This document shows positions 1 through 64,000 of a DNA stretch of 64,000 bases, one piece after another. This stretch comes from Planctomycetota bacterium (GTDB taxonomy: Bacteria > Planctomycetota > Phycisphaerae > Phycisphaerales > UBA5793). The translations under genes were made by a program, and so were the position numbers. Where the stretch lies: NCBI GenBank assembly GCA_963205185.1, contig CAUJHZ010000070.1:1-64000 (forward strand), given 5' to 3'. Position 1 is the stretch's first letter; each line of letters starts with the position of its first letter. The notes under the pieces are model-generated. The model saw only the letters and a program-made list of their open reading frames with translations. It made no database searches and was not told where the DNA came from.

Positions 1-75
1 TTTTCGCCGTGGTTTGACGGGAATGATGGGCTCGATCAGGTTCCACAGTTCATCATCGAGAAGCGGCTTGGCCAT
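1..75 (-). CDS. IS5-family transposase, N-terminal fragment (runs off the window edge)
   Basis: The frame starts at an ATG at 75 and stays open to the edge, giving 25 residues that begin MAKPLLDDELWNLIEPIIP. This matches the DUF4096-type N-terminus of IS5-group transposases (typically M-x-x-x-L-L-x-D-E-x-W-x-x-I-x-P). Only the start of the gene is visible, so it cannot be told whether the element is intact. The insertion-sequence end should lie to the right of position 75, but I could not define a terminal inverted repeat without the other end. The IS explains the gene-poor, repeat-rich stretch that follows. Confidence 0.75.
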   Translation of the reverse strand, partial: MAKPLLDDELWNLIEPIIPVKPRRK

Positions 76-190
76 GTGCGTGCCTCCTTGCACTGCACGG
101 CACTTAGCAAGCCGCGTGCCATTGTGTTAGGGGCTCTTAGCCGGAGACCCTGCCGCTGCGCCAGGAGCGCCTCGGAAGAGTCTCTCGTGT

Positions 191-390
191 CGCGGGAGGC
201 CCGTATTCTGCCCCGGAGCCGCTCCGCGTGCGCCGGAGGTTCTTATTCGTCGCGGGAGAGTCTCCCCGTGCGCCGGAGATCCTTATTCGTCGCCGGAGAC
301 TCTAAATCGTCGCCGGAGACTCTAATTCTGCGCCGGAGACTCTAAATCGTCGCGGGAGACTCTTATTCTGCGCCGGAGATGCTTCTGGGC
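191..390. repeat. 20-bp direct tandem repeat, ten units
   Basis: Ten consecutive 20-bp units keep exact register from 191 to 390. The approximate consensus is CGCCGGAGACTCTWATTCKG. Units at 291, 311 and 331 are nearly identical; the outer ones have drifted, and two more degenerate units may lie at 139-190. The period is not a multiple of three and no flanking gene reads through convincingly, so it is probably noncoding. It lies about 115 bp from the visible transposase start. There are no spacers, so this is not a CRISPR array. Confidence 0.9.
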
Positions 391-711
391 GCATTTCTGT
401 GCCATTTTGAGCCTCTTTGCCGCCATGTGCTGGATTGCCGCGCTCCGCGGGCCGACGTTGCGGTATGCCGATGACGGCGTGACACGGCGATGGACGGGGG
501 TCGATAGCGCGACATCGCGTCTTCGCGACTCCCCCTCGTCCATTCACCCCATCACCCCGTCATGGCCTCACGCCGCCGCGTCATCAGTGGGTACGACCCG
601 GCCCAGCGACGATGAGCGATTCAGTTCGCAGACCATCTGTCAGGCCCCAGCAGATCCCGCAGACGATCACGCGATGCGTGCGTTGCGATCCGATCGCGGG
701 TAGCATACAGC
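391..711. other. Intergenic stretch, no gene seen
   Basis: About 320 bp between the tandem repeat and the next gene. Short open frames exist on both strands, but their translations are low-complexity and Arg/Ser/Pro-rich, as expected of chance frames in GC-rich DNA. No ribosome-binding site, tRNA-like fold or terminator was recognised. Confidence 0.5.
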
Positions 712-1232
712 ATGAGTGATGATCGCGCAGACGCGAAGGAAGCTGCCATTGAGATTCCGCTGAACAAGGTCGCAGTGGCTTCCTTTGTGGTATTTGCCGT
801 CTTCATGACGGCTGCCGGCATCTGGATGATCATCGTGGCTTCAAGCCTCGTGTTCTGGGCGATCGGCGTCATTGGCGGCGTGTTCTTCGGCTGCTTCACC
901 GTTTTGGCGGTGGCCCGGCTGTGGGACTCGCTGCCGGGCCTGACCATTGACTCACTTGGAATCTCGACCGTTCGAGTCTGGTCTATGCCGGACGCGTCCA
1001 GTGGGACGAGGTACTTTCGATCAGGCCGACTCGTATGTACGGTCAGAAGATGTTTGTATTCGTGTTGCGCGACCACAAGGCCTTCTGCGCACGGTTCAGC
1101 GGGATTACTCGGCTTGGCTTCGCCGTCAATCCCTGGATTACAGGCGGGTCGTTCGCCGTGTCATCGCAATTGCTCCAAATTGACTCCGCGAGTCTCGCCG
1201 ATCTTCTCTTGACAAGTAGCCCCGGACCGTAG
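712..1232 (+). pseudogene. STM3941-like membrane protein gene broken by a frameshift
   Basis: The first frame (ATG at 712) encodes about 84 good residues: a polar start, two hydrophobic segments (about residues 24-45 and 48-68), then PGLTIDSLGI. It then turns into Arg/Ser/Cys-rich nonsense. A second frame in register with 966 continues the expected sequence, beginning DRSSLVYAGRVQWDEVLSI and ending at the stop at 1232. Joined, the two parts give about 172 residues, the usual size of STM3941-type proteins, which have two membrane helices followed by a PH-like domain with a G-x-I-x-W-x-D motif. The break is at about 961-966 and is repaired by adding one base. It could be a real inactivating mutation or a sequencing error. 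Confidence 0.65.
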
Positions 1233-1342
1233 CGTCGGGAGGGCGGCAGTTCCCTCGGCTCGGACTTGGCACAAGTTTCACGCACAGCCCGACGGCTCGT
1301 CAACACAAAACCGCCGCGCGGCGACACCTCGTACCATCCCGC

Positions 1343-1867
1343 ATGCCAACCGTCATCCACCAGATGCTGCGCGGCCAGTACGAAGCCGCCCTGTCCATGT
1401 TCAAGGACGCCCTCGCCTCGTGCCCGGCCGAGCACTGGGAGAGGAAGGTGGCCAACTACCCGGTCGGCGTCGTCGCGCTCCACACGCTGATGTGGACCGA
1501 TGTCTACCTCGGCCGCAGCGGGAAGGAGTTCGTGTCGCACGAGTTCGTGATGGAGGGTCGCGGCCGGCCGTTTGGTCAGCCGCTGCCCGAGGGCGAACTG
1601 CCGCCGGGGCTGAGGCAGTCGCGGGCGCTTGAATACGCCGACTACTGCCTGGCGAAGGTGCGCCGCGTGCTCGCGGAAGAGAGTGAGGCGGACCTGGCGG
1701 GCGAGAGCGGCTTCGGCCGACCCTTCAGCCGCGCCGAGATGCACCTCTACAACATCCGCCACATCCAGCACCACACGGGCGCTCTGTCCGCCCACATCCG
1801 CCGCCTCGTTCCCAAGTTTCCCGAGGAGGGCATGGGCTGGATCAGCAGCGGGACGGTGCGCGAGTGA
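1343..1867 (+). CDS. DinB family protein
   Basis: A 174-residue cytoplasmic protein. DinB/YfiT proteins are four-helix bundles that often bind a metal through three His residues and mostly act as thiol-dependent transferases or stress proteins. Candidate ligands are His47 in ALHTLMW and the cluster NIRHIQHHTGAL near residue 137, the typical C-terminal DinB motif. The length is normal for the family. It stands alone, followed by a 130-bp gap and a convergent gene. The substrate cannot be inferred. Confidence 0.75.
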   Translation: MPTVIHQMLRGQYEAALSMFKDALASCPAEHWERKVANYPVGVVALHTLMWTDVYLGRSGKEFVSHEFVMEGRGRPFGQPLPEGELPPGLRQSRALEYADYCLAKVRRVLAEESEADLAGESGFGRPFSRAEMHLYNIRHIQHHTGALSAHIRRLVPKFPEEGMGWISSGTVRE

Positions 1868-1995
1868 GAGTCGATGCCGGTTGCTGATGCCTCTTGCGCA
1901 GGTTTGCAGCGCCTCGCCCGGCCTGAAGATCCCCCTCCAACCCCGGTGGGATGCGCTCCCAAGGCGTCGCTTATCCCACCTGCGCCATCACGCCC

Positions 1996-2319
1996 TTACT
2001 CTTCAACCGGCAGTCCCGCTTCCTGCCATGCATCGACCCCGCCCTTGAGGGCTTTGGTGTTCGTGTAGCCGCGATTGTGGTACTGTTCTGCCCGACCGGC
2101 AGAGGTGTGCTCCTCCTGTCACGCGCAGTAGAAGATGATCTCCTGGTCTTTGCGGATGGAGTCGGCCTGCGATTCGAAATCCTGCAGCGACATCGCCCCC
2201 TGCAGGTGGTTCTGCTCGAACTTTCCCGGCTCATCGTAAGCGCACACGAGCACAGCCGCGCCGGACTGCACATCCCGCCGCGCCTGATTGACATCGATCC
2301 GCTCTGCGTGGTATGCCAT
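1996..2319 (-). CDS. Rhodanese-like protein with a probable selenocysteine (in-frame TGA)
   Basis: ATG at 2319 follows AAGGAG at good spacing. Codons 1-66 give a rhodanese-fold N-terminal half ending EIIFYCA. Codon 67 is TGA (2121-2119). Reading on in the same frame gives QEEHTSAGRAEQYHNRGYTN, then a KGGVDAW segment, and a TAA at 1996, making a complete single-domain rhodanese of 107 residues. KGG-(V/I)-x-x-W is the standard rhodanese C-terminal motif, so the part after TGA is under coding constraint. Cys65 is the expected catalytic Cys. Relatives I recall have Cys two positions later (CACPNEATSA-type), where this gene has TGA, giving a Cys-x-Sec redox motif. A hairpin suited to a bacterial SECIS follows. 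Standard gene callers would truncate this gene. Alternatives are a nonsense mutation or a Cys codon misread. No sel genes are in the window. Confidence 0.8.
2087..2103 (-). promoter_or_regulatory. Candidate bacterial SECIS hairpin
   Basis: Fifteen nucleotides after the TGA, the mRNA can form a perfect 6-bp stem TCTGCC/GGCAGA closing a five-base loop GGTCG. The Escherichia coli fdhF SECIS loop is GGUCU, beginning 18 nt after its UGA; here the loop begins 21 nt after. The position, the loop G residues and the GGUC core fit SelB recognition. I did not fold the RNA computationally, and any lower stem is uncertain. Confidence 0.6.
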
Positions 2320-2563
2320 GATGATCTCCTTTCCGGGCCGCGAGGCAGCCTTTGCGCGGCTGGAAGAGAATTATGATGGATGCACGTGAATCAGCGATGA
2401 GTTGCATGTGAGATCGGCTTCACATCCGAGCAGTGAAGCAATTGTCTGCTCCACGGCGAAGGCACGAAGGCGTGGCCCGCCGGTCGCAGAGCCTCCCTCT
2501 GGACCACGGCACCCGCTTGGACTCCGCCAGGCATGTCGCGCTGGCCGCGCTGTTTGCCATTCG

Positions 2564-2597
2564 GCCCTCACCCCAGCCCTCTCCCAAGGGGAGAGGG
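2564..2597. repeat. Interspersed GC-rich palindromic repeat
   Basis: A copy of the GCCCTCACCC-x-CCCTCTCCC motif followed by its own complement GGGGAGAGGG. Related copies lie at 50015-50306. It occupies part of the 307-bp gap 2320-2626, which otherwise holds only the start region of the upstream minus-strand gene and the leader of the next gene. Such elements are common between genes in GC-rich genomes and can form strong hairpins. Confidence 0.8.
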
Positions 2598-2626
2598 AGG
2601 CTGCGGACAGCGGCTAGGATTGTCCC

Positions 2627-3205
2627 ATGCCGCACAGCCCCAACGACATGATCGCCGCCGTGACTGTGTCGATGAAGAAGCGCACCGGCCGCACCGTCGA
2701 ACAGTGGGTCGCGCTGGTGAAGAAGAGCGGCGTCGATCCGCTGGATCAGAACGCGGTGCGCCGGTGGCTCAAGAGCGAGCACGATCTGCCGCAGAATTCG
2801 CGCTGGGCGATTGCCGATGCCGCCGCGCGGGCTGCGGGCTGGGAGCGGCCGGATGTGGAGCAGTACATCGATTCGCAGTACGCCGGCGACAAGGCGGCGC
2901 TGCGACCGATCTTTGACAAACTCCGCACGACCATCGAAGGCTTCGGCGATGACATCAGCGTCGAGGGGCGCTCATCCTACACGCCGTTCGTGCGCCGGCG
3001 GCAGTTCTGCGCCATCGCCGCGACGACGAAGACCCGCATCGACGTCGGGCTGAAGTACACCGATGCGCCCAGGTCCGCACTGCTCACTCCCGCCAAGGCG
3101 CCAGGCCAGGCGACGCACAAGTTGTCACTGACCAAGGCGTCGGAGATCAGCGCCGAGGTGAAGAAGCTGCTCAAGGTGGCGTACGAGCAGAGCAGCAGCG
3201 ACTGA
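2627..3205 (+). CDS. DUF4287 plus DUF5655 domain protein
   Basis: 192 residues. Residues about 8-60 match DUF4287 (SMKKRTGRTVEQWVALVKKSG followed by an RRWLK segment). Residues about 85-185 match DUF5655 (PIFDKLRTTIEGFGDDISVE, then RRRQFCAIAATTKTRIDVGL). Both domains are widespread in soil bacteria and have no assigned reaction. Ten bases separate it from the next gene, so they are probably cotranscribed. A later start at Met8 is possible. Confidence 0.8.
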   Translation: MPHSPNDMIAAVTVSMKKRTGRTVEQWVALVKKSGVDPLDQNAVRRWLKSEHDLPQNSRWAIADAAARAAGWERPDVEQYIDSQYAGDKAALRPIFDKLRTTIEGFGDDISVEGRSSYTPFVRRRQFCAIAATTKTRIDVGLKYTDAPRSALLTPAKAPGQATHKLSLTKASEISAEVKKLLKVAYEQSSSD

Positions 3206-3215
3206 GGAGGACGTC

Positions 3216-3809
3216 ATGACCGACGAATCCATGCAGGAAGCTATCGAAAGCGTGACTGGGCAGATTCGGCGCGAAGTGTTCGCTGCGTTCATGCCGCTGA
3301 ACGAGATTGTGCCGGCCGCTCTCGAGACGGTCGACGACGAGTGCGACACCGAGACGCTGCGGCCGATCGCGTCTCGCATCTTCGACGAGGTGCTTGCCGA
3401 GTACCGGTCACAGATGGCTGTGTGGCCCGGCGTGACCGACTGTGATCGTTTCGATGCAGCCTGTGAGGATCTTGAGGAGGCCGGTATCGTGTGCAGACAG
3501 AACTATCTCTGCTGCGGCACGTGCGGTTGCGGCGCGATTATGCAGGAGATGGAGGCCCAGCGAGACAGAGGGCGCGAGGTCGTCGGATACCTCTTCTACC
3601 ACGAGCAGGATACGGACGGCGCCCTGGACGGCGAGGGTGTCTATTTGAATTACGGCTCGGTCCTCCGGGGCGACGATGCCGCCGTTTCGATCGGCCACCA
3701 GATTGTCGCCGCGATGCGGGCGCGGGGACTGCGTGTGGTCTGGAACGGCTCGATCGAACAGCGAATCCACGTTGCACTCGACTGGAAGCGGCGAAGAGGC
3801 GATTGCTGA
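3216..3809 (+). CDS. DUF6891 family protein
   Basis: 197 residues, no signal peptide or membrane segment. A C-terminal region (about residues 75-195) matches DUF6891: a Cys cluster (NYLCCGTCGCG), GYLFYHEQDTDGA, a GVYLNYGS segment, GLRVVWNGS and RIHVALDW. The Cys cluster could bind metal, but this is unproven. A good AGGAGG precedes the ATG. Likely cotranscribed with the DUF4287 gene. Function unknown. Confidence 0.75.
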   Translation: MTDESMQEAIESVTGQIRREVFAAFMPLNEIVPAALETVDDECDTETLRPIASRIFDEVLAEYRSQMAVWPGVTDCDRFDAACEDLEEAGIVCRQNYLCCGTCGCGAIMQEMEAQRDRGREVVGYLFYHEQDTDGALDGEGVYLNYGSVLRGDDAAVSIGHQIVAAMRARGLRVVWNGSIEQRIHVALDWKRRRGDC

Positions 3810-3937
3810 TCCTGTGGGATGAGACGCGTCGATGACGATCGGCGTGCGCCGGTCGCCGATTCTCGTGCTCATCGAAGTCGCCAGGCGCTGGCGCAGTACA
3901 ACCCGCCGCACCGACGCCGCGGCGGTATGATCTCCGC

Positions 3938-4390
3938 ATGGCAAGGCGCATCATGTTCGGTGTGGCGGTGGTGATCGCCCTCTGCTGGGCCGCGAGTTAC
4001 TGGCGGCCGGGCACGCGGCGGCCGATGGGTGATTTGAATCGCGTGCAACTCATCGATGGCGCGATCGTCTGGACCAGCCGGCCGCTGGGCGGCAGTCGCA
4101 TTCTGTACAACGGCTCGCAGCGGTTTCTCCGCACGTTGTGGTGGACGGACTGGTCGTTCACCGGCGCGCGGCTGACGGCGGGCGCAACGACGACCAGCGC
4201 GTATGTGTTGCCGCTCTGGCTGCCACTGCTGGGCGCAGTCGGCGTGGCGATGCTGCTGCCGCGGGGCGGATTTGCTGCGGGCCGTTGTGCGGCCTGCGGC
4301 TACGACCTGCGCGGCGCGGCGCACCCGGCGTGCCCGGAATGCGGCGGGCGGGTCGACGACCGGAGTACCGCGTCTGGAGGAGCGGCGTGA
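3938..4390 (+). CDS. Small membrane protein with C-terminal zinc ribbon
   Basis: 150 residues: an N-terminal hydrophobic helix (about 4-20), an extracytoplasmic-looking middle, a second helix (about 87-108), then a short zinc ribbon with CAACGYDLRG and CPECGG supplying two Cys pairs. This helix-plus-ribbon arrangement recurs many times in Phycisphaerae genomes and is a taxonomic hint. Its role is unknown. The stop overlaps the next gene's start (GTGA), so translation is coupled. Confidence 0.75.
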   Translation: MARRIMFGVAVVIALCWAASYWRPGTRRPMGDLNRVQLIDGAIVWTSRPLGGSRILYNGSQRFLRTLWWTDWSFTGARLTAGATTTSAYVLPLWLPLLGAVGVAMLLPRGGFAAGRCAACGYDLRGAAHPACPECGGRVDDRSTASGGAA

Positions 4391-4920
4391 ATCACAGCAC
4401 TGCATTTGTGCTCATCGACTGCCAGGTCGGCCTGCTCGAAGGCGACTGGCCCGTCGTCGGCGTTGCAACGCTTCTCCCGCGCTGGGTCGATCTTCTCAAG
4501 CGCGCCCGAGCCGCGGGCGTTCCCGTCATATTCGTCCGCCACGGCGAAGGGCCCGACACGCCGCTGGAGCACGGCACGTCGGGCTGGCAGCTGCATCCCG
4601 CGATCGGCGCCCACGCGGACGATGCGTACTTTGACAAGACCACCTGCGACACGTTCGCCTCCACGCCGCTCGCCGAGGAGTTGGAGAACCGCGGCATCAA
4701 TCATCTCATCATCGCCGGCCTCGAAGGGCCGCACTGCGTTCGCGCCACGACGCTGGGCGCGCTGCAGCGCGGCCTGAAAGTGACGCTCATCAAAGACGGC
4801 CACGGCACGTACAACAGCGAAACGCAGACCGCCGAGCAGATCACCCGGGCGATCAACGAAGAGCTTTCCGATCGCGTGACACTTGTTGCGGCGGCGGATG
4901 TCCGCTTCGATGCACCATGA
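4387..4920 (+). CDS. Isochorismatase-family cysteine hydrolase
   Basis: The frame is open further upstream, but GTG at 4387 overlaps the upstream stop and begins exactly where the domain begins (VNHSTAFVLIDCQVG), giving 177 residues. The triad is visible: Asp11 in LIDCQVG, Lys in FDKTTCDTF, and the nucleophile Cys in GLEGPHCVRAT. The family hydrolyses amides or vinyl ethers (nicotinamidase, isochorismatase and others); the substrate cannot be assigned here. Start and stop overlap both neighbours. Confidence 0.85.
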   Translation: MNHSTAFVLIDCQVGLLEGDWPVVGVATLLPRWVDLLKRARAAGVPVIFVRHGEGPDTPLEHGTSGWQLHPAIGAHADDAYFDKTTCDTFASTPLAEELENRGINHLIIAGLEGPHCVRATTLGALQRGLKVTLIKDGHGTYNSETQTAEQITRAINEELSDRVTLVAAADVRFDAP

Positions 4921-5429
4921 ACCCTCTGCGCACCTACGACTATCTCGTCCTCGCTCGCGGCCGGCTCTTCGGTGCCGTGCGCCTGCTCAGCGACGAGCAG
5001 TACCGCCGGAGATTTCCCATCGGCCCGGGCTCGCTTGCCGCGGTGCTCACTCACACCTTCATCAGTGAGTGGTATTACATCGAGCGGCTTCAGGAGCGTG
5101 CGGTGCCGGAGTACAGCGCGTGGGAGATCCGGGATGAGAATCCGCCGGTATTCGCCGTGCTCGAAGCGAAATGGAGCGAACAGGCCGGCCGGACGCGCAC
5201 GGCGATCGAGCGCGAGCGCAACTGGGATCGGGTGATCGAGTATCGCGCGCTCGCTCCCGATGAACCGCCGACGATTGTGTCCGCCAGCGCCGGCGATATC
5301 TTCATCCAGCTGGCGCTGCACGAGGTTCACCACCGGGCCCAGGCGCTCAACATCCTGCGCCAGCTCGGTTCGCCAATCAAGGATGACATCGACTTCAACG
5401 CCCTCATGTATCAGCGTCGCAAGGGCTGA
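4917..5429 (+). CDS. DinB family protein
   Basis: 170 residues, starting in an ATGA overlap with the hydrolase. Metal-ligand candidates are His46 in VLTHTFISEWYY and the pair in LALHEVHHRAQALNILRQLG, the usual DinB C-terminal motif. It is only distantly similar to the DinB protein at 1343, so it is not a recent duplicate. Coupling to an isochorismatase-type hydrolase suggests shared regulation, not a known pathway. Confidence 0.8.
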   Translation: MNPLRTYDYLVLARGRLFGAVRLLSDEQYRRRFPIGPGSLAAVLTHTFISEWYYIERLQERAVPEYSAWEIRDENPPVFAVLEAKWSEQAGRTRTAIERERNWDRVIEYRALAPDEPPTIVSASAGDIFIQLALHEVHHRAQALNILRQLGSPIKDDIDFNALMYQRRKG

Positions 5430-5463
5430 TCGCTGGCCGAAGTTTGCCGGGAGCCGCCGCCAT

Positions 5464-5943
5464 ATGAAGAAGACCAGACCCGCCGCCGATCCCGACGCGT
5501 ACGTCGCCGCACTCGACGGCTGGCGGCTGTCGCGCGTCAGGTCGCTGCGCACGGCGGTGCGCAACGCGGCGCCAGGGCTCGAGGAAGTCATCAAGTGGGG
5601 GCACCTCGTGTATTTCAGCAACGGTCCGGTGCTGCTCATCCGCGCGGAGGATGAGCGCGTGCTGTTTGGCTTCTGGCGCGGCAGGAGGCTCAACGAGATT
5701 GAGCCGCGCCTCAAGGGCGGCGGCAAATACGAGATGGCCACGCTGGAGATGCGGCAGGAAACGAAGATCGACGCTGCAACGGTGCGCCGCCTGGTGAAGC
5801 GGGCCGTGGCGCTCAACAGCGAACTCGGCAACCCGCAGGCGGCCGCGCAGACGAAGAAGACGGAAGGCGGATCGACGGCCGGCCGCACACGAGATGCATC
5901 GGCAAAGCGCGCGTCGAGTGGCGCGCGGGCAAGACCTGGCTAG
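5464..5943 (+). CDS. DUF1801 (YdhG-like) protein
   Basis: 159 residues from ATG at 5464. The domain is recognisable from RSLRTAVRNAAPGLEEVIKW, GHLVYFSNGPVLL, and the stretch ending KYEMATLEM. DUF1801 proteins are small cytoplasmic alpha/beta proteins of uncertain, possibly binding, function. The last 35 residues are a basic Ala/Arg/Lys-rich tail that could contact nucleic acid. It lies 34 bp after the DinB gene. Confidence 0.75.
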   Translation: MKKTRPAADPDAYVAALDGWRLSRVRSLRTAVRNAAPGLEEVIKWGHLVYFSNGPVLLIRAEDERVLFGFWRGRRLNEIEPRLKGGGKYEMATLEMRQETKIDAATVRRLVKRAVALNSELGNPQAAAQTKKTEGGSTAGRTRDASAKRASSGARARPG

Positions 5944-5963
5944 AGTGTGACTGAACCAAGGTC

Positions 5964-6482
5964 ATGCAGTTCATAGCCATCATCCTCCTCTCGATCGGCG
6001 CCGCGGTCGGTTATGGCATCATTCACGATCAAATCACCGCGCGCATCTGCGTCGAGTATTTCACCATCGGCCACCCGCCTGTCTTCAGTACGGACGATCC
6101 GACGCTGCTCGGAATCGGCTGGGGGATCATCGCGACGTGGTGGATGGGCGCACTTCTCGGCCTGCCCCTGGCTGTGGCCGCCCGCGTGGGGAAGCGGGCG
6201 AAACTCGATGCGCGGCAACTGCTGCGGCCAATCGGCGCGCTGCTGCTCATCATGGCCGTATGCGCGATCGCAGCCGGCGCGATCGGCTGGTTCGTCGCAG
6301 CCAGTGGTTGGATGATCCTGGTCGAACCGCTCGCCTCGCGCATTCCGGCGGAGAAGCACGTCGCGTTCCTGATTGACGGCTGGGCGCACAGCGCCAGTTA
6401 TGCCGTCGGCTTCTTCGGTGGCGTGTGGCTGATCATCGCGACGTTTCGCCGCCGGGCGCGGATGGCAAGGGCGGACTTGTGA
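5964..6482 (+). CDS. Conserved membrane protein
   Basis: 172 residues with four predicted helices (about 1-20, 45-70, 86-112 and 134-158). The segment ITARICVEYFTIGHPPVF between helices 1 and 2 is shared with a family of bacterial membrane proteins of unknown function. It converges with the next gene. Confidence 0.6.
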   Translation: MQFIAIILLSIGAAVGYGIIHDQITARICVEYFTIGHPPVFSTDDPTLLGIGWGIIATWWMGALLGLPLAVAARVGKRAKLDARQLLRPIGALLLIMAVCAIAAGAIGWFVAASGWMILVEPLASRIPAEKHVAFLIDGWAHSASYAVGFFGGVWLIIATFRRRARMARADL

Positions 6483-6527
6483 GAGCAGTTGTCGATCCGC
6501 GGTTGGATACTCGCACCGCCGGCGCGC

Positions 6528-7280
6528 TCATTCATGTTCTTCATCTTCCCGTTCCCGATCGATCTCACCGATCGGACGACTGGCGCGCTCATGTTCGGAC
6601 TCACCGAATTGCAGTGCGGTGTCGAGCACTGGAATCCTCGCGGTCTGTGTCGCCGGGTCGTATCGCGCCAGCAGCATCGCGATCCAGCCCAGCGTGAGAA
6701 GCACCATCACGGCGCCCGCCAGTGGCCTCGCTGAGCGAATTGCGGCCGACGCATCCGCGAATCTGAAGCCGTGCACCATACTTGCAGCGATGTTCTCGCG
6801 ATGCCGCACACTGTGGAGAGCGATGCCCAGAAGGTGACTCACGACGACCGCGAGCATGAGGTATGCCAGCACTTCGTGTACCTCTTTCACGCCTTCGTTA
6901 CCCATGCCCAGCAGGATCCCCGTCGCGGTCAGAGCCGCCACAATCAGCGCCATCGCCAGGGCTGCGTACGCTGAGCCTGGATTGGCGCCGACGTAGGATC
7001 TGGCCCGTCCAGTCAATGCGCCGACGAGGTAAGTCACAAGCGAGCGCGGGCTGAAGGCGAGCGAGCCGAAACGAGCGTAGCGCGTGCCGATGAACGCCCA
7101 GATCACGCGCAACACGACGAGAAACATGAGCACCAGCCCGATGATCGCGTGATAGGGAAACACGGGGCTGTCTTCATCGAGACCCAGGGCAATGATCGCC
7201 GCGGCCGCGAATCCGGCTGCAAAGAGCCAGTGGAACAGTCGCACGGGAAGATCCCAGACAAGCGCGCGAGACGGATTCAT
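6528..7280 (-). CDS. Cytochrome b561-type membrane protein
   Basis: ATG at 7280 has GGAGG seven bases upstream and is preferred over an ATG 21 bases earlier. The 250-residue protein begins VWDLPVRLFHWLFA, the first-helix haem-ligand signature of cytochrome b561 / Ni-Fe hydrogenase cytochrome b subunits. Further His pairs sit in later helices (FPYHAIIG, KEVHEVLAYLMLAVVVSHLLGIALHS). Four to five membrane segments. The acidic C-terminal tail is unusual. It probably carries electrons between the quinone pool and an unidentified partner; no c-type cytochrome gene is next to it. Confidence 0.8.
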   Translation of the reverse strand: MNPSRALVWDLPVRLFHWLFAAGFAAAAIIALGLDEDSPVFPYHAIIGLVLMFLVVLRVIWAFIGTRYARFGSLAFSPRSLVTYLVGALTGRARSYVGANPGSAYAALAMALIVAALTATGILLGMGNEGVKEVHEVLAYLMLAVVVSHLLGIALHSVRHRENIAASMVHGFRFADASAAIRSARPLAGAVMVLLTLGWIAMLLARYDPATQTARIPVLDTALQFGESEHERASRPIGEIDREREDEEHE

Positions 7281-7488
7281 GACTGAACCTCCCTCTCGCA
7301 CTTATACGGTACGGGCGGGCTTGAGTGAACGGGGAAATGGCCCCCTTTGCTCGTATCGCTTTGCGGCATCAACCGGTTGCTTCCTTCAGCGTGGAACCTG
7401 CCCGCCCACCACGAACGGGGGGATCTCATCGCCGGCCCGCGCGCCTGGGCGCTGGGGCGCCAACCTCGAAAAGGAGAGAATCACGGCC

Positions 7489-7983
7489 ATGGTCAGACCA
7501 TCGATCGTTCCGTGTCTCTGGTTCGACAAACAGGCCGAACAGGCGGCGAAGTTCTACACGTCGATCTTTCCCAACTCGCGCATCGGCGCGATCAGCCGCT
7601 ACAGCGAGGCCGGCAAGGAGATCCACGGCCGCGAGCCGGGCTCAGTGCTCACCGTTGCGTTCACGCTCAGCGGGCAGGAGTTCATCGCGCTCAACGGCGG
7701 GCCGCAGTTCAAGTTCAACGAATCGATCTCATTTCAGATCATGTGCGATGATCAGAATGAGGTTGATCACTACTGGGAGCGCCTCAACGAAGGCGGCGTG
7801 CCCGAGGCGCAGCAGTGCGGCTGGCTCAAGGACAAGTTCGGCGTCTCCTGGCAGATCGTGCCGCGCCGCTTCATGGAACTCATCACCGATCCGGACAAGG
7901 CCAGGGCGGAACGCGCTTTTCTCTCGATCATGGATATGAAGAAGCTGGACATCGCGGCGATCGACAAAGCCGCAGCAGGGTGA
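7489..7983 (+). CDS. VOC family protein (PhnB / 3-demethylubiquinone methyltransferase-like)
   Basis: 164 residues. ATG at 7489 follows AAGGAGAG. PCLWFDKQAEQAAKFYTSIF, FIALNGGPQFKFNESISF and GWLKDKFGVSWQIVP are typical of the PhnB/YjdN branch of the vicinal-oxygen-chelate superfamily, usually annotated as 3-demethylubiquinone-9 3-methyltransferase-like although no methyltransferase fold is present. Reaction unknown. Monocistronic by spacing. Confidence 0.85.
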   Translation: MVRPSIVPCLWFDKQAEQAAKFYTSIFPNSRIGAISRYSEAGKEIHGREPGSVLTVAFTLSGQEFIALNGGPQFKFNESISFQIMCDDQNEVDHYWERLNEGGVPEAQQCGWLKDKFGVSWQIVPRRFMELITDPDKARAERAFLSIMDMKKLDIAAIDKAAAG

Positions 7984-8104
7984 GAGGAAGGCATCGAGGC
8001 GGCGAGCAAGCGAAGCGGCGCGTGCTGCGAAACAGTGAGTCTCTCCACGTTGTGTCTTCTGCCTCTTTGAGGCAACGCCGCATTCCGTTAGAATCTGGTC
8101 GCTG

Positions 8105-8629
8105 ATGGCTCTCAATCTTCAGCCCAACCTCATTGGCGAACGCATCGAACTCCGCCCCATGCGCGAGAGCGACTTCGAAGCGCTCTACGCCGTTGCATCC
8201 GACCCGCTCATCTGGGAGCAGCACCCGCACCACGACCGCTGGCGGCCGGAGGTGTTCCGCGCCTTCTTTGACAAGGGCCTGCAGTCCGGCGGCGCGCTGG
8301 TTGTCATTGATCGCGCAACTGGCCGCATCATTGGATCATCGCGCTTCCATTCGCACGATGAAGCCGACGGCGGCGATCTCGAAATCGGCTGGACCTTTCT
8401 CGCCCGCTCGCACTGGGGCGGCTCTACCAACCGCGAGATGAAGCGCCTCATGCTCGAGCATGCGTTCAACTACGTCGATCGCGTCATGTTCCTCGTCGGC
8501 GCTGGCAACATCCGTTCGCAGCGCGCGATGGAAAAGAACGGCGGCGTCCGCACCGGTACGCGCCCCGACCACCTCGGCCGCGAGCATGTCGTTTACAAGA
8601 TCGAAGTTTGCACGGAAAGGCGTGATTGA
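8105..8629 (+). CDS. GNAT family N-acetyltransferase
   Basis: 174 residues. The start GERIELRPMRESDFEALYAV and the later DLEIGWTFLARSHWGGSTNR stretch (acetyl-CoA pyrophosphate loop region), then ERLM-like helix and RSQRAMEKNGG, match the RimJ/RimL-like branch (Acetyltransf_3). It likely acetylates a small amine or an N-terminus. Its TGA overlaps a possible TTG start in the next gene region. Confidence 0.85.
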   Translation: MALNLQPNLIGERIELRPMRESDFEALYAVASDPLIWEQHPHHDRWRPEVFRAFFDKGLQSGGALVVIDRATGRIIGSSRFHSHDEADGGDLEIGWTFLARSHWGGSTNREMKRLMLEHAFNYVDRVMFLVGAGNIRSQRAMEKNGGVRTGTRPDHLGREHVVYKIEVCTERRD

Positions 8630-8684
8630 GTCACACAGAGGATGATCAACGTTTCAGAAACGGGTCACGATTGCACTCTGGGCG

Positions 8685-9056
8685 TTGGGTATTACTATCG
8701 TTGGGTGTCTATGCGGCGCGCAGGTGGCGATCAACATGCTGTGGCGCATCGACTTTACTCCGATGCCGTTCGATGCGGAGGTCTGGCGTGCGACTCGCTC
8801 TGAAGACTCACATGACTCCGTTCGGCTGCGGATGGTCGATGATTTCCTCGCCACGCACACTCCAGTTGGAAAGAGTCGAGAGGACATTGTGGTGCTTCTC
8901 GGCGAGCCGGATGACACCACCTACTTCTCGAACTTCGATCTGGTCTACCACCTCGGCCTCGAGCGAGACTCCGCCTTTCCGATCGATTCCGAATGGCTCG
9001 TGATGCGGCTGGACCGCAACGGTCTTGTGACTGAAGCCCTGCTCGTAACGGATTGA
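8685..9056 (+). CDS. Hypothetical protein, possibly a lipoprotein
   Basis: The frame opens only at 8646 and the first usable start is TTG at 8685, giving 123 residues. Upstream in-frame codons encode a basic-hydrophobic stretch (QKRVTIALWALGITIVGCLCG) that looks like a signal peptide with a possible lipobox Cys, so the true start may lie upstream or a one-base frameshift may have removed it. A TTG at 8626 in another frame overlaps the GNAT stop. The C-terminal half (REDIVVLLGEPDDTTYF, then SEWLVMRLDRNG) resembles SmpA/OmlA-type small lipoproteins. Function unknown. Confidence 0.5.
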   Translation: MGITIVGCLCGAQVAINMLWRIDFTPMPFDAEVWRATRSEDSHDSVRLRMVDDFLATHTPVGKSREDIVVLLGEPDDTTYFSNFDLVYHLGLERDSAFPIDSEWLVMRLDRNGLVTEALLVTD

Positions 9057-9061
9057 ACAAA

Positions 9062-9307
9062 ATGCCTGAACCCACTGAAGACCATTGCGAGCGTTGCGGC
9101 CGACTTGCTCCCGGCCGGCGCAAGCTCATGTTCTATCGACTCCTCGAACGCTTTCCCGAGTCTCCCATCGCGCGCGACTTCTTCTGCTTCCGCTGCATCC
9201 GGATCATGCGCCTTTACGCGATCATCGGTTTCACGCTTCTCGCCGTCGTCATTGGCGCCATCATCGTCGCGGTGATCCGGACCACCGCGACCATGCCGAC
9301 TCCTTGA
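9062..9307 (+). CDS. Small protein with treble-clef-like Cys pairs and one membrane helix
   Basis: 81 residues from ATG at 9062 (an in-frame TTG lies at 9053). Cys pairs CERCG (about residue 9) and CFRCI (about 40) could bind zinc; a single membrane helix follows (about 50-72). Not assignable to a named family. It sits between the hypothetical lipoprotein gene and the GxxExxY cassette. Confidence 0.5.
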   Translation: MPEPTEDHCERCGRLAPGRRKLMFYRLLERFPESPIARDFFCFRCIRIMRLYAIIGFTLLAVVIGAIIVAVIRTTATMPTP

Positions 9308-9337
9308 GCGACAGGCGTATGGAGCAAAGAATACAGA

Positions 9338-9751
9338 ATGCAGGATGAACCACAGAGGCGCCGAGACACAGAGAAGCCAGAAGAGCGGGATGCGCTGACC
9401 GACAGGATCATCGGCGCCGCCATCGAAGTGCATCGAGTGCTGGGGCCGGGCTTGCTCGAATCCGCTTATGAAGGATGCCTCGCCTGGGAACTGGAGCAGA
9501 TCGGTCGCACGATCGGCCGGCAGATCGAATTGCCCGTCGTGTACAAAGGCGTTCGACTCGACTTCGGCTACCGACTGGATCTTGTGGTTGACCAGCAGGT
9601 CATCGTCGAAGTCAAAACGGTCGAGAAGCTTGCACCTGTTCACACCGCACAGATCCTCACATACTTGCGCCTGACCGGAATTCGCACGGGACTTCTCCTC
9701 AACTTCAATACAGCCGTCCTGCGCGACGGCATCAAGCGCATCCGCCTCTGA
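9338..9751 (+). CDS. GxxExxY protein
   Basis: 137 residues. The name motif appears as GLLESAYEGCL, preceded by IIGAAIEVHRVLGPG; the PD-(D/E)XK-like core is FGYRLDLVVDQQVIVEVKTV. The C-terminal QILTYLRLTGIRTGLLLNFN is also diagnostic. Family members are predicted nucleases of unknown biology. The first 15-20 codons overlap the left inverted repeat, so the coding start is uncertain; conserved sequence begins near ALTDRI. Confidence 0.85.
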   Translation: MQDEPQRRRDTEKPEERDALTDRIIGAAIEVHRVLGPGLLESAYEGCLAWELEQIGRTIGRQIELPVVYKGVRLDFGYRLDLVVDQQVIVEVKTVEKLAPVHTAQILTYLRLTGIRTGLLLNFNTAVLRDGIKRIRL

Positions 9752-9795
9752 ACTAGTTCTTCTGGCTCTCTCTGTGCCTCTGTGTCTCTGTGGTC
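9348..9795. repeat. About 39-bp inverted repeats bracketing the GxxExxY gene
   Basis: The left arm 9348-9386 begins AACCACAGAGG and ends GCCAGAAGAGC. The right arm 9756-9795, read on the minus strand, begins GACCACAGAG and ends GCCAGAAGAAC. The core is a CACAGAG/GACACAGAG repeat. The arms lie at the gene's start and just after its stop, so the whole gene is one inverted-repeat cassette. CACAGAG-type repeats next to GxxExxY genes are, as I recall, common in other genomes. Confidence 0.75.
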
Positions 9796-9810
9796 AAATA
9801 TGATTCGGAT

Positions 9811-11094
9811 CTAGTTGAACCAGAACCCCCAGCGGAACACGCGGCCGTTGAACGCGTCCTCCATGCGGCCCCACAGTCCCGGCTTGGTCAGCGTGCCCTG
9901 CTCGAGGTACGGCGCCGCCCCCGTGCCCTGAATCCACAGCACCAGGTCAAACCGCCGCGGCTCGGTGAACACGCGCTTGAGGTTGATGCCCGTGCCCTCG
10001 GGCCGGTCGTCCCACTCGGGCATGCGCCAGAAGCGCACAAGCCGCTTGCCGTCGAGAACGAGATCGGCTTCATCGAGGAACATGAGCCAGGTGTCGCGGA
10101 TCGCCGGCGTCACCTCCGCGCCGGGAATGACCGAATTCTGAATCGAACTCGGAATCCACTCGCGGTCGTTGTCCGACTCGGCGTCGATGTGCGTCCACAT
10201 TTCCCGACCCATCGCGATGACCGTCTTGAGGTGCTCGTGCGCGCTGAGCAGGCGCTGAGGCTCGCGCACGTCGAACTGCATCAGATGGAAGAACGCGATC
10301 CAGTCGGAAACCGGCATCCACTCGTAGTCGCGGTACTCATACTCCTTCTGCAGGAAGGGAAACGGCGTCTGAGGCTTGGCGAACGCGAGGTGCGAGCAGT
10401 GGTTGAAGAGCGCTTCGCGGTCGTGCGCCAGGGCGATGTCGGTCAGCGCCATGATGAAGTGGCAGTAGCCGCGCAGCCATGAGACGTCGGCGCGATCGAA
10501 GGCGATGGCGAATTCCGATGCGCCTTCCTCGCTCGCGTTGAAGCGGCCCTGGAATCGGTTGAACAGGGCCCAGATGGCCTCGCTGTCGTCGCCCTGGCCG
10601 TCGCCATTGATGTCGAGGCGCACCTGGCCGATGTAGACGCGCAGTTTCACGTGGTCATCGGTGATCTGGGCCAGCGTCGCTTCGCTCTTGGCCACCGCGG
10701 CCTGCCACGATTCGACCATTTCGTTGAGCTTGGCGTACGTAAGCTCCTCGGGCTGCGGGTTTTGTGGCACGGAGGATGGGCTGATGGGAACGACCCACTC
10801 CATAAACGGTGCGCCGCGCAGGAAGCCGTAGCGGTAGAGGTGGCTGAAGAGCACCTCGCCGCTGTGGAAGAACTGCGTCAGGCCCAGACCGAAGCGCACG
10901 TAATCCGAGCGCGGATGTTCCGCCAGATAGGCGCTCAGCGCTTTCTCCCCTTCGACGAGGCTCTCGCCGCCCAGCGCCGCCTTGACCAGCAGCACCTCCT
11001 GGTCGTTGGGAGTTTCGACGCGCTGGGCAGGTGCGGTAGTGCAGACTGCAAGAGTGCACAGGGCGGCAATCAACAGCGTAATGAAGCGTGACAT
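9811..11094 (-). CDS. Secreted protein of unknown function
   Basis: ATG at 11094 has AGGAGAG upstream and starts a signal peptide (MSRFITLLIAALCTLAVC, then APA cleavage region), giving 427 residues. An EF-hand-like loop LDINGDGQGDDSE lies around residue 155, suggesting calcium binding. The remainder is helix-rich (possible TPR-like helices near residues 35-70) and ends in an aromatic sequence FRWGFWFN. I do not recognise the family. It faces a divergent gene across a 182-bp gap. Confidence 0.7.
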   Translation of the reverse strand: MSRFITLLIAALCTLAVCTTAPAQRVETPNDQEVLLVKAALGGESLVEGEKALSAYLAEHPRSDYVRFGLGLTQFFHSGEVLFSHLYRYGFLRGAPFMEWVVPISPSSVPQNPQPEELTYAKLNEMVESWQAAVAKSEATLAQITDDHVKLRVYIGQVRLDINGDGQGDDSEAIWALFNRFQGRFNASEEGASEFAIAFDRADVSWLRGYCHFIMALTDIALAHDREALFNHCSHLAFAKPQTPFPFLQKEYEYRDYEWMPVSDWIAFFHLMQFDVREPQRLLSAHEHLKTVIAMGREMWTHIDAESDNDREWIPSSIQNSVIPGAEVTPAIRDTWLMFLDEADLVLDGKRLVRFWRMPEWDDRPEGTGINLKRVFTEPRRFDLVLWIQGTGAAPYLEQGTLTKPGLWGRMEDAFNGRVFRWGFWFN

Positions 11095-11276
11095 GACATC
11101 TCTCCTTGATGATCCCAACCAGATGTGCCGGGGCCGAAATGGCTTGATGATGCTAGCCGGGGCAGCGGTGCGCGGAACATGGAGCATGCGGCCCTGTTTC
11201 GGCGGCGGTAAATGCATGTCCCCTCGAGCCGCAATCCGGACATGCACACTCGCCGCGGCGCGGGCATACTGAAACA

Positions 11277-12104
11277 GTGAAACTGCGAATTGGCAAGCTC
11301 GATCAGCGCCGTGCCGCACAGAAGCGGCCGGGCACCATTGTGTACCAAAGCCGCTTTGCGCGCCGCGATCGCCGCAAGTGGGTGTGCGGCTGCCTGACCG
11401 CCGTCTTGCTGCTAAACCTTGCGGCAGTGCTCATCTGGCAGGCGACCTCCCTCTCTCTCGACTCCAAGGCCGATTACGTCTTGGGTTTGCATGCCGTGTC
11501 CTGGTTTCCCGCGCTCCTGTGCCTCTTCGCGTCGATCATCCCGCAGTACACTCTGCGCATCTCGCGGCGCGGCATCGCCTATGCGTGCACGCAATGCGGC
11601 TGGCTTCCGAAAACCGCCAGTCGCTGGCGCGTGCAATGGTGGGAGATCGATGAGATCAGTTGGGGAGCTGGAAGATGTCGGTTGAAGTCGAGAAGCCGAA
11701 CTCGATTACTGCATTATGCGCAGTTCAAGAAGTACGAGCCGCGCATTCCCGATGCGTTGGCGCTGCACTTGACGGAGCGTTTCGACCTGTCGAAAGGCAC
11801 GGCGGAGGAGCGATTTCGCCGATACTGGAAGCACCGGAGTCTGTGGTGGAAGGTTCTCGACAAGCTGCTGCTGCTCGTCATTGGCCTCAGTTACGCTGTC
11901 ATTCCAGGCCTCGTGGGATATGCATGCGGCCGAGCCGTTTGGCCGATCGTGCTGGCAGTTCTTTGGATGGGCGCGATCGTACTCGTCGTGTATCGGGAGA
12001 GAAGGTTTCAGGGCAGCTTTGGAATCCTGAAGCCCGTTCTGACCGCTGGACATAGTGTCAGTGGACCAGCCGGCGAACCAGGCGGCAGTGCAGACGGCAG
12101 GTGA
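11277..12104 (+). CDS. Membrane protein with a PH-like domain
   Basis: 275 residues from GTG at 11277. Two helices at about 37-55 and 70-88, a soluble beta-rich segment (YTLRISRRGIAYACTQCGWL, then a WWEIDEISW stretch) resembling bacterial PH domains, then two more helices near 200-245. A CTQCG pair is present but no second Cys pair. It is followed after 8 bp by the L,D-transpeptidase, so an operon is likely. Function unknown. Confidence 0.6.
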   Translation: MKLRIGKLDQRRAAQKRPGTIVYQSRFARRDRRKWVCGCLTAVLLLNLAAVLIWQATSLSLDSKADYVLGLHAVSWFPALLCLFASIIPQYTLRISRRGIAYACTQCGWLPKTASRWRVQWWEIDEISWGAGRCRLKSRSRTRLLHYAQFKKYEPRIPDALALHLTERFDLSKGTAEERFRRYWKHRSLWWKVLDKLLLLVIGLSYAVIPGLVGYACGRAVWPIVLAVLWMGAIVLVVYRERRFQGSFGILKPVLTAGHSVSGPAGEPGGSADGR

Positions 12105-12112
12105 GAGCACAC

Positions 12113-12838
12113 ATGAACCGCAAAGCCATCATCAGCCTTGTGCTGCTCGCACTCGCCGGCTTGGCGCTCCTGGCGTCTTCGAGCGCGGTCCGCGGCCGCG
12201 CCTATGGCGTTTACACGCGCCTGCGCGGCCGGGTCACGGTCGAGCAGCGATTGGCGGAACTCGGCCCGCGGGTGCGCGAAACCTTTGTTGCACAGTGCGC
12301 CGAGATGGGGGTCGCGTACCCGCCGGCGAGTCTGACACTGCTCGTGCTCAAACAGGAAGGTGTGCTCCAGATCTACGCGCCGACAGCCACCGGTGGAACG
12401 CAATGCATCGCAATCTATCCGATCCTCGGCGCGAGCGGCTCGCTGGGCCCGAAACTGCGCGAGGGTGATCGCCAGGTGCCCGAAGGTTTCTACCGCATCG
12501 TCAGCCTGAATCCCAACAGCCGATTTCACCTCTCGATGGAACTGAATTACCCGAACGAGTTTGATCGCCAGGCCGCGGTGCGGGACGGGCGCACGAATCT
12601 CGGCGACGACATCTTCATCCACGGCGGCGACGCTTCGGTCGGCTGCATCGCCATGGGAGACGCCGTCGCCGAGTTGCTCTTCGTGGCCGTCGCGGATGCG
12701 GGGCTGCAGAATTTGGAGGTCATCGTCGCGCCGCTCGATCTGCGCCTCGAGCCACTGCCGGCTCAGCTCGGCGGCGGCTGGCGCGATTTGCTCTACGCCC
12801 AGGTAAGCGAGAGGATGGCACATCTGCCGCTGCCATGA
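12113..12838 (+). CDS. L,D-transpeptidase (YkuD-type) membrane-anchored protein
   Basis: 241 residues from ATG at 12113, with an N-terminal anchor (about 5-23). The YkuD active-site region is IFIHGGDASVGCIAMGD (about residues 168-184), with the catalytic Cys in VGCIAM and the His in HGG. The fold cross-links or modifies peptidoglycan stem peptides, or attaches lipoproteins. The usual S-x-G-C-h-R/A motif is slightly varied, and GTQCIAIYPILGASG precedes it. An ATGA overlap couples it to the aspartic-protease-like gene. Confidence 0.8.
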   Translation: MNRKAIISLVLLALAGLALLASSSAVRGRAYGVYTRLRGRVTVEQRLAELGPRVRETFVAQCAEMGVAYPPASLTLLVLKQEGVLQIYAPTATGGTQCIAIYPILGASGSLGPKLREGDRQVPEGFYRIVSLNPNSRFHLSMELNYPNEFDRQAAVRDGRTNLGDDIFIHGGDASVGCIAMGDAVAELLFVAVADAGLQNLEVIVAPLDLRLEPLPAQLGGGWRDLLYAQVSERMAHLPLP

Positions 12839-13764
12839 GAGAGGGATGGATGAACTGCAGACACAACGATGTTGTGCGGTCCGCCTTGGGGTTGGTGAGC
12901 ATCGCCCTCTGCGGCTGCTCGCACGCGCCGCCTTACGCCGATGTTCATCCAGCGATCGAGTCCTTCGAGCCATTCGAAATCCCTTTGCAAGTCAATGAGC
13001 AGGGCGTCGCGACACTGACCGTCGAGACGTCTGCCGGGCCGCTGCAACTCATCCTCGACACCGGCGCCGACCAGGCCATGCTCATCCGTGCCGATTCTCC
13101 GGCAGCCGGTCAACTGGAGCAGGCCGGTACGGCGTGGAAGTCATACGGCAGCGGCAAGATGGTGCGCGCCGCCGTATATGCCATTGACGAAGCGACACTT
13201 GGCCCGCTGCACTACACCGGCGTGCGCGCTGTGTCTGAAGTGAGCGACTTTCCGGCGTTTCTACCGGGCGACGGCGTGCTCGGCCGGGGCTTGCTCGGTG
13301 AAATGACGCTCGACATCGACCTGCCGCGCCGCCGGCTCGGCCTTCTGCCCCCGGCCGCGCTGCCGAGTGATTTCAACGACGCCCAGTGGATCAAGGCGCC
13401 GCTTCTCGACTATCGCAACGGTCCGGTTGCAGCGGTGCACCTCGACGGCTCATCGCGCACGCTTCGCTTGGTCCTCGACACGGGCGCCATCGCGATCGGC
13501 CCGGAGGGCTCGTATGGCGTCGTCGAACTTCCGGCCGACCTCTCGCCGGCGCCGGATCGCGTCGAAGGACTTCCGGTGTACCGCGCGCGATCCGTCCGTA
13601 TCGGCGGCTCTGACATCGGCCCGATGAACTTCTTTGTCGTGAACCATCCCCAGCCGCCCGGCACGCACGGCTTTCTCGGCAATGCACTCTACCGCCAGCA
13701 TCGCGTGCTCATCGTGCCCGCGAGTCGAATGGTTTGCATCCAGCGGGCCGGCGATAGTCGCTAG
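12835..13764 (+). CDS. Retropepsin-like aspartic protease lipoprotein with two DTGA domains
   Basis: 309 residues starting in an ATGA overlap (a second Met at codon 6 is possible). A lipobox-like LCGC lies near residue 27. Two retropepsin-type halves are visible: [13 protein letters not shown] (about residue 78) and [13 protein letters not shown] (about residue 220). Each has the catalytic D-T-G, so one chain could form the active site that viral retropepsins build as a homodimer. Single-chain bacterial relatives are known (PF13650/PF13975-type). Coupling to an L,D-transpeptidase hints at a cell-envelope role. Confidence 0.8.
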
Positions 13765-13765
13765 C

Positions 13766-13786
13766 CGCCGGAGCGCGTTTCCGGCG
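13766..13786 (+). terminator. Possible weak terminator hairpin
   Basis: Perfect 7-bp inverted repeat CGCCGGA/TCCGGCG with a 7-base loop, directly after the stop of the 11277-13764 gene run. No T-tract follows, so termination is uncertain. Confidence 0.35.
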
Positions 13787-13819
13787 TCCATGTTCAGATC
13801 TCGTGAATCTTCGCCCGTT

Positions 13820-13850
13820 TTGGCAAAATATCCGCTCAAGCGAATATAGT
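13820..13850 (+). promoter_or_regulatory. Promoter with ArsR-type palindrome upstream of arsC
   Basis: The imperfect palindrome ATATCCGCTCAAGCGAATAT (13828-13847) has 9-bp arms with one mismatch and a 2-base centre, resembling ArsR/SmtB operators. It overlaps a plausible promoter: TTGGCA at 13820 and TATAGT at 13845 (long 19-base spacing). Binding there would block RNA polymerase until arsenite releases the repressor. No arsR gene lies nearby, so any repressor would act in trans. Confidence 0.6.
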
Positions 13851-13949
13851 GGTCCATGCCGACCGGGGTCTCCGCACCCGGCGCGGCTGCCGGACGCGTG
13901 CATTCGTCGCGTCGTCGTTTTGCGCCTGCCGCGCCTGAAGGGAGCCGCC

Positions 13950-14411
13950 ATGAGCCGCCCGCACGTTCTGTTCGTCTGTACCCACAATTCGGCCCGCAGC
14001 CAGATGGCCGAAGCCTGGCTGCGCCATCTCGCGGGGGATCGCTTCGAGGTGCGTAGCGCGGGCGTCGAGCCGGGCGTACTCCATCCGCTCACGGTCCAGG
14101 TCATGCGCGAAGCGGGCATCAACATGAACGATCACCGCGCCAAGGGCATCAGCGAGTTCCTCGGCCGTTGGAACGTGAACTATCTCATCACCGTCTGCGA
14201 CCGCGCCGCCCAGTCCTGCCCGACGGCCTGGCCCGGTCTCGTCACGCGGCTGCACTGGTTCTTTACCGATCCTTCCTCTGCGACCGGCACCGATGAGCAG
14301 CGCCTCGAAGTCTTTCGTCGCGTGCGCGATGAGATTCGCCGGCAGATCGAAACCTGGCTGAGTGAGACGGTCGACGCAAGCGGCGCTGCTTCAAGCGGGC
14401 AGCGCGCATGA
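13950..14411 (+). CDS. arsC: Arsenate reductase, thioredoxin-coupled LMW-phosphatase type
   Basis: 153 residues from ATG at 13950 (GGAG upstream). It reduces arsenate to arsenite in the cytoplasm. The P-loop is VCTHNSARS with nucleophile Cys10; Cys83 (TVCDRA) and Cys90 (SCPTAW) fit the Cys relay of Staphylococcus aureus-type ArsC. It overlaps the aquaporin gene by ATGA, matching the known arsC-aqpS arrangement in which arsenite leaves through an aquaglyceroporin. Preceded by an ArsR-type operator. Confidence 0.9.
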
Positions 14412-15070
14412 ATCACCTCTGGCGCCGCACTTTTGCAGAGGGCATGGCCACGTTCTGGCTCGTCTTTGCCGGCACGGGAGCGATCACCATCGATGCGCTG
14501 CACGAGGGCGTCGCGAGTCACGTCGGCGTGGGCCTGGTCTTCGGACTTGTGGTCATGGTGATGATCTACTCGATCGGCGAACTCTCGGGCGCGCACCTCA
14601 ATCCGGCAATCACACTGGGCTTCTTTCTCGCCGGGCGCTTTCCGCTGCGCGAAGTGTGGTTCTACGTCGCGGCCCAGTGCATCGGCGCCGTGGCTGCCAG
14701 CGGTGTGCTGAGGCTCATCCTGCCCGATGCGCCGACGCTCGGACAGACCGCGCCTTCAGGCTCCTGGAGCCAGGCGTTCATTCTCGAGATCTTCCTTACT
14801 GCCATGCTTGCGTTTGTTATCCTCTGCGTGGCGACGGGTTCCAAGGAACAGGGCATCATGGCCGGCATCGCCATTGGCGGCGCCGTCGGGCTCGAGGCGA
14901 TCTTCGCCGGGCCCATCAGCGGCGCCTCGATGAACCCCGCGCGCTCGCTCGGGCCGGCTGTTGTCGCCGGTGACATGAGCAGCCTCTGGGTGTATCTCGT
15001 GGCGCCCGTCATCGGCGCCGCGCTGGCGGTGGCGATGTGGCGAGCGGTCGTGGCGAACCCGCGAGACTGA
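14408..15070 (+). CDS. Aquaporin / aquaglyceroporin (AqpS-like)
   Basis: 220 residues, six membrane helices and two NPA half-helices: HLNPAIT (about residue 62) and SMNPARS (about residue 176). The pore residue after the second NPA is Arg, as usual. MIP channels move water, glycerol or undissociated arsenite. Coupling to arsC makes arsenite efflux the likely job, as for AqpS of Sinorhizobium meliloti; selectivity cannot be read with certainty. Confidence 0.9.
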   Translation: MNHLWRRTFAEGMATFWLVFAGTGAITIDALHEGVASHVGVGLVFGLVVMVMIYSIGELSGAHLNPAITLGFFLAGRFPLREVWFYVAAQCIGAVAASGVLRLILPDAPTLGQTAPSGSWSQAFILEIFLTAMLAFVILCVATGSKEQGIMAGIAIGGAVGLEAIFAGPISGASMNPARSLGPAVVAGDMSSLWVYLVAPVIGAALAVAMWRAVVANPRD

Positions 15071-15184
15071 TCGGCAGGCACCGCGCCCACCATCCTCCTA
15101 TCCTGATTCACTCCGTGCTCTTCCCTCGACCCTGAGTCGCGCGGGACCGAAGGGCCGGGGCTCCGTGGTGAAAAAGGATCGGCT

Positions 15185-16603
15185 ATGGCCTCGCACGACA
15201 CTTCAAAGAAGAACACCGACTTCATCTCCTGGAATCTCGCATCCTGGGCCGCCGGCTTGACGTACGAGAGCCTTTCGCCCGACGCCATCCAGAGCGCCAA
15301 ACTGTTCCTCTTCGACTCGCTCGGCTGCGCCCTGGGCGGGTCGCAGCAGCACGATGTGCACATCGCCCTCGAACATTTCAAGGAGATGGGCGGCCGTAGC
15401 GTCTGCACGGTGTTCGTCGATGGGTTTCGCACAAGCCCCGTGGATGCGGCGTTTCTCAACGCGCTGATGATCCGCGCGATGGATTACAACGACATCTACT
15501 GGAAGGCCGATCCCGCGCATCCTTCCGACATCATCCCGGCGCCGCTGGCGATCTGCGAACTCAAGGGTCTGACGGGAAGAGACCTCATCCTCGGCATCGT
15601 GATCGCGTACGAAATGGAAATGCGCCTGGCCGAGTTCGCCGAGCCGGGCATCCGCGAATACGGCTGGCACCACGCGACGATCACCAGCATCGCCTCGCCC
15701 ATCGCCGCCGGCCGCATGTTTGGCCTCAAGCCCGAGCAGATCCAGCAGGCCATCGGGATCAGCGCGGCCCCGTCGATGTGCCTCGGCGCCGTCACCGCCG
15801 GCAAACTGACGAACATGAAAAACACCGTCGACCCGCTCGCCACGCGCTGCGGCGTCGAGGCCGCAATGCTCGCGCAGCGCGGCTACACCGGGCCCGAGCA
15901 CGTCATCGACGGCAAGGAGGGTCTGACGCACTGCTTTGGCAAGTTCGGCGGCAAATTCAATCTCAACATGCTCACCGACAACCTGCCCAAGTGCGGCGGC
16001 TGCCACTACAAGATCACCGACTGCGGCATGAAGTCCTTCCCCATCGAGGCCCTCAGCCACGCGCCGCTGACGGCCATGATGAAATGCGTTAGCGAGAACA
16101 ACATCAGCGCCGCCGACGTCGCGGAAATCAAAGTCGAAGTCATCGCCCGCGCCGCCGATATCCTCGGCGACCCGGCCAAGTATCGGCCGACGGGCAAGGA
16201 GACGGCGGACCACTCGTTGCCCTATTCGCTCGCGGTCGGCCTGGTCGATGGCATGGTCACGCCGCTGCAGTTCAAGCAGGAGCGCATCGACGACCCGAAC
16301 CTGCGGCCGGTGATGGACAAGATCAAGGTCGTGCCCAACGACGAGTTCGAATCGCTCTTTCCCAAGTTTCAGCCCAGTCGCGTGACGATCACGCTCGGCG
16401 ACGGCCGAACATTCAGCAAGCGCGTCGATGTCCCCAAGGGCGACCCGCGCGACCCGATGACGGAGGATGAGATCGCCGTGAAGTTCAACGCGCTGGGCAG
16501 GGATGTGGTGGGGGAGGAACGCTGCGCTCAACTGCGCAAACTCATCATGAGCCTCGATGAGCACAACGACGTCGATGCCCTGATCGATCTGATGAAGGCA
16601 TAA
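15185..16603 (+). CDS. MmgE/PrpD family protein
   Basis: 472 residues. The start LSPDAIQSAKLFLFDSLGCALGG, the central YEMEMRLAEF and GWHHATITSIASPIAAGRMFGL, and DGKEGLTHCFGK are typical of 2-methylcitrate dehydratase-like proteins. PrpD dehydrates 2-methylcitrate in propionate breakdown, but the family also includes other acid dehydratases and decarboxylases. No prpB or prpC is nearby and a KDPG-aldolase gene follows, so a sugar-acid role is equally possible. ATG at 15185 follows an A-rich, weak ribosome-binding region. Confidence 0.8.
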   Translation: MASHDTSKKNTDFISWNLASWAAGLTYESLSPDAIQSAKLFLFDSLGCALGGSQQHDVHIALEHFKEMGGRSVCTVFVDGFRTSPVDAAFLNALMIRAMDYNDIYWKADPAHPSDIIPAPLAICELKGLTGRDLILGIVIAYEMEMRLAEFAEPGIREYGWHHATITSIASPIAAGRMFGLKPEQIQQAIGISAAPSMCLGAVTAGKLTNMKNTVDPLATRCGVEAAMLAQRGYTGPEHVIDGKEGLTHCFGKFGGKFNLNMLTDNLPKCGGCHYKITDCGMKSFPIEALSHAPLTAMMKCVSENNISAADVAEIKVEVIARAADILGDPAKYRPTGKETADHSLPYSLAVGLVDGMVTPLQFKQERIDDPNLRPVMDKIKVVPNDEFESLFPKFQPSRVTITLGDGRTFSKRVDVPKGDPRDPMTEDEIAVKFNALGRDVVGEERCAQLRKLIMSLDEHNDVDALIDLMKA

Positions 16604-16676
16604 CCTCAGGACACACAGGCGCGGAGGAGTTCCAACCCCGCTTGCGCCTTCGCGTTCGCTGGCGCGAACGAGAATC

Positions 16677-17306
16677 ATGACTCCAGCCGAATTCACCACC
16701 TTCTTCCACGAGCAGCGCGCTTCCGCGATCCTCCGCACCGACCTGCCCGATGCGGTCGCACCCGCGATGGACGCCGCGATCCGCGCCGGCTTTCGCATCT
16801 GCGAGTTCACGCTGACGGTTCCGCATGCCTTCGAGCACATCGCGGCATTCTCGAAGCGCGATGGCATCGTCGTCGGCGCCGGCACCGTGCTCACGGTCGC
16901 GGACGCCCGCCGGGCCGTCGAGGCCGGGGCGCGTTTCCTCGTGTCGCCCGTCGTTGATGAAGCCGTGATCGAGGAAGCAAGCCGGCTGGGCGTGGCCGTC
17001 ATGCCCGGCACGCACACGCCCACCGAAATGCTCCGGGCCCATCGCGCGGGGGCGGCCCTTCAGAAGCTCTTCCCCGCCCCCGGCATCGGACCGGCGTATG
17101 TCAAGGCGTGCCTCGGCCCGATGCCGTTTCTGCGCATCGTGCCCACCAGCGGCGTCGATGCCTCCAATGCTGCCGCGTACTTCGCCGCCGGCGCGTTTGC
17201 AGTGGGCTTTGTCGCGCCGCTCTTCGACGCCGCCGACCTCGCCGCCGGCCGGTTTGCCCGCATCGAGCAGCGCGGCCGCGAACTGCTCGCGGCCTGCGCC
17301 CGCTGA
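16677..17306 (+). CDS. eda: KDPG / 4-hydroxy-2-oxoglutarate aldolase
   Basis: 209 residues, a class I aldolase of the Entner-Doudoroff and hexuronate pathways that cleaves 2-keto-3-deoxy-6-phosphogluconate to pyruvate and glyceraldehyde 3-phosphate. Signatures: Glu in FRICEFTLT, GIVVGAGTVL, VMPGTHTPTE, Schiff-base Lys in LQKLFPAPG, and IVPTSGVDASN. The gene follows prpD by 73 bp, which include a 7-bp hairpin (16653-16670, TGGC loop). No Entner-Doudoroff dehydratase is present in the window. Confidence 0.9.
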   Translation: MTPAEFTTFFHEQRASAILRTDLPDAVAPAMDAAIRAGFRICEFTLTVPHAFEHIAAFSKRDGIVVGAGTVLTVADARRAVEAGARFLVSPVVDEAVIEEASRLGVAVMPGTHTPTEMLRAHRAGAALQKLFPAPGIGPAYVKACLGPMPFLRIVPTSGVDASNAAAYFAAGAFAVGFVAPLFDAADLAAGRFARIEQRGRELLAACAR

Positions 17307-17315
17307 CTGCGGCGA

Positions 17316-17717
17316 TCATCGAGGCTGGCTCATCGCCGGGCCCGAACCGATCGGCCGGTAAGGCTGCTCAATGCGGGTGCCCGAACGCCGCATGCTTGAG
17401 AACACGGTCAGGTTGACGAAGTGCATGAACCCGAGAACCAGCAGCACGAGACCGATCTTGGTGCTCAGCGACTCGATGCTCTCCGAAACGGTGCCGGGTT
17501 TGCTGCCGTACTTGAGCGCGAGGGTGATGTACCCGACGTTGATGAGGTAGAAACCCACGACGAGCAGGTGGTTGACCGAGTCGGCGAGCACTTCGTTCTG
17601 CCTGAAGGCATCCACCAGGAACACCTTTCCGTTTCGAAAGAGCGTTCGCGCGACCCAGACGGTCAGAACGATGCTGACCACCAGATAGATGATGTACGTC
17701 CAGACGACGAGGTTCAT
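17316..17717 (-). CDS. Conserved small membrane protein
   Basis: 133 residues with three helices (about 5-24, 48-68 and 88-108). The conserved-looking stretch NEVLADSVNHLLVVGFYLIN precedes helix 2. Family unknown. It lies directly downstream of the GbsR-type regulator on the same strand, and a TCTGT-N4-ACAGA palindrome 62 bp upstream of its start matches the one at the regulator's own start, so it is the probable target of that regulator. Confidence 0.65.
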   Translation of the reverse strand: MNLVVWTYIIYLVVSIVLTVWVARTLFRNGKVFLVDAFRQNEVLADSVNHLLVVGFYLINVGYITLALKYGSKPGTVSESIESLSTKIGLVLLVLGFMHFVNLTVFSSMRRSGTRIEQPYRPIGSGPAMSQPR

Positions 17718-17778
17718 GATGTTCTCCTTTCGAGAACGGGGAGTGAGAGGAAGGGGTGATTCGGATGTAACTGTCGTG

Positions 17779-17792
17779 TCTGTACAAACAGA
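17779..17792 (-). promoter_or_regulatory. Candidate operator TCTGT-N4-ACAGA (copy 1)
   Basis: Inverted repeat TCTGTACAAACAGA between the regulator gene's end and the membrane-protein gene's start. It shares both 5-base arms and the 4-base spacing with copy 2 at 18374-18387. Two identical-format palindromes in one short regulon support a common binding protein. Confidence 0.55.
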
Positions 17793-17825
17793 AATACGCG
17801 TCGAAATGAGAGAGCGGTGGCCACG

Positions 17826-18359
17826 TCACGCGCTGCCTCCCTTGAGCAGGCGGCGCACGCTCGATCCCATGCGAAAGAGCCTCAGCATCGCACCGCGCGG
17901 CAGGGCCCGCACCTGGCCGTACCAGCCGGTCATGGTCTCGAAAAAGCTGGCCATCTCCTCGAGCCGTTGCGTCACCACCGGCGAAGCAGCGCGATCGCGC
18001 GTTGACTCCCGCACGCATTCGCGCAGCAGCGCCAGCGTCGGATCGCACTCGCGCTTCTTTCGCTCATCCAGGATGCGCAGGAACATGTCCCACACATCGG
18101 TCATCGATTCGAAGTGGTCGCGGCGATCGCCGAGAACGTGGGTGAGGCGAACGATGCCCCAGCCCTGCAGTTCCCGCAGGCTGTTGCTCACGTGCGATCG
18201 AGCCACCCCGAGCGTCTCGCAGATCTCCTCGGCGTGCAGCGGCCGCTCCGAGAGATAGAGCAGGGCGTGGATCTGCGCCATCGTCCGGTTGATCCCCCAG
18301 CGCGATCCCATCTCGCCCCAGTGAAGTACGAACTTTTCGACCGTCGGTGAAAGCGCCAT
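17826..18359 (-). CDS. GbsR/MarR-family transcriptional regulator
   Basis: 177 residues, winged-helix. Residues 8-80 match the GbsR type: FVLHWGEMGSRWGINRTMAQ, an ALLYLSERPLHAEEICETLG helix and VARSHVSNSLRELQGWGIV recognition region, then HVLGDRRDHFE. GbsR in Bacillus subtilis represses choline and glycine-betaine genes, but relatives control many functions. Likely autoregulated through the palindrome just upstream, and it probably controls the downstream membrane protein. Confidence 0.85.
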   Translation of the reverse strand: MALSPTVEKFVLHWGEMGSRWGINRTMAQIHALLYLSERPLHAEEICETLGVARSHVSNSLRELQGWGIVRLTHVLGDRRDHFESMTDVWDMFLRILDERKKRECDPTLALLRECVRESTRDRAASPVVTQRLEEMASFFETMTGWYGQVRALPRGAMLRLFRMGSSVRRLLKGGSA

Positions 18360-18373
18360 ACCTTTCTCGCATT

Positions 18374-18387
18374 TCTGTCAATACAGA
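18374..18387 (-). promoter_or_regulatory. Candidate operator TCTGT-N4-ACAGA (copy 2)
   Basis: TTCTGTCAATACAGAA (18373-18388) is a perfect 6-bp inverted repeat with a 4-base centre, 14-29 bases upstream of the regulator's ATG. Binding here would block initiation or translation start of the regulator. Confidence 0.6.
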
Positions 18388-18465
18388 ATAGAGTGGAATC
18401 GGGATGAAAGCAAGCACAAAGCGGCCCATTCCGGGCCGATTTCGCCGTCTCGGGGCGCGACCTGA

Positions 18466-19233
18466 TCAGACGCGGCTGAGCCGGATCTCCACCCGCATGA
18501 CCCTCGCCGCGTCGAGCATGCAGCGCATGTCCTGCTCGTTGCGGGCTCGGTCCGTTACCAGCCGGCCCTCGCCGGTGACCTGCAGCGCATCGCCGACGAA
18601 CGGCCACGGCTCCACGCGCCACATCGCCTCATCCTGGCGCGTGACCTCGAGGTCGATCGTCCCCCCCTCAGTCCACGGCGCCGACTTCACTTCGCCTCGC
18701 TCCGACTCGTTCATGCACACGATCAGCGAGAGCCAGTCCCACGCGGCGATGAGCCGGCTCGCCCGCTCGATTGACTCCTCGCTCACCTTCTCGCCCCAGC
18801 CGTGGCCCGCGCGGAGCAGTTCGAGCCAGCGCGCCTGGGCTTGCTTCTCGGCTTCCAGGTACGCCAGCACCTGCGGCTCGCTCTGCACCTGCGCCAGGCT
18901 GTGAAAGCGCTCATAGAGCCCGGTGCCGTGGCGCGACACCAGCAGTGCCGCCAGCGTGCTCATGGCTTCGATGCGCTGGCCGGCGTTCGACCAGATCTCG
19001 AGGTGCGCCGCCGTCTCCAGTTCGAGAAAAGCGTGCGGCAGGCCGGTCCCTGCATTGAACGTCGGCCGCCGCTCCCAGTCCGTCCAGCCGACGTCGTGCT
19101 GCTCGGCCGCCAGCAGGATCTCGGCACGCGGCTCAAAATCGTCCGCCCACGCGCGGGCCATCTGCCCGCTCACCCACGCGTGCGCCGGTTGTGCCATCAA
19201 TACGACGCCTCGCGCCGCTCGCCTGTGCAGCAT
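18466..19233 (-). CDS. DUF3891 family protein
   Basis: 255 residues; ATG at 19233 has GGAGG seven bases upstream. QPAHAWVSGQMARAWADDFE, EILLAAEQHDVGWTDWERRP and VSRHGTGLYERF define DUF3891. Its conserved His residues (Q-x-A-H, E-Q-H-D, S-R-H) resemble an HD-type metal centre, so a metal-dependent hydrolase is plausible but unproven. The start may be Met13. It is separated from the regulator gene by 106 bp. Confidence 0.75.
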   Translation of the reverse strand: MLHRRAARGVVLMAQPAHAWVSGQMARAWADDFEPRAEILLAAEQHDVGWTDWERRPTFNAGTGLPHAFLELETAAHLEIWSNAGQRIEAMSTLAALLVSRHGTGLYERFHSLAQVQSEPQVLAYLEAEKQAQARWLELLRAGHGWGEKVSEESIERASRLIAAWDWLSLIVCMNESERGEVKSAPWTEGGTIDLEVTRQDEAMWRVEPWPFVGDALQVTGEGRLVTDRARNEQDMRCMLDAARVMRVEIRLSRV

Positions 19234-19537
19234 GATCCGGCCTCCTGTTCCGCTTCATTCTACGGCCGTGCCTCTGTGAGCGCAGCGCAAGCAAAGGATG
19301 AGAAAGCAGACGCAAACCACACCCTTTGCTCACACGATGAGTTTCGCGCAAATTCTTCCCCGCCGGTTTGAGCACCGTCGAATCGACGCAAAACTGATGC
19401 GTTCGACGGCTGCGATGCTCCGATCCATGCCGCCGCCGTCGAACGGATCCGCCCGATCACGTTGATCGTCAACGCTGCGGATCGATGGGTGAGTGGTTGG
19501 AGCGGCGCTGCTCGCTCCCGAACCTGAAGGAGTCGAA
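19234..19537. other. Intergenic region with an 11-bp inverted repeat
   Basis: 304 bp upstream of the porin. CGTTCGACGGC (19400-19410) and its exact complement GCCGTCGAACG (19435-19445) are separated by 24 bases, a possible regulatory site for the porin. A GAAGGAG ribosome-binding site ends the region. No gene seen. Confidence 0.5.
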
Positions 19538-20893
19538 ATGAACAAGCACGTGAAAGGATCGATCCTGGTGTGCTCGGCCGTGGCCGCCATGGGTCATGTA
19601 GCCATCGCCGGCGACGGACCGGGCGACGCCGATGCGCGCGTCGCCGCGCTCGAATCGCAGCGCGAACAACTCGATGCGCAGATCAACGCGATGAAGCAGG
19701 GCGATCGCGGCGCCTGGCTCAGCGGCGCTCGCGCTGAAGAGGTCCGCGCTCTCGTGCGCGAAGTCATCGCCGAAAGCGAAACGCGATCGAGCCTCCTTGC
19801 CGAAGGCATGAACGCCGGCTGGGACAAGGGATTCTTCCTCAAGAACGACGACGGCACGTTCTCGCTCAAGATCAAGGGTCAGTCCCAGTTTCGCTACGTC
19901 TTTAACAGCAAGGACTCGCCCGACACCGAGGTCGCATCCTTCGAGATGCGCCGAGCCAAGCTCGAGTTCGCAGGCAACATCTACTCCAAGGACCTCAAGT
20001 ACAAGATCAAGGGCGCCTTTGAACGCAACGGCGGCGCCTTCGTCCTCGAAGACGCCTACGGCGAGTACATCCTCGGCAACGGCTGGTCGTTCAAGTGGGG
20101 ACAGTACAAGCCTGCGTTCATGACCGAAGAAACGATCAGCTCCTCCAAGCAACTCGCCGTCGATCGCTCGGTGGTCAACGAGATCACCAACCTCGGCTTC
20201 TCGCAGGGCGTCGAGTTGAGCTACGAAGGCGAGAGCATCGCCTTTGCCGCGGGCTTCACCGATGGCGCGACGCTGTCGGCCACCAGCGCGGCCGGAAATC
20301 GTTCCAACACCAACTTCAGCAACGACACCACCGAGTGGGCTCTCAACGCCCGCATCGACGCCCTGCTCGCCGGCACGTGGAAGCAGTTTGAAGACTTCAC
20401 CTCGTGGTCCACCGATGAAACCGGCTTCAAGATCGGCGCCGGTCTCTTCTGGCAGGACGGCGAATACGGCACCGGCGCTCCTGATGAAGTCCAGTGGCTC
20501 CAGTGGACCGTAGACGCCCAGGCCGAGTTCGGCGGGGCCAATCTCTTCGGCTCGCTCGTCGGACGTCACAGCGACGCCAACATGACGGCCACCACCGACT
20601 TCGACCAGTATGGCTTCGTCGTCCAGGGCGGCTACCACATCGTGCCCGACAAATTTGAGATCTTCGGCCGCTACGAGTGGTTCGACTTCGACGGCGCCTT
20701 CGCCGATGACTACAACGCCGTTACCGTCGGCTTCAATTACTACTTCCACAAGCACGACTGGAAATGGACGACCGACCTCGTGTGGAACCTCGACCGCGTG
20801 CCCTTCAGCGTCAGCGGCGTGGGCCTGCTCAGCGACGGGGCGAGCGATGAAGACCAGATCGCGCTGCGCACGCAGGTGCAGATGCTCTTCTGA
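19538..20893 (+). CDS. Phosphate-selective porin OprO/OprP-like outer-membrane protein
   Basis: 451 residues. ATG at 19538 (GAAGGAG) begins a signal peptide ending about AIAGD. A coiled-coil-like segment (residues about 28-60, VAALESQREQLDAQINAMKQ) precedes a beta-barrel beginning FFLKNDDGTFSLKIKGQSQF, the OprP/OprO hallmark, with FEMRRAKLEFAGNI following. It ends in QVQMLF, a C-terminal Phe expected of BAM-inserted barrels. Probably takes up phosphate or other anions. Confidence 0.85.
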   Translation: MNKHVKGSILVCSAVAAMGHVAIAGDGPGDADARVAALESQREQLDAQINAMKQGDRGAWLSGARAEEVRALVREVIAESETRSSLLAEGMNAGWDKGFFLKNDDGTFSLKIKGQSQFRYVFNSKDSPDTEVASFEMRRAKLEFAGNIYSKDLKYKIKGAFERNGGAFVLEDAYGEYILGNGWSFKWGQYKPAFMTEETISSSKQLAVDRSVVNEITNLGFSQGVELSYEGESIAFAAGFTDGATLSATSAAGNRSNTNFSNDTTEWALNARIDALLAGTWKQFEDFTSWSTDETGFKIGAGLFWQDGEYGTGAPDEVQWLQWTVDAQAEFGGANLFGSLVGRHSDANMTATTDFDQYGFVVQGGYHIVPDKFEIFGRYEWFDFDGAFADDYNAVTVGFNYYFHKHDWKWTTDLVWNLDRVPFSVSGVGLLSDGASDEDQIALRTQVQMLF

Positions 20894-21159
20894 GCGGCTT
20901 TCGTTGAAGAGGCGCGTGCCTTGGGTCGATCACGACCACACGGCCGCATCTTCAACTCAGGATCTCGCGAGGCGCTCGTCTGACGACGGGCGCGCTCGCT
21001 TCAGCAAGCCGCGAGGCGCCGTGGGCTTCGCAACCACAATCCGCTTCTTCAACGGGCGAGTCCACCCGCCCGACGGCGCAGTCGACGGCCACCAACCACC
21101 GCCGGCTGCCCGTCTTTTCTGGCTCGGTCGCCCGGCTTCGCCCGCGCACTCCGTCGGCT

Positions 21160-22539
21160 CTATTCGAACTCGTGCACGACGAGTTGGCTGATGGCGCACT
21201 CGCTGGGCACCACGGCCTGGAAGAGGATGGTCTGGCCGCGAGCGATGAAGGGGACGGTTCGGGTGATGGTGGCGGTTCCGTTGCCGTCGGCGATGGCGGT
21301 GCCGATGATCGTCGGCTGATCGAGTTGCAGCGCATTCTGCTGGAGGTCGCAGCCGGGGATGCGCGTGCCGCCGCCGAATCTTGAGTAGAGGAATGTCACC
21401 CGCGCGCCAGGAGTCGCGTTGGTGACGGTCAGTGTGTTGACCTCGCCGGCGCGGCCTGGCGACGGCGCGAGCATCTCCATCGTCGCATCGATCGGCGTCA
21501 TCAGAAATGCGATTCCAGCAACGATGTCACCAGGCGGATAGGCGGTTCCCGCGATTTCGCCGGCGTCGTTGATCTCCCATGCGTACTTGAGGCCGCCGAT
21601 GCTGCGCAAACGAGGGGGTGCCAGCTCATCGAGGCGCTGCATGCCGCGGCCTTGCTCCCAAAGAAAAGCCCGAATGACACTGAAACCCGTGTTGCCAATT
21701 CCTACAACCTGTCCAGCGTTGTTGATGTCATAGGCTAGCGACTCCTGCGTTCTCGGGGTGCCCAGGTCGTAGATGCGGCCGTTGGCCCAGAGCGTGGCAT
21801 GCATCCGGGTCGGCGTCGCTCGAGAGAACCCCACGATGTGCCCCAGATCATTGATCGCGTGCGCTTCCGACCACGAGTCGGGGTCGATAGAGCCCAGATC
21901 AACCAAGTTACCATCGCTCCACAAGAAGGCTCGAGGAACCCACGCTGGCGGAATGTTTTTGCCAGCCACGCCGACGACATCACCGTGGCCATTCACACCG
22001 TGCGCCATCGAAGAGCGTTCTGGTTCAAAGGTGCCCAAGTCTTCCATGACTCCGGCTCGCCATCGGAATGCGTGCTGCAGAGTTCCTTGGCCCGGAACGA
22101 CCTCTGACCAACCGACGATCTCTCCAGATTCGTTGATTGCATTGGCTTGCGCACCGTCACCCCCGAGCGTGCCGATGTTCTCGATGCGACCATCCCGCCA
22201 GAGAAATGCGCCCCTTCTGCCATTCGGGAGTCTCGACCACCCAACAATCCAGCCATCGCCATTCACGGCGAGCGCGCTGCTGTCTGTGCCGCCGAGGGTG
22301 CCGAGATCGAAAGGCTCTTTATCGACCCACAGCGTCGCGTGAAAATCGTTGCCGGGAAGGAAGGCCTCCCCGACAACAAGACCGTTCTCACTGATACCGT
22401 GACTGAAACTGTCTTCACCACCCAGTGCCGGCATCCGGAAGAACGCAAACCGAGCCTCCGATTGTGCGGCCGCCGGATCAGCACCCATGAATGGGCCCAA
22501 CATAACGACAAGCAGTCGCAGGCCCGCATTGTATTTCAT
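21160..22539 (-). CDS. Secreted HAF-repeat beta-propeller-like protein
   Basis: 459 residues from ATG at 22539 (an in-frame ATG five codons earlier is less likely). After a signal peptide ending near AAAQ, about six repeats of the extracellular HAF type follow, such as ATLWVDKEPFDLGTLGGTDS and NAINESGEIVGWSE, roughly every 50-60 residues from 35 to 340. The last 110 residues (TLTVTNATPGARVTFLYSRF) look like an Ig/adhesion-like tail. Probably a surface or exported protein; function unknown. Confidence 0.75.
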   Translation of the reverse strand: MKYNAGLRLLVVMLGPFMGADPAAAQSEARFAFFRMPALGGEDSFSHGISENGLVVGEAFLPGNDFHATLWVDKEPFDLGTLGGTDSSALAVNGDGWIVGWSRLPNGRRGAFLWRDGRIENIGTLGGDGAQANAINESGEIVGWSEVVPGQGTLQHAFRWRAGVMEDLGTFEPERSSMAHGVNGHGDVVGVAGKNIPPAWVPRAFLWSDGNLVDLGSIDPDSWSEAHAINDLGHIVGFSRATPTRMHATLWANGRIYDLGTPRTQESLAYDINNAGQVVGIGNTGFSVIRAFLWEQGRGMQRLDELAPPRLRSIGGLKYAWEINDAGEIAGTAYPPGDIVAGIAFLMTPIDATMEMLAPSPGRAGEVNTLTVTNATPGARVTFLYSRFGGGTRIPGCDLQQNALQLDQPTIIGTAIADGNGTATITRTVPFIARGQTILFQAVVPSECAISQLVVHEFE

Positions 22540-22923
22540 TGTCCAATCCTCCATGGATTAGGAGAACAGCCGGCGCGGCTGTCGGGCCGCGCCGGCCGGA
22601 ATTGACTGAATCGCTACTGGCAGCCGGGGCAGTTCGGACATCCCTGCCGATTCTGCGGGAACGTGATCACATCGTTCTCGGGCAGGAAAACGGGGCAGGA
22701 GAACGGGACCGGTACGATTGTTTGGCATGGCCTTCTTTCTTGCGGCACGATTGCGACCAGCGGCCGCGCCGGCAATGGAGGGCAGCACTTCGAGACGCTG
22801 CTCCAACCTACCAGCAGACGGCCGCATCGTCGAGAACAAAGCGATAAAGCGACACTCGATCAGGGTGGATTTCTCGCGTTGGAAACACGCGTTGTCGCAG
22901 GGTGAATTCCTCAACTGCAAGAG
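22540..22923. other. Intergenic region with a strong hairpin and a doubtful Cys-rich reading frame
   Basis: CCGGCGCGGC (22570-22579) and GCCGCGCCGG (22586-22595) form a perfect 10-bp stem with a 6-base loop just upstream of the HAF gene. No T-tract follows. On the minus strand a frame ending TAG at 22614 reads VITFPQNRQGCPNCPGCQ at its C-terminus, a Cys-rich tail that looks protein-like. No convincing start or ribosome-binding site was found, so it may be a gene remnant. Confidence 0.4.
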
Positions 22924-23625
22924 ATGACTGGAGCCGCACCTGAACGGTCTGGTCCATCTTCAACCGCATCCGCGGCGGCGCCGGCGGCGTATGGTGAGGC
23001 AATCACCAGCCGCGTGGGGGGCAAGACGGAGGCGTGGCGCTCGCCGGCGCTGCCTGCGGCCCGCAGCGGCGACGGCGAGCCGATCCTGCAACTCGAATCG
23101 CACACCTGCGGCCTGCTGAGCCTGTCCGCCGCGTATGCGCTATATGGCCTCTCGCCGGAGGAAAAGAACCTCCGCTATCGCCTGGGCGTTGATGTGCCCG
23201 CCAGCCCGATCGACTCGACTTCGACGGGCACGCTGCATCCTGATCTGCTCCGCGTGCTCGTCCAGGACGGCTTCACATACGCGATGCCCTCTGTCTCGGC
23301 CGATGGGCGTGAAGCGATGGCGGCACACCTGCAGGGTGGTGATGTGGCGCTGCTGCTCATCCGCCGCCGCGAAACCGGCGGGTTGCACTGGGTGCTCTGC
23401 GATGCGATCGAGGGTGGCAATCTGCGCATCGTCGATTCGCTTCAGCCCAAGCCGACGGTCGAGCCGCTCGATGCCTACATGAACGAGTGCTTGCTCTCGA
23501 TCGTTCTCATCTGGCCAGCCGAGGCGGGCGCTGAGGCCGATGTCCGCCAGGCGCATCGCGACGGCGCGGCGGAGTTGGTTCGAGTGAAGCGGCGGCTGGA
23601 TGAACTCGAAGGGCCGCGGCATTGA
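22924..23625 (+). CDS. C39-like cysteine peptidase domain protein
   Basis: 233 residues, no signal peptide. LQLESHTCGLLSLSAAYALYG places the nucleophile Cys near residue 63. The His is in RRETGGLHWVLCDAIE (about residue 159) and the Asp in RIVDSLQ, the papain-like order of Peptidase_C39-type domains. GTLHPDLLRVLVQDGF is also typical. No ABC transporter domain is attached, so it is not a bacteriocin exporter. Substrate unknown. The Ala/Ser-rich N-terminus (1-50) may be partly artefactual. Confidence 0.65.
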   Translation: MTGAAPERSGPSSTASAAAPAAYGEAITSRVGGKTEAWRSPALPAARSGDGEPILQLESHTCGLLSLSAAYALYGLSPEEKNLRYRLGVDVPASPIDSTSTGTLHPDLLRVLVQDGFTYAMPSVSADGREAMAAHLQGGDVALLLIRRRETGGLHWVLCDAIEGGNLRIVDSLQPKPTVEPLDAYMNECLLSIVLIWPAEAGAEADVRQAHRDGAAELVRVKRRLDELEGPRH

Positions 23626-23672
23626 ATCGAGCCCTGCAGCGCCAGGTCGACACTCTGGGCCGCAGAAAAAGA

Positions 23673-23702
23673 CAGGGCTCGCGGACGAATCCGCGAGCCC
23701 TG
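23673..23702 (-). terminator. Strong intrinsic terminator
   Basis: Perfect 13-bp stem CAGGGCTCGCGGA with a CGAA loop, followed on the minus strand by TCTTTTTC. It ends the 24631-23750 gene and may also stop transcription from the plus-strand gene ending at 23625. Confidence 0.85.
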
Positions 23703-23749
23703 TGATTGAGTAGCGCTGCTCCAGCGCGGGGCTGGAGGAGTTTCCGCGA

Positions 23750-24631
23750 TTACGGAATCTGAGCGACGTTGCTCGTGTCGCACGAAGGCACTTCGACAAG
23801 CTGGAGGTAGCCGCCGCAGGCGCCAGTGCCGGCCTGGCCGTTCACGCTGCCGCTGCCGCTGCCGGTGCCGATCGTGTTGACGAGGCGCAGGCCCTGCGTG
23901 CCGAGGCCGAGAGCCGTACCCTGGCAGGGACCGTTGGGGATGACGAAGGCGCCGGTGTTGAGCGCGAAGACGATGCCCTGCGTGGCGCTGGGGGTCGCAC
24001 CGCTCCAGGAGACGGTCAGTGTGCCCGGGCACTGGCCGCTGATGCTCAGGAAGTAGCCGCCGGCGTTGCCGAAGCCAGCGCCGGTGAGGTTGATCGTGTA
24101 GACATCAGCGGTGGTGCCGGAGGTCGTCCAGCTGATGAGCGGGCTGCCGGCGCCGGGGCCATCGGGAGCACGCTCGACGTTGAAGGGGCTGTTGGCCCAG
24201 ATGAGGCCGCCGGCGGAATTCGGGTCCGCGTTGTACTGGCTGATGGCGAGGTAGTACACGCCGGGGCTGCCCACGAACACGCCGGTGATGACCGACTGCA
24301 GGCTGCCGCCAGCCGGATCGTCATCGTCGTGGGTGACGCCGTTGCCGTTGCTGTCGAACAGGAACAGCTGGGTGTCGAAGTTGGTTACACCCACGGTCGA
24401 AGCGCTGAAGTTGCCGGGATCTGTGACGGTGATCTTGTAGAGATCGATGTCATTGGCATCGTGCGTGCCGGTGATTTGGGTCAGCGCGCCGGCGCCTTGC
24501 GTTTCCTGACCGGGAAGCAGATCGGGAGCATCGCCCTGCTCGGCCCAGGTCTGAGCATTGGCGATTGAGCCCGCGAGGGCCGCCAGGGCAATCCCTGCAA
24601 AAAGTCCCACCTTCGCATTGAATTTGTTCAT
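23750..24631 (-). CDS. Secreted DVUA0089-like domain protein
   Basis: 293 residues: a signal peptide (MNKFNAKVGLFAGIALAALA, cleavage near ANAQ), then residues about 55-150 with DANDIDLYKITVTDPGNFSA, FDTQLFLFDSNGNGVTHDDD and GVYYLAIS. This is the pattern of DVUA0089-type / pre-peptidase C-terminal-like beta domains. A Gly-rich stretch near 190-275 and two Cys-containing segments end the protein. Probably exported; function unknown. A long structured leader lies upstream. Confidence 0.7.
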   Translation of the reverse strand: MNKFNAKVGLFAGIALAALAGSIANAQTWAEQGDAPDLLPGQETQGAGALTQITGTHDANDIDLYKITVTDPGNFSASTVGVTNFDTQLFLFDSNGNGVTHDDDDPAGGSLQSVITGVFVGSPGVYYLAISQYNADPNSAGGLIWANSPFNVERAPDGPGAGSPLISWTTSGTTADVYTINLTGAGFGNAGGYFLSISGQCPGTLTVSWSGATPSATQGIVFALNTGAFVIPNGPCQGTALGLGTQGLRLVNTIGTGSGSGSVNGQAGTGACGGYLQLVEVPSCDTSNVAQIP

Positions 24632-24655
24632 CTTGCCTTCCTCTTCCTTGCTTGG

Positions 24656-24714
24656 GCCGGTTCGTCAAAGAACCGGCAAATGTTAAGCTGGGCTTACTGG
24701 ACATTCAGTAAGCC
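24656..24714 (-). promoter_or_regulatory. Structured leader/operator region of the secreted-protein gene
   Basis: Two perfect inverted repeats lie 25-83 bases upstream of the ATG. GGCTTACT/AGTAAGCC (24691-24714, 8-base centre) suits a dimeric regulator. GCCGGTTC/GAACCGGC (24656-24677, 6-base loop) could fold in the mRNA as an attenuator or stabilising hairpin. No known riboswitch was recognised. Confidence 0.5.
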
Positions 24715-24831
24715 TCCGCACCCCTGAGGGAGCCTTAATGTACCGCAATTCGTTTGGGAGTGCAACCCTAACGCCGTCAATTCCCGCGAGATTCGCCGAG
24801 TTTTCCAGCCCGCGCGGCTTGCTCGACGCGG

Positions 24832-25299
24832 TTACTGGGCCACGAGCATCGGCAGGCGCGAATCCATCGCGTGCATTGCCACCAGCAGCACCGTATAGAC
24901 CGGCGGAAACGCCGACACCGCCACCGACCATCGCGCCAGTCGCCGGGCCGTCTGCTCGCGCTGCCGGCTGATCACTTCGCAGATCACGATGACGAAGAGC
25001 GTGAGCGAGAACTTGAAGCCGATCGCCCCGGGCAGGCCCCAGTGGTCGATAACCGAGGCGGCGATGGGGTTGACCTCATAGCCCCCATGCTGGTCGAGCA
25101 CGAGCCACGTGAGCATGATGTCCAGCGACGATACCAGCACAAACAGGGCATACATGTACGGGTAGCGCAGCGGTGGAATGCTGCGGAAAGTGAGCGGGGT
25201 CTCGGGCATGGGCGGAGCCGAAGTCGGGAAGACGGCCGGCTCGGCGCTCAGTCGAGGGGTTGTGCCGGGCAGATGCGGGTCCAGATTGGCCATGGTCAT
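24832..25299 (-). CDS. DUF5658 membrane protein
   Basis: 155 residues from ATG at 25299 (GGGAGG nine to ten bases upstream), chosen over an earlier alternative start at 25329. A Pro/Thr-rich cytoplasmic start is followed by three to four helices. FVLVSSLDIMLTWLVLDQHGGYEVNPIA is the DUF5658 signature, and FKFSLTLFVIVICEVISRQ the next helix. Function unknown. Confidence 0.7.
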   Translation of the reverse strand: MTMANLDPHLPGTTPRLSAEPAVFPTSAPPMPETPLTFRSIPPLRYPYMYALFVLVSSLDIMLTWLVLDQHGGYEVNPIAASVIDHWGLPGAIGFKFSLTLFVIVICEVISRQREQTARRLARWSVAVSAFPPVYTVLLVAMHAMDSRLPMLVAQ

Positions 25300-25382
25300 C
25301 GCGATTCTACCTCCCGCTGCGACCACCATTCGCAGGGTTTCTCCGAGAAGATCGGCAAAAACAGCGAGTCAATCCAAAACGA

Positions 25383-25407
25383 CAGCCGGCCCCGTCGGGG
25401 CCGGCTG
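25383..25407 (-). terminator. Intrinsic terminator of the sigma-factor gene
   Basis: Perfect 11-bp stem CAGCCGGCCCC/GGGGCCGGCTG with a 3-base loop, followed on the minus strand by TCGTTTTGG. It lies 29 bases after the sigma-factor stop. Confidence 0.8.
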
Positions 25408-25435
25408 ATTCAGGTCATTGGCTGTCCGCTTTGGT

Positions 25436-26539
25436 TCACACCCGGGCTTCCGCGGCGGCGTCGGCAACGATGAGATCTTCGATGCTCGGCTCGGCGCCCT
25501 CGCCTTCCTCTTCGATCTTGCGGGTGAGGAACTTCTCTTCGAGTTCGATGCGGATTTTCTCGAGGGCCTTGTTCTGAATCTGCCGCACGCGCTCCTTGGT
25601 CACGCCGATGATCTGGCCGACCTGCTCGAGCGTGAGCGGCGTGTGGTTATCCACGTCGATGCCGAAACGGTGATGAATCACCGTGCGCTCGATGCTGGAG
25701 AGGTTGGCGCGGTTGGCCATGACGATGCTCTTGACCTCTTCTGCGCAGTCCTCCTCGTGGGAGGCCCGGCGCTTCTCGTGGTAATCGCTCCGTTCGAGCT
25801 TGGGATCGAAGTCGGCCGGGAACCGCTGGCGGTACTTGCTCAACTTCATGCCCTGGCGGCTGAACGCCTTGAGAATGGCGCGGCAGGCGTAGGTCGAGAA
25901 CTTGAATCCGCGACCGCAGTCGAACTTGTCCACGGCCCGCAGCAGCGCCATGTTGCCTTCGGAAACGAGATCGGCAAAGTCAACTTCGCTCATCCGCGTC
26001 CGCTTGGCCATGGCGAGAACCAGGGCCAGATTGGTGTTGGCGATCTGTTCGCGCATCTGCTCGGCCTTGCGATTCCAGCGGAGGATGTCCTCGGCCTGTT
26101 CGGGCGCGGGATCGTGGCCGTTGAGTTCGATCTGCACTTTGCGCACGCGATGGCGGGCGTAGTTGAACTGGAGGAACAGCACGCGCTCCTCAGCAGCGCT
26201 GAGTAGCACCTGGGTGGACTGCTTGGGCGTCTTGGAGGTGGCGGTGAGCGAATCCATCACCGGGTGATACCAAGAGGTATCCGGCTTCTGGATATCCGGC
26301 GCTTCGCGATAGATCTTCTCTTCGGCATCGGGCTCGTAGAAAGCCGCGTTGTCGATGAAATCCATCGGCTCGCGCAGGATGCGCTTGAGTTCCTGCCGGT
26401 CCTTGGCGCTGAGGCTGCGACGGGCGCGCGCATGGGTCTTGGCGTCCTTACCGGACGCCTTGGAACGGCTGCTAACACTGACACCTGTTCGCCTCTGAAT
26501 CTGTTCAAGAGGCGAGGCGGCCGACATCATCCGGCTCAT
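25436..26539 (-). CDS. RpoD-like RNA polymerase sigma factor
   Basis: 367 residues. Region 2 lies about residues 160-235 (VDFADLVSEGNMALLRAVDK, then FKFSTYACRAILKAF), and region 4 about 270-330 with the helix-turn-helix LEQVGQIIGVTKERVRQIQN. Regions 1.1 and a normal region 3 are missing or strongly divergent, and the first 100 residues are a basic unique extension. It resembles planctomycete group-2-like sigma factors and is unlikely to be the housekeeping one. A 412-bp gap precedes it; its promoter was not identified. Confidence 0.85.
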   Translation of the reverse strand: MSRMMSAASPLEQIQRRTGVSVSSRSKASGKDAKTHARARRSLSAKDRQELKRILREPMDFIDNAAFYEPDAEEKIYREAPDIQKPDTSWYHPVMDSLTATSKTPKQSTQVLLSAAEERVLFLQFNYARHRVRKVQIELNGHDPAPEQAEDILRWNRKAEQMREQIANTNLALVLAMAKRTRMSEVDFADLVSEGNMALLRAVDKFDCGRGFKFSTYACRAILKAFSRQGMKLSKYRQRFPADFDPKLERSDYHEKRRASHEEDCAEEVKSIVMANRANLSSIERTVIHHRFGIDVDNHTPLTLEQVGQIIGVTKERVRQIQNKALEKIRIELEEKFLTRKIEEEGEGAEPSIEDLIVADAAAEARV

Positions 26540-26951
26540 GGCTGGTAGCCCTCTGGTACTGGCTGGGAACTTGGGGAAATTCTAACGGAAATCCCCGGGA
26601 TCACACCCGCGAATATACGCCAAAACCCAAAAGATGCTCATAATTTTTGCCTGAACGGCACGGAAAGGCGGTATCTACGGCATTTTACCTATCTGCACAT
26701 CAAAAAACGTCCTGTTTTCATCCACATTATGCGGACAAAAACCGGGCCCAGCCCGCCGGATGGCGGCCTTTGGCGCCGGCGCATACCTCCCGAAGGTCGT
26801 CCCGGGCGGGCACATTGATGGCAGGGCTCGGCCGGATGGATCGTGTAGAATCGTTCTCGTCTCGGGCCGGCTGAGTGCCCGAGCCTGGGGCGGCCCACGT
26901 CTTCGCCCCCGACCTTGAGACCCCACCCGCCAGCCAGAAGGAGAGTTGATC
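26540..26951. other. Long divergent intergenic region between sigma factor and superoxide dismutase genes
   Basis: 412 bp, with an AT-richer part at 26575-26745 that probably holds divergent promoters. TAGAAT near 26846 could be a -10 element for the dismutase, but no well-spaced -35 was found. No tRNA, riboswitch or convincing small gene was recognised. Confidence 0.4.
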
Positions 26952-27575
26952 ATGGCTTTCACGCTTCCTCCGCTGCCCTATGCCGCCAACGCCCTCGAGC
27001 CCCACATCGATGCCCGCACCATGGAGATCCACCACGACAAGCATCATGCGGCGTACGTGAACAACGCCAATGCCGCGCTCGAAGGCACGGAGTGGGCCAA
27101 CAAGAGCGTCGAGGAGGTCATCACTCATCTGGACGCGATCCCCGACGCCAAGCGAACGGCCGTGCGCAACAACGCGGGCGGGCACGCGAACCACTCTCTC
27201 TTCTGGACCATCCTCAGCGCCAAGGGCGGCAAGCCGTCGGGCGCGCTGGCCGAAGCGATCAACAAGGACCTCGGCTCCTTCGACGCGTTCAAGGAGCAGT
27301 TCACCAAGGCCGCGGCGACGCGCTTCGGCTCGGGCTGGGCGTGGCTGGGAGTCAAGAGCGACGGCAAACTCTGCGTGTGCTCGACCCCCAACCAGGACAA
27401 CCCGCAGATGAAGGGCCTGGTCGAGTGTCCGTGCAAGCCCATCCTGGGGCTGGACGTGTGGGAGCACGCGTACTACCTCAACTACCAGAACCGCCGGCCG
27501 GACTACATCAACGCATTCTGGAACATCATCAATTGGGACCAGGTCGGCAAGTACTACTCCGCCGCCAAGGGTTGA
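26952..27575 (+). CDS. Superoxide dismutase, Fe/Mn type
   Basis: 207 residues; ATG at 26952 with AAGGAGA upstream. It converts superoxide to peroxide and oxygen in the cytoplasm. Metal ligands are His27 ([15 protein letters not shown]), the His in [10 protein letters not shown] (about 81), and Asp and His in [16 protein letters not shown] (about 167 and 171). Full family length. An unusual Cys cluster CVCSTPNQ ... VECPC lies in the region before the Asp ligand. Fe or Mn preference cannot be decided reliably. Confidence 0.93.
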
Positions 27576-27601
27576 TGACTTCGGCGACGCGATCCATCAG
27601 G

Positions 27602-27628
27602 GCGGCGCGGTGCACTGCATCGCGCCGC
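27602..27628 (+). terminator. Terminator after superoxide dismutase
   Basis: GCGGCGCG (27602-27609) pairs with CGCGCCGC (27621-27628); inner bases extend the stem to about 12 bp with one G-T pair. It is followed by TTTCCTTT. It lies between convergent genes. Confidence 0.65.
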
Positions 27629-27671
27629 TTTCCTTTGCGCACGATCCAACTGGATCTGAGCCGAGAAGCGA

Positions 27672-28997
27672 TCAGCGGATGTACTCGACGCGCTCGAGCG
27701 ATTCGGCCTGCCCGTCAAACTCGAACGACGGCCGCGCGAAGTAGGTTGCCGGCCGAAGCGCGATGCTCAGCGCGATGCCGGTCATGGCGAAGTTGGCCAC
27801 GAGGCTTGATCCGCCGTAACTCACGAACGGCAGGGTCATGCCCGTAATGGGAAGCAGGCCGATGTTCATGCCGATGTTGACCACCATCTGCGACGCGATG
27901 ATCGCTGCGAACCCGACGCACACGAGCCGGCCGAACGGGTTCATCGTCGTGGCGGCCGTCACCGTCAGTCCGACGAGATAGACGAGGTAGATACCGATCA
28001 TCGACGCGGCGCCGACGAAGCCCCAGCGATTCACGACCACGGCGAACACCATGTCGTTGTGGTCTTCGGGCAGACGCTGCGTGCGGATGATGAGGCGGCT
28101 GCGCTCGGGTCCGAGGCCGAAGAACCCGCCCGAGCCGATGACGGTCATCGCCTTGAACGCCTGGTAGTTGATCGTGTCGGCGTGACGGCGATCGCCCTTG
28201 ATCTGATTGACCAGTCCCTGAATGCGTTCGACCTGGTGCTTTTCGAGCAGCGGATAACTCGGCGACTCGCGCTGCGCCGCCATGAGCGAGATGATGGCGA
28301 TGAGGCCGATCGTCGCCACGCCCAGGCCGGCGATCGTGAACAGGTGCTTCAACTTCGCGCCGGCCGCGAGCAGCATCGCAAAGAGCACCGGGCCGAAGAG
28401 AAGCGACGTGCCGAGGTCCGGTTCGACGAGAATCAGTCCCATCGGCACGAGCATGATCAGGAACGGCACGAGCAGCCCCGTGAGCGTGCGGTAGTTCTTG
28501 CGGAAGCGCAGGTAGTGGGCCAGCGCCAGCACGAGCACGATCTTGGCCGCTTCGCTGGGCTGGAAGTCGGTGACGACCAGGTTGATCCAGCGGCGGGCGC
28601 CGTTGCGCGGCCGCACAATCTCATGCGGCACGAAAGGAAGCAGCACGAACACCAGCAGCAGGATCGCCACCACCATCGACGGATAGGCGATGTAGCGCCA
28701 AGTGCGCGGCGAGATGGCGGCGCACGCGGTGCACGTGACCAGGCCGACACCCACAAAGACGAACTGCTTGACCCAGATCGTGCCGGCGCCGAGCGGCTCG
28801 GTCAGGTTGATGGCCGCGATGCCGATGGCGCTCAGCGCGATCGCCGCGGCGACGGAAAACCACGCGGGGTTCCACCAGAGCACGCCCGGGATTGCCGACG
28901 ATGGCGCCGCCTGGTTGAGCGTGTTGGGCGTGAGGCGATGGTGCTGGGCCCACGTCGAGCCGCCGGGCATCGTCCGCGTGGAGGGCTGGCTGCTCAT
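27672..28997 (-). CDS. rodA: Rod-shape SEDS peptidoglycan glycosyltransferase RodA
   Basis: 441 residues, about ten membrane helices. It polymerises lipid II in complex with a class B PBP. Signatures: RRWINLVVTDFQPSEAAKIV, a VEPDLGTSLLF motif with the catalytic Asp, RLPEDHNDMVFAVV, and the C-terminal TGMTLPFVSYGGSSLVANFA. The ATG at 28997 overlaps the mrdA stop (ATGA), so partner synthesis is coupled. The first 40 residues are a polar extension. No mreBCD is visible. Confidence 0.92.
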   Translation of the reverse strand: MSSQPSTRTMPGGSTWAQHHRLTPNTLNQAAPSSAIPGVLWWNPAWFSVAAAIALSAIGIAAINLTEPLGAGTIWVKQFVFVGVGLVTCTACAAISPRTWRYIAYPSMVVAILLLVFVLLPFVPHEIVRPRNGARRWINLVVTDFQPSEAAKIVLVLALAHYLRFRKNYRTLTGLLVPFLIMLVPMGLILVEPDLGTSLLFGPVLFAMLLAAGAKLKHLFTIAGLGVATIGLIAIISLMAAQRESPSYPLLEKHQVERIQGLVNQIKGDRRHADTINYQAFKAMTVIGSGGFFGLGPERSRLIIRTQRLPEDHNDMVFAVVVNRWGFVGAASMIGIYLVYLVGLTVTAATTMNPFGRLVCVGFAAIIASQMVVNIGMNIGLLPITGMTLPFVSYGGSSLVANFAMTGIALSIALRPATYFARPSFEFDGQAESLERVEYIR

Positions 28998-31372
28998 GGC
29001 AGGTACCCTTCCGCCTTGAGCGCATGGATGATCTGATTGGCGATCGGCCCGGCGCAGCGACTGCCCGAGCCGCCCCATTGCACGATGACGGCGATGGCGT
29101 ACTCCGGCTGGCCGCGGCCGTCGCCCGAGCCCGCACCGACGAGACCGACGAACCAGGAGTGTGAACCGATCGCCGGCGCCCGCTGCACGAATTGCAGCCG
29201 GCCTGCCGCGTCCACCAGCGGCTGGCCGCTCATGTCGTAGCGGATGACCCGGGTGGGCCACTGCTGCTGAGCGGTGCCGGTCTTGCCCCAGACATTGACG
29301 CTTTGGGCGTTGAAGATCGGCTCGTAATGGTGGTTCACGGGATCGGTGTCGAGATGCCGCGCGCCGCCGTACTGCTGGTTATTGACAACTTCGTGCAGAC
29401 CCTTGAGCGCGAGATAGACCGCCTGATCATCGAGTTCGAGATCATCACGAATCGGCCGCACGCCGCGCGGGTCATCCGCAATGAGCGTGGGGGAGATGTA
29501 GTATCCGCCGCGCGCTAGTGCCGCGTAGGCCGCGGCCGCGTGAAGCGGCGTCCAGGCCACGCTGCCCTGGCCCATGGCGAGCATGAGCGGCTCATTGCGC
29601 CCGGGCGCCGCGTTGTACTGCACAGGTCGGTTATAAAAGGGCAAGCCGATGTCGAAGTCGCGGCCGAGCCCCCAGTCCGCATACACCTGCGCGCATCGCT
29701 CGAGGCCGAGCGTGTTCCCGATGGTGTAGAAGTACATGTTGCAGCTGCGCGCGATGGCTTCCACCGGCCCCAGCGGACCGTGCACGGCATACGAAGGGGC
29801 GCGGTAGATCCAGCAGCGCAGGGCCTCACGATTCTCAGGATAAAAGTGGCCCTGACAATCCACCGTGCGGTTTAGGCTCCAGCCGCCGTGCGACATCGCC
29901 CACGACATGAACAGCGGCTTGACGATCGAGCCGGGGGCGTAGGGCCAATCGACGGCCAGGCTCCAGACTCCGGGCGATGGAAAATCCCGGTCGAACTGCT
30001 CCAGTGCCTCGCGCTTCTCATGGACCTGCTTGTCCGGCGTCCGGCGTTCGTTGGCCTGGTCTTCGACGTCCGCTTCGGCCTTGAGGGCCGCGCGATAATC
30101 GTCGATCGCCGTGGGGCGTGAAGTGGGCGACGATACGAGGGCGAGCACTTCGCTGGTCTTGACGTCGATGACCACAGCGCCGGCGGCGAGCGGGGTGCCC
30201 AGTGGCAGTTCGTTCTCCTGGCCATGCCACGGCTGCACGCGCGTGAGGCCGAATTCCGGGTCAAGGATCGCCTGAACGCGGGTTTGCAATCGCGCATCGA
30301 CGGTGAGTTGCACGTTGCCGCCGGGTCGGGGTTCGACGCGCTCATCGGGCTTATCGTCCACATGCCGCGTGATCTGCCCGCGCGTGCCGCGCAACGTGGC
30401 CTCGAGCGCCCGCTCCATGCCGCTGGATCCAACCTCATCTCCCGCAAGGTACCCTTGCAGGTCGATGATGCGGCCGTCGCCCTCTTGCAGCGGCCACGCC
30501 GCCAGTTCGCTGGCATTCACTTCGTCGCGAAGCGACCCGAGCAACTGCGACATCGAGCCGTCGATCTCGATGACCTGCGGCTCGTCGCTGCGCAGCGGGG
30601 TGGGCAGGTGCGATCGATCAAGCGTCACCTGCGTGCGGCTCCAGGGGTAGTCGCGCGTGCCGGAGGTGCGCACCGTGATGCCGGGCTGGTCCTTGGCGAT
30701 CTGCGGCCCGCTCAGGGAGAGTTCCTTGAACGCGCCTTCCTGTCCCGATGGAATCCGGGTGAGGATGACGTGCGGCTGGCGCTGTTCGAGGATCGGCTTG
30801 GCCACGTCCTCGATGGTGACGCTCGTCTGAAACTGCCGGTAATACGCCACCGCCCACTTCTCGTAGAGATGTTGAGCCATGGCCTCGACGCGTCCGGCGA
30901 TGGCATCGCGCCGCTGATGAATCTCGTCCAGCGGAACCTCGCCCAGTCGTGCCAGGTCGCGCCACACGTTCTCCACCTGCCGGTCGTAGCGCGGCTTGTA
31001 CTCTTCGATCAACTCATCGCGCCGGGCGCGGCTCAACTCGTTCCACTGCTCACGGTGCGTGCGCCGGGCCTCGGTTCCGGCCGCAGCCACGGCCCACTCG
31101 CCGCTGATCAGGCGGTAATCGACCAGTACATCGAAGCAGGGGCGGTCGAGCGCCAGAACCTCGCCTTTGCGATCGACGATGCGGCCGCGATACGTGGGCA
31201 GCAGTTCGGTGTCCACGAGCGCCGACTCGACGGCGGTGAGATGCTCGGCCCCGTGCACGACCGTGAGCCGGTACAACTGGCCGACGAGGACGAACATGCC
31301 CAGTACAACCATCGTCAGCAGCAGCAGCAGCCGGCGGTGGAACATGCTCGGGATGATCGCGTCGCGTTTCAC
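28994..31372 (-). CDS. mrdA: Penicillin-binding protein 2 (class B transpeptidase)
   Basis: 792 residues, larger than the usual 600-650. One N-terminal anchor (about 12-35), a PBP-dimerisation region starting PTYRGRIVDRKGEVLALDRP, and a transpeptidase domain with catalytic SIVK near residue 480 (YAPGSIVKPLF), SCN near 541 and KTGT near 695 (NVWGKTGTAQ). The extra length lies between about residues 90 and 330, with charged insertions. It cross-links the glycan strands made by RodA, the next gene. Confidence 0.92.
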   Translation of the reverse strand: MKRDAIIPSMFHRRLLLLLTMVVLGMFVLVGQLYRLTVVHGAEHLTAVESALVDTELLPTYRGRIVDRKGEVLALDRPCFDVLVDYRLISGEWAVAAAGTEARRTHREQWNELSRARRDELIEEYKPRYDRQVENVWRDLARLGEVPLDEIHQRRDAIAGRVEAMAQHLYEKWAVAYYRQFQTSVTIEDVAKPILEQRQPHVILTRIPSGQEGAFKELSLSGPQIAKDQPGITVRTSGTRDYPWSRTQVTLDRSHLPTPLRSDEPQVIEIDGSMSQLLGSLRDEVNASELAAWPLQEGDGRIIDLQGYLAGDEVGSSGMERALEATLRGTRGQITRHVDDKPDERVEPRPGGNVQLTVDARLQTRVQAILDPEFGLTRVQPWHGQENELPLGTPLAAGAVVIDVKTSEVLALVSSPTSRPTAIDDYRAALKAEADVEDQANERRTPDKQVHEKREALEQFDRDFPSPGVWSLAVDWPYAPGSIVKPLFMSWAMSHGGWSLNRTVDCQGHFYPENREALRCWIYRAPSYAVHGPLGPVEAIARSCNMYFYTIGNTLGLERCAQVYADWGLGRDFDIGLPFYNRPVQYNAAPGRNEPLMLAMGQGSVAWTPLHAAAAYAALARGGYYISPTLIADDPRGVRPIRDDLELDDQAVYLALKGLHEVVNNQQYGGARHLDTDPVNHHYEPIFNAQSVNVWGKTGTAQQQWPTRVIRYDMSGQPLVDAAGRLQFVQRAPAIGSHSWFVGLVGAGSGDGRGQPEYAIAVIVQWGGSGSRCAGPIANQIIHALKAEGYLP

Positions 31373-31408
31373 TTGCTTCGGGCGGCGCGGGCCTGTCGCC
31401 CGCCAGCC

Positions 31409-31660
31409 TCACTCAATCGCATCCAGCGCCTGCCGCACTTCCTGCTCGTCGGGCTTGCCTTCGAGGATGACGGCATCTTCATACATGACCACCGGCACGC
31501 GAAAGCGGAACTGCTCGATCAGACCGGGATCGGCGTCGATATCGACGCTGACCAGATGCAGGCCATCCCGGCCGTCGCCGTCGATGATCGCCTCGACCAT
31601 CGCCTTGAGCCGATCGCACAGCCCACAGTTGCTCCGCGTGTAGAAGACAAGATCGGCCAT
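31409..31660 (-). CDS. Glutaredoxin-like (DUF836) protein
   Basis: 83 residues from ATG at 31660. Thioredoxin fold: LVFYTRSNCGLCDRLKAMVE with a CGLC redox pair at about residues 12-15, then FRVPVVMYEDAVILEGKPDE with the cis-Pro. It probably acts as a thiol-disulfide exchanger. It lies 36 bases upstream of mrdA on the same strand. Confidence 0.8.
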   Translation of the reverse strand: MADLVFYTRSNCGLCDRLKAMVEAIIDGDGRDGLHLVSVDIDADPGLIEQFRFRVPVVMYEDAVILEGKPDEQEVRQALDAIE

Positions 31661-31841
31661 GTGACGCCCGGCTCTGCTGGTTTCGAGGGAAGTTCGCGGC
31701 TCCAGGCGAATCCTATTCGCGCCGCGCACAGCGGTGCGGTCTGTGCCCGTCGCGGAGTAGAATCCAGGCAACGCAATCCCTCGTCAGCGGCTCCGGTTGG
31801 TCCGGGGTTCGCGGCGTGGGCGTGCGCGCTGGAGAAGCACG

Positions 31842-34800
31842 GTGGACTGGCTGGGGCCGGTTTCGGCACACGAATCGATCAATGCGCTGGCCCGCAGGCT
31901 CGCGGCGGGTCGCGAGACCTACGCGCGCATCCCCGGCGGAAATGCTTCGACGGTGAGCGCGGTGGCGGCGTGCCTGGTGCAGGACTCGACGCAGGAGGCG
32001 ACGAAACACCTCCACGCCGGCCCTTCCCCGCATCCTCCCGCGAGACGCGGGACAGAGAGCCGGCGCAGCGCGCCGAGCCCGCCCGTCCTCCTCGTTACCG
32101 CCCATATCGATGACGCCGACGAGGCCGTCGAAGAACTGCGCGGCCTCGGCCTGGCGCCGCGACTGTTCCCGGCTCTCGAGGTCCTGCCCGGCGAGACCGG
32201 CGTGAATCCCGAACTACTCGGCCAGCGGCTCGAACTCGTCCGCCTGCTCAGCGACGGGCAGACGCCCGAGGTCATCGTCGCGCCCATCCACGCGCTCATG
32301 CAGGCAGTGCCGGAGGCGGAGCGCCTCGGCTCGCTGTGTCTCAACCTGCGCGCTGGCCAGACGCAGCCGACGGGCGCTTTGCTCGCCTGGCTTGAGGGCG
32401 CGGGTTATCTGCGCGTGCCCGCGCTCGATGGCCCCGGTCAGTTCGCGGTGCGCGGCGGGCTCATCGACATCTACCCCGCCGGTCGCGGCGACGACACGCC
32501 GCCCGTGCGACTCGACTTCTTCGGCGATGAGATCGAAGCCATCAGCGAAGTGGACCCCGACACGCTGGCCACCGATCGGCGCATCGACGAAGTTCAGATC
32601 GTCGGCGCGACCGTCAGCGCGCTGCTCAGCGAAGAAGGCGGCACGCTGCTCACCAGGCACCTGCCCGATGACACGATGGTCATCCTGCACGAACTCATGG
32701 AGGTGACCGAGCAGGGGCGCGGCTACTACGAGCGCGCGATTTCCGGAGGCGCCGTTTTCGGCCCGCCGGCGGTGCTCGCCGACCTGCGGCGCTTTACCTA
32801 CCTGCAGATTGACGCCCATCCGATCGGCGCGACCGATCCCGACGCCACGATCGACCTGCCCGTCGAATCCCTGCCGCCGTTTGCTGAAGATGCGAAAGAG
32901 GCGGTGCGCGAACTCGTCGAGATGGCGGCGGGGCGCGATCGCGTCGTCGTTCTGTGCAACAGCGAAAGCGAGCGCCAGCGCTTCCGGGAACTCGTTGCCG
33001 ACGCCGCGCCGCAGGATGTCGGCGAGATCGAATCGGTCGTGTCCTACCTGCACCGCGGGTTTGTGTGGCGGCAGGACGGCGACCAGCGGCTGGCGCTGGT
33101 GCCGTACCACGAACTGCTCCATCGCTATCACATCCGGCGGAGCACAAAGCGGCTGCGCGCCGGCCGCGCGATGGATGCGTTCCTCGAGATCGCTCCCGGC
33201 GATTACGTCGTGCACCGAGATCACGGCATTGCCAGGTTCGTCGAACTGGCCACGCTGCGCATCAACCGCACCGACGGGCGGCGCAACGACAACGCGCCGG
33301 CCCGCGAGTACCTCACGCTCGAATTCGCAGGCGCCACGCGCCTGCACGTGCCGCTGACGCGTATCGACCTCGTGCAGAAGTACGTCGGCGGCTTCGACGG
33401 CAAGCCGCCGCTCTCGCACATGGGCGGGAAGAAGTGGACGCGCCAGAAAGAGCAGGTGAGCGAAGCGGTGCGCGACCTCGCCGCCGAGATGCTGCGCATC
33501 CAGGCGGCGCGCCAGCACGTGCCGGGCATCCGCTATCCCAACGACACGGCATGGCAGAAGCAGTTCGAAGCCGAATTCCCTTACGAAGAGACCCCCGATC
33601 AACTCGCGGCGATGGCCGAGATCAAGAAGGACATGCACAGCGATCGGCCGATGGATCGATTGTTGTGCGGCGACGTGGGCTTCGGCAAGACGGAACTGGC
33701 CATCCGCGCCGCATTCAAGGCCGCCGAGTACGGCAAGCAGGTCGCCATCCTCGTGCCCACCACCGTGCTCGCCGAACAGCACCATCAGACGTTCCGCCAG
33801 CGCTTCGCGGACTATCCGTTTCGCGTTGAAGTCATCTCGCGTTTTCAATCAGCGAAGCGCTCGAAGGAGATCGTGCGCGGGCTGCGCGAGGGCACGGTCG
33901 ATGTCATCATCGGCACGCACCGCCTGCTGAGCAAGGATGTGAAGTTTGCCGAGCTCGGCCTGGTCGTCATCGACGAAGAGCAGCGCTTCGGCGTCGAGCA
34001 CAAGCAGCGGCTGCTGCAGTTCCGTCTCACGGCTGACGTGCTCACGCTCAGCGCCACGCCGATTCCGCGCACGCTTCACATGTCGATGCTGGGCTTGCGC
34101 GACATCTCGTCGCTCACCACGGCGCCGACCGATCGCCGCGCGGTGGTGACGGAAGTGATCCCATGGAATGATCGGCGCCTGGCGCAAGCGATCAGCCGCG
34201 AACTTGCCCGGCAGGGGCAGGTGTTCTTCGTGCACAACCGCGTCCACAACATCAGGAGCATCGCCGACCAGGTGCAGCGGATGGCGCCCGAGGCGCGCAT
34301 CCTCATCGGCCACGGCCAGATGCCCGACCGCGAACTTGAGAAGGTCATGATCAAGTTCATCCGCCACGAAGCGGACGTTCTCGTGTGCACGACGATCATC
34401 GAGTCGGGCATCGACATTGCCAGCGCCAACACGATGTTCATCAACGAAGCGACGAACTTCGGCCTGGCCGATCTTCACCAGTTGCGCGGCCGCGTGGGGC
34501 GGTCCAAGCACCGCGCGTACTGCTACCTGCTGCTGCCGCGCGACAAGTCCGTCACATCGGTCGCGGCGCGGCGGCTGCGGGCCATCGAAGAGTTCTCCAT
34601 GCTCGGCGCCGGCTTCAAGATCGCCATGCGCGACCTGGAAATCCGCGGCGCCGGCAACCTGCTCGGCGCCGAGCAGTCCGGTCACATCGCGGCAGTCGGC
34701 TACGAAATGTACTGCCACCTGCTCGAAACCGCGGTCAAAGACCTCAAGCGCGAACCCGATCTGCGGCCGGTCGAAACCGAAATCGAACTCGATATCGAAG

Positions 34801-35225
34801 CATCGATTCCCAAGTCGTACATCCCCGCCGATCTGCGCCGCATGGAGGCGTACCGCCGCATCAGCCAGGCGCGGAGCCTCGAAGATCTCGCCAAGGTGCA
34901 CAGCGATCTCGTGGACGCGTATGGCTCGATGCCCGCGACTGCGGAAACGCTCTTTCGCCTCACTGAAGTGCGCGTGCTTGCAGCGATGGCCGGCGTGCGG
35001 GCGCTCGTGCGCCACGAGAATGACCTCATCTTTCGAGCGGCGGGCGCGGGCCGACTGGCCGAAGCCCTGCAGGGCGTGCCGGGAACGGTGCGGCTGGTGG
35101 ATGCGGGCGATGCGCCGGCGGAGGTGTACTACCGCCCCAGCGACGCCGCCAGCGAGCCGGGCACGCTGCTGAGCGTGCTCAAGCGGCGACTGCAGGCGTT
35201 CACAGGTGAGGCTGTGGCGGTCTAG
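31842..35225 (+). CDS. mfd: Transcription-repair coupling factor
   Basis: 1127 residues from GTG at 31842 (GGAG upstream; a start 45 bases earlier is possible). Mfd removes RNA polymerase stalled at DNA lesions and recruits UvrA. A UvrB-like region occupies about 60-400, the CarD-like polymerase-interacting domain about 450-530 ([20 protein letters not shown]), Walker [10 protein letters not shown] near 610, DEEQ near 708 and helicase motif VI-type [17 protein letters not shown] near 900. A short Pro/Arg-rich insertion (about residues 60-80) contains a TCCCGCG/CGCGGGA hairpin in the DNA (32036-32052). Confidence 0.95.
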
Positions 35226-35231
35226 CCGCGA

Positions 35232-36026
35232 TCACATGCGGTATCCGAGCCGCCGCATCGCGTCGCCCGCCTGCGACCGGATCAACTCGAAGTCGGCCGC
35301 CGTCATCACCTGCTTCCAGTCCGGCGTTTCAAACGCCATGCGCAAGTTGTCGATCGCCGAGGAGTTCTGCACGCCCAGCCAGCGGCGCACGCGATTCTCG
35401 AACATTGACCGCGACTTGGGAAACATCCGGATGGGGTATCGGTTGCTCGTCAGGTGGAGTTCGGCGCCCAGCGCGCTGATGGCTTTGGCATAGTCCTCGC
35501 GCATCGCTTCGAACTTGATCGTGTGCACGCCGGGCCGATCGAGCCATCCTGTAACGTGCCGCGACCAGTTCGCCGCCGGACCCTCGCCGCCATCCATGGC
35601 GGTGCGCAGAAATGCGCTGATTTCGCGCGGCGAGTCGGGAAACTTCAGCGGCCGCAGCGCCATGAGCGACGTCATCACCGGCCGCACATCGCGCACGACG
35701 TACACCACGTCCGATGCGTCGATGATCTCGCCCGCGAAGCCGCGCATCGCCTCGCCGACCTGGTCGATCTCCACGCTGCAGTGCGTCTTGATGATGACGC
35801 GCTTGGGGCACGACGCGAGAATCTCGCGAGCTTTCTGCTCGGTGAGCGGGTATGGATGCGCCGGATCCAGGCGGTCGAGATTCATGTACAGGCTGTGCAC
35901 CGCCTGGCCGAAGCCCTGTCGGCGGTAGGTCTCGACGAAGAAATGCCGAAGGCCGTCGATCGTGAGATGCGTGCCCGAGCGCGGAAAAGAACACACGACG
36001 ATCGGCTTCGCCTTGCATTCGATCAT
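35232..36026 (-). CDS. Sulfotransferase-domain protein
   Basis: 264 residues from ATG at 36026, in an ATGA overlap with the SDR gene. The PAPS 5'-phosphosulfate loop is VVCSFPRSGTHLT near residue 10; a 3'-phosphate-binding-like segment VVYVVRDVRPVMTSL lies near 115. RDYAKAI-like helices and a basic C-terminus follow. It may sulfate a surface glycan or small molecule; substrate unknown. Confidence 0.8.
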   Translation of the reverse strand: MIECKAKPIVVCSFPRSGTHLTIDGLRHFFVETYRRQGFGQAVHSLYMNLDRLDPAHPYPLTEQKAREILASCPKRVIIKTHCSVEIDQVGEAMRGFAGEIIDASDVVYVVRDVRPVMTSLMALRPLKFPDSPREISAFLRTAMDGGEGPAANWSRHVTGWLDRPGVHTIKFEAMREDYAKAISALGAELHLTSNRYPIRMFPKSRSMFENRVRRWLGVQNSSAIDNLRMAFETPDWKQVMTAADFELIRSQAGDAMRRLGYRM

Positions 36027-36796
36027 TGCGACCGGCCCCGCTGCTGCTTGCGCTTCGCCAGCCGCTTGAGTTGGGAGCTGATGCGCATCGAGCGCGGCGC
36101 GAGCGTGGCCAGCGAAGTGAGCATTGCGACGCGTCGCGGGAAGCGGATGATCCGCTCGCCGCGCGCCACGCGATCGGCGATCAGCGCCGCAGCGCGGCGG
36201 GCGCCGGCAGAGACGAGCGCCGCGTCGGCGCCATCCACCATCGGCGTCGCGACGTAGCCGGGCATGACGATGGAGCAGTGCACGCCGCGCGGCCCGAGGT
36301 CCATGTCGAGCGAATCGAGATAGAACGCCAGCCACGCCTTGCTCGCGCCATACGCCGCGGCATGAGGCAAGGGCGTGCGACCGGCCAGCGAGGAGATGCC
36401 CACGATCCGCCCGCCGCCGTGTGCGAGCATGACCTCCACGGCCGGCACGATGGTGTTGGTCGCGCCGATGATGTTCACGTCGATGATCTGCCGGGTGCGG
36501 CCGGCGTCCCAGCCTTCGATCTCGCTGCGCTGCCCGATGCCGGCGTTGACGTAGACCAGATCGATACCGCCGTGCTGCCTGGCAAATGCGCGAATCAACT
36601 GGTCCATGCCGGCCGCATTCGAGACATCGCCCTGCAGTGGCGTGACGGAATCCAACCGCTCCGCCAGATCGGAAAGCAGTTCGCCCCGCCGCGCCACGGC
36701 GCCGACGATGTGCCCTGCCGCCGCGTAGTGCTCGGCGAGTGCGCGCCCGATGCCGCTGGAGGCGCCGGTGATCAGGATGCGAAGCGGTTGCGGCAA
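36023..36796 (-). CDS. Short-chain dehydrogenase/reductase
   Basis: 257 residues. ITGASSGIGRALAEHY is the Rossmann dinucleotide motif (TGxxxGIG), NAG sits in VYVNAGIGQ, and the catalytic Ser-Tyr-Lys lies in GISSLAGRTPLPHAAAYGAS with the following K. PGYVATPM is the usual post-active-site loop. A basic tail (RISSQLKRLAKRKQQRG) ends the protein. Coupled to the sulfotransferase, implying a shared modification pathway. Confidence 0.88.
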   Translation of the reverse strand: MPQPLRILITGASSGIGRALAEHYAAAGHIVGAVARRGELLSDLAERLDSVTPLQGDVSNAAGMDQLIRAFARQHGGIDLVYVNAGIGQRSEIEGWDAGRTRQIIDVNIIGATNTIVPAVEVMLAHGGGRIVGISSLAGRTPLPHAAAYGASKAWLAFYLDSLDMDLGPRGVHCSIVMPGYVATPMVDGADAALVSAGARRAAALIADRVARGERIIRFPRRVAMLTSLATLAPRSMRISSQLKRLAKRKQQRGRSQ

Positions 36797-36904
36797 GGGC
36801 GGGCTCAGCCGATGGTCGATTTCAGAAAAGCGGGCAATCCTAGCCGGCCCGCGTGAAATGCGCCTTCGAGGCGACAGGAGCGGCGCAGGGGACCATAATT
36901 GAGC

Positions 36905-37504
36905 ATGGCCACGGATTCACGGATCGATCTTCTGGCGCAGGAAGCCGCCCGCCTCGTGCACGCCGGCCAGGTCGAGAGCGTGGATGAAGCCATCCGCCGA
37001 GCCGTCGAAGACACCGGCTGGGTCGAAGTGCCCCGCCCCAGTCGCGGCCTCGTGCGCCGGCACGTGCAGGGGCTCACGATGCAGGCCATCGGCGCCCGGG
37101 AATACCAGAAGCGCGTCGTCGATGTCTGGGAAGTGGCCGAGCGCATCATGGCTGTGCTCGACGACTGCGACCCCCACCTGCTCGGTCGTGCCGCGCGCGG
37201 GCACATCGACGCCGGTGTCACGCTCTACATCCGCGTCTTCACCAGTCAGCGCATTGGCGATCTGGCGCAGCGGCTCGTCGAAGCGGGCTTTGCCGAGCCG
37301 CACTTCTCGACGGTCGATTCGAAGCACTTCGGCCGATTCGATCGAATCACCTTCGAGGAAGATGGCCTGCCGGTGGCGATCACGCGCTGCAGTTGGCACC
37401 AGCGCGAACTCAGTCGCGTCGATCTCTTCACCGGGCGGCCGATCGATGCCATCGACCTGCTCGCTCTGCGCCGGCAGATCGAAGCCAGCGAGCGGGCCGA
37501 CTAG
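36905..37504 (+). CDS. Conserved hypothetical protein
   Basis: 199 residues from ATG at 36905; an in-frame TTG lies six bases earlier. No membrane segment. The C-terminal half alternates strands and helices: RIGDLAQRLVEAGFAEPHFS, then FDRITFEEDGLPVAITRCSW and VDLFTGRPIDAIDLLALRRQ, which loosely resembles minimal nucleotidyltransferase-like folds. I do not recognise the family. It is divergent from the SDR gene and converges with the SPOR-like gene. Confidence 0.6.
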   Translation: MATDSRIDLLAQEAARLVHAGQVESVDEAIRRAVEDTGWVEVPRPSRGLVRRHVQGLTMQAIGAREYQKRVVDVWEVAERIMAVLDDCDPHLLGRAARGHIDAGVTLYIRVFTSQRIGDLAQRLVEAGFAEPHFSTVDSKHFGRFDRITFEEDGLPVAITRCSWHQRELSRVDLFTGRPIDAIDLLALRRQIEASERAD

Positions 37505-37513
37505 ATCCGCGTT

Positions 37514-38512
37514 CTATTGCTCCGGCACGAGCACGAGGAAACTCGGCTGAAGTTCCTCGCGCACTTTGCCGCCGGCGGAGACGATCTTTTGCTTGAGGGT
37601 TCGCCCGTTGAGCGAATTGTGGGGAAACCGCTCCTGGAGCATCATGACTTCCGGGCTGTAGAGGCCCGTGGCGACATCCACTGCTGACTCGGGAAAGACG
37701 CCCACGCACACCATGCTGCGGTTGGGCCCGTGGTAATAAAACGCGAGTTCGCTCTGTGCCCTCAGTTGAACCGCGGCCTGCTCGGCGAGGCGGCGCGCGT
37801 CATCGGCGCTCGTCACTTTGCCGGTCGTCGTGTCCTTCTCCGCTTCGTACACCCCGATCTGCAGGCTGTAGACGGTTCGCTCGCCCGGCAGATAGCGCCG
37901 CGCCTGGCTCAGGTGGTACTCGCGCAGGCGTCCTTCGGTCTCCTGCAGTCCGAATCGGGAAAGGTGAGCCCGGTAGAACGGCCGGCCGCCGTTGTAGACG
38001 AATTCCTTGATGGCACTCAGATCGTCCTGCGCCTGCTTGTCGGTGAGCGAGGAATACGAGCCGTAGCGCACCGTCGAGCCTCGCTCGTCCGTCTCGATCC
38101 AGGCGCCGTCGAACGGCGTGACCTCCTGAAACTTTGCGAGATACGCCGCGGCGCGTTCTCGATGATCGGCGTCGGTGAATGCGGCCAGAACGACCGCCCA
38201 GCCCTCGCGGTGCGGAGCGCCGGCCAGGGCCGCCGGATTCTGCTCCACAGGAGCTGCGTCTGCTTCGCCGTCGGGCGTCCAGCGGACTTGCCGCGGCTCG
38301 GTCGGCGCGGCCATCGGCTCGTTCGTCGGCTCGGCTTGCCGGGGTGACTGAGACTGGTGCGACAGGTCGGTCGCCCGTTTCTCATCGCAGGAAACCAGGC
38401 TTGCGGCGAGCGCGAGGCCCAGAATCAGAACGGATCGGCCGGCGGTGCCAATAAAACCGGCCGCAGGGCGTGCCGGAACAGCGGCCGAAGAAAAGTCATG
38501 TTCGTTTTGCAC
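37514..38512 (-). CDS. SPOR-like lipoprotein
   Basis: 332 residues from GTG at 38512, chosen because GGAGGTGG lies five bases upstream; a TTG 27 bases earlier is less likely. A signal segment (about residues 20-38) ends in the lipobox ASLVSC. An Ala/Pro/Glu-rich linker follows, then two SPOR-like repeats: WAVVLAAFTDADHRERAAAY (about 105) and YSLQIGVYEAEKDTTTG (about 215). SPOR domains bind denuded peptidoglycan at division sites; assignment is by pattern only. Confidence 0.6.
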   Translation of the reverse strand: MQNEHDFSSAAVPARPAAGFIGTAGRSVLILGLALAASLVSCDEKRATDLSHQSQSPRQAEPTNEPMAAPTEPRQVRWTPDGEADAAPVEQNPAALAGAPHREGWAVVLAAFTDADHRERAAAYLAKFQEVTPFDGAWIETDERGSTVRYGSYSSLTDKQAQDDLSAIKEFVYNGGRPFYRAHLSRFGLQETEGRLREYHLSQARRYLPGERTVYSLQIGVYEAEKDTTTGKVTSADDARRLAEQAAVQLRAQSELAFYYHGPNRSMVCVGVFPESAVDVATGLYSPEVMMLQERFPHNSLNGRTLKQKIVSAGGKVREELQPSFLVLVPEQ

Positions 38513-38714
38513 GTCCCACCTCCGGTTATCGTGGCGCAAGGCTATGCAGCGTAATGGTTTATGTCACAATTTGGTTCCCGATGCCGCTTCAAGTCTTTTC
38601 TCGGGCATCGTCGATATCCTTGAGCGGAGTGGAGAGGAACCCAGCCGACTGACGGCCGGGCGAACCCGTCGTTCGCCTCCGGCAGGCGGCGCGAATTCGA
38701 GGAGTCCATCGCTC

Positions 38715-39032
38715 ATGAGCGGCATCGCTCCACTCGGGCCGGGGACGCTGTCCCAGGCCGACTCATACCAGTATAGATCAAACGGCGCGGCCGTTTCAGG
38801 AGAAGCGCGCACCTCGCAAAGCGAGCGCGGCGCCGATTCGGTCGAACTCTCTCCCACAGCCCGGCGCGTGCTGCTGCTCGATCGCCTGCTCAGCGATCCG
38901 CCGGTGCGGCAGGAATTGATTGATCGGGTCCGCCAGGAAATCGAGTCCGGCCGATACAACCTCGACAGCAAGATCGACCGCGTCGTCGATGAGATATGGA
39001 ACGACCACTTCGCGGACGACACGACTGCGTAG
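38715..39032 (+). CDS. FlgM-like anti-sigma-28 factor
   Basis: 105 residues from ATG at 38715 (AGGAG ten bases upstream). Ser/Ala-rich disordered N-terminus, then DSVELSPTARRVLLLDRLL, RQELIDRVRQEIESGRYNLD and KIDRVVDEIW, the FlgM pattern (V-E-L-S, then two helices that bind sigma-28). It suggests flagellar gene control; no flagellar structural gene is in the window. A GC-rich terminator follows. Confidence 0.75.
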   Translation: MSGIAPLGPGTLSQADSYQYRSNGAAVSGEARTSQSERGADSVELSPTARRVLLLDRLLSDPPVRQELIDRVRQEIESGRYNLDSKIDRVVDEIWNDHFADDTTA

Positions 39033-39063
39033 TGCTCGGGGCAAGAAAGATTGAAGCCATCTG

Positions 39064-39093
39064 GGGCCGCACACCGGACACGACGTGCGGCCC
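39064..39093 (+). terminator. Intrinsic terminator
   Basis: 9-bp stem GGGCCGCAC/GTGCGGCCC with a 12-base loop, followed by TGTTGTTTG. It separates the FlgM-like gene from the convergent murD. Confidence 0.7.
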
Positions 39094-39104
39094 TGTTGTT
39101 TGCG

Positions 39105-40445
39105 CTATGGAGTGATGCGGCCGCGAACGAGCTGGGCAAACCGCTCGCCGCGCTGCTCGAAGTTGGTGAACTGATCCCAACTGGCGCAGCCGGGGCTGAG
39201 CAGCAGCACATCGCCCGCCGCCATGCGCATCGCCGCGTTGCTCACCGCCGTTTCGAGCGTGCGGCAGTGCAGGCAGGTGCCAGGTTCAGCAAGTTCGTAG
39301 AGAACCTGCCCGACGGCGCCGATGGCGTAGAGGCGCGCCACGCGCGAGCCCAGCGCGGCCAGCGGCGCGAGATCGGCCTTCTTGTCGTACCCGCCGACGA
39401 TGAGGTGGACGCGCGAAGAGTCGTCAAAGGACTCGACGGCGAGCACGGCCGCCGCCGGCGTCGTGCACTTGGAGTCGTTGTAGAAGCGCCGGCCGTCCGG
39501 CGTCGCCGCCACCAGTTGCAGCCGGTGCGGCAGGCCGGGAAAGGACTCGATCGCGCGCAGAGCGTCGGGCAGCGCGATTCCCGCAGCCGCACAAGCCTCC
39601 GCGGCGACCAGCGCGTTGAGCCGGTTGTGCCGGCCGGGAATCAGCAGGTCGATGCCGGCGAGGCGCGGATCCTGTCCATCGATCTCGATTCGCCTTACAC
39701 CGGGCGGCGTCGGCCAGTCATGCACGCCCGGCCCGAGTATCGCGACGTCGCCCGGCTGCTGCTGCGCGAGCAAGCGCTGCTTGGACTGGCGATAGTGATC
39801 GAATGAGCCGTGCCAGTCCACGTGATTGTCCGACAAGTTGGTCACGACGGCGATGTGCGGCGAAACTCCCGCAGTCGAAGCCTCACCCAGCCAGTACAAC
39901 ATCGCGCTCGAAAGTTCGAGCACCACCCAGTCGTCCGAACCGATGTCGGCGCCGAGCAGCGATCCGCCGATGTTGCCGCCGAGATGCGCCCGCGCGGCCC
40001 GAGCGCCGCCGCCCGCGCCGGCAGCCGCGAGGGCGTGGTGGATCATGGCGGTGGTGGTCGATTTGCCGGCAGTGCCCGTGATGGCGATGAGGCGCCTGCG
40101 GCTGGGCAGCGTGCTGAGCAGCAGTTCGATTTCGGTGGTGATGGGCACGTGCGCCTGGCGCGCGGCGTTGAGAAAGCGATTCGTCCACGGCCGCGGCACA
40201 GCCGGATTCGCCACCACCAGGTCCGTCTCGGCAAAGTCCCGCTCGTCGTGCCCGCCGAGGCGCAACTCGACGCGGCCGGCGTCGATCAGATCGCGGATCG
40301 ATTCGAGCGAGTGGGCCAGCTCATCAGGTGGCGCGAGATCGGTGAGCAGTACGTCGCAGCCGCGCGTTTCCGCGAGCCACCGGGTCACGCCGGCGCCGCC
40401 GCCGAAGTGCCCCAGCCCCATCACGGTAACGCGCGTCGCGGTCAT
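39105..40445 (-). CDS. murD: UDP-N-acetylmuramoylalanine--D-glutamate ligase
   Basis: 446 residues from ATG at 40445, in an ATGA overlap with the upstream gene. It adds D-Glu to UDP-MurNAc-L-Ala in the cytoplasm. VMGLGHFGGGAGVTRWL is the N-terminal Rossmann loop, ITGTAGKSTTTAMIH the ATP loop near residue 122, and TNLSDNHVDWHGSFDHYRQS the central Mur ligase motif; LIVGGYDKKADLAPL is MurD-type. It is unusual in sitting outside a dcw cluster, coupled to amidohydrolase-like genes. Confidence 0.92.
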   Translation of the reverse strand: MTATRVTVMGLGHFGGGAGVTRWLAETRGCDVLLTDLAPPDELAHSLESIRDLIDAGRVELRLGGHDERDFAETDLVVANPAVPRPWTNRFLNAARQAHVPITTEIELLLSTLPSRRRLIAITGTAGKSTTTAMIHHALAAAGAGGGARAARAHLGGNIGGSLLGADIGSDDWVVLELSSAMLYWLGEASTAGVSPHIAVVTNLSDNHVDWHGSFDHYRQSKQRLLAQQQPGDVAILGPGVHDWPTPPGVRRIEIDGQDPRLAGIDLLIPGRHNRLNALVAAEACAAAGIALPDALRAIESFPGLPHRLQLVAATPDGRRFYNDSKCTTPAAAVLAVESFDDSSRVHLIVGGYDKKADLAPLAALGSRVARLYAIGAVGQVLYELAEPGTCLHCRTLETAVSNAAMRMAAGDVLLLSPGCASWDQFTNFEQRGERFAQLVRGRITP

Positions 40446-41770
40446 GGCTGTCCGTAGCGGTGCCGATACTTGCGGTCGAGCGCCTTCTGCTTGTTGTCCA
40501 GGTCCACCGGGCTGCCGTCGACCCATGCGGCGATCACATCCGACGTGATCTCAAGCGGGTTGCCGGTCGTGAGCATCAGCGTCGCCACCTTGCCCACCTC
40601 GATCGAACCAAGCGTGTCGCCGACGCCCATGATCTCGGCGGCGCTGAGCGTGATGGCGCGCAGCCCTTCGTCCGCCGGCAGGCCATACGCGACAGCCTTT
40701 GCGGCGTGGTAGGGGAGGTTGCGCTCGTGCGCCGGCTCTTCGCCGCTGGCGATGCAGAATCGCACGCCCGCCTGCCGCAGGCGCTCGGGCAGCGTGAACG
40801 GTTCGTCGTACGCCGCATCCCGGCGCGACGGCATGCGGTGCGTGCCGACGATGATCACAGGCACATCGTGCGCCTTGAGCAGATCGATGGACCGTCCCAG
40901 TTCGGCCCCGCCGACGATGATGGGCTTGACGCGCCAGCGGTTCGCCCACGCCACGGCGGACTCGATTTCCGCCGAGTCGCTCGCATGGATGTACACGGGC
41001 GCGAAACCGCTCATCGCAGGCGCCATCGACTCGAGGCGCAGATCGACGGGCAGATCCGCATCCGCCTTTCTGGCCTGCAGATACGCGGCGGCATCGCGAA
41101 AGAGACTCTCGATCTGGTCGAGCCGCTCGCGCGCCTGCCTGAGTTGTTCTTCCTCGCTCTCCTGAATCCACCACGCCGTGCGCGGCCGCACATTCGGCCA
41201 GCGGATCACCAGCCCGGCGCGATCGTTGATGGTGAGTTCCTCGGTGGTCCAGCCGTCCATGCGGATAATCGAGCAGTAGCCCGAGACCACGCCGCCCTGC
41301 GGGACGGTCATGACGGTGAGGATGCCGTTGGCGCGCGCCACCGGGATGAGCGCGCTGTCGGGATTGACCGCGACGGCCGCGCGCACCTCGGGCGTCACCT
41401 GCCCGGTCTCGCGCACGTCGTTGGTCGCGCGCACGGCGCCGATTTCACTCAGGCCGATGGTGGTGTCGGCGCTGATCAGGCCGGGGTAGAGGTGCTGGCC
41501 CTTGGCGTCGATGACCTCGATCTGCTCCGGCCCCGAGTAGACGAACGCGCCCGCGCCGACGCCGGTGATCACGCCGTCTTTGAAGAGCACGAATCCGTTC
41601 TCGATCGGCGCGCTGGAGACGGGGTGAATCGTGGCGTTGATGATCGCCACTGGTTTTTGCTGCGGTTCGCCGGGGATCTGGATCGACTGGGCCGCGACCA
41701 TCGAAACTGCGGAGCCGGCGGCCATTGCCGCAGCCCAGGCGCACGCGATTCGTCTGCCGGGAAAGTTCAT
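40442..41770 (-). CDS. Exported amidohydrolase-fold protein, probably inactive
   Basis: 442 residues with a signal peptide (cleavage near VAAQ). VAIINATIHPVSSAPIENGF and LGSIEVGKVATLMLTTGNPL are the N- and C-terminal amidohydrolase beta segments. Where the catalytic metal His-x-His should be (G-x-I-D-x-H-x-H), the sequence is YPGLISADTTIGL, without His. It overlaps both neighbours by ATGA. It likely partners with the larger amidohydrolase next to it. Confidence 0.75.
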   Translation of the reverse strand: MNFPGRRIACAWAAAMAAGSAVSMVAAQSIQIPGEPQQKPVAIINATIHPVSSAPIENGFVLFKDGVITGVGAGAFVYSGPEQIEVIDAKGQHLYPGLISADTTIGLSEIGAVRATNDVRETGQVTPEVRAAVAVNPDSALIPVARANGILTVMTVPQGGVVSGYCSIIRMDGWTTEELTINDRAGLVIRWPNVRPRTAWWIQESEEEQLRQARERLDQIESLFRDAAAYLQARKADADLPVDLRLESMAPAMSGFAPVYIHASDSAEIESAVAWANRWRVKPIIVGGAELGRSIDLLKAHDVPVIIVGTHRMPSRRDAAYDEPFTLPERLRQAGVRFCIASGEEPAHERNLPYHAAKAVAYGLPADEGLRAITLSAAEIMGVGDTLGSIEVGKVATLMLTTGNPLEITSDVIAAWVDGSPVDLDNKQKALDRKYRHRYGQP

Positions 41771-44700
41771 CGTTGATCTCCTTCAATGGCGTGCCAGCCG
41801 CAGCCGCACTCGCCGGGACGCGAGGTGTTCGGGTCATAGCCTCGCATGTCGCGCTGCCGCATGATCTCGGCGAGGATGCTGCGCCGCGGCGGGTCGTCGT
41901 CGCCGGGCTCGCCTTCGGGCGCCGGCTCCTTGCCTTCCTGGGCGTCTTTGTCGCCTTTGTCTTTCGTCTTCTCCGGGTTCTTGAGGTTCTTCCGGAGAAC
42001 TTTCTGAATCAGCCGCTGGCGTTCGCTGTGGGCGACCTCGCGCAACTGCGCATCCGTTTCGAGCGTGAACATCGGCCGGCCGTCGATCCACGTCTGCTCG
42101 CAGCGGGTGAACGTGTCGAGCGGCGAGCCGGACCAGATCACGAAGTCCGCATCCTTGCCGACCTCGATCGAGCCCACGCGATCGTCGATGGCGAGTTGGA
42201 TGGCGGGGTTGATGGTGACGAACTTGAGCGCTTCGGCGGGGTCCAGCCCGCCATAGCGCACGGCCTTCGCGGCTTCGGTGTTCATCCGTCGGGCGAGTTC
42301 ATCCGAGTCGGAGTTGAAACTGACCACGACGCCGGCGTTGTGCATGATGGCCCCGTCGTGGGGAATCGCGTCGTACACCTCGAACTTGTACGCCCACCAG
42401 TCGCTGAAGCACGAGGCCCCGGCGCCGTGTGCGGCGATCTCGCTCGCGACTTTGTAGCCCTCGAGCACGTGCTGGAACGTGCCGATGCGGAAGCCGAACC
42501 CGTCGGCGACGCGAATGAGCATGAGGATTTCATCCTGCCGGTATGAGTGGCAGTGCACGAGCCGCTCGCCCTTGAGGATCTCGGCCAGGGCTTCGAGTTC
42601 GAGATCGCGGCGCGGCGGGTAGGCGCGGGCTTTGGTGGCCGCGCCCGAGTTGTATCGATCCCACGCGTCGATGTAGTCGCGCGCGGCCAGGAAGGCGCTG
42701 CGGATGAGCGATTCGACCCCCATGCGCGACTGCGGGTAGCGCGACGTGTAGTTGTCGCCCCAGTTGGCCTGCTTGACGTTCTCGCCCAGCGCGAACTTGA
42801 TGCCCGGCTTGGCGCCCTCGAAGCGGAATCGCTCAGCGCCCTGGCCCCAGCGGATCTTGACGACCGAGTTCTGCCCGCCGATCGGATTGGCCGAGCCGTG
42901 CAACTGGTTCACCGTCGTCAGGCCGCCGGCGAGTTGCCAGTACCAGTCGATGTCATCCGGGTTGATCGCATCCTGGATGCGCACCTCCGCGGTGATCGCC
43001 TGCGTCCCTTCGTTAATGCTGCCGCGATCGATGCCCGTGTGCGAGTGGCAGTCGATCAGACCGGCGGTCAGATGCTTGCCGGCCGCGTCGATGACGACCG
43101 CGTCGGCGGGCGCCGCGAGGTTGCGGCCGATCTGCGCGATCTGGCCGTCGCGCACGAGCACATCGGTGTTCTCGAGGATGCCTGCTTCCGCGCTGGTCCA
43201 GACCGTAGCGTCGCGCACGAGCACCGCGGCCGGTCGGGGCTGCGGCTCGAGCAGGCCGAAGGCGCCCAGGGGCGTGGGATACGCCTCGGGCGCTTTTTCA
43301 TATTCGTCCTTCTCGGGTTCTTGCTTCGTCTGGTCGGCTTCATTCGCCTCGCCGGCCGGCGGCTCGGCGGCCTGCTGCCCGGCGGCGGCTTCCGGCTCCG
43401 CCGCCTCGGGCTGATTGTCTGCCTGTCCGTCGGTCTCTGGCGCTTGTCGCGTCGCGGTCCAGTTGATCTCTTCGCCCGAGGCCGTGCGCGTCACGCCGCG
43501 CATCGAACCGCCCTCGATGATGGCCGAATACTGCTCCCAGCCGCTGCGCGCAAAGAGGTGCCCGGGCAGAACGAAACTGAGCCGCTCGACGCGCCACGAC
43601 ACGGCCTTGGCCTTGGTCTTGTCCTCGCCGATCTGCAGCTGCACCTCGGGCGATTCCTTCTTGCCGGTGATGAGCACGTTGACCTTCGACGCCATCGCGC
43701 CGCCCAGATCGACCGCCCACGTGCCGAGTGGATCGACCGCCGCCTCGGCCTTCATCTCGATGCGGTCGCCGTTGACCCACAGTTCAGTTACCGTGCGATC
43801 TTCGCCGAAGAGTTCACCGGTCCCCTCGATGACCGCCAGGTGGGCGATGGCGCCCTGCTCGATGCGGCCCATGAGTTTGTCGAGCAGCAGCATGCGCGCC
43901 GGGGTGGTGGTCAGCGCCGCCAGCGCCTGATCTTCGGTCAGCCCCTCTTTGATCGCCTGTCGCAGGTTTTCGAGGAACTTGTCGCGGCTGCGCAACAGGT
44001 CGGTGGTCAGCGCGACCGTCGCGCCGCCCTGGATGAGCCGGCGCGGGTTGGTCGGCGCCTGCTCCCACTGCATCATTGTGCGCAGATCGATCGAATCGGC
44101 GTCTTCGATCGCTTCGATCTTGGGCGCCTTGGGAAAGTTGATGGGCAGGATGATGGGCAGGTTCGTCTCCAGCACATCGCCCAGGCGAAGGTACTCGTCG
44201 CCGCTGCCGCGCACCATGAGGTTCAGGTCAAACTCCTCGCTCAGGCGCGCCGCGCGGAACAAGTCGAGTTCACTCTCGGTGTTGAAGAGCACGGGCTGCT
44301 GGCGCTGGCGCACGACGAACCGCAGCGCGAAAAGCGCATCGGCCGGTGCGGGCGCCTCGATGTGCATCGGGTTGAGCCGATACATCTCGACGCAGTGGCG
44401 ATACCACTCGGCGTCAATGAGCGTCTGACGCACCAGCGCCACCGCACCGATGAGCGAACCGGGATACTCGTCGCTGTTCCACCCGGCGGTTTCGAACTGG
44501 ATGACCTGCGGACCGATGGGCTGGTGGACGATCGGGTCGGTTCCCGCTTCGCCCAGAGCGATCGTCGCCGCCGCACCGCGGAAGATGCCGCGATCGGGAA
44601 CGATCTGGACCGCGGTGAAGCCGATCTTGTGCAGAGCGTCGATCGTGCCTTTGTCCAGCGGCGCCGCGTCGGTCGCATTGAACTGAGCGCGCACGTGGCT

Positions 44701-45048
44701 GTTCCAGTGCAGCCCCGGCGAGTCGGGTAGTGCAGCGGGGGCCTTGACCGGCACGGAGAGATCGATGAAACCGGCGTGGACGGTCTTGCCGCTCAGGTCC
44801 CAAAGGCGCGCTTCCGGCGGCATGTCGCCACCCGCGCCGACGTAGTCAATCACCCCGTCGCGGATGACGATCGTGCCTTTTTCGATCACCTCACCCGGCG
44901 CGACGATGATGCGCGCGTTGATCAGCGCGTGGATGCGGGGCACGTGGGGCGGCGGGCCGTTGGCCGGTTCGTCAGGCTGGGCCAGCGCCGGCCGCGCCAG
45001 GGCGGCAAGAGTGCAAAAGAGCATCGCCAATCGCGCAAATCGTGACAT
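41767..45048 (-). CDS. Large exported two-module amidohydrolase
   Basis: 1093 residues, signal peptide ending near ALAQ. Module 1 (about 35-430) has the fold's start and end segments but HAGFIDLSVPV in place of the His-x-His motif. An acidic Ala/Pro/Glu-rich linker (about 530-590) joins module 2 (about 600-1040), which keeps metal ligands: LIDCHSHTGID, LVHCHSYRQDE, FQHVLEG and SFNSDSDE, and ends SIEVGKDADFVIWSGSPLD. A charged Lys/Glu tail follows. A periplasmic hydrolase with one active and one degenerate domain is inferred; substrate unknown. Confidence 0.8.
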   Translation of the reverse strand: MSRFARLAMLFCTLAALARPALAQPDEPANGPPPHVPRIHALINARIIVAPGEVIEKGTIVIRDGVIDYVGAGGDMPPEARLWDLSGKTVHAGFIDLSVPVKAPAALPDSPGLHWNSHVRAQFNATDAAPLDKGTIDALHKIGFTAVQIVPDRGIFRGAAATIALGEAGTDPIVHQPIGPQVIQFETAGWNSDEYPGSLIGAVALVRQTLIDAEWYRHCVEMYRLNPMHIEAPAPADALFALRFVVRQRQQPVLFNTESELDLFRAARLSEEFDLNLMVRGSGDEYLRLGDVLETNLPIILPINFPKAPKIEAIEDADSIDLRTMMQWEQAPTNPRRLIQGGATVALTTDLLRSRDKFLENLRQAIKEGLTEDQALAALTTTPARMLLLDKLMGRIEQGAIAHLAVIEGTGELFGEDRTVTELWVNGDRIEMKAEAAVDPLGTWAVDLGGAMASKVNVLITGKKESPEVQLQIGEDKTKAKAVSWRVERLSFVLPGHLFARSGWEQYSAIIEGGSMRGVTRTASGEEINWTATRQAPETDGQADNQPEAAEPEAAAGQQAAEPPAGEANEADQTKQEPEKDEYEKAPEAYPTPLGAFGLLEPQPRPAAVLVRDATVWTSAEAGILENTDVLVRDGQIAQIGRNLAAPADAVVIDAAGKHLTAGLIDCHSHTGIDRGSINEGTQAITAEVRIQDAINPDDIDWYWQLAGGLTTVNQLHGSANPIGGQNSVVKIRWGQGAERFRFEGAKPGIKFALGENVKQANWGDNYTSRYPQSRMGVESLIRSAFLAARDYIDAWDRYNSGAATKARAYPPRRDLELEALAEILKGERLVHCHSYRQDEILMLIRVADGFGFRIGTFQHVLEGYKVASEIAAHGAGASCFSDWWAYKFEVYDAIPHDGAIMHNAGVVVSFNSDSDELARRMNTEAAKAVRYGGLDPAEALKFVTINPAIQLAIDDRVGSIEVGKDADFVIWSGSPLDTFTRCEQTWIDGRPMFTLETDAQLREVAHSERQRLIQKVLRKNLKNPEKTKDKGDKDAQEGKEPAPEGEPGDDDPPRRSILAEIMRQRDMRGYDPNTSRPGECGCGWHAIEGDQR

Positions 45049-45119
45049 GGTCGGTCCTCAAAGGAGTCAGGCCGACAGTGTAGTGCGATGGCCGCGGGTG
45101 AGTCGAATCCCCGACCGCC

Positions 45120-46523
45120 TCAGAGCCTCAGCCCCATCGAGCGCAAGCGATCGAGATGCGAGCGGCCGATGCGCAGGCGCAGCCGGACCCCGCCGGTCTC
45201 GTAGTCGCGCCCAAGCACCTCGCCGCGCGATTCGGCGTAAGCGATGGCCTTCGCGGCCGACCACGGAGCCGTAAACTCGATTTCGACCGTCTCGCCCGCA
45301 AGCCGGTCCTGCACCATGTCGCGCAGCTCGTCGAGCCCGCGGCCGGTCCGGGCGCTGATGGCGATCGCCGAGGGATCGCGCTGGTGCCACAGCGCCAGTT
45401 CAGATTCGTCCGCGAGCCGATCGACCTTGTTGAGCACGAGAATGTGGCGCGGCAGGTCCGGATCGATGCCCGGCGGCGTGTCATCGCGCTCCTGCTCAAC
45501 CCACGTCGCGCTCTCATCGGCGATGGTCCGCTCGCGCGGCCGCAGGGGATCGTCGCGCAGCAGATCCGCCAGCGTTTCGCGCACGATGTCGAACTGCAGC
45601 GGCGCCATCGGGTCTGACACGTCGATGACGATGAGCAGCAGATCGGCGTGAATGGCCTCTTCGAGCGTGGCGCGAAACGACGCGATGAGGTGGTGCGGCA
45701 GGTCGCGCACGAAGCCCACTGTGTCCGACAGCAGCGCTTCCTGCCCGCTGCCCAGCGGCCAGCGGCGCGTGCGCGTCGTCAGCGTCGCAAACAGTCGGTC
45801 GTCCGCATACGCCCCGCCGCCGCCCGTCGGGCCCGTCAGGGCGTTGAAGAGCGTGGACTTGCCCGCGTTCGTATAGCCGACGAGGCAGACGGTGCGATGC
45901 TCGGCCCGGCGATGCGCCACTTCGCGCACGCGCCGCGCCAGCACTTCGGCCAGGCGCGCCTTGAGCACGCTCTTGCGCCGCTGAACCAGGCGCCGGTCCG
46001 TCTCGATCTGCGTCTCGCCCGGGCCGCGCGTGCCGATGCCCAGCGGCGCGCCGCCCGTGATCTGCCCGAGGTGCGACCACATCGCGCGCAGGCGCGGGTA
46101 GGTGTATTCGAGCTGCGCCAGTTCGACCTGCAGGCGCGCTGCGGCCGTCGTCGCCCGACCGGCGAAGATGTCGAGGATCAGTTCGCTGCGATCGATGATC
46201 TTCACGCCGACGATCTTCTCGATGTTGCGGATCTGCGAAGGGCTCAGGTCGTTGTCGAAGACGACCAGCGTCGCGCCGGCCTCCTCGACGAGGCGCCGAA
46301 GTTCCTCGAGTTTGCCTGTGCCGATGTACGTGCCCGCGTCGGGCGTGCGGCGGTTCTGGATCGCCTCGCCGACCACCGTCGCGCCGGCCGTCTCGGCCAG
46401 GTCGCGCAATTCGCCCAGCGGATCGCGCTCATCAAAGCGCGAAGCGGGCAGGTGACAGGCGACGAGCACCGCGCGTTCGGAGAGCGAGCGGGCCTGGAGT
46501 TGTTCCTGGGATATGGATGTCAT
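45120..46523 (-). CDS. hflX: Ribosome-associated GTPase HflX
   Basis: 467 residues. HflX splits or rescues stalled ribosomes. The N-terminal domain shows AGTYIGTGKLEELRRLVEE and FDNDLSPSQIRNIEKIVG; the diagnostic GIGTRGPGETQIETDRR links to the G domain with G1 GYTNAGKSTLFNAL near residue 215, DTVGFVRDLPHHLI (G3) and LVLNKVDR-type G4. Complete length. Unlinked to hfq. Confidence 0.93.
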   Translation of the reverse strand: MTSISQEQLQARSLSERAVLVACHLPASRFDERDPLGELRDLAETAGATVVGEAIQNRRTPDAGTYIGTGKLEELRRLVEEAGATLVVFDNDLSPSQIRNIEKIVGVKIIDRSELILDIFAGRATTAAARLQVELAQLEYTYPRLRAMWSHLGQITGGAPLGIGTRGPGETQIETDRRLVQRRKSVLKARLAEVLARRVREVAHRRAEHRTVCLVGYTNAGKSTLFNALTGPTGGGGAYADDRLFATLTTRTRRWPLGSGQEALLSDTVGFVRDLPHHLIASFRATLEEAIHADLLLIVIDVSDPMAPLQFDIVRETLADLLRDDPLRPRERTIADESATWVEQERDDTPPGIDPDLPRHILVLNKVDRLADESELALWHQRDPSAIAISARTGRGLDELRDMVQDRLAGETVEIEFTAPWSAAKAIAYAESRGEVLGRDYETGGVRLRLRIGRSHLDRLRSMGLRL

Positions 46524-46731
46524 ACAGGTGCAGCCGTTCGGAAAGGCGCCGGGCGCAGCGCGGCCGGGCGGGTGATCTTGATGGATTGTAAACCGGAAAA
46601 GGGCGCATTCGCGCGGGCCGGACAGGCGCCAGGGCGCTTGGCCTCTGCCGCAGGCAGAGCGGGCTCGTGCGTCGAAATGCGCTGATCAGAAGATCATGAC
46701 CGGCGATGATACGGCCGGCCGCCGCCAAAGG

Positions 46732-47562
46732 CTAGCCGCCCGGCTGCGTCAGCCAACGGCTCATCCGATCGACCGATTCCCGCAGCAGTTGCGATCGCAC
46801 CGGCTCCTCGTGGAAGTCATGCGTCATGCCCTCGAACTCCATCAGCTCGCACGCCACGCCCGCCGACCGGCACAGGTGCACGTACTGGTTCGAATGCTCG
46901 ATGGGCACGGCCTGATCATCGCGCGCGTGGGCGATGAAGACCGGCGCCTTGAGCGACTGCATCTGCTTCGTGGGATCGAGATGCTCGAGATGATCAAAGT
47001 AACTCGGCCCGATCCGGATGCCCTTGAAGGGCGCAAAGCCGATCTGCTCGATGGACTTCTGAACAACGTGGGGCGGAGCCGCCTCGCGGGTGATGCCGGG
47101 CAGATCGCACACGGGCGCCCAGAGCAGCAGACCCTTTGCGTTGAACTTCGCCGCCATCATCACCCCGCCCAGGGCGCCCAGGCTCGAGCCGGCCACGCCG
47201 AGACGCTTCATGTCGAAGCGGTCATCGCGCGCCAGCCAGTGCGCCACGGCAAGGCAGTCGCGCTCGACGGTAGCCATGCTGTAGTGCCGCTGGTCGCCGG
47301 TCGATTCGCCGCAGCCGGCGTGGTCGAAGCGCACGCAGGCGATGCCCAGCGCGCCGAGCATGCGGCCGAACTCAACGAAGTGGTAACTGCGCCCGATGCG
47401 ATCGCCGCTGAAGCCGTGCACGAGCACGACCACCGGCCAGGGCGCGCCGCTGCGCGGCAGGTCGATCGATGTCGCCAATTGCGCTTCGCCCGAATCGATC
47501 CAGCAGAACTGCATCTCCGGCGGGGGCGGGCTGTCTTGCCGTCCTGACTCGCGCTGCGTCAT
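46732..47562 (-). CDS. Alpha/beta hydrolase
   Basis: 276 residues, no signal peptide. VVVLVHGFSGDRIGRSYHFV carries the oxyanion HG, GVAGSSLGALGGVMM the nucleophile elbow (G-x-S-x-G, Ser about 129), the Asp lies in IAHARDDQAVPIEHS and the His in EGMTHDFHEE. Similar to Hydrolase_4 / dienelactone-type esterases. Substrate unknown. Confidence 0.85.
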   Translation of the reverse strand: MTQRESGRQDSPPPPEMQFCWIDSGEAQLATSIDLPRSGAPWPVVVLVHGFSGDRIGRSYHFVEFGRMLGALGIACVRFDHAGCGESTGDQRHYSMATVERDCLAVAHWLARDDRFDMKRLGVAGSSLGALGGVMMAAKFNAKGLLLWAPVCDLPGITREAAPPHVVQKSIEQIGFAPFKGIRIGPSYFDHLEHLDPTKQMQSLKAPVFIAHARDDQAVPIEHSNQYVHLCRSAGVACELMEFEGMTHDFHEEPVRSQLLRESVDRMSRWLTQPGG

Positions 47563-47684
47563 GATGAGTTATATTGCCGCCGCAGGATTCTGGCGCGTCG
47601 GATTGGGAGTGATCAAGGCATCCAACAGGCAGCAAGCCGCTTCCCCGTTCAGCCGCGACGCGAAGGCTCGGCGCAGCGGAGCGC

Positions 47685-48086
47685 TTACCCGCTCACATCA
47701 ATCGCATTCCCGACCGCGGCGGCGTTGAACTCCGCGACGGCTCGCTCGCTCAGGAAGTACGCGCGGTTGAGCACCGCATTGCCCCGGCCGGGTCCATCGA
47801 GATCGATCCGGCCGTCCACGACGCCGGCCACGAGCCGCTCTCGAATGCGCTGCAGCGATCCGGCCGAGGGGATCGGTGCGGCTGCCGGCGCCGGCTGGCT
47901 CTGAGCCTCCTGGAACGCAAGCGACGACAGTTCGACGCGATCGACATCGCGCACGCTGACGGGCGCATCGCAGGTGTCGCACTTCGCGGCTTTGTCAGCC
48001 GATGCGTCGCGAGCCCGCTGGATCGGCGAGGTCGCGCTCGTCGAGGGCACCATTCGATACCCGCCCTGGTATGGTTCGATTTGCAT
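47685..48086 (-). CDS. Hypothetical protein, weakly FlgM-like
   Basis: 133 residues; ATG at 48086 with GAGG upstream. A CDTC pair sits near residue 36, then VDRVELSSLAFQEAQ and IRERLVAGVVDGRIDLD, resembling the V-E-L-S plus helix pattern of FlgM. The C-terminus AYFLSERAVAEFNAAAVG differs. A relative of the gene at 38715 is possible; a chaperone or regulator role is speculative. Confidence 0.5.
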   Translation of the reverse strand: MQIEPYQGGYRMVPSTSATSPIQRARDASADKAAKCDTCDAPVSVRDVDRVELSSLAFQEAQSQPAPAAAPIPSAGSLQRIRERLVAGVVDGRIDLDGPGRGNAVLNRAYFLSERAVAEFNAAAVGNAIDVSG

Positions 48087-48192
48087 CCAGCCTCATCCTT
48101 GCCTGCCGGCGTACAGGGCAAGCATCGCCGATCATCGGCCGCGCGTCTAGTGACTCTTTGGAGTTATATCCAATCGCGCAATTACTGCCGGG

Positions 48193-49005
48193 TCAGACGA
48201 CTTCGAAGATCGCCTTGAGTTGAGCCAGCAGCGGCGCGACGGCGTCGAGCCGCAGCATGTTGGATGCGTCGGACAATCCGCGGCTTGGCTCGGGGTGGCA
48301 TTCGAGAAAGACGCACGGCACGCCGGCCGCTACGGCGGCGCGGGCCAGCAGCGGCGCTCGCTCCGGCCGGCCACCGCTCGTCTCCGTGGCGCCGGGCAGT
48401 TGCGTCGAGTGCGTGGCGTCGAAGCACACCGGCGGGCCGATCTCCATGAGATCGCCAAGGCCGATGAAGTCGTTCACCAGGCGGTGATAGCCGAAGAACG
48501 TGCCGCGCTCGGTCAGCATCATCTGCGTGCAGCCCGACTCTTCGAGTTTGCGCACGACGTGCTTCATCTCGGCGGGCGAGAGGAACTGGCCTTTCTTGAC
48601 GTTCACGGCTTTGCCCGTGGCGCCGGCCGCGGCGAGCAGATCCGTCTGCCGGCACAGGAACGCCGGGATCTGCAGCAGATCGACGTACTCGGCCGCGAGC
48701 GCTGCCTGCGCCGGCTCGTGAATGTCGGTCGTGACGGGCACGCCGAGCTGATCGCGCAAGCGCGCCAGATCAGCCAGGCCCTGCGCGGCGCCGGGGCCGC
48801 GCTTGGAGTTGATGCTTGAGCGATTCGCCTTGTCGAAACTGGCCTTGAAGATGTAGCTCAGGCCGAGGCGGTCGCAGGCTGCTTTCAGCGTTTCGCCGAT
48901 GTGCAGGCCGAGTTCGGCGGACTCAAGTACACATGGCCCGGCGATGATGCAAAGCGGCTGGTCGGGGCCGATAACGAGTTCGCCGACGCGGCAGGTGGAT
49001 GGCAT
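48193..49005 (-). CDS. kdsA: 3-deoxy-8-phosphooctulonate synthase
   Basis: 270 residues from ATG at 49005. It condenses phosphoenolpyruvate with arabinose 5-phosphate for Kdo, the inner-core lipopolysaccharide sugar. CIIAGPCVLES, FKASFDKANRSSINSKRGPG, VTTDIHEPAQ, LQIPAFLCRQTDLL, VNVKKGQFLSP and CFDATHSTQLPG are the family signatures. Asn and Cys at metal-site positions could decide metal dependence but were not aligned. It indicates a Gram-negative-type outer membrane. Confidence 0.95.
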   Translation of the reverse strand: MPSTCRVGELVIGPDQPLCIIAGPCVLESAELGLHIGETLKAACDRLGLSYIFKASFDKANRSSINSKRGPGAAQGLADLARLRDQLGVPVTTDIHEPAQAALAAEYVDLLQIPAFLCRQTDLLAAAGATGKAVNVKKGQFLSPAEMKHVVRKLEESGCTQMMLTERGTFFGYHRLVNDFIGLGDLMEIGPPVCFDATHSTQLPGATETSGGRPERAPLLARAAVAAGVPCVFLECHPEPSRGLSDASNMLRLDAVAPLLAQLKAIFEVV

Positions 49006-49211
49006 GTCCAAACGATAGGCCCGGCGGCGCAGGGGCCGGCAGCGGGACCCGCAACGGAACCGCAGCAGCGCCGCAGCCGTATTGTGGATGCTGCCCCGCC
49101 GCACAGGCCGATCTGCAGGGCGCGGGCAACTGGACATTGCTCAAAGGAGACGGGCAGCCGCGCCGATAGTGGCTCGGAGAGACTGTCGACGCGCCGCAGG
49201 AACACCGGTCC

Positions 49212-50003
49212 ATGGCACGAATGCCGCACGAACCCGAAGCCTTCTGCGAAGCCGTCATGGCCCTCATGTCGCGCCTCAGCCCCGAGCGGCACGTGGAACT
49301 GGCCGGCACGTTCGAGATGCTCATCGACGGCCGGCACCTCGCGCTCGAAAATCTCTATCGCATGGTGCTCAACGACCCGGACCGGGGCGTGGAGATTGTC
49401 GAGCAGTTTCTCGATCACCTCATGGAGGGCGAAGAGGCCGCGAGCGTGCCGCTGCCCTTTGACGTCGCCCGGCCGCGCATCATGCCGCGCATTCAGCCCG
49501 AGTCGATCTTCCAGCACCTCGATGCCCAACTCGTCGCCCATCAGCCGTTCGTCAACGACACGGTCGTGCTCTACGTCATCGACATGCCGCATCTGACCGT
49601 GAGCATCACCGTCGAGCAGATGCTCAAGTGGGGCGTGGATGTCGAAGAGATCGACCGCACGGCGCGGCGGAACCTCAGCGCCTACTCCGATGAACTGAAA
49701 CTGCGCATCATCGAAGCCGGCAGCGGCGGCAGGGCCGCAATCTTCCAGGAAAACGACGGCTACGACGCCAGCCGCCTGCTGCTGGGCTCGCTGCACGGGC
49801 GCCTCGCGCCGGTGCTGGGCTCCAACTTCCTCGTGGCCGCCCCGGCCCGCGATGCGTTCCTCGCGGTGACGGCCGATCCCGCCGAGTTCGCCGAGAAGGT
49901 TCACTCGCGCGTCGAGATCGACTACAAGCGCCTGCCGTACCCCATCACCGACCGCTTCTTCATCGTCACCATGGACGGCATCGCCGGCACCACGGCTGCC
50001 TAG
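49212..50003 (+). CDS. DUF1444 family protein
   Basis: 263 residues, cytoplasmic. A first third with helices, then PRIMPRIQ, VVLYVIDMPHLTVSITVEQM, GSGGRAAIFQENDGYDASRL and VAAPARDAFLAV, which define DUF1444. Family function is unknown. The gene is divergent from kdsA and followed by the repeat cluster near recA. Confidence 0.75.
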   Translation: MARMPHEPEAFCEAVMALMSRLSPERHVELAGTFEMLIDGRHLALENLYRMVLNDPDRGVEIVEQFLDHLMEGEEAASVPLPFDVARPRIMPRIQPESIFQHLDAQLVAHQPFVNDTVVLYVIDMPHLTVSITVEQMLKWGVDVEEIDRTARRNLSAYSDELKLRIIEAGSGGRAAIFQENDGYDASRLLLGSLHGRLAPVLGSNFLVAAPARDAFLAVTADPAEFAEKVHSRVEIDYKRLPYPITDRFFIVTMDGIAGTTAA

Positions 50004-50014
50004 TCTGTCTTACT

Positions 50015-50306
50015 CCCCTCTCCCCTGGGGAGAGGGGCCGGGGGTGAGGGCCGGCGTGCAATCGCGCGCGTGTAGGCACTGAACATTCGAAGCTGAATCT
50101 CAGCCGCGCGGTGGGCGATTTGAAACTTCCAAGGCGACTTGTCCGCGCTGGACTCGTGCCTTGCGCTTGCCTCTTCAGTCTGGCTATCTCTCGCGCTTCG
50201 CGCGCCGTCGAACGGCGGCCCTCACCCTGACCCTCTCCCAGGGGGAGAGGGAACGGTGTCGCTTCGCTCCCCTCTCCCCGGGGGAGAGGGGCCGGGGGTG
50301 AGGGCG
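50015..50306. repeat. Cluster of three GC-rich palindromic repeats
   Basis: Copy A (50015-50052) and copy C (50269-50306) have the same orientation: CCCCTCTCCCC, its complement GGGGAGAGGGG, then CCGGGGGTGAGGGC. Copy B (50218-50251) is inverted, GCCCTCACCCTGACCCTCTC and onward. They fill the 306-bp gap between convergent genes and touch the recA stop codon. Each can fold into a hairpin of 9-11 bp, so they may serve as terminators. The 165 bases between A and B hold no gene I can see. Confidence 0.85.
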
Positions 50307-50309
50307 CCG

Positions 50310-51491
50310 CTACTTCTTCGACTTGCCTGTTGGCTTGGCGTCTTCGGGTTCTGCCGCGGTCTCGATGGGCGCGGCCGGTTCCGTTACGGCGCCCGCTTTC
50401 ACGAGCACCTTGCGGCGGATCTCTTCGAAGAGTTCGGGATTGTCCTTGAGGAACTGCTTGGAGTTCTCGCGGCCCTGGCCGAGGCGGATGTCGCCGTACG
50501 AATACCACGCGCCGGACTTCTGAACGATGTTCTCCTTGTCGGCGAGGTCGATGAGATCGCCTGCGGCGGAAATGCCCTCGGTGAACATGATGTCGAATTC
50601 GGCATCACGAAACGGCGGCGCGACCTTGTTCTTCACCACGCGAGCCCGCACGCGGTTGCCAACGTTCTGATCCCCGTCCTTGATCGAACTGATGCGGCGG
50701 ATGTCGATGCGCACGGATGAGTAGAACTTCAGCGCGCGGCCGCCGGGCGTGGTCTCGGGCGAGCCGAACATCACGCCGATCTTCTCGCGGATCTGGTTAA
50801 TGAAGATGACGGTGGTCTTGCTCTTGGAGATGGCGCCGGTGAGTTTGCGCAGCGCCTGGCTCATCAGGCGGGCCTGCAGGCCCACGTGCGTGTCGCCCAT
50901 CTCGCCTTCGATTTCAGCGCGCGGGATCAGTGCCGCCACCGAGTCCACCACGACGACGTCCACGGCGTTGGAGCGCACGAGCAGTTCGCAGATCTCCATC
51001 GCCTGCTCGCCGGTGTCGGGCTGGCTGACGAGCAGTTCATCGACGTTGACGCCCAGCCGCCGCGCCCACGAGGGGTCGAGCGCGTGTTCGGCGTCGATGA
51101 ACGCGGCCACGCCGCCAGCCTTTTGCGCGCTGGCGACCACGTGCAGAGCCAGCGTGGTCTTGCCGGATGATTCGGGACCGAACAGCTCCGCCACGCGACC
51201 ACGCGGCACGCCGCGGCCGCCGAGCGCCAGGTCGAGACTGATCGCGCCGGTGCTGATGCCCTCAATGGCCTGGATGTTCTGGCCGTCGAGTTTCATGATC
51301 GCGCCCTTGCCGAACGCCCGTTCGATCTGGGTGATGGTGCGCTCGAGCGCCTGGGTGCGGCCGGCGATGTCGCGTTCGGTGGCGGCGGTGCTCATGTCGG
51401 ATGGTGTTCCTTTTCTGGGCAGGGAGCCTGAAGTGGCCGAGGGCCGGGATGTGCGACCGTTGGCGGCGGCTTTGCTTTCAATCATAACCAT
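50310..51491 (-). CDS. recA: Recombinase RecA
   Basis: 393 residues from ATG at 51491, chosen because AAGGAG lies six bases upstream; starts 72 bases earlier or 96 later are possible. RecA pairs homologous DNA and triggers the SOS response. ATP loop GPESSGKT near residue 103; [40 protein letters not shown] and [20 protein letters not shown] are canonical. A 30-40-residue Ser/Thr-rich N-terminal extension and an Ala/Glu/Lys tail are unusual but plausible. Confidence 0.95.
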
Positions 51492-51601
51492 GGCTTGCTC
51501 CTTCTCTGCGGCAGCGTCGATAACCGGGAAATCGTCAGGTGAGGCCATCGGAAGCGCCCTCATGTTCGGTTTCCGATAGGATTGCAGGATATCGACAGGA
51601 A

Positions 51602-51625
51602 GTCAACAAAAAAGTGAACAAAAAC
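51602..51625 (-). repeat. Two 12-bp direct repeats upstream of recA
   Basis: GTCAACAAAAAA and GTGAACAAAAAC are adjacent copies (10 of 12 identical) 111-134 bases before the recA start. On the recA strand they read GTT(C/G)AC separated by a T-run. This may be an SOS-type operator or an UP-like element; neither is proven. Confidence 0.35.
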
Positions 51626-51739
51626 CGTACGTCCACCGAAAAACGCCCGTGGATCGGCCGCAAAAAGGCGCAGAAGCCTCAAAAAAGCCCGGATCGAGGT
51701 AGCGGCGAGCGTGGGAATGCGCACCGTGGGACCGCGGGG

Positions 51740-54421
51740 CTAACTCGACTGGTCTGCGATCTCGCGCAGGCGTCGCAGGGCGTCGAAGGCCTGCAGCGGC
51801 GTCAGGCCGTCGAAGTCGAGCCGGCGCAATTCGTCGAGCACCGGGCTGGCGACGAATTCGGTGAACAGGTGCAGCTGGGCCTCGCCGCGGCTGGGCCCGC
51901 CGCCGCCGGCGGCGCCGCGCAACTTGCCGTTGGTCCGCTCGGTGTGCACCTCGAGTGTGTCGAGCAGGCCCAGGGCCCGCTGCACGACGCTGCTGGGCAG
52001 GCCGGCGATCTTGGCCACGTGAATGCCGTAACTGCGATCCGTGCGCCCGGGCACGATCCGATAGAGGAAGATGATCTCATCGGCCCACTCGCGCACCGCC
52101 ACGTGCAGGTTGCACACGTTCCGGTCCTGCTCGGCGATCGAGGTCAGTTCGTGGTAGTGCGTGGCGAAGAGCGTGAGGGCCCTGGTGCGTGCAAGTTGTT
52201 CGGCGATCGCCCACGCGAGGCTCAGGCCGTCTAGCGTCGAGGTGCCGCGACCGATCTCGTCGAGGATGACAAGGCTGCGCTCCGTGGCGTGGTGGAGGAT
52301 GTTGGCCGTTTCGGTCATTTCGACCATGAACGTCGAGCGGCCTGCGTGCAGTTCATCGCTGGCGCCGATGCGCGTGAAGATGCGATCGGTCAGCCCGATC
52401 GCGGCTGACTCGGCCGGCACGAACGAACCCGTGTGCGCCAGCAGGGCGATGATCGCGATCTGGCGGATGTAGGTGGATTTGCCCGCCATGTTGGGCCCGG
52501 TGATCAGCGCCAGCGTAGCCGGCTGCGCGGCTGCGTCAGCGTCGGGTTCCTCGCATCCGACGCCCAAGCGGCAGTCGTTGGGAACGAACCGGTCTTTGAG
52601 AATCTCGTCGAGCACCGGGTGCCGCCCCGCCACGACATCGATGCAGTTCTCTCTGACGATGCTTGGGCGCACGTAGCGGCCGCGCACCGCCTGCTCGGCG
52701 AAGCCGCGCAGCACATCGAGTTCCGCCACGAGGCGCGCGAATTGCGCCAGCGCCGCCGCGTGGCCCGCCGCCTCACGACACATCTGCGCAAAGAGCACCT
52801 GCTCGCGGTCGATCGCGCGATCGCGCGCGGTGAGGATCTTGCTTTCAAACTCCTTGAGATCAGGTGTAATGTAGCGCTCGGCGTTCTTGAGCGTCTGCTT
52901 GCGCGAGAACGTGTCGGGCACGCGGCTGGAATGCACCGCGGTGACTTCGATGTAGTAGCCGAACACGCGGTTGTAGCCGACCTTGAGCGAGTTGATCCCC
53001 GTGGATTCGATCAGCTTCTTCTGATAGCGAGCCAGCCAATCGTTCGCGTCGGTCTGCAGCGAACGGCACTCATCGAGTTGGCTGTCCACCCCCTCGCGCA
53101 CGAGCCCGCCCTCGCGCAGGTGATTGGGCGGGCTGTCCACGCAGCGCTGCACGATCGACTCGCCCAGCGCCTGAATAGCGCCGCCGAGCCCATCGAGGCT
53201 CTCGGCCAGCGGGTGCAGCGCCACGTTGGCGGCCAGCAGCGTGTGCAGATCGTCCAGCGCCGCCGCTGACCGGCCCAGCGCGACCAGGTCGCGCGGCGTG
53301 GCCCGGCCCATGTTCATGCGCCCCGCGATTCGCGCCACGTCGTTCATCGCGCCCAGCCGCTCGCCCAGCAGCCGGGCCGTCTCGCGATCTTCCATGAGCG
53401 CTTCGACCGTCTGCTGGCGGGCGCTGATGGCGTCGATGTCGCGCAGGGGAAAGCAGAGCCAGTCGCGCAGCAGCCGCTTGCCCATCGGCGTGCGGACGTG
53501 GCGGAGGAACACGCCCATGAGCGAGCCGTCCGTCTCGCCCGTGCGCATGGTGCGCTCGACTTCAAGACTGCGCAGGCTCGTGGCGTCGATGGTCAGGTAG
53601 CCGGCCAACGCGCGGCGGATCGGCGGGCGGACGTGCGCCAGGCGCGCGCCCTGCTCGGGCCCGCCCTGCGTTTCGCCCAGGTAGCGCAGCAGCGCCCCGG
53701 CGGGCGCCAGGCCCGGATCATCATCGGCCAGGCCGAAGCCCGCGAGCGTCGCCACGCCGAAGTGCCGGCACAGCGCTTCGTGCCCGTCGCTGTGGCGAAA
53801 CTGCCACGACGGCCGGCCGGTCAGCGCGCATGAACTCGCCTCGCGCACCGCCGCGACGCGCGGCGGAGGCTCACCGGTGGCCGTCTCTGCGTAGAGCAGT
53901 TCATCCACGCCGAGTCGGTTCACTTCATCCCCCAGCGCCCCGGCGCCGACATCGACAATCTCGAACGAGCCGGTGGAGAGTTCCGCCAGCGCCAGCACCG
54001 CCGGTGAATCATCTCCCGCTTCGGTAAACAACACCGCCGCGACGTGATTCGACCGCGCATCGTCGAGCAGCGTCTCATCAACGAGCGTGCCCGCCGTGAG
54101 CACGCGCGTCACGGCCCGATCGACTACGCCCTTGGCCTCGCGCGGGTCCTGCACCTGGTCGGCCACAGCCACGCGATAGCCCATCTCGATCATCCGCCGC
54201 AGGTAGTTCTCCACGGCGTGGTAGGGGACGCCCGCCATCGGCACGCCCTTGGTGCGCTCGGTCAGCGTGATGCCCAGCACCTTGTGCACGAGCAGGGCGT
54301 CATCGAAGAACATCTCGTAGAAGTCACCCATGCGAAAGAAGAGCACGCACTCGGGGTGCTGCTTCTTGAACGCCATGTACTGGCGCATCGCCGGAGTGTC
54401 GGTCGGGTCGCTGGCGGACAT
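51740..54421 (-). CDS. mutS: DNA mismatch repair protein MutS
   Basis: 893 residues. It recognises mismatches and small loops. The mismatch-binding F-x-E is in FFRMGDFYEMF (residues 28-38); GVPMAGVPYHAVENYLRRM follows. The ATPase has ITGPNMAGKSTYIRQIAII near residue 640, DEIGRGTSTLDGLSLAWAI and FATHYHELTSI. The C-terminus is complete (FDALRRLREIAD). No mutL in the window. Confidence 0.96.
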   Translation of the reverse strand: MSASDPTDTPAMRQYMAFKKQHPECVLFFRMGDFYEMFFDDALLVHKVLGITLTERTKGVPMAGVPYHAVENYLRRMIEMGYRVAVADQVQDPREAKGVVDRAVTRVLTAGTLVDETLLDDARSNHVAAVLFTEAGDDSPAVLALAELSTGSFEIVDVGAGALGDEVNRLGVDELLYAETATGEPPPRVAAVREASSCALTGRPSWQFRHSDGHEALCRHFGVATLAGFGLADDDPGLAPAGALLRYLGETQGGPEQGARLAHVRPPIRRALAGYLTIDATSLRSLEVERTMRTGETDGSLMGVFLRHVRTPMGKRLLRDWLCFPLRDIDAISARQQTVEALMEDRETARLLGERLGAMNDVARIAGRMNMGRATPRDLVALGRSAAALDDLHTLLAANVALHPLAESLDGLGGAIQALGESIVQRCVDSPPNHLREGGLVREGVDSQLDECRSLQTDANDWLARYQKKLIESTGINSLKVGYNRVFGYYIEVTAVHSSRVPDTFSRKQTLKNAERYITPDLKEFESKILTARDRAIDREQVLFAQMCREAAGHAAALAQFARLVAELDVLRGFAEQAVRGRYVRPSIVRENCIDVVAGRHPVLDEILKDRFVPNDCRLGVGCEEPDADAAAQPATLALITGPNMAGKSTYIRQIAIIALLAHTGSFVPAESAAIGLTDRIFTRIGASDELHAGRSTFMVEMTETANILHHATERSLVILDEIGRGTSTLDGLSLAWAIAEQLARTRALTLFATHYHELTSIAEQDRNVCNLHVAVREWADEIIFLYRIVPGRTDRSYGIHVAKIAGLPSSVVQRALGLLDTLEVHTERTNGKLRGAAGGGGPSRGEAQLHLFTEFVASPVLDELRRLDFDGLTPLQAFDALRRLREIADQSS

Positions 54422-54539
54422 GATCGCGTCAGTTTAGGAGGCCGCTGTCGCCCGGCTGAACCGGCGCCAATCGATTCCGGGCTCGTGAACGGCGTTCCGC
54501 TCACCCCCGCAGGAGTCCGCCGGGACCCTGAACGATTGA

Positions 54540-55148
54540 CTACGTCGCGCGCAGCAGCGGCCGCGGCAATCCCAGGAAGTTCGCCAGCAGCATTGGTCCG
54601 TCAACGGTGAGGAAGCTCTCGGGGTGGAACTGCACGCCATCGAGCGGCGCCGCGCCGGCCGGGCCCTTCCAGCGCAGGGCCATCACCACGCCTTCTTCGG
54701 TCCACGCCGAGATCTCGAATTGATCGAGCGGGATCGTGTCGCGCTGCACAATCAGGCTGTGGTAGCGCGTCGCCACGAATGGGTTGGGCAGGCCTTCGAA
54801 GATGCCGCGCGCGTCGTGGTGCACGAGCGACGTCTTGCCGTGCATGATGCGGTCGGCCCGGCACACGACCATGCCGTGGCTCGCGCCGATGCACTGGTGA
54901 CCCAGGCACACGCCCAGCAGCGGCACGCGGCCGCGAAACGCCTTCACCACCTCATTGCACACGCCGGCCTCGTTGGGCGTGCACGGACCGGGCGAGAGCA
55001 CGATGCGATCGGGCGAGAGTCGCTCGATCTCGTCGATGCTGATCTCGTCGTTGCGCGCCACGCGCAAGTCTGCCGCCGCATCGAGTTCGCCAATGCGCTG
55101 CACGAGGTTGAACGTGAAGCTGTCGTAATTGTCGATGAGCAGGATCAT
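54540..55148 (-). CDS. Anthranilate / aminodeoxychorismate synthase glutaminase subunit
   Basis: 202 residues from ATG at 55148. A class I glutamine amidotransferase that feeds ammonia to TrpE or PabB. MILLIDNYDSFTFNLVQ, IVLSPGPCTPNEAGV, nucleophile Cys in LLGVCLGHQCIGASHG and the His-Glu pair in VQFHPESFLT. TrpG and PabA cannot be separated by sequence alone, and no partner subunit is adjacent. Confidence 0.9.
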   Translation of the reverse strand: MILLIDNYDSFTFNLVQRIGELDAAADLRVARNDEISIDEIERLSPDRIVLSPGPCTPNEAGVCNEVVKAFRGRVPLLGVCLGHQCIGASHGMVVCRADRIMHGKTSLVHHDARGIFEGLPNPFVATRYHSLIVQRDTIPLDQFEISAWTEEGVVMALRWKGPAGAAPLDGVQFHPESFLTVDGPMLLANFLGLPRPLLRAT

Positions 55149-55188
55149 CGGCGAAGATGATAGGTGCCCGCAGCGCCGCCCAGCGGCC

Positions 55189-56118
55189 TCAGAATCCAAT
55201 GCTCACGCTCATGCCCAGAAAGACGGAGGGGTCGGCGTCGTAGTCGCGCGAGGCGAGCCCGTTGCGGTTCGACACTTCAAACGACTGGAACAGCATCGCG
55301 CCGCCGATGACGTTGATTGACACGCTTTCGCTGGGCCGGCGCGAGTAGCGCACGAATACGGGCACGGCGGTGTCTTCAACCACCGCCGCCAGTTGAGGCG
55401 ATGAATCATCCAGGCGGAAGCGGCGATTCTCCCATGCAGCGCCGAAGGCCAGTTCGCTCTGCTCGTCGAGCGCCATGATGAACTCACCCATCGAGCCGCT
55501 CGACGCGAAACGCCACTGCTCGTTGAAGCGCCAGTTGACATTGATGACCGGCAGCACCAGAACGTCGTCTTCGATCTGGCTGCTCGCCGCGACGCCGACG
55601 CCGATCGACCGCCCCTCGCCCATGCTCCACGACACGCCGCCGACGCCGCCGATCGTGCCCGCGTCGCTCACATCCACCCCCGACTCGCCCGCGACCCGGC
55701 CGCGCACGCCGGCGAACCACGACCAGTCGCTGTCGGTGGCCACGTACGCCGTCAGTCCCAGATCGAGAATGTGGATGTCCGCGAAGGGATCGTTCGTGCC
55801 GGCCAGCAAGATGTTGGGCCGGTCGAAGTCGTAGCGGCTGTACTCGTAGCCGAGCCCCAGCGCCAGGCGTATCCGGTCGGTCGCTTCCCACTCGGCCTTG
55901 GCGCCGACGCTTCCGCGAAAGACGCGAAAGTCCCCGTTGCCGCCATCAAGGCCGGTGTCGAACTGGTAGCGGAAGCGCGGCGAGAGGGTGAAGGTGATGT
56001 CGCTGGATTCGTCAGCCTGCTCGGGCGACGCCTGCTGGTCGTCGTCCTGCGCGAGCACGGGGAAGGCGATGCAAAGCGAAAGCGCGGCAGTGATAAACGC
56101 GGGGGTGGCTTTGGACAT
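55189..56118 (-). CDS. Outer-membrane beta-barrel protein (DUF6268-like)
   Basis: 309 residues with a signal peptide (cleavage near VLAQ), an acidic stretch, and alternating amphipathic strands from about residue 45 onward (FTLSPRFRYQF, RIRLALGLGYEYS, INVNWRFNEQWRF). It ends VSIGF, the C-terminal Phe of BAM substrates. DUF6268 is my best match; function unknown. Ends 40 bases before the amidotransferase gene on the same strand. Confidence 0.65.
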   Translation of the reverse strand: MSKATPAFITAALSLCIAFPVLAQDDDQQASPEQADESSDITFTLSPRFRYQFDTGLDGGNGDFRVFRGSVGAKAEWEATDRIRLALGLGYEYSRYDFDRPNILLAGTNDPFADIHILDLGLTAYVATDSDWSWFAGVRGRVAGESGVDVSDAGTIGGVGGVSWSMGEGRSIGVGVAASSQIEDDVLVLPVINVNWRFNEQWRFASSGSMGEFIMALDEQSELAFGAAWENRRFRLDDSSPQLAAVVEDTAVPVFVRYSRRPSESVSINVIGGAMLFQSFEVSNRNGLASRDYDADPSVFLGMSVSIGF

Positions 56119-56180
56119 GTGGTTCCTCGAAGGACGGGATTGTACCCGACGGTGCAGTGCCGCGGGTCGTCCGTTGGCAT

Positions 56181-56834
56181 CTAGCGCCAGACTGGGCCGT
56201 CAAAGACGAGTTTGATCGAATCCGGGTCGCCTGCGCTGTGTTCATCTCCCGGGGGGATGCGCCAGAAGCGCCGCTTCCAGACGTTCGTGGCCGCGCTCAG
56301 GTCCGTCGCCTCCACCCAGAAGGACTCACCGGAGTGCTCGATGTGAAAAAGGCGCCCGCGTTCGATCGGTCGCTGCTCCCCGATTTCGTCCCGCCCCACT
56401 GTATCGAGCAGACGGCGCACCTCCGCGCGGGCCGCGTCAAGCTTGATTCCAAACTCAGCCAGGGCCAGCGCGGCGATTCCGTCATGCTCGCAAATCATGC
56501 CGAGAAGCATGTGCTCGGTGCCCACGTAGTTGCAGTTCAAACCGCGCGCTTCTTTGATTGCAAACTCGATTACTTTTTTGGCGCGCGGAGTCTGGGGAAG
56601 TTTGCCCATTGGCACGACATCAGACCCGGCTTTCATCAGGACTTCGAGCTTTCGACGCACCGCGAGCGGATCGACACCGAGGTTCAGGAGTACGTGGTAT
56701 CCCACGCCAGTTCCTTCTTTGAGCAGATCCAGCAGCATGTGCTCCGTGCCGATGTATTCGTGGTCGAAACGCTGGGCCTCCTGGTTGGCCAGAGCCATGA
56801 CCTTGCGGGAGCGATCGGTAAACCGTTCGAACAT
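56181..56834 (-). CDS. Stand-alone Clp N-terminal (ClpC-like) domain protein
   Basis: 217 residues. Residues 1-145 contain both Clp N repeats (FTDRSRKVMALANQEAQRFD with HEYIGTEHMLLDLL, and KVIEFAIKEARGLNCNYVGT followed by EHMLLGMI). No AAA+ ATPase follows, unlike ClpC. The last 70 residues (FWVEATDLSAATNVWKRRFW) are a unique domain. Like ClpS or other adaptors, it may present substrates to a Clp machine or compete for adaptors. Confidence 0.8.
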   Translation of the reverse strand: MFERFTDRSRKVMALANQEAQRFDHEYIGTEHMLLDLLKEGTGVGYHVLLNLGVDPLAVRRKLEVLMKAGSDVVPMGKLPQTPRAKKVIEFAIKEARGLNCNYVGTEHMLLGMICEHDGIAALALAEFGIKLDAARAEVRRLLDTVGRDEIGEQRPIERGRLFHIEHSGESFWVEATDLSAATNVWKRRFWRIPPGDEHSAGDPDSIKLVFDGPVWR

Positions 56835-56950
56835 CGCGGATCTCCTTCTCTCGGAGTCGGTCTCAGTCTAGGTGCCCCGCGGCGACCACCCGTGGACTCC
56901 CCGGCCAGCGGTAGCCTCTCCGCCGCGGGGTGGCCGTCGGCCGGCGGGGA

Positions 56951-56978
56951 TTGACTCCGCCCGGTTTGGGCCTAGCCT
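56951..56978 (+). promoter_or_regulatory. Candidate sigma-70 promoter of rpmI-rplT
   Basis: TTGACT (56951-56956) and TAGCCT (56973-56978) with a 16-base spacer, about 45 bases upstream of the rpmI start in a divergent intergenic region. The -10 is a weak match. Confidence 0.4.
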
Positions 56979-57023
56979 TGGGGTCTCGAAACAGGTCAGG
57001 ACCAGACGGTTCGGAGCACGGTC

Positions 57024-57275
57024 ATGCATGGATTTCGCCCGCATAAGGGGCTTCAAAAGCGAGTGACGGTTACCCGCAACGGCAAGGTGAAGCACGCCAA
57101 AGTCGGCCAGCGGCACCGCAAGAGCCTGCACAACAGCGCCCAGAACCGCCAGTTGCGCCAGCACAAGGTCGCCACCGAGGTCGAGCGCAAGCGTCTTCGC
57201 AAGCTGCTCAACTTCCGCATCCGCCCCGACAAGGTGCGCGATGCCGAGGGCAACGTGGTCAAGGCCGAGGCCTGA
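57024..57275 (+). CDS. rpmI: Ribosomal protein bL35
   Basis: 83 residues, slightly longer than the usual 65. FRPHKGLQKRVTVTRNGKVK and RKSLHNSAQNRQLRQHK match L35, with a 20-residue C-terminal extension (RIRPDKVRDAEGNVVKAEA). ATG at 57024 (a second in-frame choice is not available; another ATG at 57028 is out of frame). Normally infC lies directly upstream; here it does not. Confidence 0.85.
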   Translation: MHGFRPHKGLQKRVTVTRNGKVKHAKVGQRHRKSLHNSAQNRQLRQHKVATEVERKRLRKLLNFRIRPDKVRDAEGNVVKAEA

Positions 57276-57396
57276 GACGGCAGGGGAGTGACGAAAACAC
57301 AACAGGTGCGAGCCGGGATGACAAGCGTCTGATTCGCGGCAGTCTCCATGAGGAGGCGGCGAGCCGGGCCCCCGTCCTTGCCCAGGAGTTTGAACG

Positions 57397-57771
57397 ATGC
57401 CTCGTACACGCAAGGGCGCTGCCCGCAACAAGGCCCGCAAGCGAATTCTCCGCGAAGCCCGCGGCTATTACGGAACCAAGTCCCGCCACAAGCAACAGGC
57501 CAAGAACGCCCTGACGCGCGCCGGCGTGTTCGCCCGTCGCGACCGCCGGGCCCGCAAGCGCGACTTCCGCCGCCTGTGGATCACGCGCATCAGCGCCGCG
57601 TGCAAGATGCGCGGCCTGCGCTACAGCCAGTTCATCAACGGCGCCCAGCTCGCGGGCATCCTGCTCAATCGCAAGATGCTCAGCCAGATCGCCATCGAGG
57701 ATCCGGGCGCGTTCGACCAGATCTGCGAAATGGCCAAGGCGTCTTCGACGGCGACGGTCGCCAGCGCCTGA
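57397..57771 (+). CDS. rplT: Ribosomal protein bL20
   Basis: 124 residues. MPRTRKGAARNKARKRILRE, ARGYYGTKSRHKQQAKNAL and YSQFINGAQLAGILLNRKML are canonical. L20 binds 23S rRNA early in assembly and often represses its own operon. The 121-base gap after rpmI is longer than usual and could hold a control element, but I saw no clear L20-type leader. Confidence 0.95.
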   Translation: MPRTRKGAARNKARKRILREARGYYGTKSRHKQQAKNALTRAGVFARRDRRARKRDFRRLWITRISAACKMRGLRYSQFINGAQLAGILLNRKMLSQIAIEDPGAFDQICEMAKASSTATVASA

Positions 57772-57801
57772 TCGGCTTCATGCCTTCACCCGAGTTTCAA
57801 A

Positions 57802-57832
57802 CGCAGCGCCGCCCGACCGGCGCTGCGTTTTT
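57802..57832 (+). terminator. Intrinsic terminator of rpmI-rplT
   Basis: Perfect 10-bp stem CGCAGCGCCG/CGGCGCTGCG with a 6-base loop followed by five T residues. Confidence 0.9.
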
Positions 57833-57856
57833 CCTGCGCCCTACCATCGTGGCGTC

Positions 57857-59173
57857 ATGGCGATGATCGAATCCGAAAGTGACTCGGCGCGGCTCGACGG
57901 CCTGATCCGCTCCCTGCGGGCCATCAGCCGGTCGGATGATCCGGCCGAGATCGGCCGCCACGCCGGCCGGGGCATCCGCCATTTCATGCCTTTCGACGCC
58001 CTGGTGTCCGTGTCGGTGCGCACCCTGCCGCCCGGCCGCTACAAAGTGACCCGCCGCATGTACGGCGACCGGCCCATGCGCAAGGCGATCGACCCCTGGC
58101 GCGAGTGGGCGAACCTCGAGACCCACACCGGCGGGCTGATCGGCGAGGCGATCCAGTCGCCCCATCCGCGCGTCTTCTCGAATCTCTATCTGCGAAACGA
58201 TCCGGCGCTGGGCGACGACGTGGCCCAGTTCGGATCGTGCCTGGCCGTGCCGCTGTTCGACGGCGGCGAGGCGCTCAACTGGAACCTGCTCTTTCGCACG
58301 TCCCCCGATGGCTTCACCGCCTCGGAAGTCGAGCTTATGGTGCTCGTGAGCAACCTGCTCGGCCAGGCGACGCGCAACATGGTCACCGCGCGCAAGGTTG
58401 AAGAACTCAACGCCCGCATCACCGCCCAACTGCACGAAGTGGCCCAGCTCCAGCGCTCGCTGCTGCCCAGCCGCCTGCCCGAGATCCCGCAGATGGAGAT
58501 CGTCGCGCACTATCAGCCGTGCGAGCAGGCCGGCGGCGATTACTACGACTTCACCGAACTCGATGCGTCGGGCGGCGCCGACCCGACCCGGCCTTGGGGC
58601 GCCATCGTCGCCGACGTCGCCGGGCACGGCGCGCGGGCGGCGGTCATCATGGCCATGATGCAGTCCATCGTGCACGCCTATCCCGCCAGCGCCAGCACCG
58701 ACCCCGACGCCGTGCTCGAGCACCTCAACGAACAGATCCTCTGCAAGGGGATCGATCGCACGTTTGTCACGGCGCTGTGCATGCGCTACGACCCGGCCAG
58801 CCGCACCGTGCGCCTCGCCTCGGCCGGGCACCACCCGCCGCGCCTCAAGAAGCCCGGCGCCGAGTCGCCGGTCATGCCGCTGGTCGTCGAATCCGGCCTG
58901 CCGCTGGGCATTGAGCCGCGACTGCACCTTTCGGTCAGCGAGACGAGGCTGGAAGTGGGCGACACGCTCGTGCTCTACACCGACGGCGTCATCGAGTCGT
59001 TCAATCCGAAGCGCGAGATGTTCGGCCTCTCGCGACTCGACGAGGCGCTGCACCACTGCTCGGGCGAGCCGGGCTGCGTGGTCAACTCCGTGACGACGGC
59101 ACTGCGCGAGCACGAAGCCGGCGTCGAACCCGCCGACGACCAGACGCTGCTGGTGATGAAAGTGCGCGGTTGA
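57857..59173 (+). CDS. GAF-domain PP2C/SpoIIE-type serine phosphatase
   Basis: 438 residues. A GAF-like sensor (about 25-175), a coiled-coil linker (VEELNARITAQLHEVAQLQR), then the phosphatase from about 195: SLLPSRLPEIPQMEIVAHYQ, AGGDYYDF with a metal-binding Asp near 226, IVADVAGHGARAAVIMAMM, SAGHHPPRL and LYTDGVIESFNPKREMFG with another Asp. RsbU-type enzymes activate a sigma factor by dephosphorylating an anti-anti-sigma protein; no such partner is adjacent. Confidence 0.9.
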   Translation: MAMIESESDSARLDGLIRSLRAISRSDDPAEIGRHAGRGIRHFMPFDALVSVSVRTLPPGRYKVTRRMYGDRPMRKAIDPWREWANLETHTGGLIGEAIQSPHPRVFSNLYLRNDPALGDDVAQFGSCLAVPLFDGGEALNWNLLFRTSPDGFTASEVELMVLVSNLLGQATRNMVTARKVEELNARITAQLHEVAQLQRSLLPSRLPEIPQMEIVAHYQPCEQAGGDYYDFTELDASGGADPTRPWGAIVADVAGHGARAAVIMAMMQSIVHAYPASASTDPDAVLEHLNEQILCKGIDRTFVTALCMRYDPASRTVRLASAGHHPPRLKKPGAESPVMPLVVESGLPLGIEPRLHLSVSETRLEVGDTLVLYTDGVIESFNPKREMFGLSRLDEALHHCSGEPGCVVNSVTTALREHEAGVEPADDQTLLVMKVRG

Positions 59174-59365
59174 TACCACCGTCCTTTGACGCTCACGCCC
59201 CTCGGCCAAGGTGATTCACCGCAGAGTCCGCCGAGAGCGCCGAGAATGCCGCCGAGTCTGTTGAATCCCTTCGCGTCGTCAGCGGTCTCTGCGGCGAGAT
59301 TGCATTCAATCGCGATAGCGCGGTGGCCTGACCGATCGGAAGTGGAAACATCCTGCCGCAACGAA

Positions 59366-59395
59366 CGCCGCCGGCTGCGACTGCAGCCGGCGGCG
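59366..59395 (-). terminator. Probable terminator of the five-gene membrane operon
   Basis: Perfect 13-bp inverted repeat CGCCGCCGGCTGC/GCAGCCGGCGGCG with a GACT loop, 43 bases beyond the last gene's stop. Only a short TTCGTTG follows on the minus strand, so strength is uncertain. Confidence 0.6.
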
Positions 59396-59437
59396 GTGAA
59401 TGCGTGAACGATCCGCGCGGCGCGCGGCGGCGATGCG

Positions 59438-60418
59438 TCACCCCATGCCAAACAGAGGCAGGAAGAAGCCTGCCGCGTCTGCGAGGAGGCGCTTGTTCGT
59501 CGGATCGATGAGCCAGAGCCAGTCGTCCATGAGGAACTCGATCCGGATGGCCAGCAGCGCGATGCGGCCCATGACCGTGTAGCCGAACGCCGCGCCGAAG
59601 GTGATCATGAGGAACCAGATGCCCACGCGCGCCGTGTTGCCCACCACGCCCTTGTGTTCGAGCGAGAAGAAGAAGTAGACGAGGCAGCACAGCACGCCGA
59701 CGACGAGGATGAGGTTTTTGAGCGACTGCCAGGCGTCGAACCCGCCGCCGTCATCGACTACGTAGAGCGACACGATGGTGTTGCGGATCTGCGTGAGGAA
59801 GTCCGCGTGCAGGAAGCTCATGAGCCGCAGGCCGCAGAACGTACCGATGATGAACGCCATCGGCCAGCGGCTGATCCACCCGCCCACGGGCGAAAGCCGC
59901 CACAGCAGCATGATGCCGAGAATGAGCGGAATGAGGTACGCAAGTTCGGGATGCTGATCGTCGCCGAGACCGGGCACGGCCCAGTTCCGAAGCAGGCCCG
60001 GCGCGAGTTTGCCAAGCAGGTTGGGCACGATGGTGTCCCAGAAGCCCGTCACCATCCAGTACGCCGCGCTCACGCCGATGAAGATCGACTCGGCGATCTT
60101 GTACAGCGGGTTGTCGCGGATGACGAACGAGAGCACAAAGAGCGTGAGGAACGCCGCGATCCAGGTGCCCAGCGTGCGCGACGGACTCGGCGCGTAGACC
60201 GACTGATCCGGATTGGTTCGCTCGGCTTCGAGGTAGTCCGCCATGGTCGCCTGCTCGTAGACGACCCACTGGCCATCGGGATGCTCGGCATCCACGGCCT
60301 GCGGGACGGCCCGCACGTAGGCCCGGCCAAAGCCGCCGGGCAGCACAAACCAGCGGGCGATGAGCAACACCGCCCCGATGGCAAAGAGAATCACCCACCA
60401 CCTGTTCTCGGGCTTCAT
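59438..60418 (-). CDS. Membrane protein, last gene of an uncharacterised operon
   Basis: 326 residues with about seven to eight helices. Helix 1 (about 8-27) is followed by an extracytoplasmic segment of about 55 residues, then packed helices from about 83 to 320. Motifs such as RDNPLYKIAESIFIGVSAAY and GTFCGLRLMSFLHADFLTQI appear family-specific, but I recognise no named family. Its ATG overlaps the stop of the preceding gene. Confidence 0.7.
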   Translation of the reverse strand: MKPENRWWVILFAIGAVLLIARWFVLPGGFGRAYVRAVPQAVDAEHPDGQWVVYEQATMADYLEAERTNPDQSVYAPSPSRTLGTWIAAFLTLFVLSFVIRDNPLYKIAESIFIGVSAAYWMVTGFWDTIVPNLLGKLAPGLLRNWAVPGLGDDQHPELAYLIPLILGIMLLWRLSPVGGWISRWPMAFIIGTFCGLRLMSFLHADFLTQIRNTIVSLYVVDDGGGFDAWQSLKNLILVVGVLCCLVYFFFSLEHKGVVGNTARVGIWFLMITFGAAFGYTVMGRIALLAIRIEFLMDDWLWLIDPTNKRLLADAAGFFLPLFGMG

Positions 60419-61290
60419 TGGCGGACTCCTCTTCTGCGCTCGACGAAGTAGATCACGTTGCCCGCGATGATCAGGAAGATCATGAGCAGGTGGGCGACGA
60501 GCTGCGGCCCCATGCGGCGCTGCGCCTCGAGGTATTTGCCGCTGATGTTCTCCCCGCCGTACTTGGCCATCACGAGCGATTCATACTCCGAAGCGCCCTT
60601 GATCGCGGCGAGCAGGCCCGGCAGCTGTTGCGGGATGTAGGGATAAAGCAGCGGCGCCTGCACGCCCGTGCAGCCCGCGACGAGGCGGATCCTGTCGGGG
60701 AAGGGGGTGACGGCGTACTGCACCCATTCCTTGGTGCCCGGGTACCCGGCCGAGACGTTGATCACCAGGTCCATCTGCTGGATGTTCTCAATGCCCTGCA
60801 TCATGGGGATCTCATCCGTCGCCGTGCCGCGCGAATCGGTCGTGTAGAGTTTGCGCAGGTCCGTGACGATGACTTTGATCACGCCCTCGTTGCCCGCCTT
60901 GAAGCCGAGGTTGACGTAATCCTCGCCGTAGCGCAGATGCGGGAAATCCGCCTTGATGATGCGGTTCACGGCGTTGTCGATCATCTGCCGCCCGAGGGGC
61001 CACAGGGCGATGAAGTACATCTTGTGGTGCTTCTTGATGCAGTGCAGCGTGAAGGCCGTGGCCATCGGGCCCAGCTCGCCTTCGCTGCCCGGGTCGTAGT
61101 CGAACGCGAGCAGCACCTTGGAGCCGTCGGGCAGGTTGTCGATTTCGTTGAATACGTTCGTGGCGAGGACGAGCGGCTTCTCGGGGAAAGTCGTCTTGTA
61201 CTTGCCGATGACGAAAATCGGCACCGCCACGCACAGGAACATCATCAGGAAGATCCAGCGGCGGTCGAGGTTTCTGAAGAACTCAAACAT
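60415..61290 (-). CDS. Membrane-anchored extracytoplasmic protein, unknown family
   Basis: 291 residues: an N-terminal anchor (about 12-30), a soluble alpha/beta domain of about 220 residues, and a C-terminal helix (about 262-282). The soluble part contains KVLLAFDYDPGSEGELGPMA, YVNLGFKAGNEGVIKVIVTD and LVAGCTGVQAPLLYPYIPQQ, which look like Rossmann-type strand-loop-helix units. Four bases separate it from the upstream gene. Function unknown. Confidence 0.7.
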   Translation of the reverse strand: MFEFFRNLDRRWIFLMMFLCVAVPIFVIGKYKTTFPEKPLVLATNVFNEIDNLPDGSKVLLAFDYDPGSEGELGPMATAFTLHCIKKHHKMYFIALWPLGRQMIDNAVNRIIKADFPHLRYGEDYVNLGFKAGNEGVIKVIVTDLRKLYTTDSRGTATDEIPMMQGIENIQQMDLVINVSAGYPGTKEWVQYAVTPFPDRIRLVAGCTGVQAPLLYPYIPQQLPGLLAAIKGASEYESLVMAKYGGENISGKYLEAQRRMGPQLVAHLLMIFLIIAGNVIYFVERRRGVRQ

Positions 61291-61294
61291 GGGT

Positions 61295-62029
61295 TCAATC
61301 CTCTCCGGATCCGAGGTACGAACGATCGACGCCGAGCAGGATCTTGAGCGACACCGACGCCGTCCCCAGCGCGATGCCGATCATGATCGCGCGGTTGCCG
61401 GCGGTGTTGAAGATGTCCATGAGAAACACCGTGAGGTTCTCGAGCCGCAGCGTGGAAACCAGGTGCTGCAGGAACGTCGGATTCTCGATGAGCACGTCCG
61501 AGGGAATGAAGTCGGTGAGGAACACGCCTGCGGCCGTGCGGCCGAGCAGGATGACAAACGCCGTGCCCAGCAGCAGGATGGCCTCGACGTTCTTGGCCCG
61601 GAAGGCGCGAAACGCGGCGGAGGCGACGTAGAACGCGAGCATCGCGAAGATCGTCGATTGCAGCGGCACGATGAGGTACTCGTACATCCACCAGAACGGC
61701 GTGCCCGTCTGGTTGTACGTGCCGCTCCACGCAAACGCCGGGTACTGCTCGTTGGGATGCGAGCCGATCTTGAGCAGCCCGCACGCGAGCATCACCACAA
61801 AGGCGATGAGCGTGATCAGAGCGTACCCCCAGCCCGGCCGGCGGTCGGAGATCTTCTTGAGTTGCACCCGCAGCAGGTTCCCGCCGCCGAGGATGAACGC
61901 GATCGCGGCGAGGATGTCAAACCAGACCGAGACGTCTTCGCCCCACGTCTGCGTCTTGGGGATGAAGTACGCGACGATCATGACGAACCCGGCGATCGAC
62001 GCGATGAGCAGAGGCGCTGTTCGTTTCAT
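61295..62029 (-). CDS. Six-helix membrane protein of the operon
   Basis: 244 residues, about six helices. Features include FILGGGNLLRVQLKKISDRR at a cytoplasmic loop and FWWMYEYLIVPLQSTIFAML. No nucleotide-binding or catalytic motif seen. It lies 13 bases after the DUF6754-like gene. Function unknown. Confidence 0.7.
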   Translation of the reverse strand: MKRTAPLLIASIAGFVMIVAYFIPKTQTWGEDVSVWFDILAAIAFILGGGNLLRVQLKKISDRRPGWGYALITLIAFVVMLACGLLKIGSHPNEQYPAFAWSGTYNQTGTPFWWMYEYLIVPLQSTIFAMLAFYVASAAFRAFRAKNVEAILLLGTAFVILLGRTAAGVFLTDFIPSDVLIENPTFLQHLVSTLRLENLTVFLMDIFNTAGNRAIMIGIALGTASVSLKILLGVDRSYLGSGED

Positions 62030-62042
62030 CGGGAGGGGTTTC

Positions 62043-63125
62043 TCAGGTGAGTACGTTTTGCGTGAGGAAATCGACGAAGTGCTGCAGCACTTCGCTGCCG
62101 GTGGCGGAAGCCAGCGTGGTCAGGATCACGCCCAGAATGAGCAGGCCTCCGACGATCATCTTGCCCATGTCCTGGCCCTTGAGGCTGCCGAGTTCTTCGG
62201 GCGAGCCGGACAGGTAGGCCGAGGCCGCGAAGAACTCCTCGCCGATGAGCGTGTAGTCGCACGCGGCGACGAAGAACGGCAACTGGGCGGGCATCGCCGT
62301 GCCGGCGACCTGGATGGCGCCGATCGAGTTGCCCGTCTCGGCGAGAATGAGCGACTCGGCGTAGAAGGCCCCCATGTAGAAGCACGCCGCCGGCTTCTCG
62401 CGCACCATCAGGCCCTGCAGATACGCCACATAGCCGAACTGCTCGTCGGTAACGTAGTAGATGAGGTCCTGGTTGTACGCGTCGGGCCGGCCGGCGGAAA
62501 GGTACGCCGCCTGCACCGTCTCGCGCGCCGTGGTCATGACCAGCGAGCGGCTCGTGGGCACCTCGACCTTGGCGTCGTACTCCGCGGCCGTGCGCGATAC
62601 GCGAGCCAGCACCGTCATCGACGCGATGGTCTGGATTTCGTTGATGTCCTGGATGCCGGGAATGTACAGAACGCTGCGGCCCATCTCGGTGGCGCGGCCG
62701 ACGGCCTCATCCACCGCTTCGAGTCCGGCGATCTTGCGCACCTTGACGGGCCTGCCTGACCTGGCGTGCGCGATCCAGAACACCACCGAGCCGCAGAAGA
62801 TGAGCACCACGAGCAGCAACCAGCCGCGATCGAGATCGAAGATGTGCTCATCGACCCACTGCATCGACTCGCTGCGGCCCGAGGCGGCGTCGGCGGTTGC
62901 CTCTGTCCCAGCCTCTTCAGGCAGCGCGGCGGCTTCTTCGGGAGCGCTGGCCTGCGCAGGCTCGCCCGGCGCTTCGGCCGTCGGCTCCTGGGTGGTCGGC
63001 TCCGCGGTCGGCTGGGGATCCTGCGACCAGGCCGGCTGGCACGGGCCGCCGATCGCCAGTGCGGCGAGCAGCACGAGTGCAGGGGCCACTGACCAGCGGC
63101 CCATCCACCGGATCGGATTGTGCAT
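62043..63125 (-). CDS. DUF6754-like membrane protein
   Basis: 360 residues: signal peptide (cleavage near AWSQ), an acidic Pro/Glu/Ala-rich linker (about 35-80), one helix (about 100-118), then a soluble region with RSVLYIPGIQDINEIQTIAS, AKVEVPTSRSLVMTTARETV and IYYVTDEQFGYVAYLQGLMV, and C-terminal helices. The region resembles DUF6754 as I remember it. Seven bases after the upstream gene. Confidence 0.65.
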   Translation of the reverse strand: MHNPIRWMGRWSVAPALVLLAALAIGGPCQPAWSQDPQPTAEPTTQEPTAEAPGEPAQASAPEEAAALPEEAGTEATADAASGRSESMQWVDEHIFDLDRGWLLLVVLIFCGSVVFWIAHARSGRPVKVRKIAGLEAVDEAVGRATEMGRSVLYIPGIQDINEIQTIASMTVLARVSRTAAEYDAKVEVPTSRSLVMTTARETVQAAYLSAGRPDAYNQDLIYYVTDEQFGYVAYLQGLMVREKPAACFYMGAFYAESLILAETGNSIGAIQVAGTAMPAQLPFFVAACDYTLIGEEFFAASAYLSGSPEELGSLKGQDMGKMIVGGLLILGVILTTLASATGSEVLQHFVDFLTQNVLT

Positions 63126-63132
63126 CCATCAC

Positions 63133-64000
63133 CTACCCTTCGATGAGTTCGACGTTCGCGCGCGGCACCGTAACAGTTTCTCCCGAGTCGAAGCGGACTT
63201 CAAGTACCCGGGCTTTGGAACCTGAACCCAGCACCGCCGGCTCAGGCGGCAGATTGTTCACCGCGCCGATCAACCCGAAGTACGGATCACGAATGATCCG
63301 CACCATGGTACCGACTTCCAGCAGCCCCGCCACGTTGCGGGCCCCGGCGTCGGCCGCGGCGGGCGCTGTCGAAATGGGCACCACGATCTCGGGCCGCATC
63401 ACGCCCGCGCGGATCTGCGTGGCGCCGTTCACGGCCGCCTCGTGGCCCTTGTGGCTGTCGAGAAGTTCGAACGTCCGCTGAGCCATGGCGATGTCGCCAA
63501 AGCCCTCGGTGATGATCAGCGTGATGCCCGCCTGTTCCGAGCCCGTAATGGCCACGCCCAGGTCGTAGCCGAGCACTTCTTTCAGGTCGGCGTCGTCGAT
63601 GCCGCCGGAGACGATCGCCGCCACACCCACGCGGATCGCCTTCTTCACCGCGGTGTAGTACATGCGCGCGCCGCCGACAATGACGCAGCCTTTCATGTCG
63701 TCGGTGATGAGATCTTCGGTGAGTTCCTGAGAGTGCTCCTTGCACGCCATGCGGATGGGCCCGAACGTCTCGCCGCCGATGCCGAAGATGCCCTGGATGA
63801 ATGCGACCTCGGCTTCGATGACCACACCTTCATTGGGGATGACTTCGACGACCGTACCTGTGAGATAGGCGCCAACCTGCACGGGAATGGGCGCGCCGCG
63901 CACGATGACCTGGCCGGTAACCGGCGAGATGGTCTCGATGGTGCCGGCCACCTTGGATTTGATCTCGTTCTTGAAGAAGCCGAAGATGCCCGGCGAGCGG
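63133..64000 (-). CDS. KOW-motif protein of the membrane operon (5' end outside the window)
   Basis: The frame stays open to the right edge, so at least 289 residues; the upstream part reads SPGIFGFFKNEIKSKVAGTI, so the GTG at 63951 is probably internal. Beta-rich N-terminal part (TGQVIVRGAPIPVQVGAYLT), a central Rossmann-like part (KGCVIVGGARMYYTAVKKAI), and a C-terminal KOW-type segment (VGTMVRIIRDPYFGLIGAVN) ending in VPRANVELIEG. No signal peptide visible. Likely the first or an early gene of the operon. Confidence 0.7.
   Translation of the reverse strand, partial: RSPGIFGFFKNEIKSKVAGTIETISPVTGQVIVRGAPIPVQVGAYLTGTVVEVIPNEGVVIEAEVAFIQGIFGIGGETFGPIRMACKEHSQELTEDLITDDMKGCVIVGGARMYYTAVKKAIRVGVAAIVSGGIDDADLKEVLGYDLGVAITGSEQAGITLIITEGFGDIAMAQRTFELLDSHKGHEAAVNGATQIRAGVMRPEIVVPISTAPAAADAGARNVAGLLEVGTMVRIIRDPYFGLIGAVNNLPPEPAVLGSGSKARVLEVRFDSGETVTVPRANVELIEG

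Follow-up and report, generated by a model that had tools for sequence, protein, structure and literature searches.

A Planctomycetota gene very probably encoding a single-domain rhodanese-fold selenoprotein

The locus and its reading frame

The window, which is the whole 64,000 nt stretch of DNA analysed here, contains on its reverse strand a reading frame that starts at the ATG at position 2319, runs for 66 codons to a TGA (2121-2119) and then continues through 40 sense codons, including those for the motif KGGVDAW, to a TAA. The earlier note had described this frame in the same terms, and the sequence confirms each of its parts; the features of the locus are collected in Table 1. The ribosome-binding sequence ahead of the start is strong (GGAAAGGAGATCATC-ATG). 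Gene calling with translation table 11 yields a 66 aa ORF (2119-2319), which is the shortened product that routine annotation had been expected to report. The rhodanese-like character claimed for the gene is borne out by a match to the Pfam family PF00581 (Rhodanese; 40 bits, cut-off 22.2), and this match belongs to the 107 aa read-through protein alone, as the 66 aa stump has no Pfam match. Elsewhere in the window, a tandem array of about 20 nt units (CGCCGGAGACTCTTATTCGT; 7 copies) occupies positions 213-379, upstream of an ORF at 712, and the start of another reading frame (MAKPLLDDELWNLIEPIIPVKPRRK...) lies at 1-76 on the reverse strand, where it resembles the N-terminus of an IS5-type transposase.

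Table 1. Features of the window gene, and loci at which a relative is followed by a thioredoxin-like gene.
Feature	Position	Strand	Details
Shine-Dalgarno-like AGGAG	2326..2330	-	6 nt upstream of ATG; from the sequence
Read-through gene, predicted rhodanese-like selenoprotein	1996..2319	-	107 aa, predicted Sec at codon 67, TAA at 1998-1996
Codon 26, Cys of LVCAY	2242..2244	-	No variation among the 58 Sec members aligned
Codon 65, Cys at the place of the rhodanese catalytic Cys	2125..2127	-	Sec (TGA) in six relatives
In-frame TGA, codon 67, very probably read as selenocysteine	2119..2121	-	From aligned loci and the same codon in the congener G003
Bacterial SECIS-like hairpin (predicted)	2087..2103	-	Stem TCTGCC/GGCAGA, loop GGTCG, loop start 22 nt after UGA
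Loci with a downstream thioredoxin-like gene			L048, L054, L056, L060, L064, L067, L115, L116, L123, L134, L142

Within its own genome, the read-through protein matches the window locus only. An orthologue in a congener (G003) is 81% identical and has its TGA at the same codon 67, its terminal stop being another TGA; in its upstream flank, the DUF5655 gene and the gene that follows are those seen in the window. Because this orthologue keeps both the frame and the TGA, chance is excluded as the source of the open frame. Downstream of the TGA, the two genes differ by 17 synonymous and 4 amino-acid-changing codons (dN = 0.058, dS = 1.37 and dN/dS of about 0.04 by NG86), as against dN = 0.14 and dS = 0.52 (NG86) upstream of it; purifying selection between the two genes is stronger after the TGA than before it. 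The gene is present in G000 and G003 and absent from G001, G002 and G004, that is, it occurs in two of the five genomes of the genus. All five have tRNA-Sec and SelB, which points to loss or transfer as the source of this patchy presence.

Selenocysteine machinery

The window genome (4.55 Mb in 76 contigs, 97% complete) carries on one other contig (C45) a compact set of selD, selB, selA and tRNA-Sec with anticodon UCA, where the encoded proteins score well above their cut-offs (SelB, 356 versus 242 bits; SelA, 524 versus 268 bits; SelD, 352 versus 125 bits). The selD gene (L047 9614-10642, reverse strand) is itself a selenoprotein gene with an in-frame TGA (CAGUAGK), and the hairpin downstream of that TGA is weak. 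Across 41 related genomes, a strong tRNA-Sec match and a SelB above its curated cut-off coincide in the same ten. A tRNA-Sec was counted here only at about 65 bits or more, because the family search at loose thresholds matches ordinary tRNAs in all genomes; the UCA anticodon was confirmed by ARAGORN at four of four loci tested.

Further, 24 genomes that carry a relative of the window gene were checked for tRNA-Sec, and 22 have a match above the Rfam cut-off. A clear tRNA-Sec was not found in G366 and G355, both TGA carriers with fragmented assemblies, nor in G185, a single contig with a CxC copy; the 48.7 bits of the G355 match do not exceed what an ordinary tRNA scores. A Cys copy can coexist with the machinery, since the other genomes with CxC copies retain tRNA-Sec.

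Homologues and the residues at positions 65 and 67

Searching the phylum and scanning GTDB genomes yielded 107 aligned loci, a few of which are duplicates from the two collections. Sec occupies position 67 in 96 of these loci, and Cys does so in 5; for positions 65 and 67 taken together, 90 loci have CxU, 6 UxU, 5 CxC, and 6 Cys followed by Arg or Ser at position 67, these last being distant rhodaneses. The earlier note had stated that Cys relatives carry Cys at codon 67, which the five CxC loci do. It had also counted two outcomes as arguments against its reading, namely a genome lacking selB or selC and an alignment that breaks at the TGA or shows residues other than Cys or Sec there; instead, tRNA-Sec(UCA), SelA, SelB and a Sec-containing SelD are all present, and the homologues align through the TGA, with Sec or Cys at that position in all but the six distant rhodaneses.

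Going by record titles, the carriers span at least seven phyla, including Planctomycetota (many of them Candidatus Brocadiaceae), Thermodesulfobacteriota (Geomonas, Desulfuromonas, Syntrophaceae and others), Nitrospirota, Synergistota, Acidobacteriota, Myxococcota and Poribacteria. Cultured carriers include Geomonas and Acetomicrobium hydrogeniformans. The genome scan used an alignment of six rows in place of a broad 17-row version, which was too diverse for this purpose. Because one of the scan's peptide patterns ends in FYC, the collection is biased towards Cys65 and UxU forms are undercounted. Searches of plasmid and PDB sequences returned distant rhodaneses only, and clustering of the neighbours of carrier loci revealed no partner common across phyla. 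At one locus (L070 in genome G102) lies a different rhodanese, with a canonical IDVR and a CxU motif in TYCTUPDE, which scores 105.5 bits against the curated model NF041203, slightly below its cut-off of 115.

A hairpin at a fixed distance from the UGA

In nearly all of the Sec genes, a stem-loop is found at one fixed distance, such that the loop begins 22 nt downstream of the UGA; the loop is mostly GGUCN and the stem usually has 5-8 bp. The stem in the window gene begins 16 nt downstream of the UGA. Three controls were applied to this hairpin, because the protein motif S/A-A-G-x-A could itself force such bases. When the same peptides were recoded synonymously, with weights from the codon usage of the hairpin region itself, the mean energy was -1.4 kcal/mol, compared with -8.9 kcal/mol for the observed sequences, and a median of 3.5% of the recodings folded as well as the observed ones. 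Moreover, nucleotides 18 and 30, each of which is the third base of a codon, pair as T-A in 49 genes, C-G in 28, T-G in 3 and C-A in none (Fisher p of about 1e-18, a value not corrected for relatedness), and their covariation persists among 65 representatives under 85% identity. In these representatives, the six-pair stem is 91.5% paired, versus 25-60% when slid by 1-4 nt, and the five Cys genes have 0-3 bp at the place of the hairpin.

The earlier note had called for a check of structure downstream of the TGA, and its outcome is divided: the conserved hairpin is there at 2103-2087, but the 56 nt after the window UGA, folded alone, do not form a significant structure (z of 0.6), and the hairpin is not their minimum free-energy fold. 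It becomes the winning fold only if folding is restricted to the local 27 nt. The signal for this predicted hairpin came from comparison and not from free energy. An Rfam search of the window found nothing.

UxU forms and a tandem thioredoxin-like gene

Six loci (L059, L063, L065, L072, L097 and L135) are UxU candidates with TGA-NNN-TGA at the active site, as in L097, which reads TAT TGA GCA TGA. In each, the second TGA is followed by the usual hairpin, whose loop starts 22 and 28 nt after the two UGAs; should these forms be genuine, a single hairpin would act for two UGAs six nucleotides apart. The six loci stand at separate places on the family tree, which is built on 99 columns and has little resolution, and they could still share a single origin. 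Four UxU carriers were checked for tRNA-Sec, which is strong in G119, G124 and G241 and was not seen at that strength in the fragmented G366.

In eleven Brocadiaceae-type loci (Table 1), the gene next downstream of the rhodanese is thioredoxin-like, and in six of the six loci translated it has a UxxC motif by way of an in-frame TGA (...LLDFFNPGUIGCQQMD...). This predicted tandem selenoprotein gene supports a redox setting for the rhodanese. No such TGA-containing thioredoxin-like partner was found in the window genome, and none adjoins the window gene.

Protein fold and proposed mechanism

An AlphaFold2 model computed with 58 family members reached a pLDDT of 92.6 (the first model, computed with no alignment, was poor), and its nearest fold is E. 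coli GlpE (Z of 16.4, rmsd of 2.2 over 103 residues). All 58 members match PF00581. With Sec written as Cys and the two counted together, the only invariant positions among them are C26, F63, Y64, 65, 67, G84, G94 and W98. According to profile alignments, whose register may be off by one residue, Cys26 belongs to the strand that bears the D-V-R motif in other rhodaneses. Thiosulfate sulfurtransferases have an active-site loop of the pattern C-x-x-G-x-R/K. The loop after Cys65 has no G-x-R/K pattern, which makes classical rhodanese activity doubtful.

From established bacterial Sec biology, SelB and Sec-tRNA-Sec would be held on the hairpin, and the UGA would be decoded in place of the action of release factor 2. 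In the protein, Cys65 would occupy the catalytic position of rhodaneses, where the central strand ends, with Sec67 two residues on, and the pair would cycle between the selenol/thiol and the selenenyl-sulfide; resolution would probably fall to Cys26, itself invariant, and to a thioredoxin-like protein. The protein would most likely serve to reduce persulfides, disulfides or peroxides and not to catalyse classical thiosulfate:cyanide sulfur transfer. On the strength of residue conservation, a redox mechanism through Cys65 and Sec67 is the reading that we moderately favour. A broader proposal, which we hold at about an even chance, is that these proteins form a distinct, mostly Sec-encoded subfamily with a Cys26/Cys65/Sec67 centre, in which the UxU forms may contain a diselenide and have one hairpin for two UGAs, and in which co-encoding with the UxxC protein in Brocadiaceae suggests a selenium-based electron relay.

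Alternative explanations

The TGA could be a true stop, leaving either a pseudogene or a 66 aa protein with a downstream frame that is open by chance, and this is indeed the product that standard gene calling delivers. Such a stop would leave a stump devoid of a domain match and would have to accommodate both the stronger purifying selection on the codons that follow it and the retention of the TGA at the same codon across about 90 loci, and we consider it highly improbable. Alternatively, the open frame across the TGA could reflect reassignment of TGA to a standard amino acid throughout the genome, or read-through by a near-cognate tRNA. However, TGA is the true stop codon used most often in the window, where it closes 19 of the 29 long ORFs that look coding, and it also terminates the G003 orthologue, so that general reassignment is very unlikely. 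Further, the residue that takes the place of Sec in close relatives is Cys, not Trp or Gly, the hairpin that accompanies the TGA at its fixed place is missing from the Cys genes, and the sel genes are present in the window genome; this explanation is as hard to credit as a true stop. The earlier note's proposal of Sec at codon 67 is the one on which the Sec machinery, the homologues, the conserved hairpin and the selection after the TGA all agree. Judged from the sequence evidence, selection favours the decoding of the codon 67 UGA as selenocysteine, and the window gene very probably encodes a single-domain rhodanese-fold selenoprotein. The invariance of Cys26, the UxU forms and the fixed hairpin are additions to what that note had claimed.

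Accepting selenocysteine at codon 67 leaves a choice between a redox enzyme and a sulfur- or selenium-transferase, in which a persulfide on Cys65 or a perselenide on Sec67 would be passed on, for example to SelD. The rhodanese fold, the sulfurtransferase GlpE as best structural match and the position of Cys65 at the catalytic place all suit a transferase, and rhodaneses can act as carriers of reactive selenium. Yet the protein falls far below the cut-offs of the GlpE, PspE and MoeZ models, its loop departs from C-x-x-G-x-R/K, and in the window genome the gene does not lie beside the sel genes. A transferase is possible and rather unlikely, and the redox role is preferred.

Implications

Since TGA is a real stop elsewhere in the genome and the curated CxU model misses the subfamily, standard annotation is expected to shorten this gene and its relatives. 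The family offers a clean natural test of what a SECIS element needs, as it combines a fixed spacing, synonymous covariation and hairpin-free Cys relatives, and its UxU forms raise the question of whether a single hairpin is enough for two UGAs so close together. It is also a defined target for studying the role of selenium in a rhodanese active site.

Comparison with known systems

Rhodanese-related selenoproteins had been reported before, as the earlier note stated. The GOS survey (PMC2398784) and an ISME J survey (PMC5029168) predicted bacterial ones ('sulfurtransferase homologous to a rhodanese-like protein'; COG0607), and the window subfamily may be among the sequences counted there under COG0607, the tables of both giving names and counts and no sequences. 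Both PMC9312934 ('COG0607 form 2, CxU') and PMC13188914 (form 3, NF041203) include CxU rhodaneses among the predicted selenoproteins.

The closest curated model is NF041203 (rhodanese_LYCAU), which shares with the window protein a single rhodanese domain and Cys-x-Sec at the catalytic place. Among curated models, it gives the window protein its best match (69.2 bits, below the cut-off of 115 bits), and it was matched by all ten family members scanned, for which the best E-value is the 2.4e-19 of the window protein. Because none of these ten reaches the cut-off, the window subfamily is, by this score test, a sister of NF041203; it differs in having Cys26 (LVCAY) at the D-V-R place and in including relatives with Sec at both active-site positions. 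The thiosulfate sulfurtransferase GlpE of E. coli (PDB 1gmx) shares the fold over the whole length, but it has no Sec and a different active-site loop, and the window protein scores 37.2 bits against its model NF001195 (cut-off 102). TsoB (NF045694), a rhodanese/DsbD fusion, is likewise a rhodanese-type selenoprotein with two Sec residues; these form a UxxxxU motif in a fusion protein some 570 residues long, in contrast to the CxU (UxU in relatives) of a stand-alone protein of about 107 aa, and the window protein scores 21.3 bits against a cut-off of 805. Among the papers searched, UxU rhodaneses are not mentioned, and those retrieved on diselenides do not, by title or abstract, concern such a protein. 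Overall, the CxU kind of rhodanese is already known as a predicted selenoprotein, and what may be new are the UxU relatives and the pairing of two selenoprotein genes in tandem.
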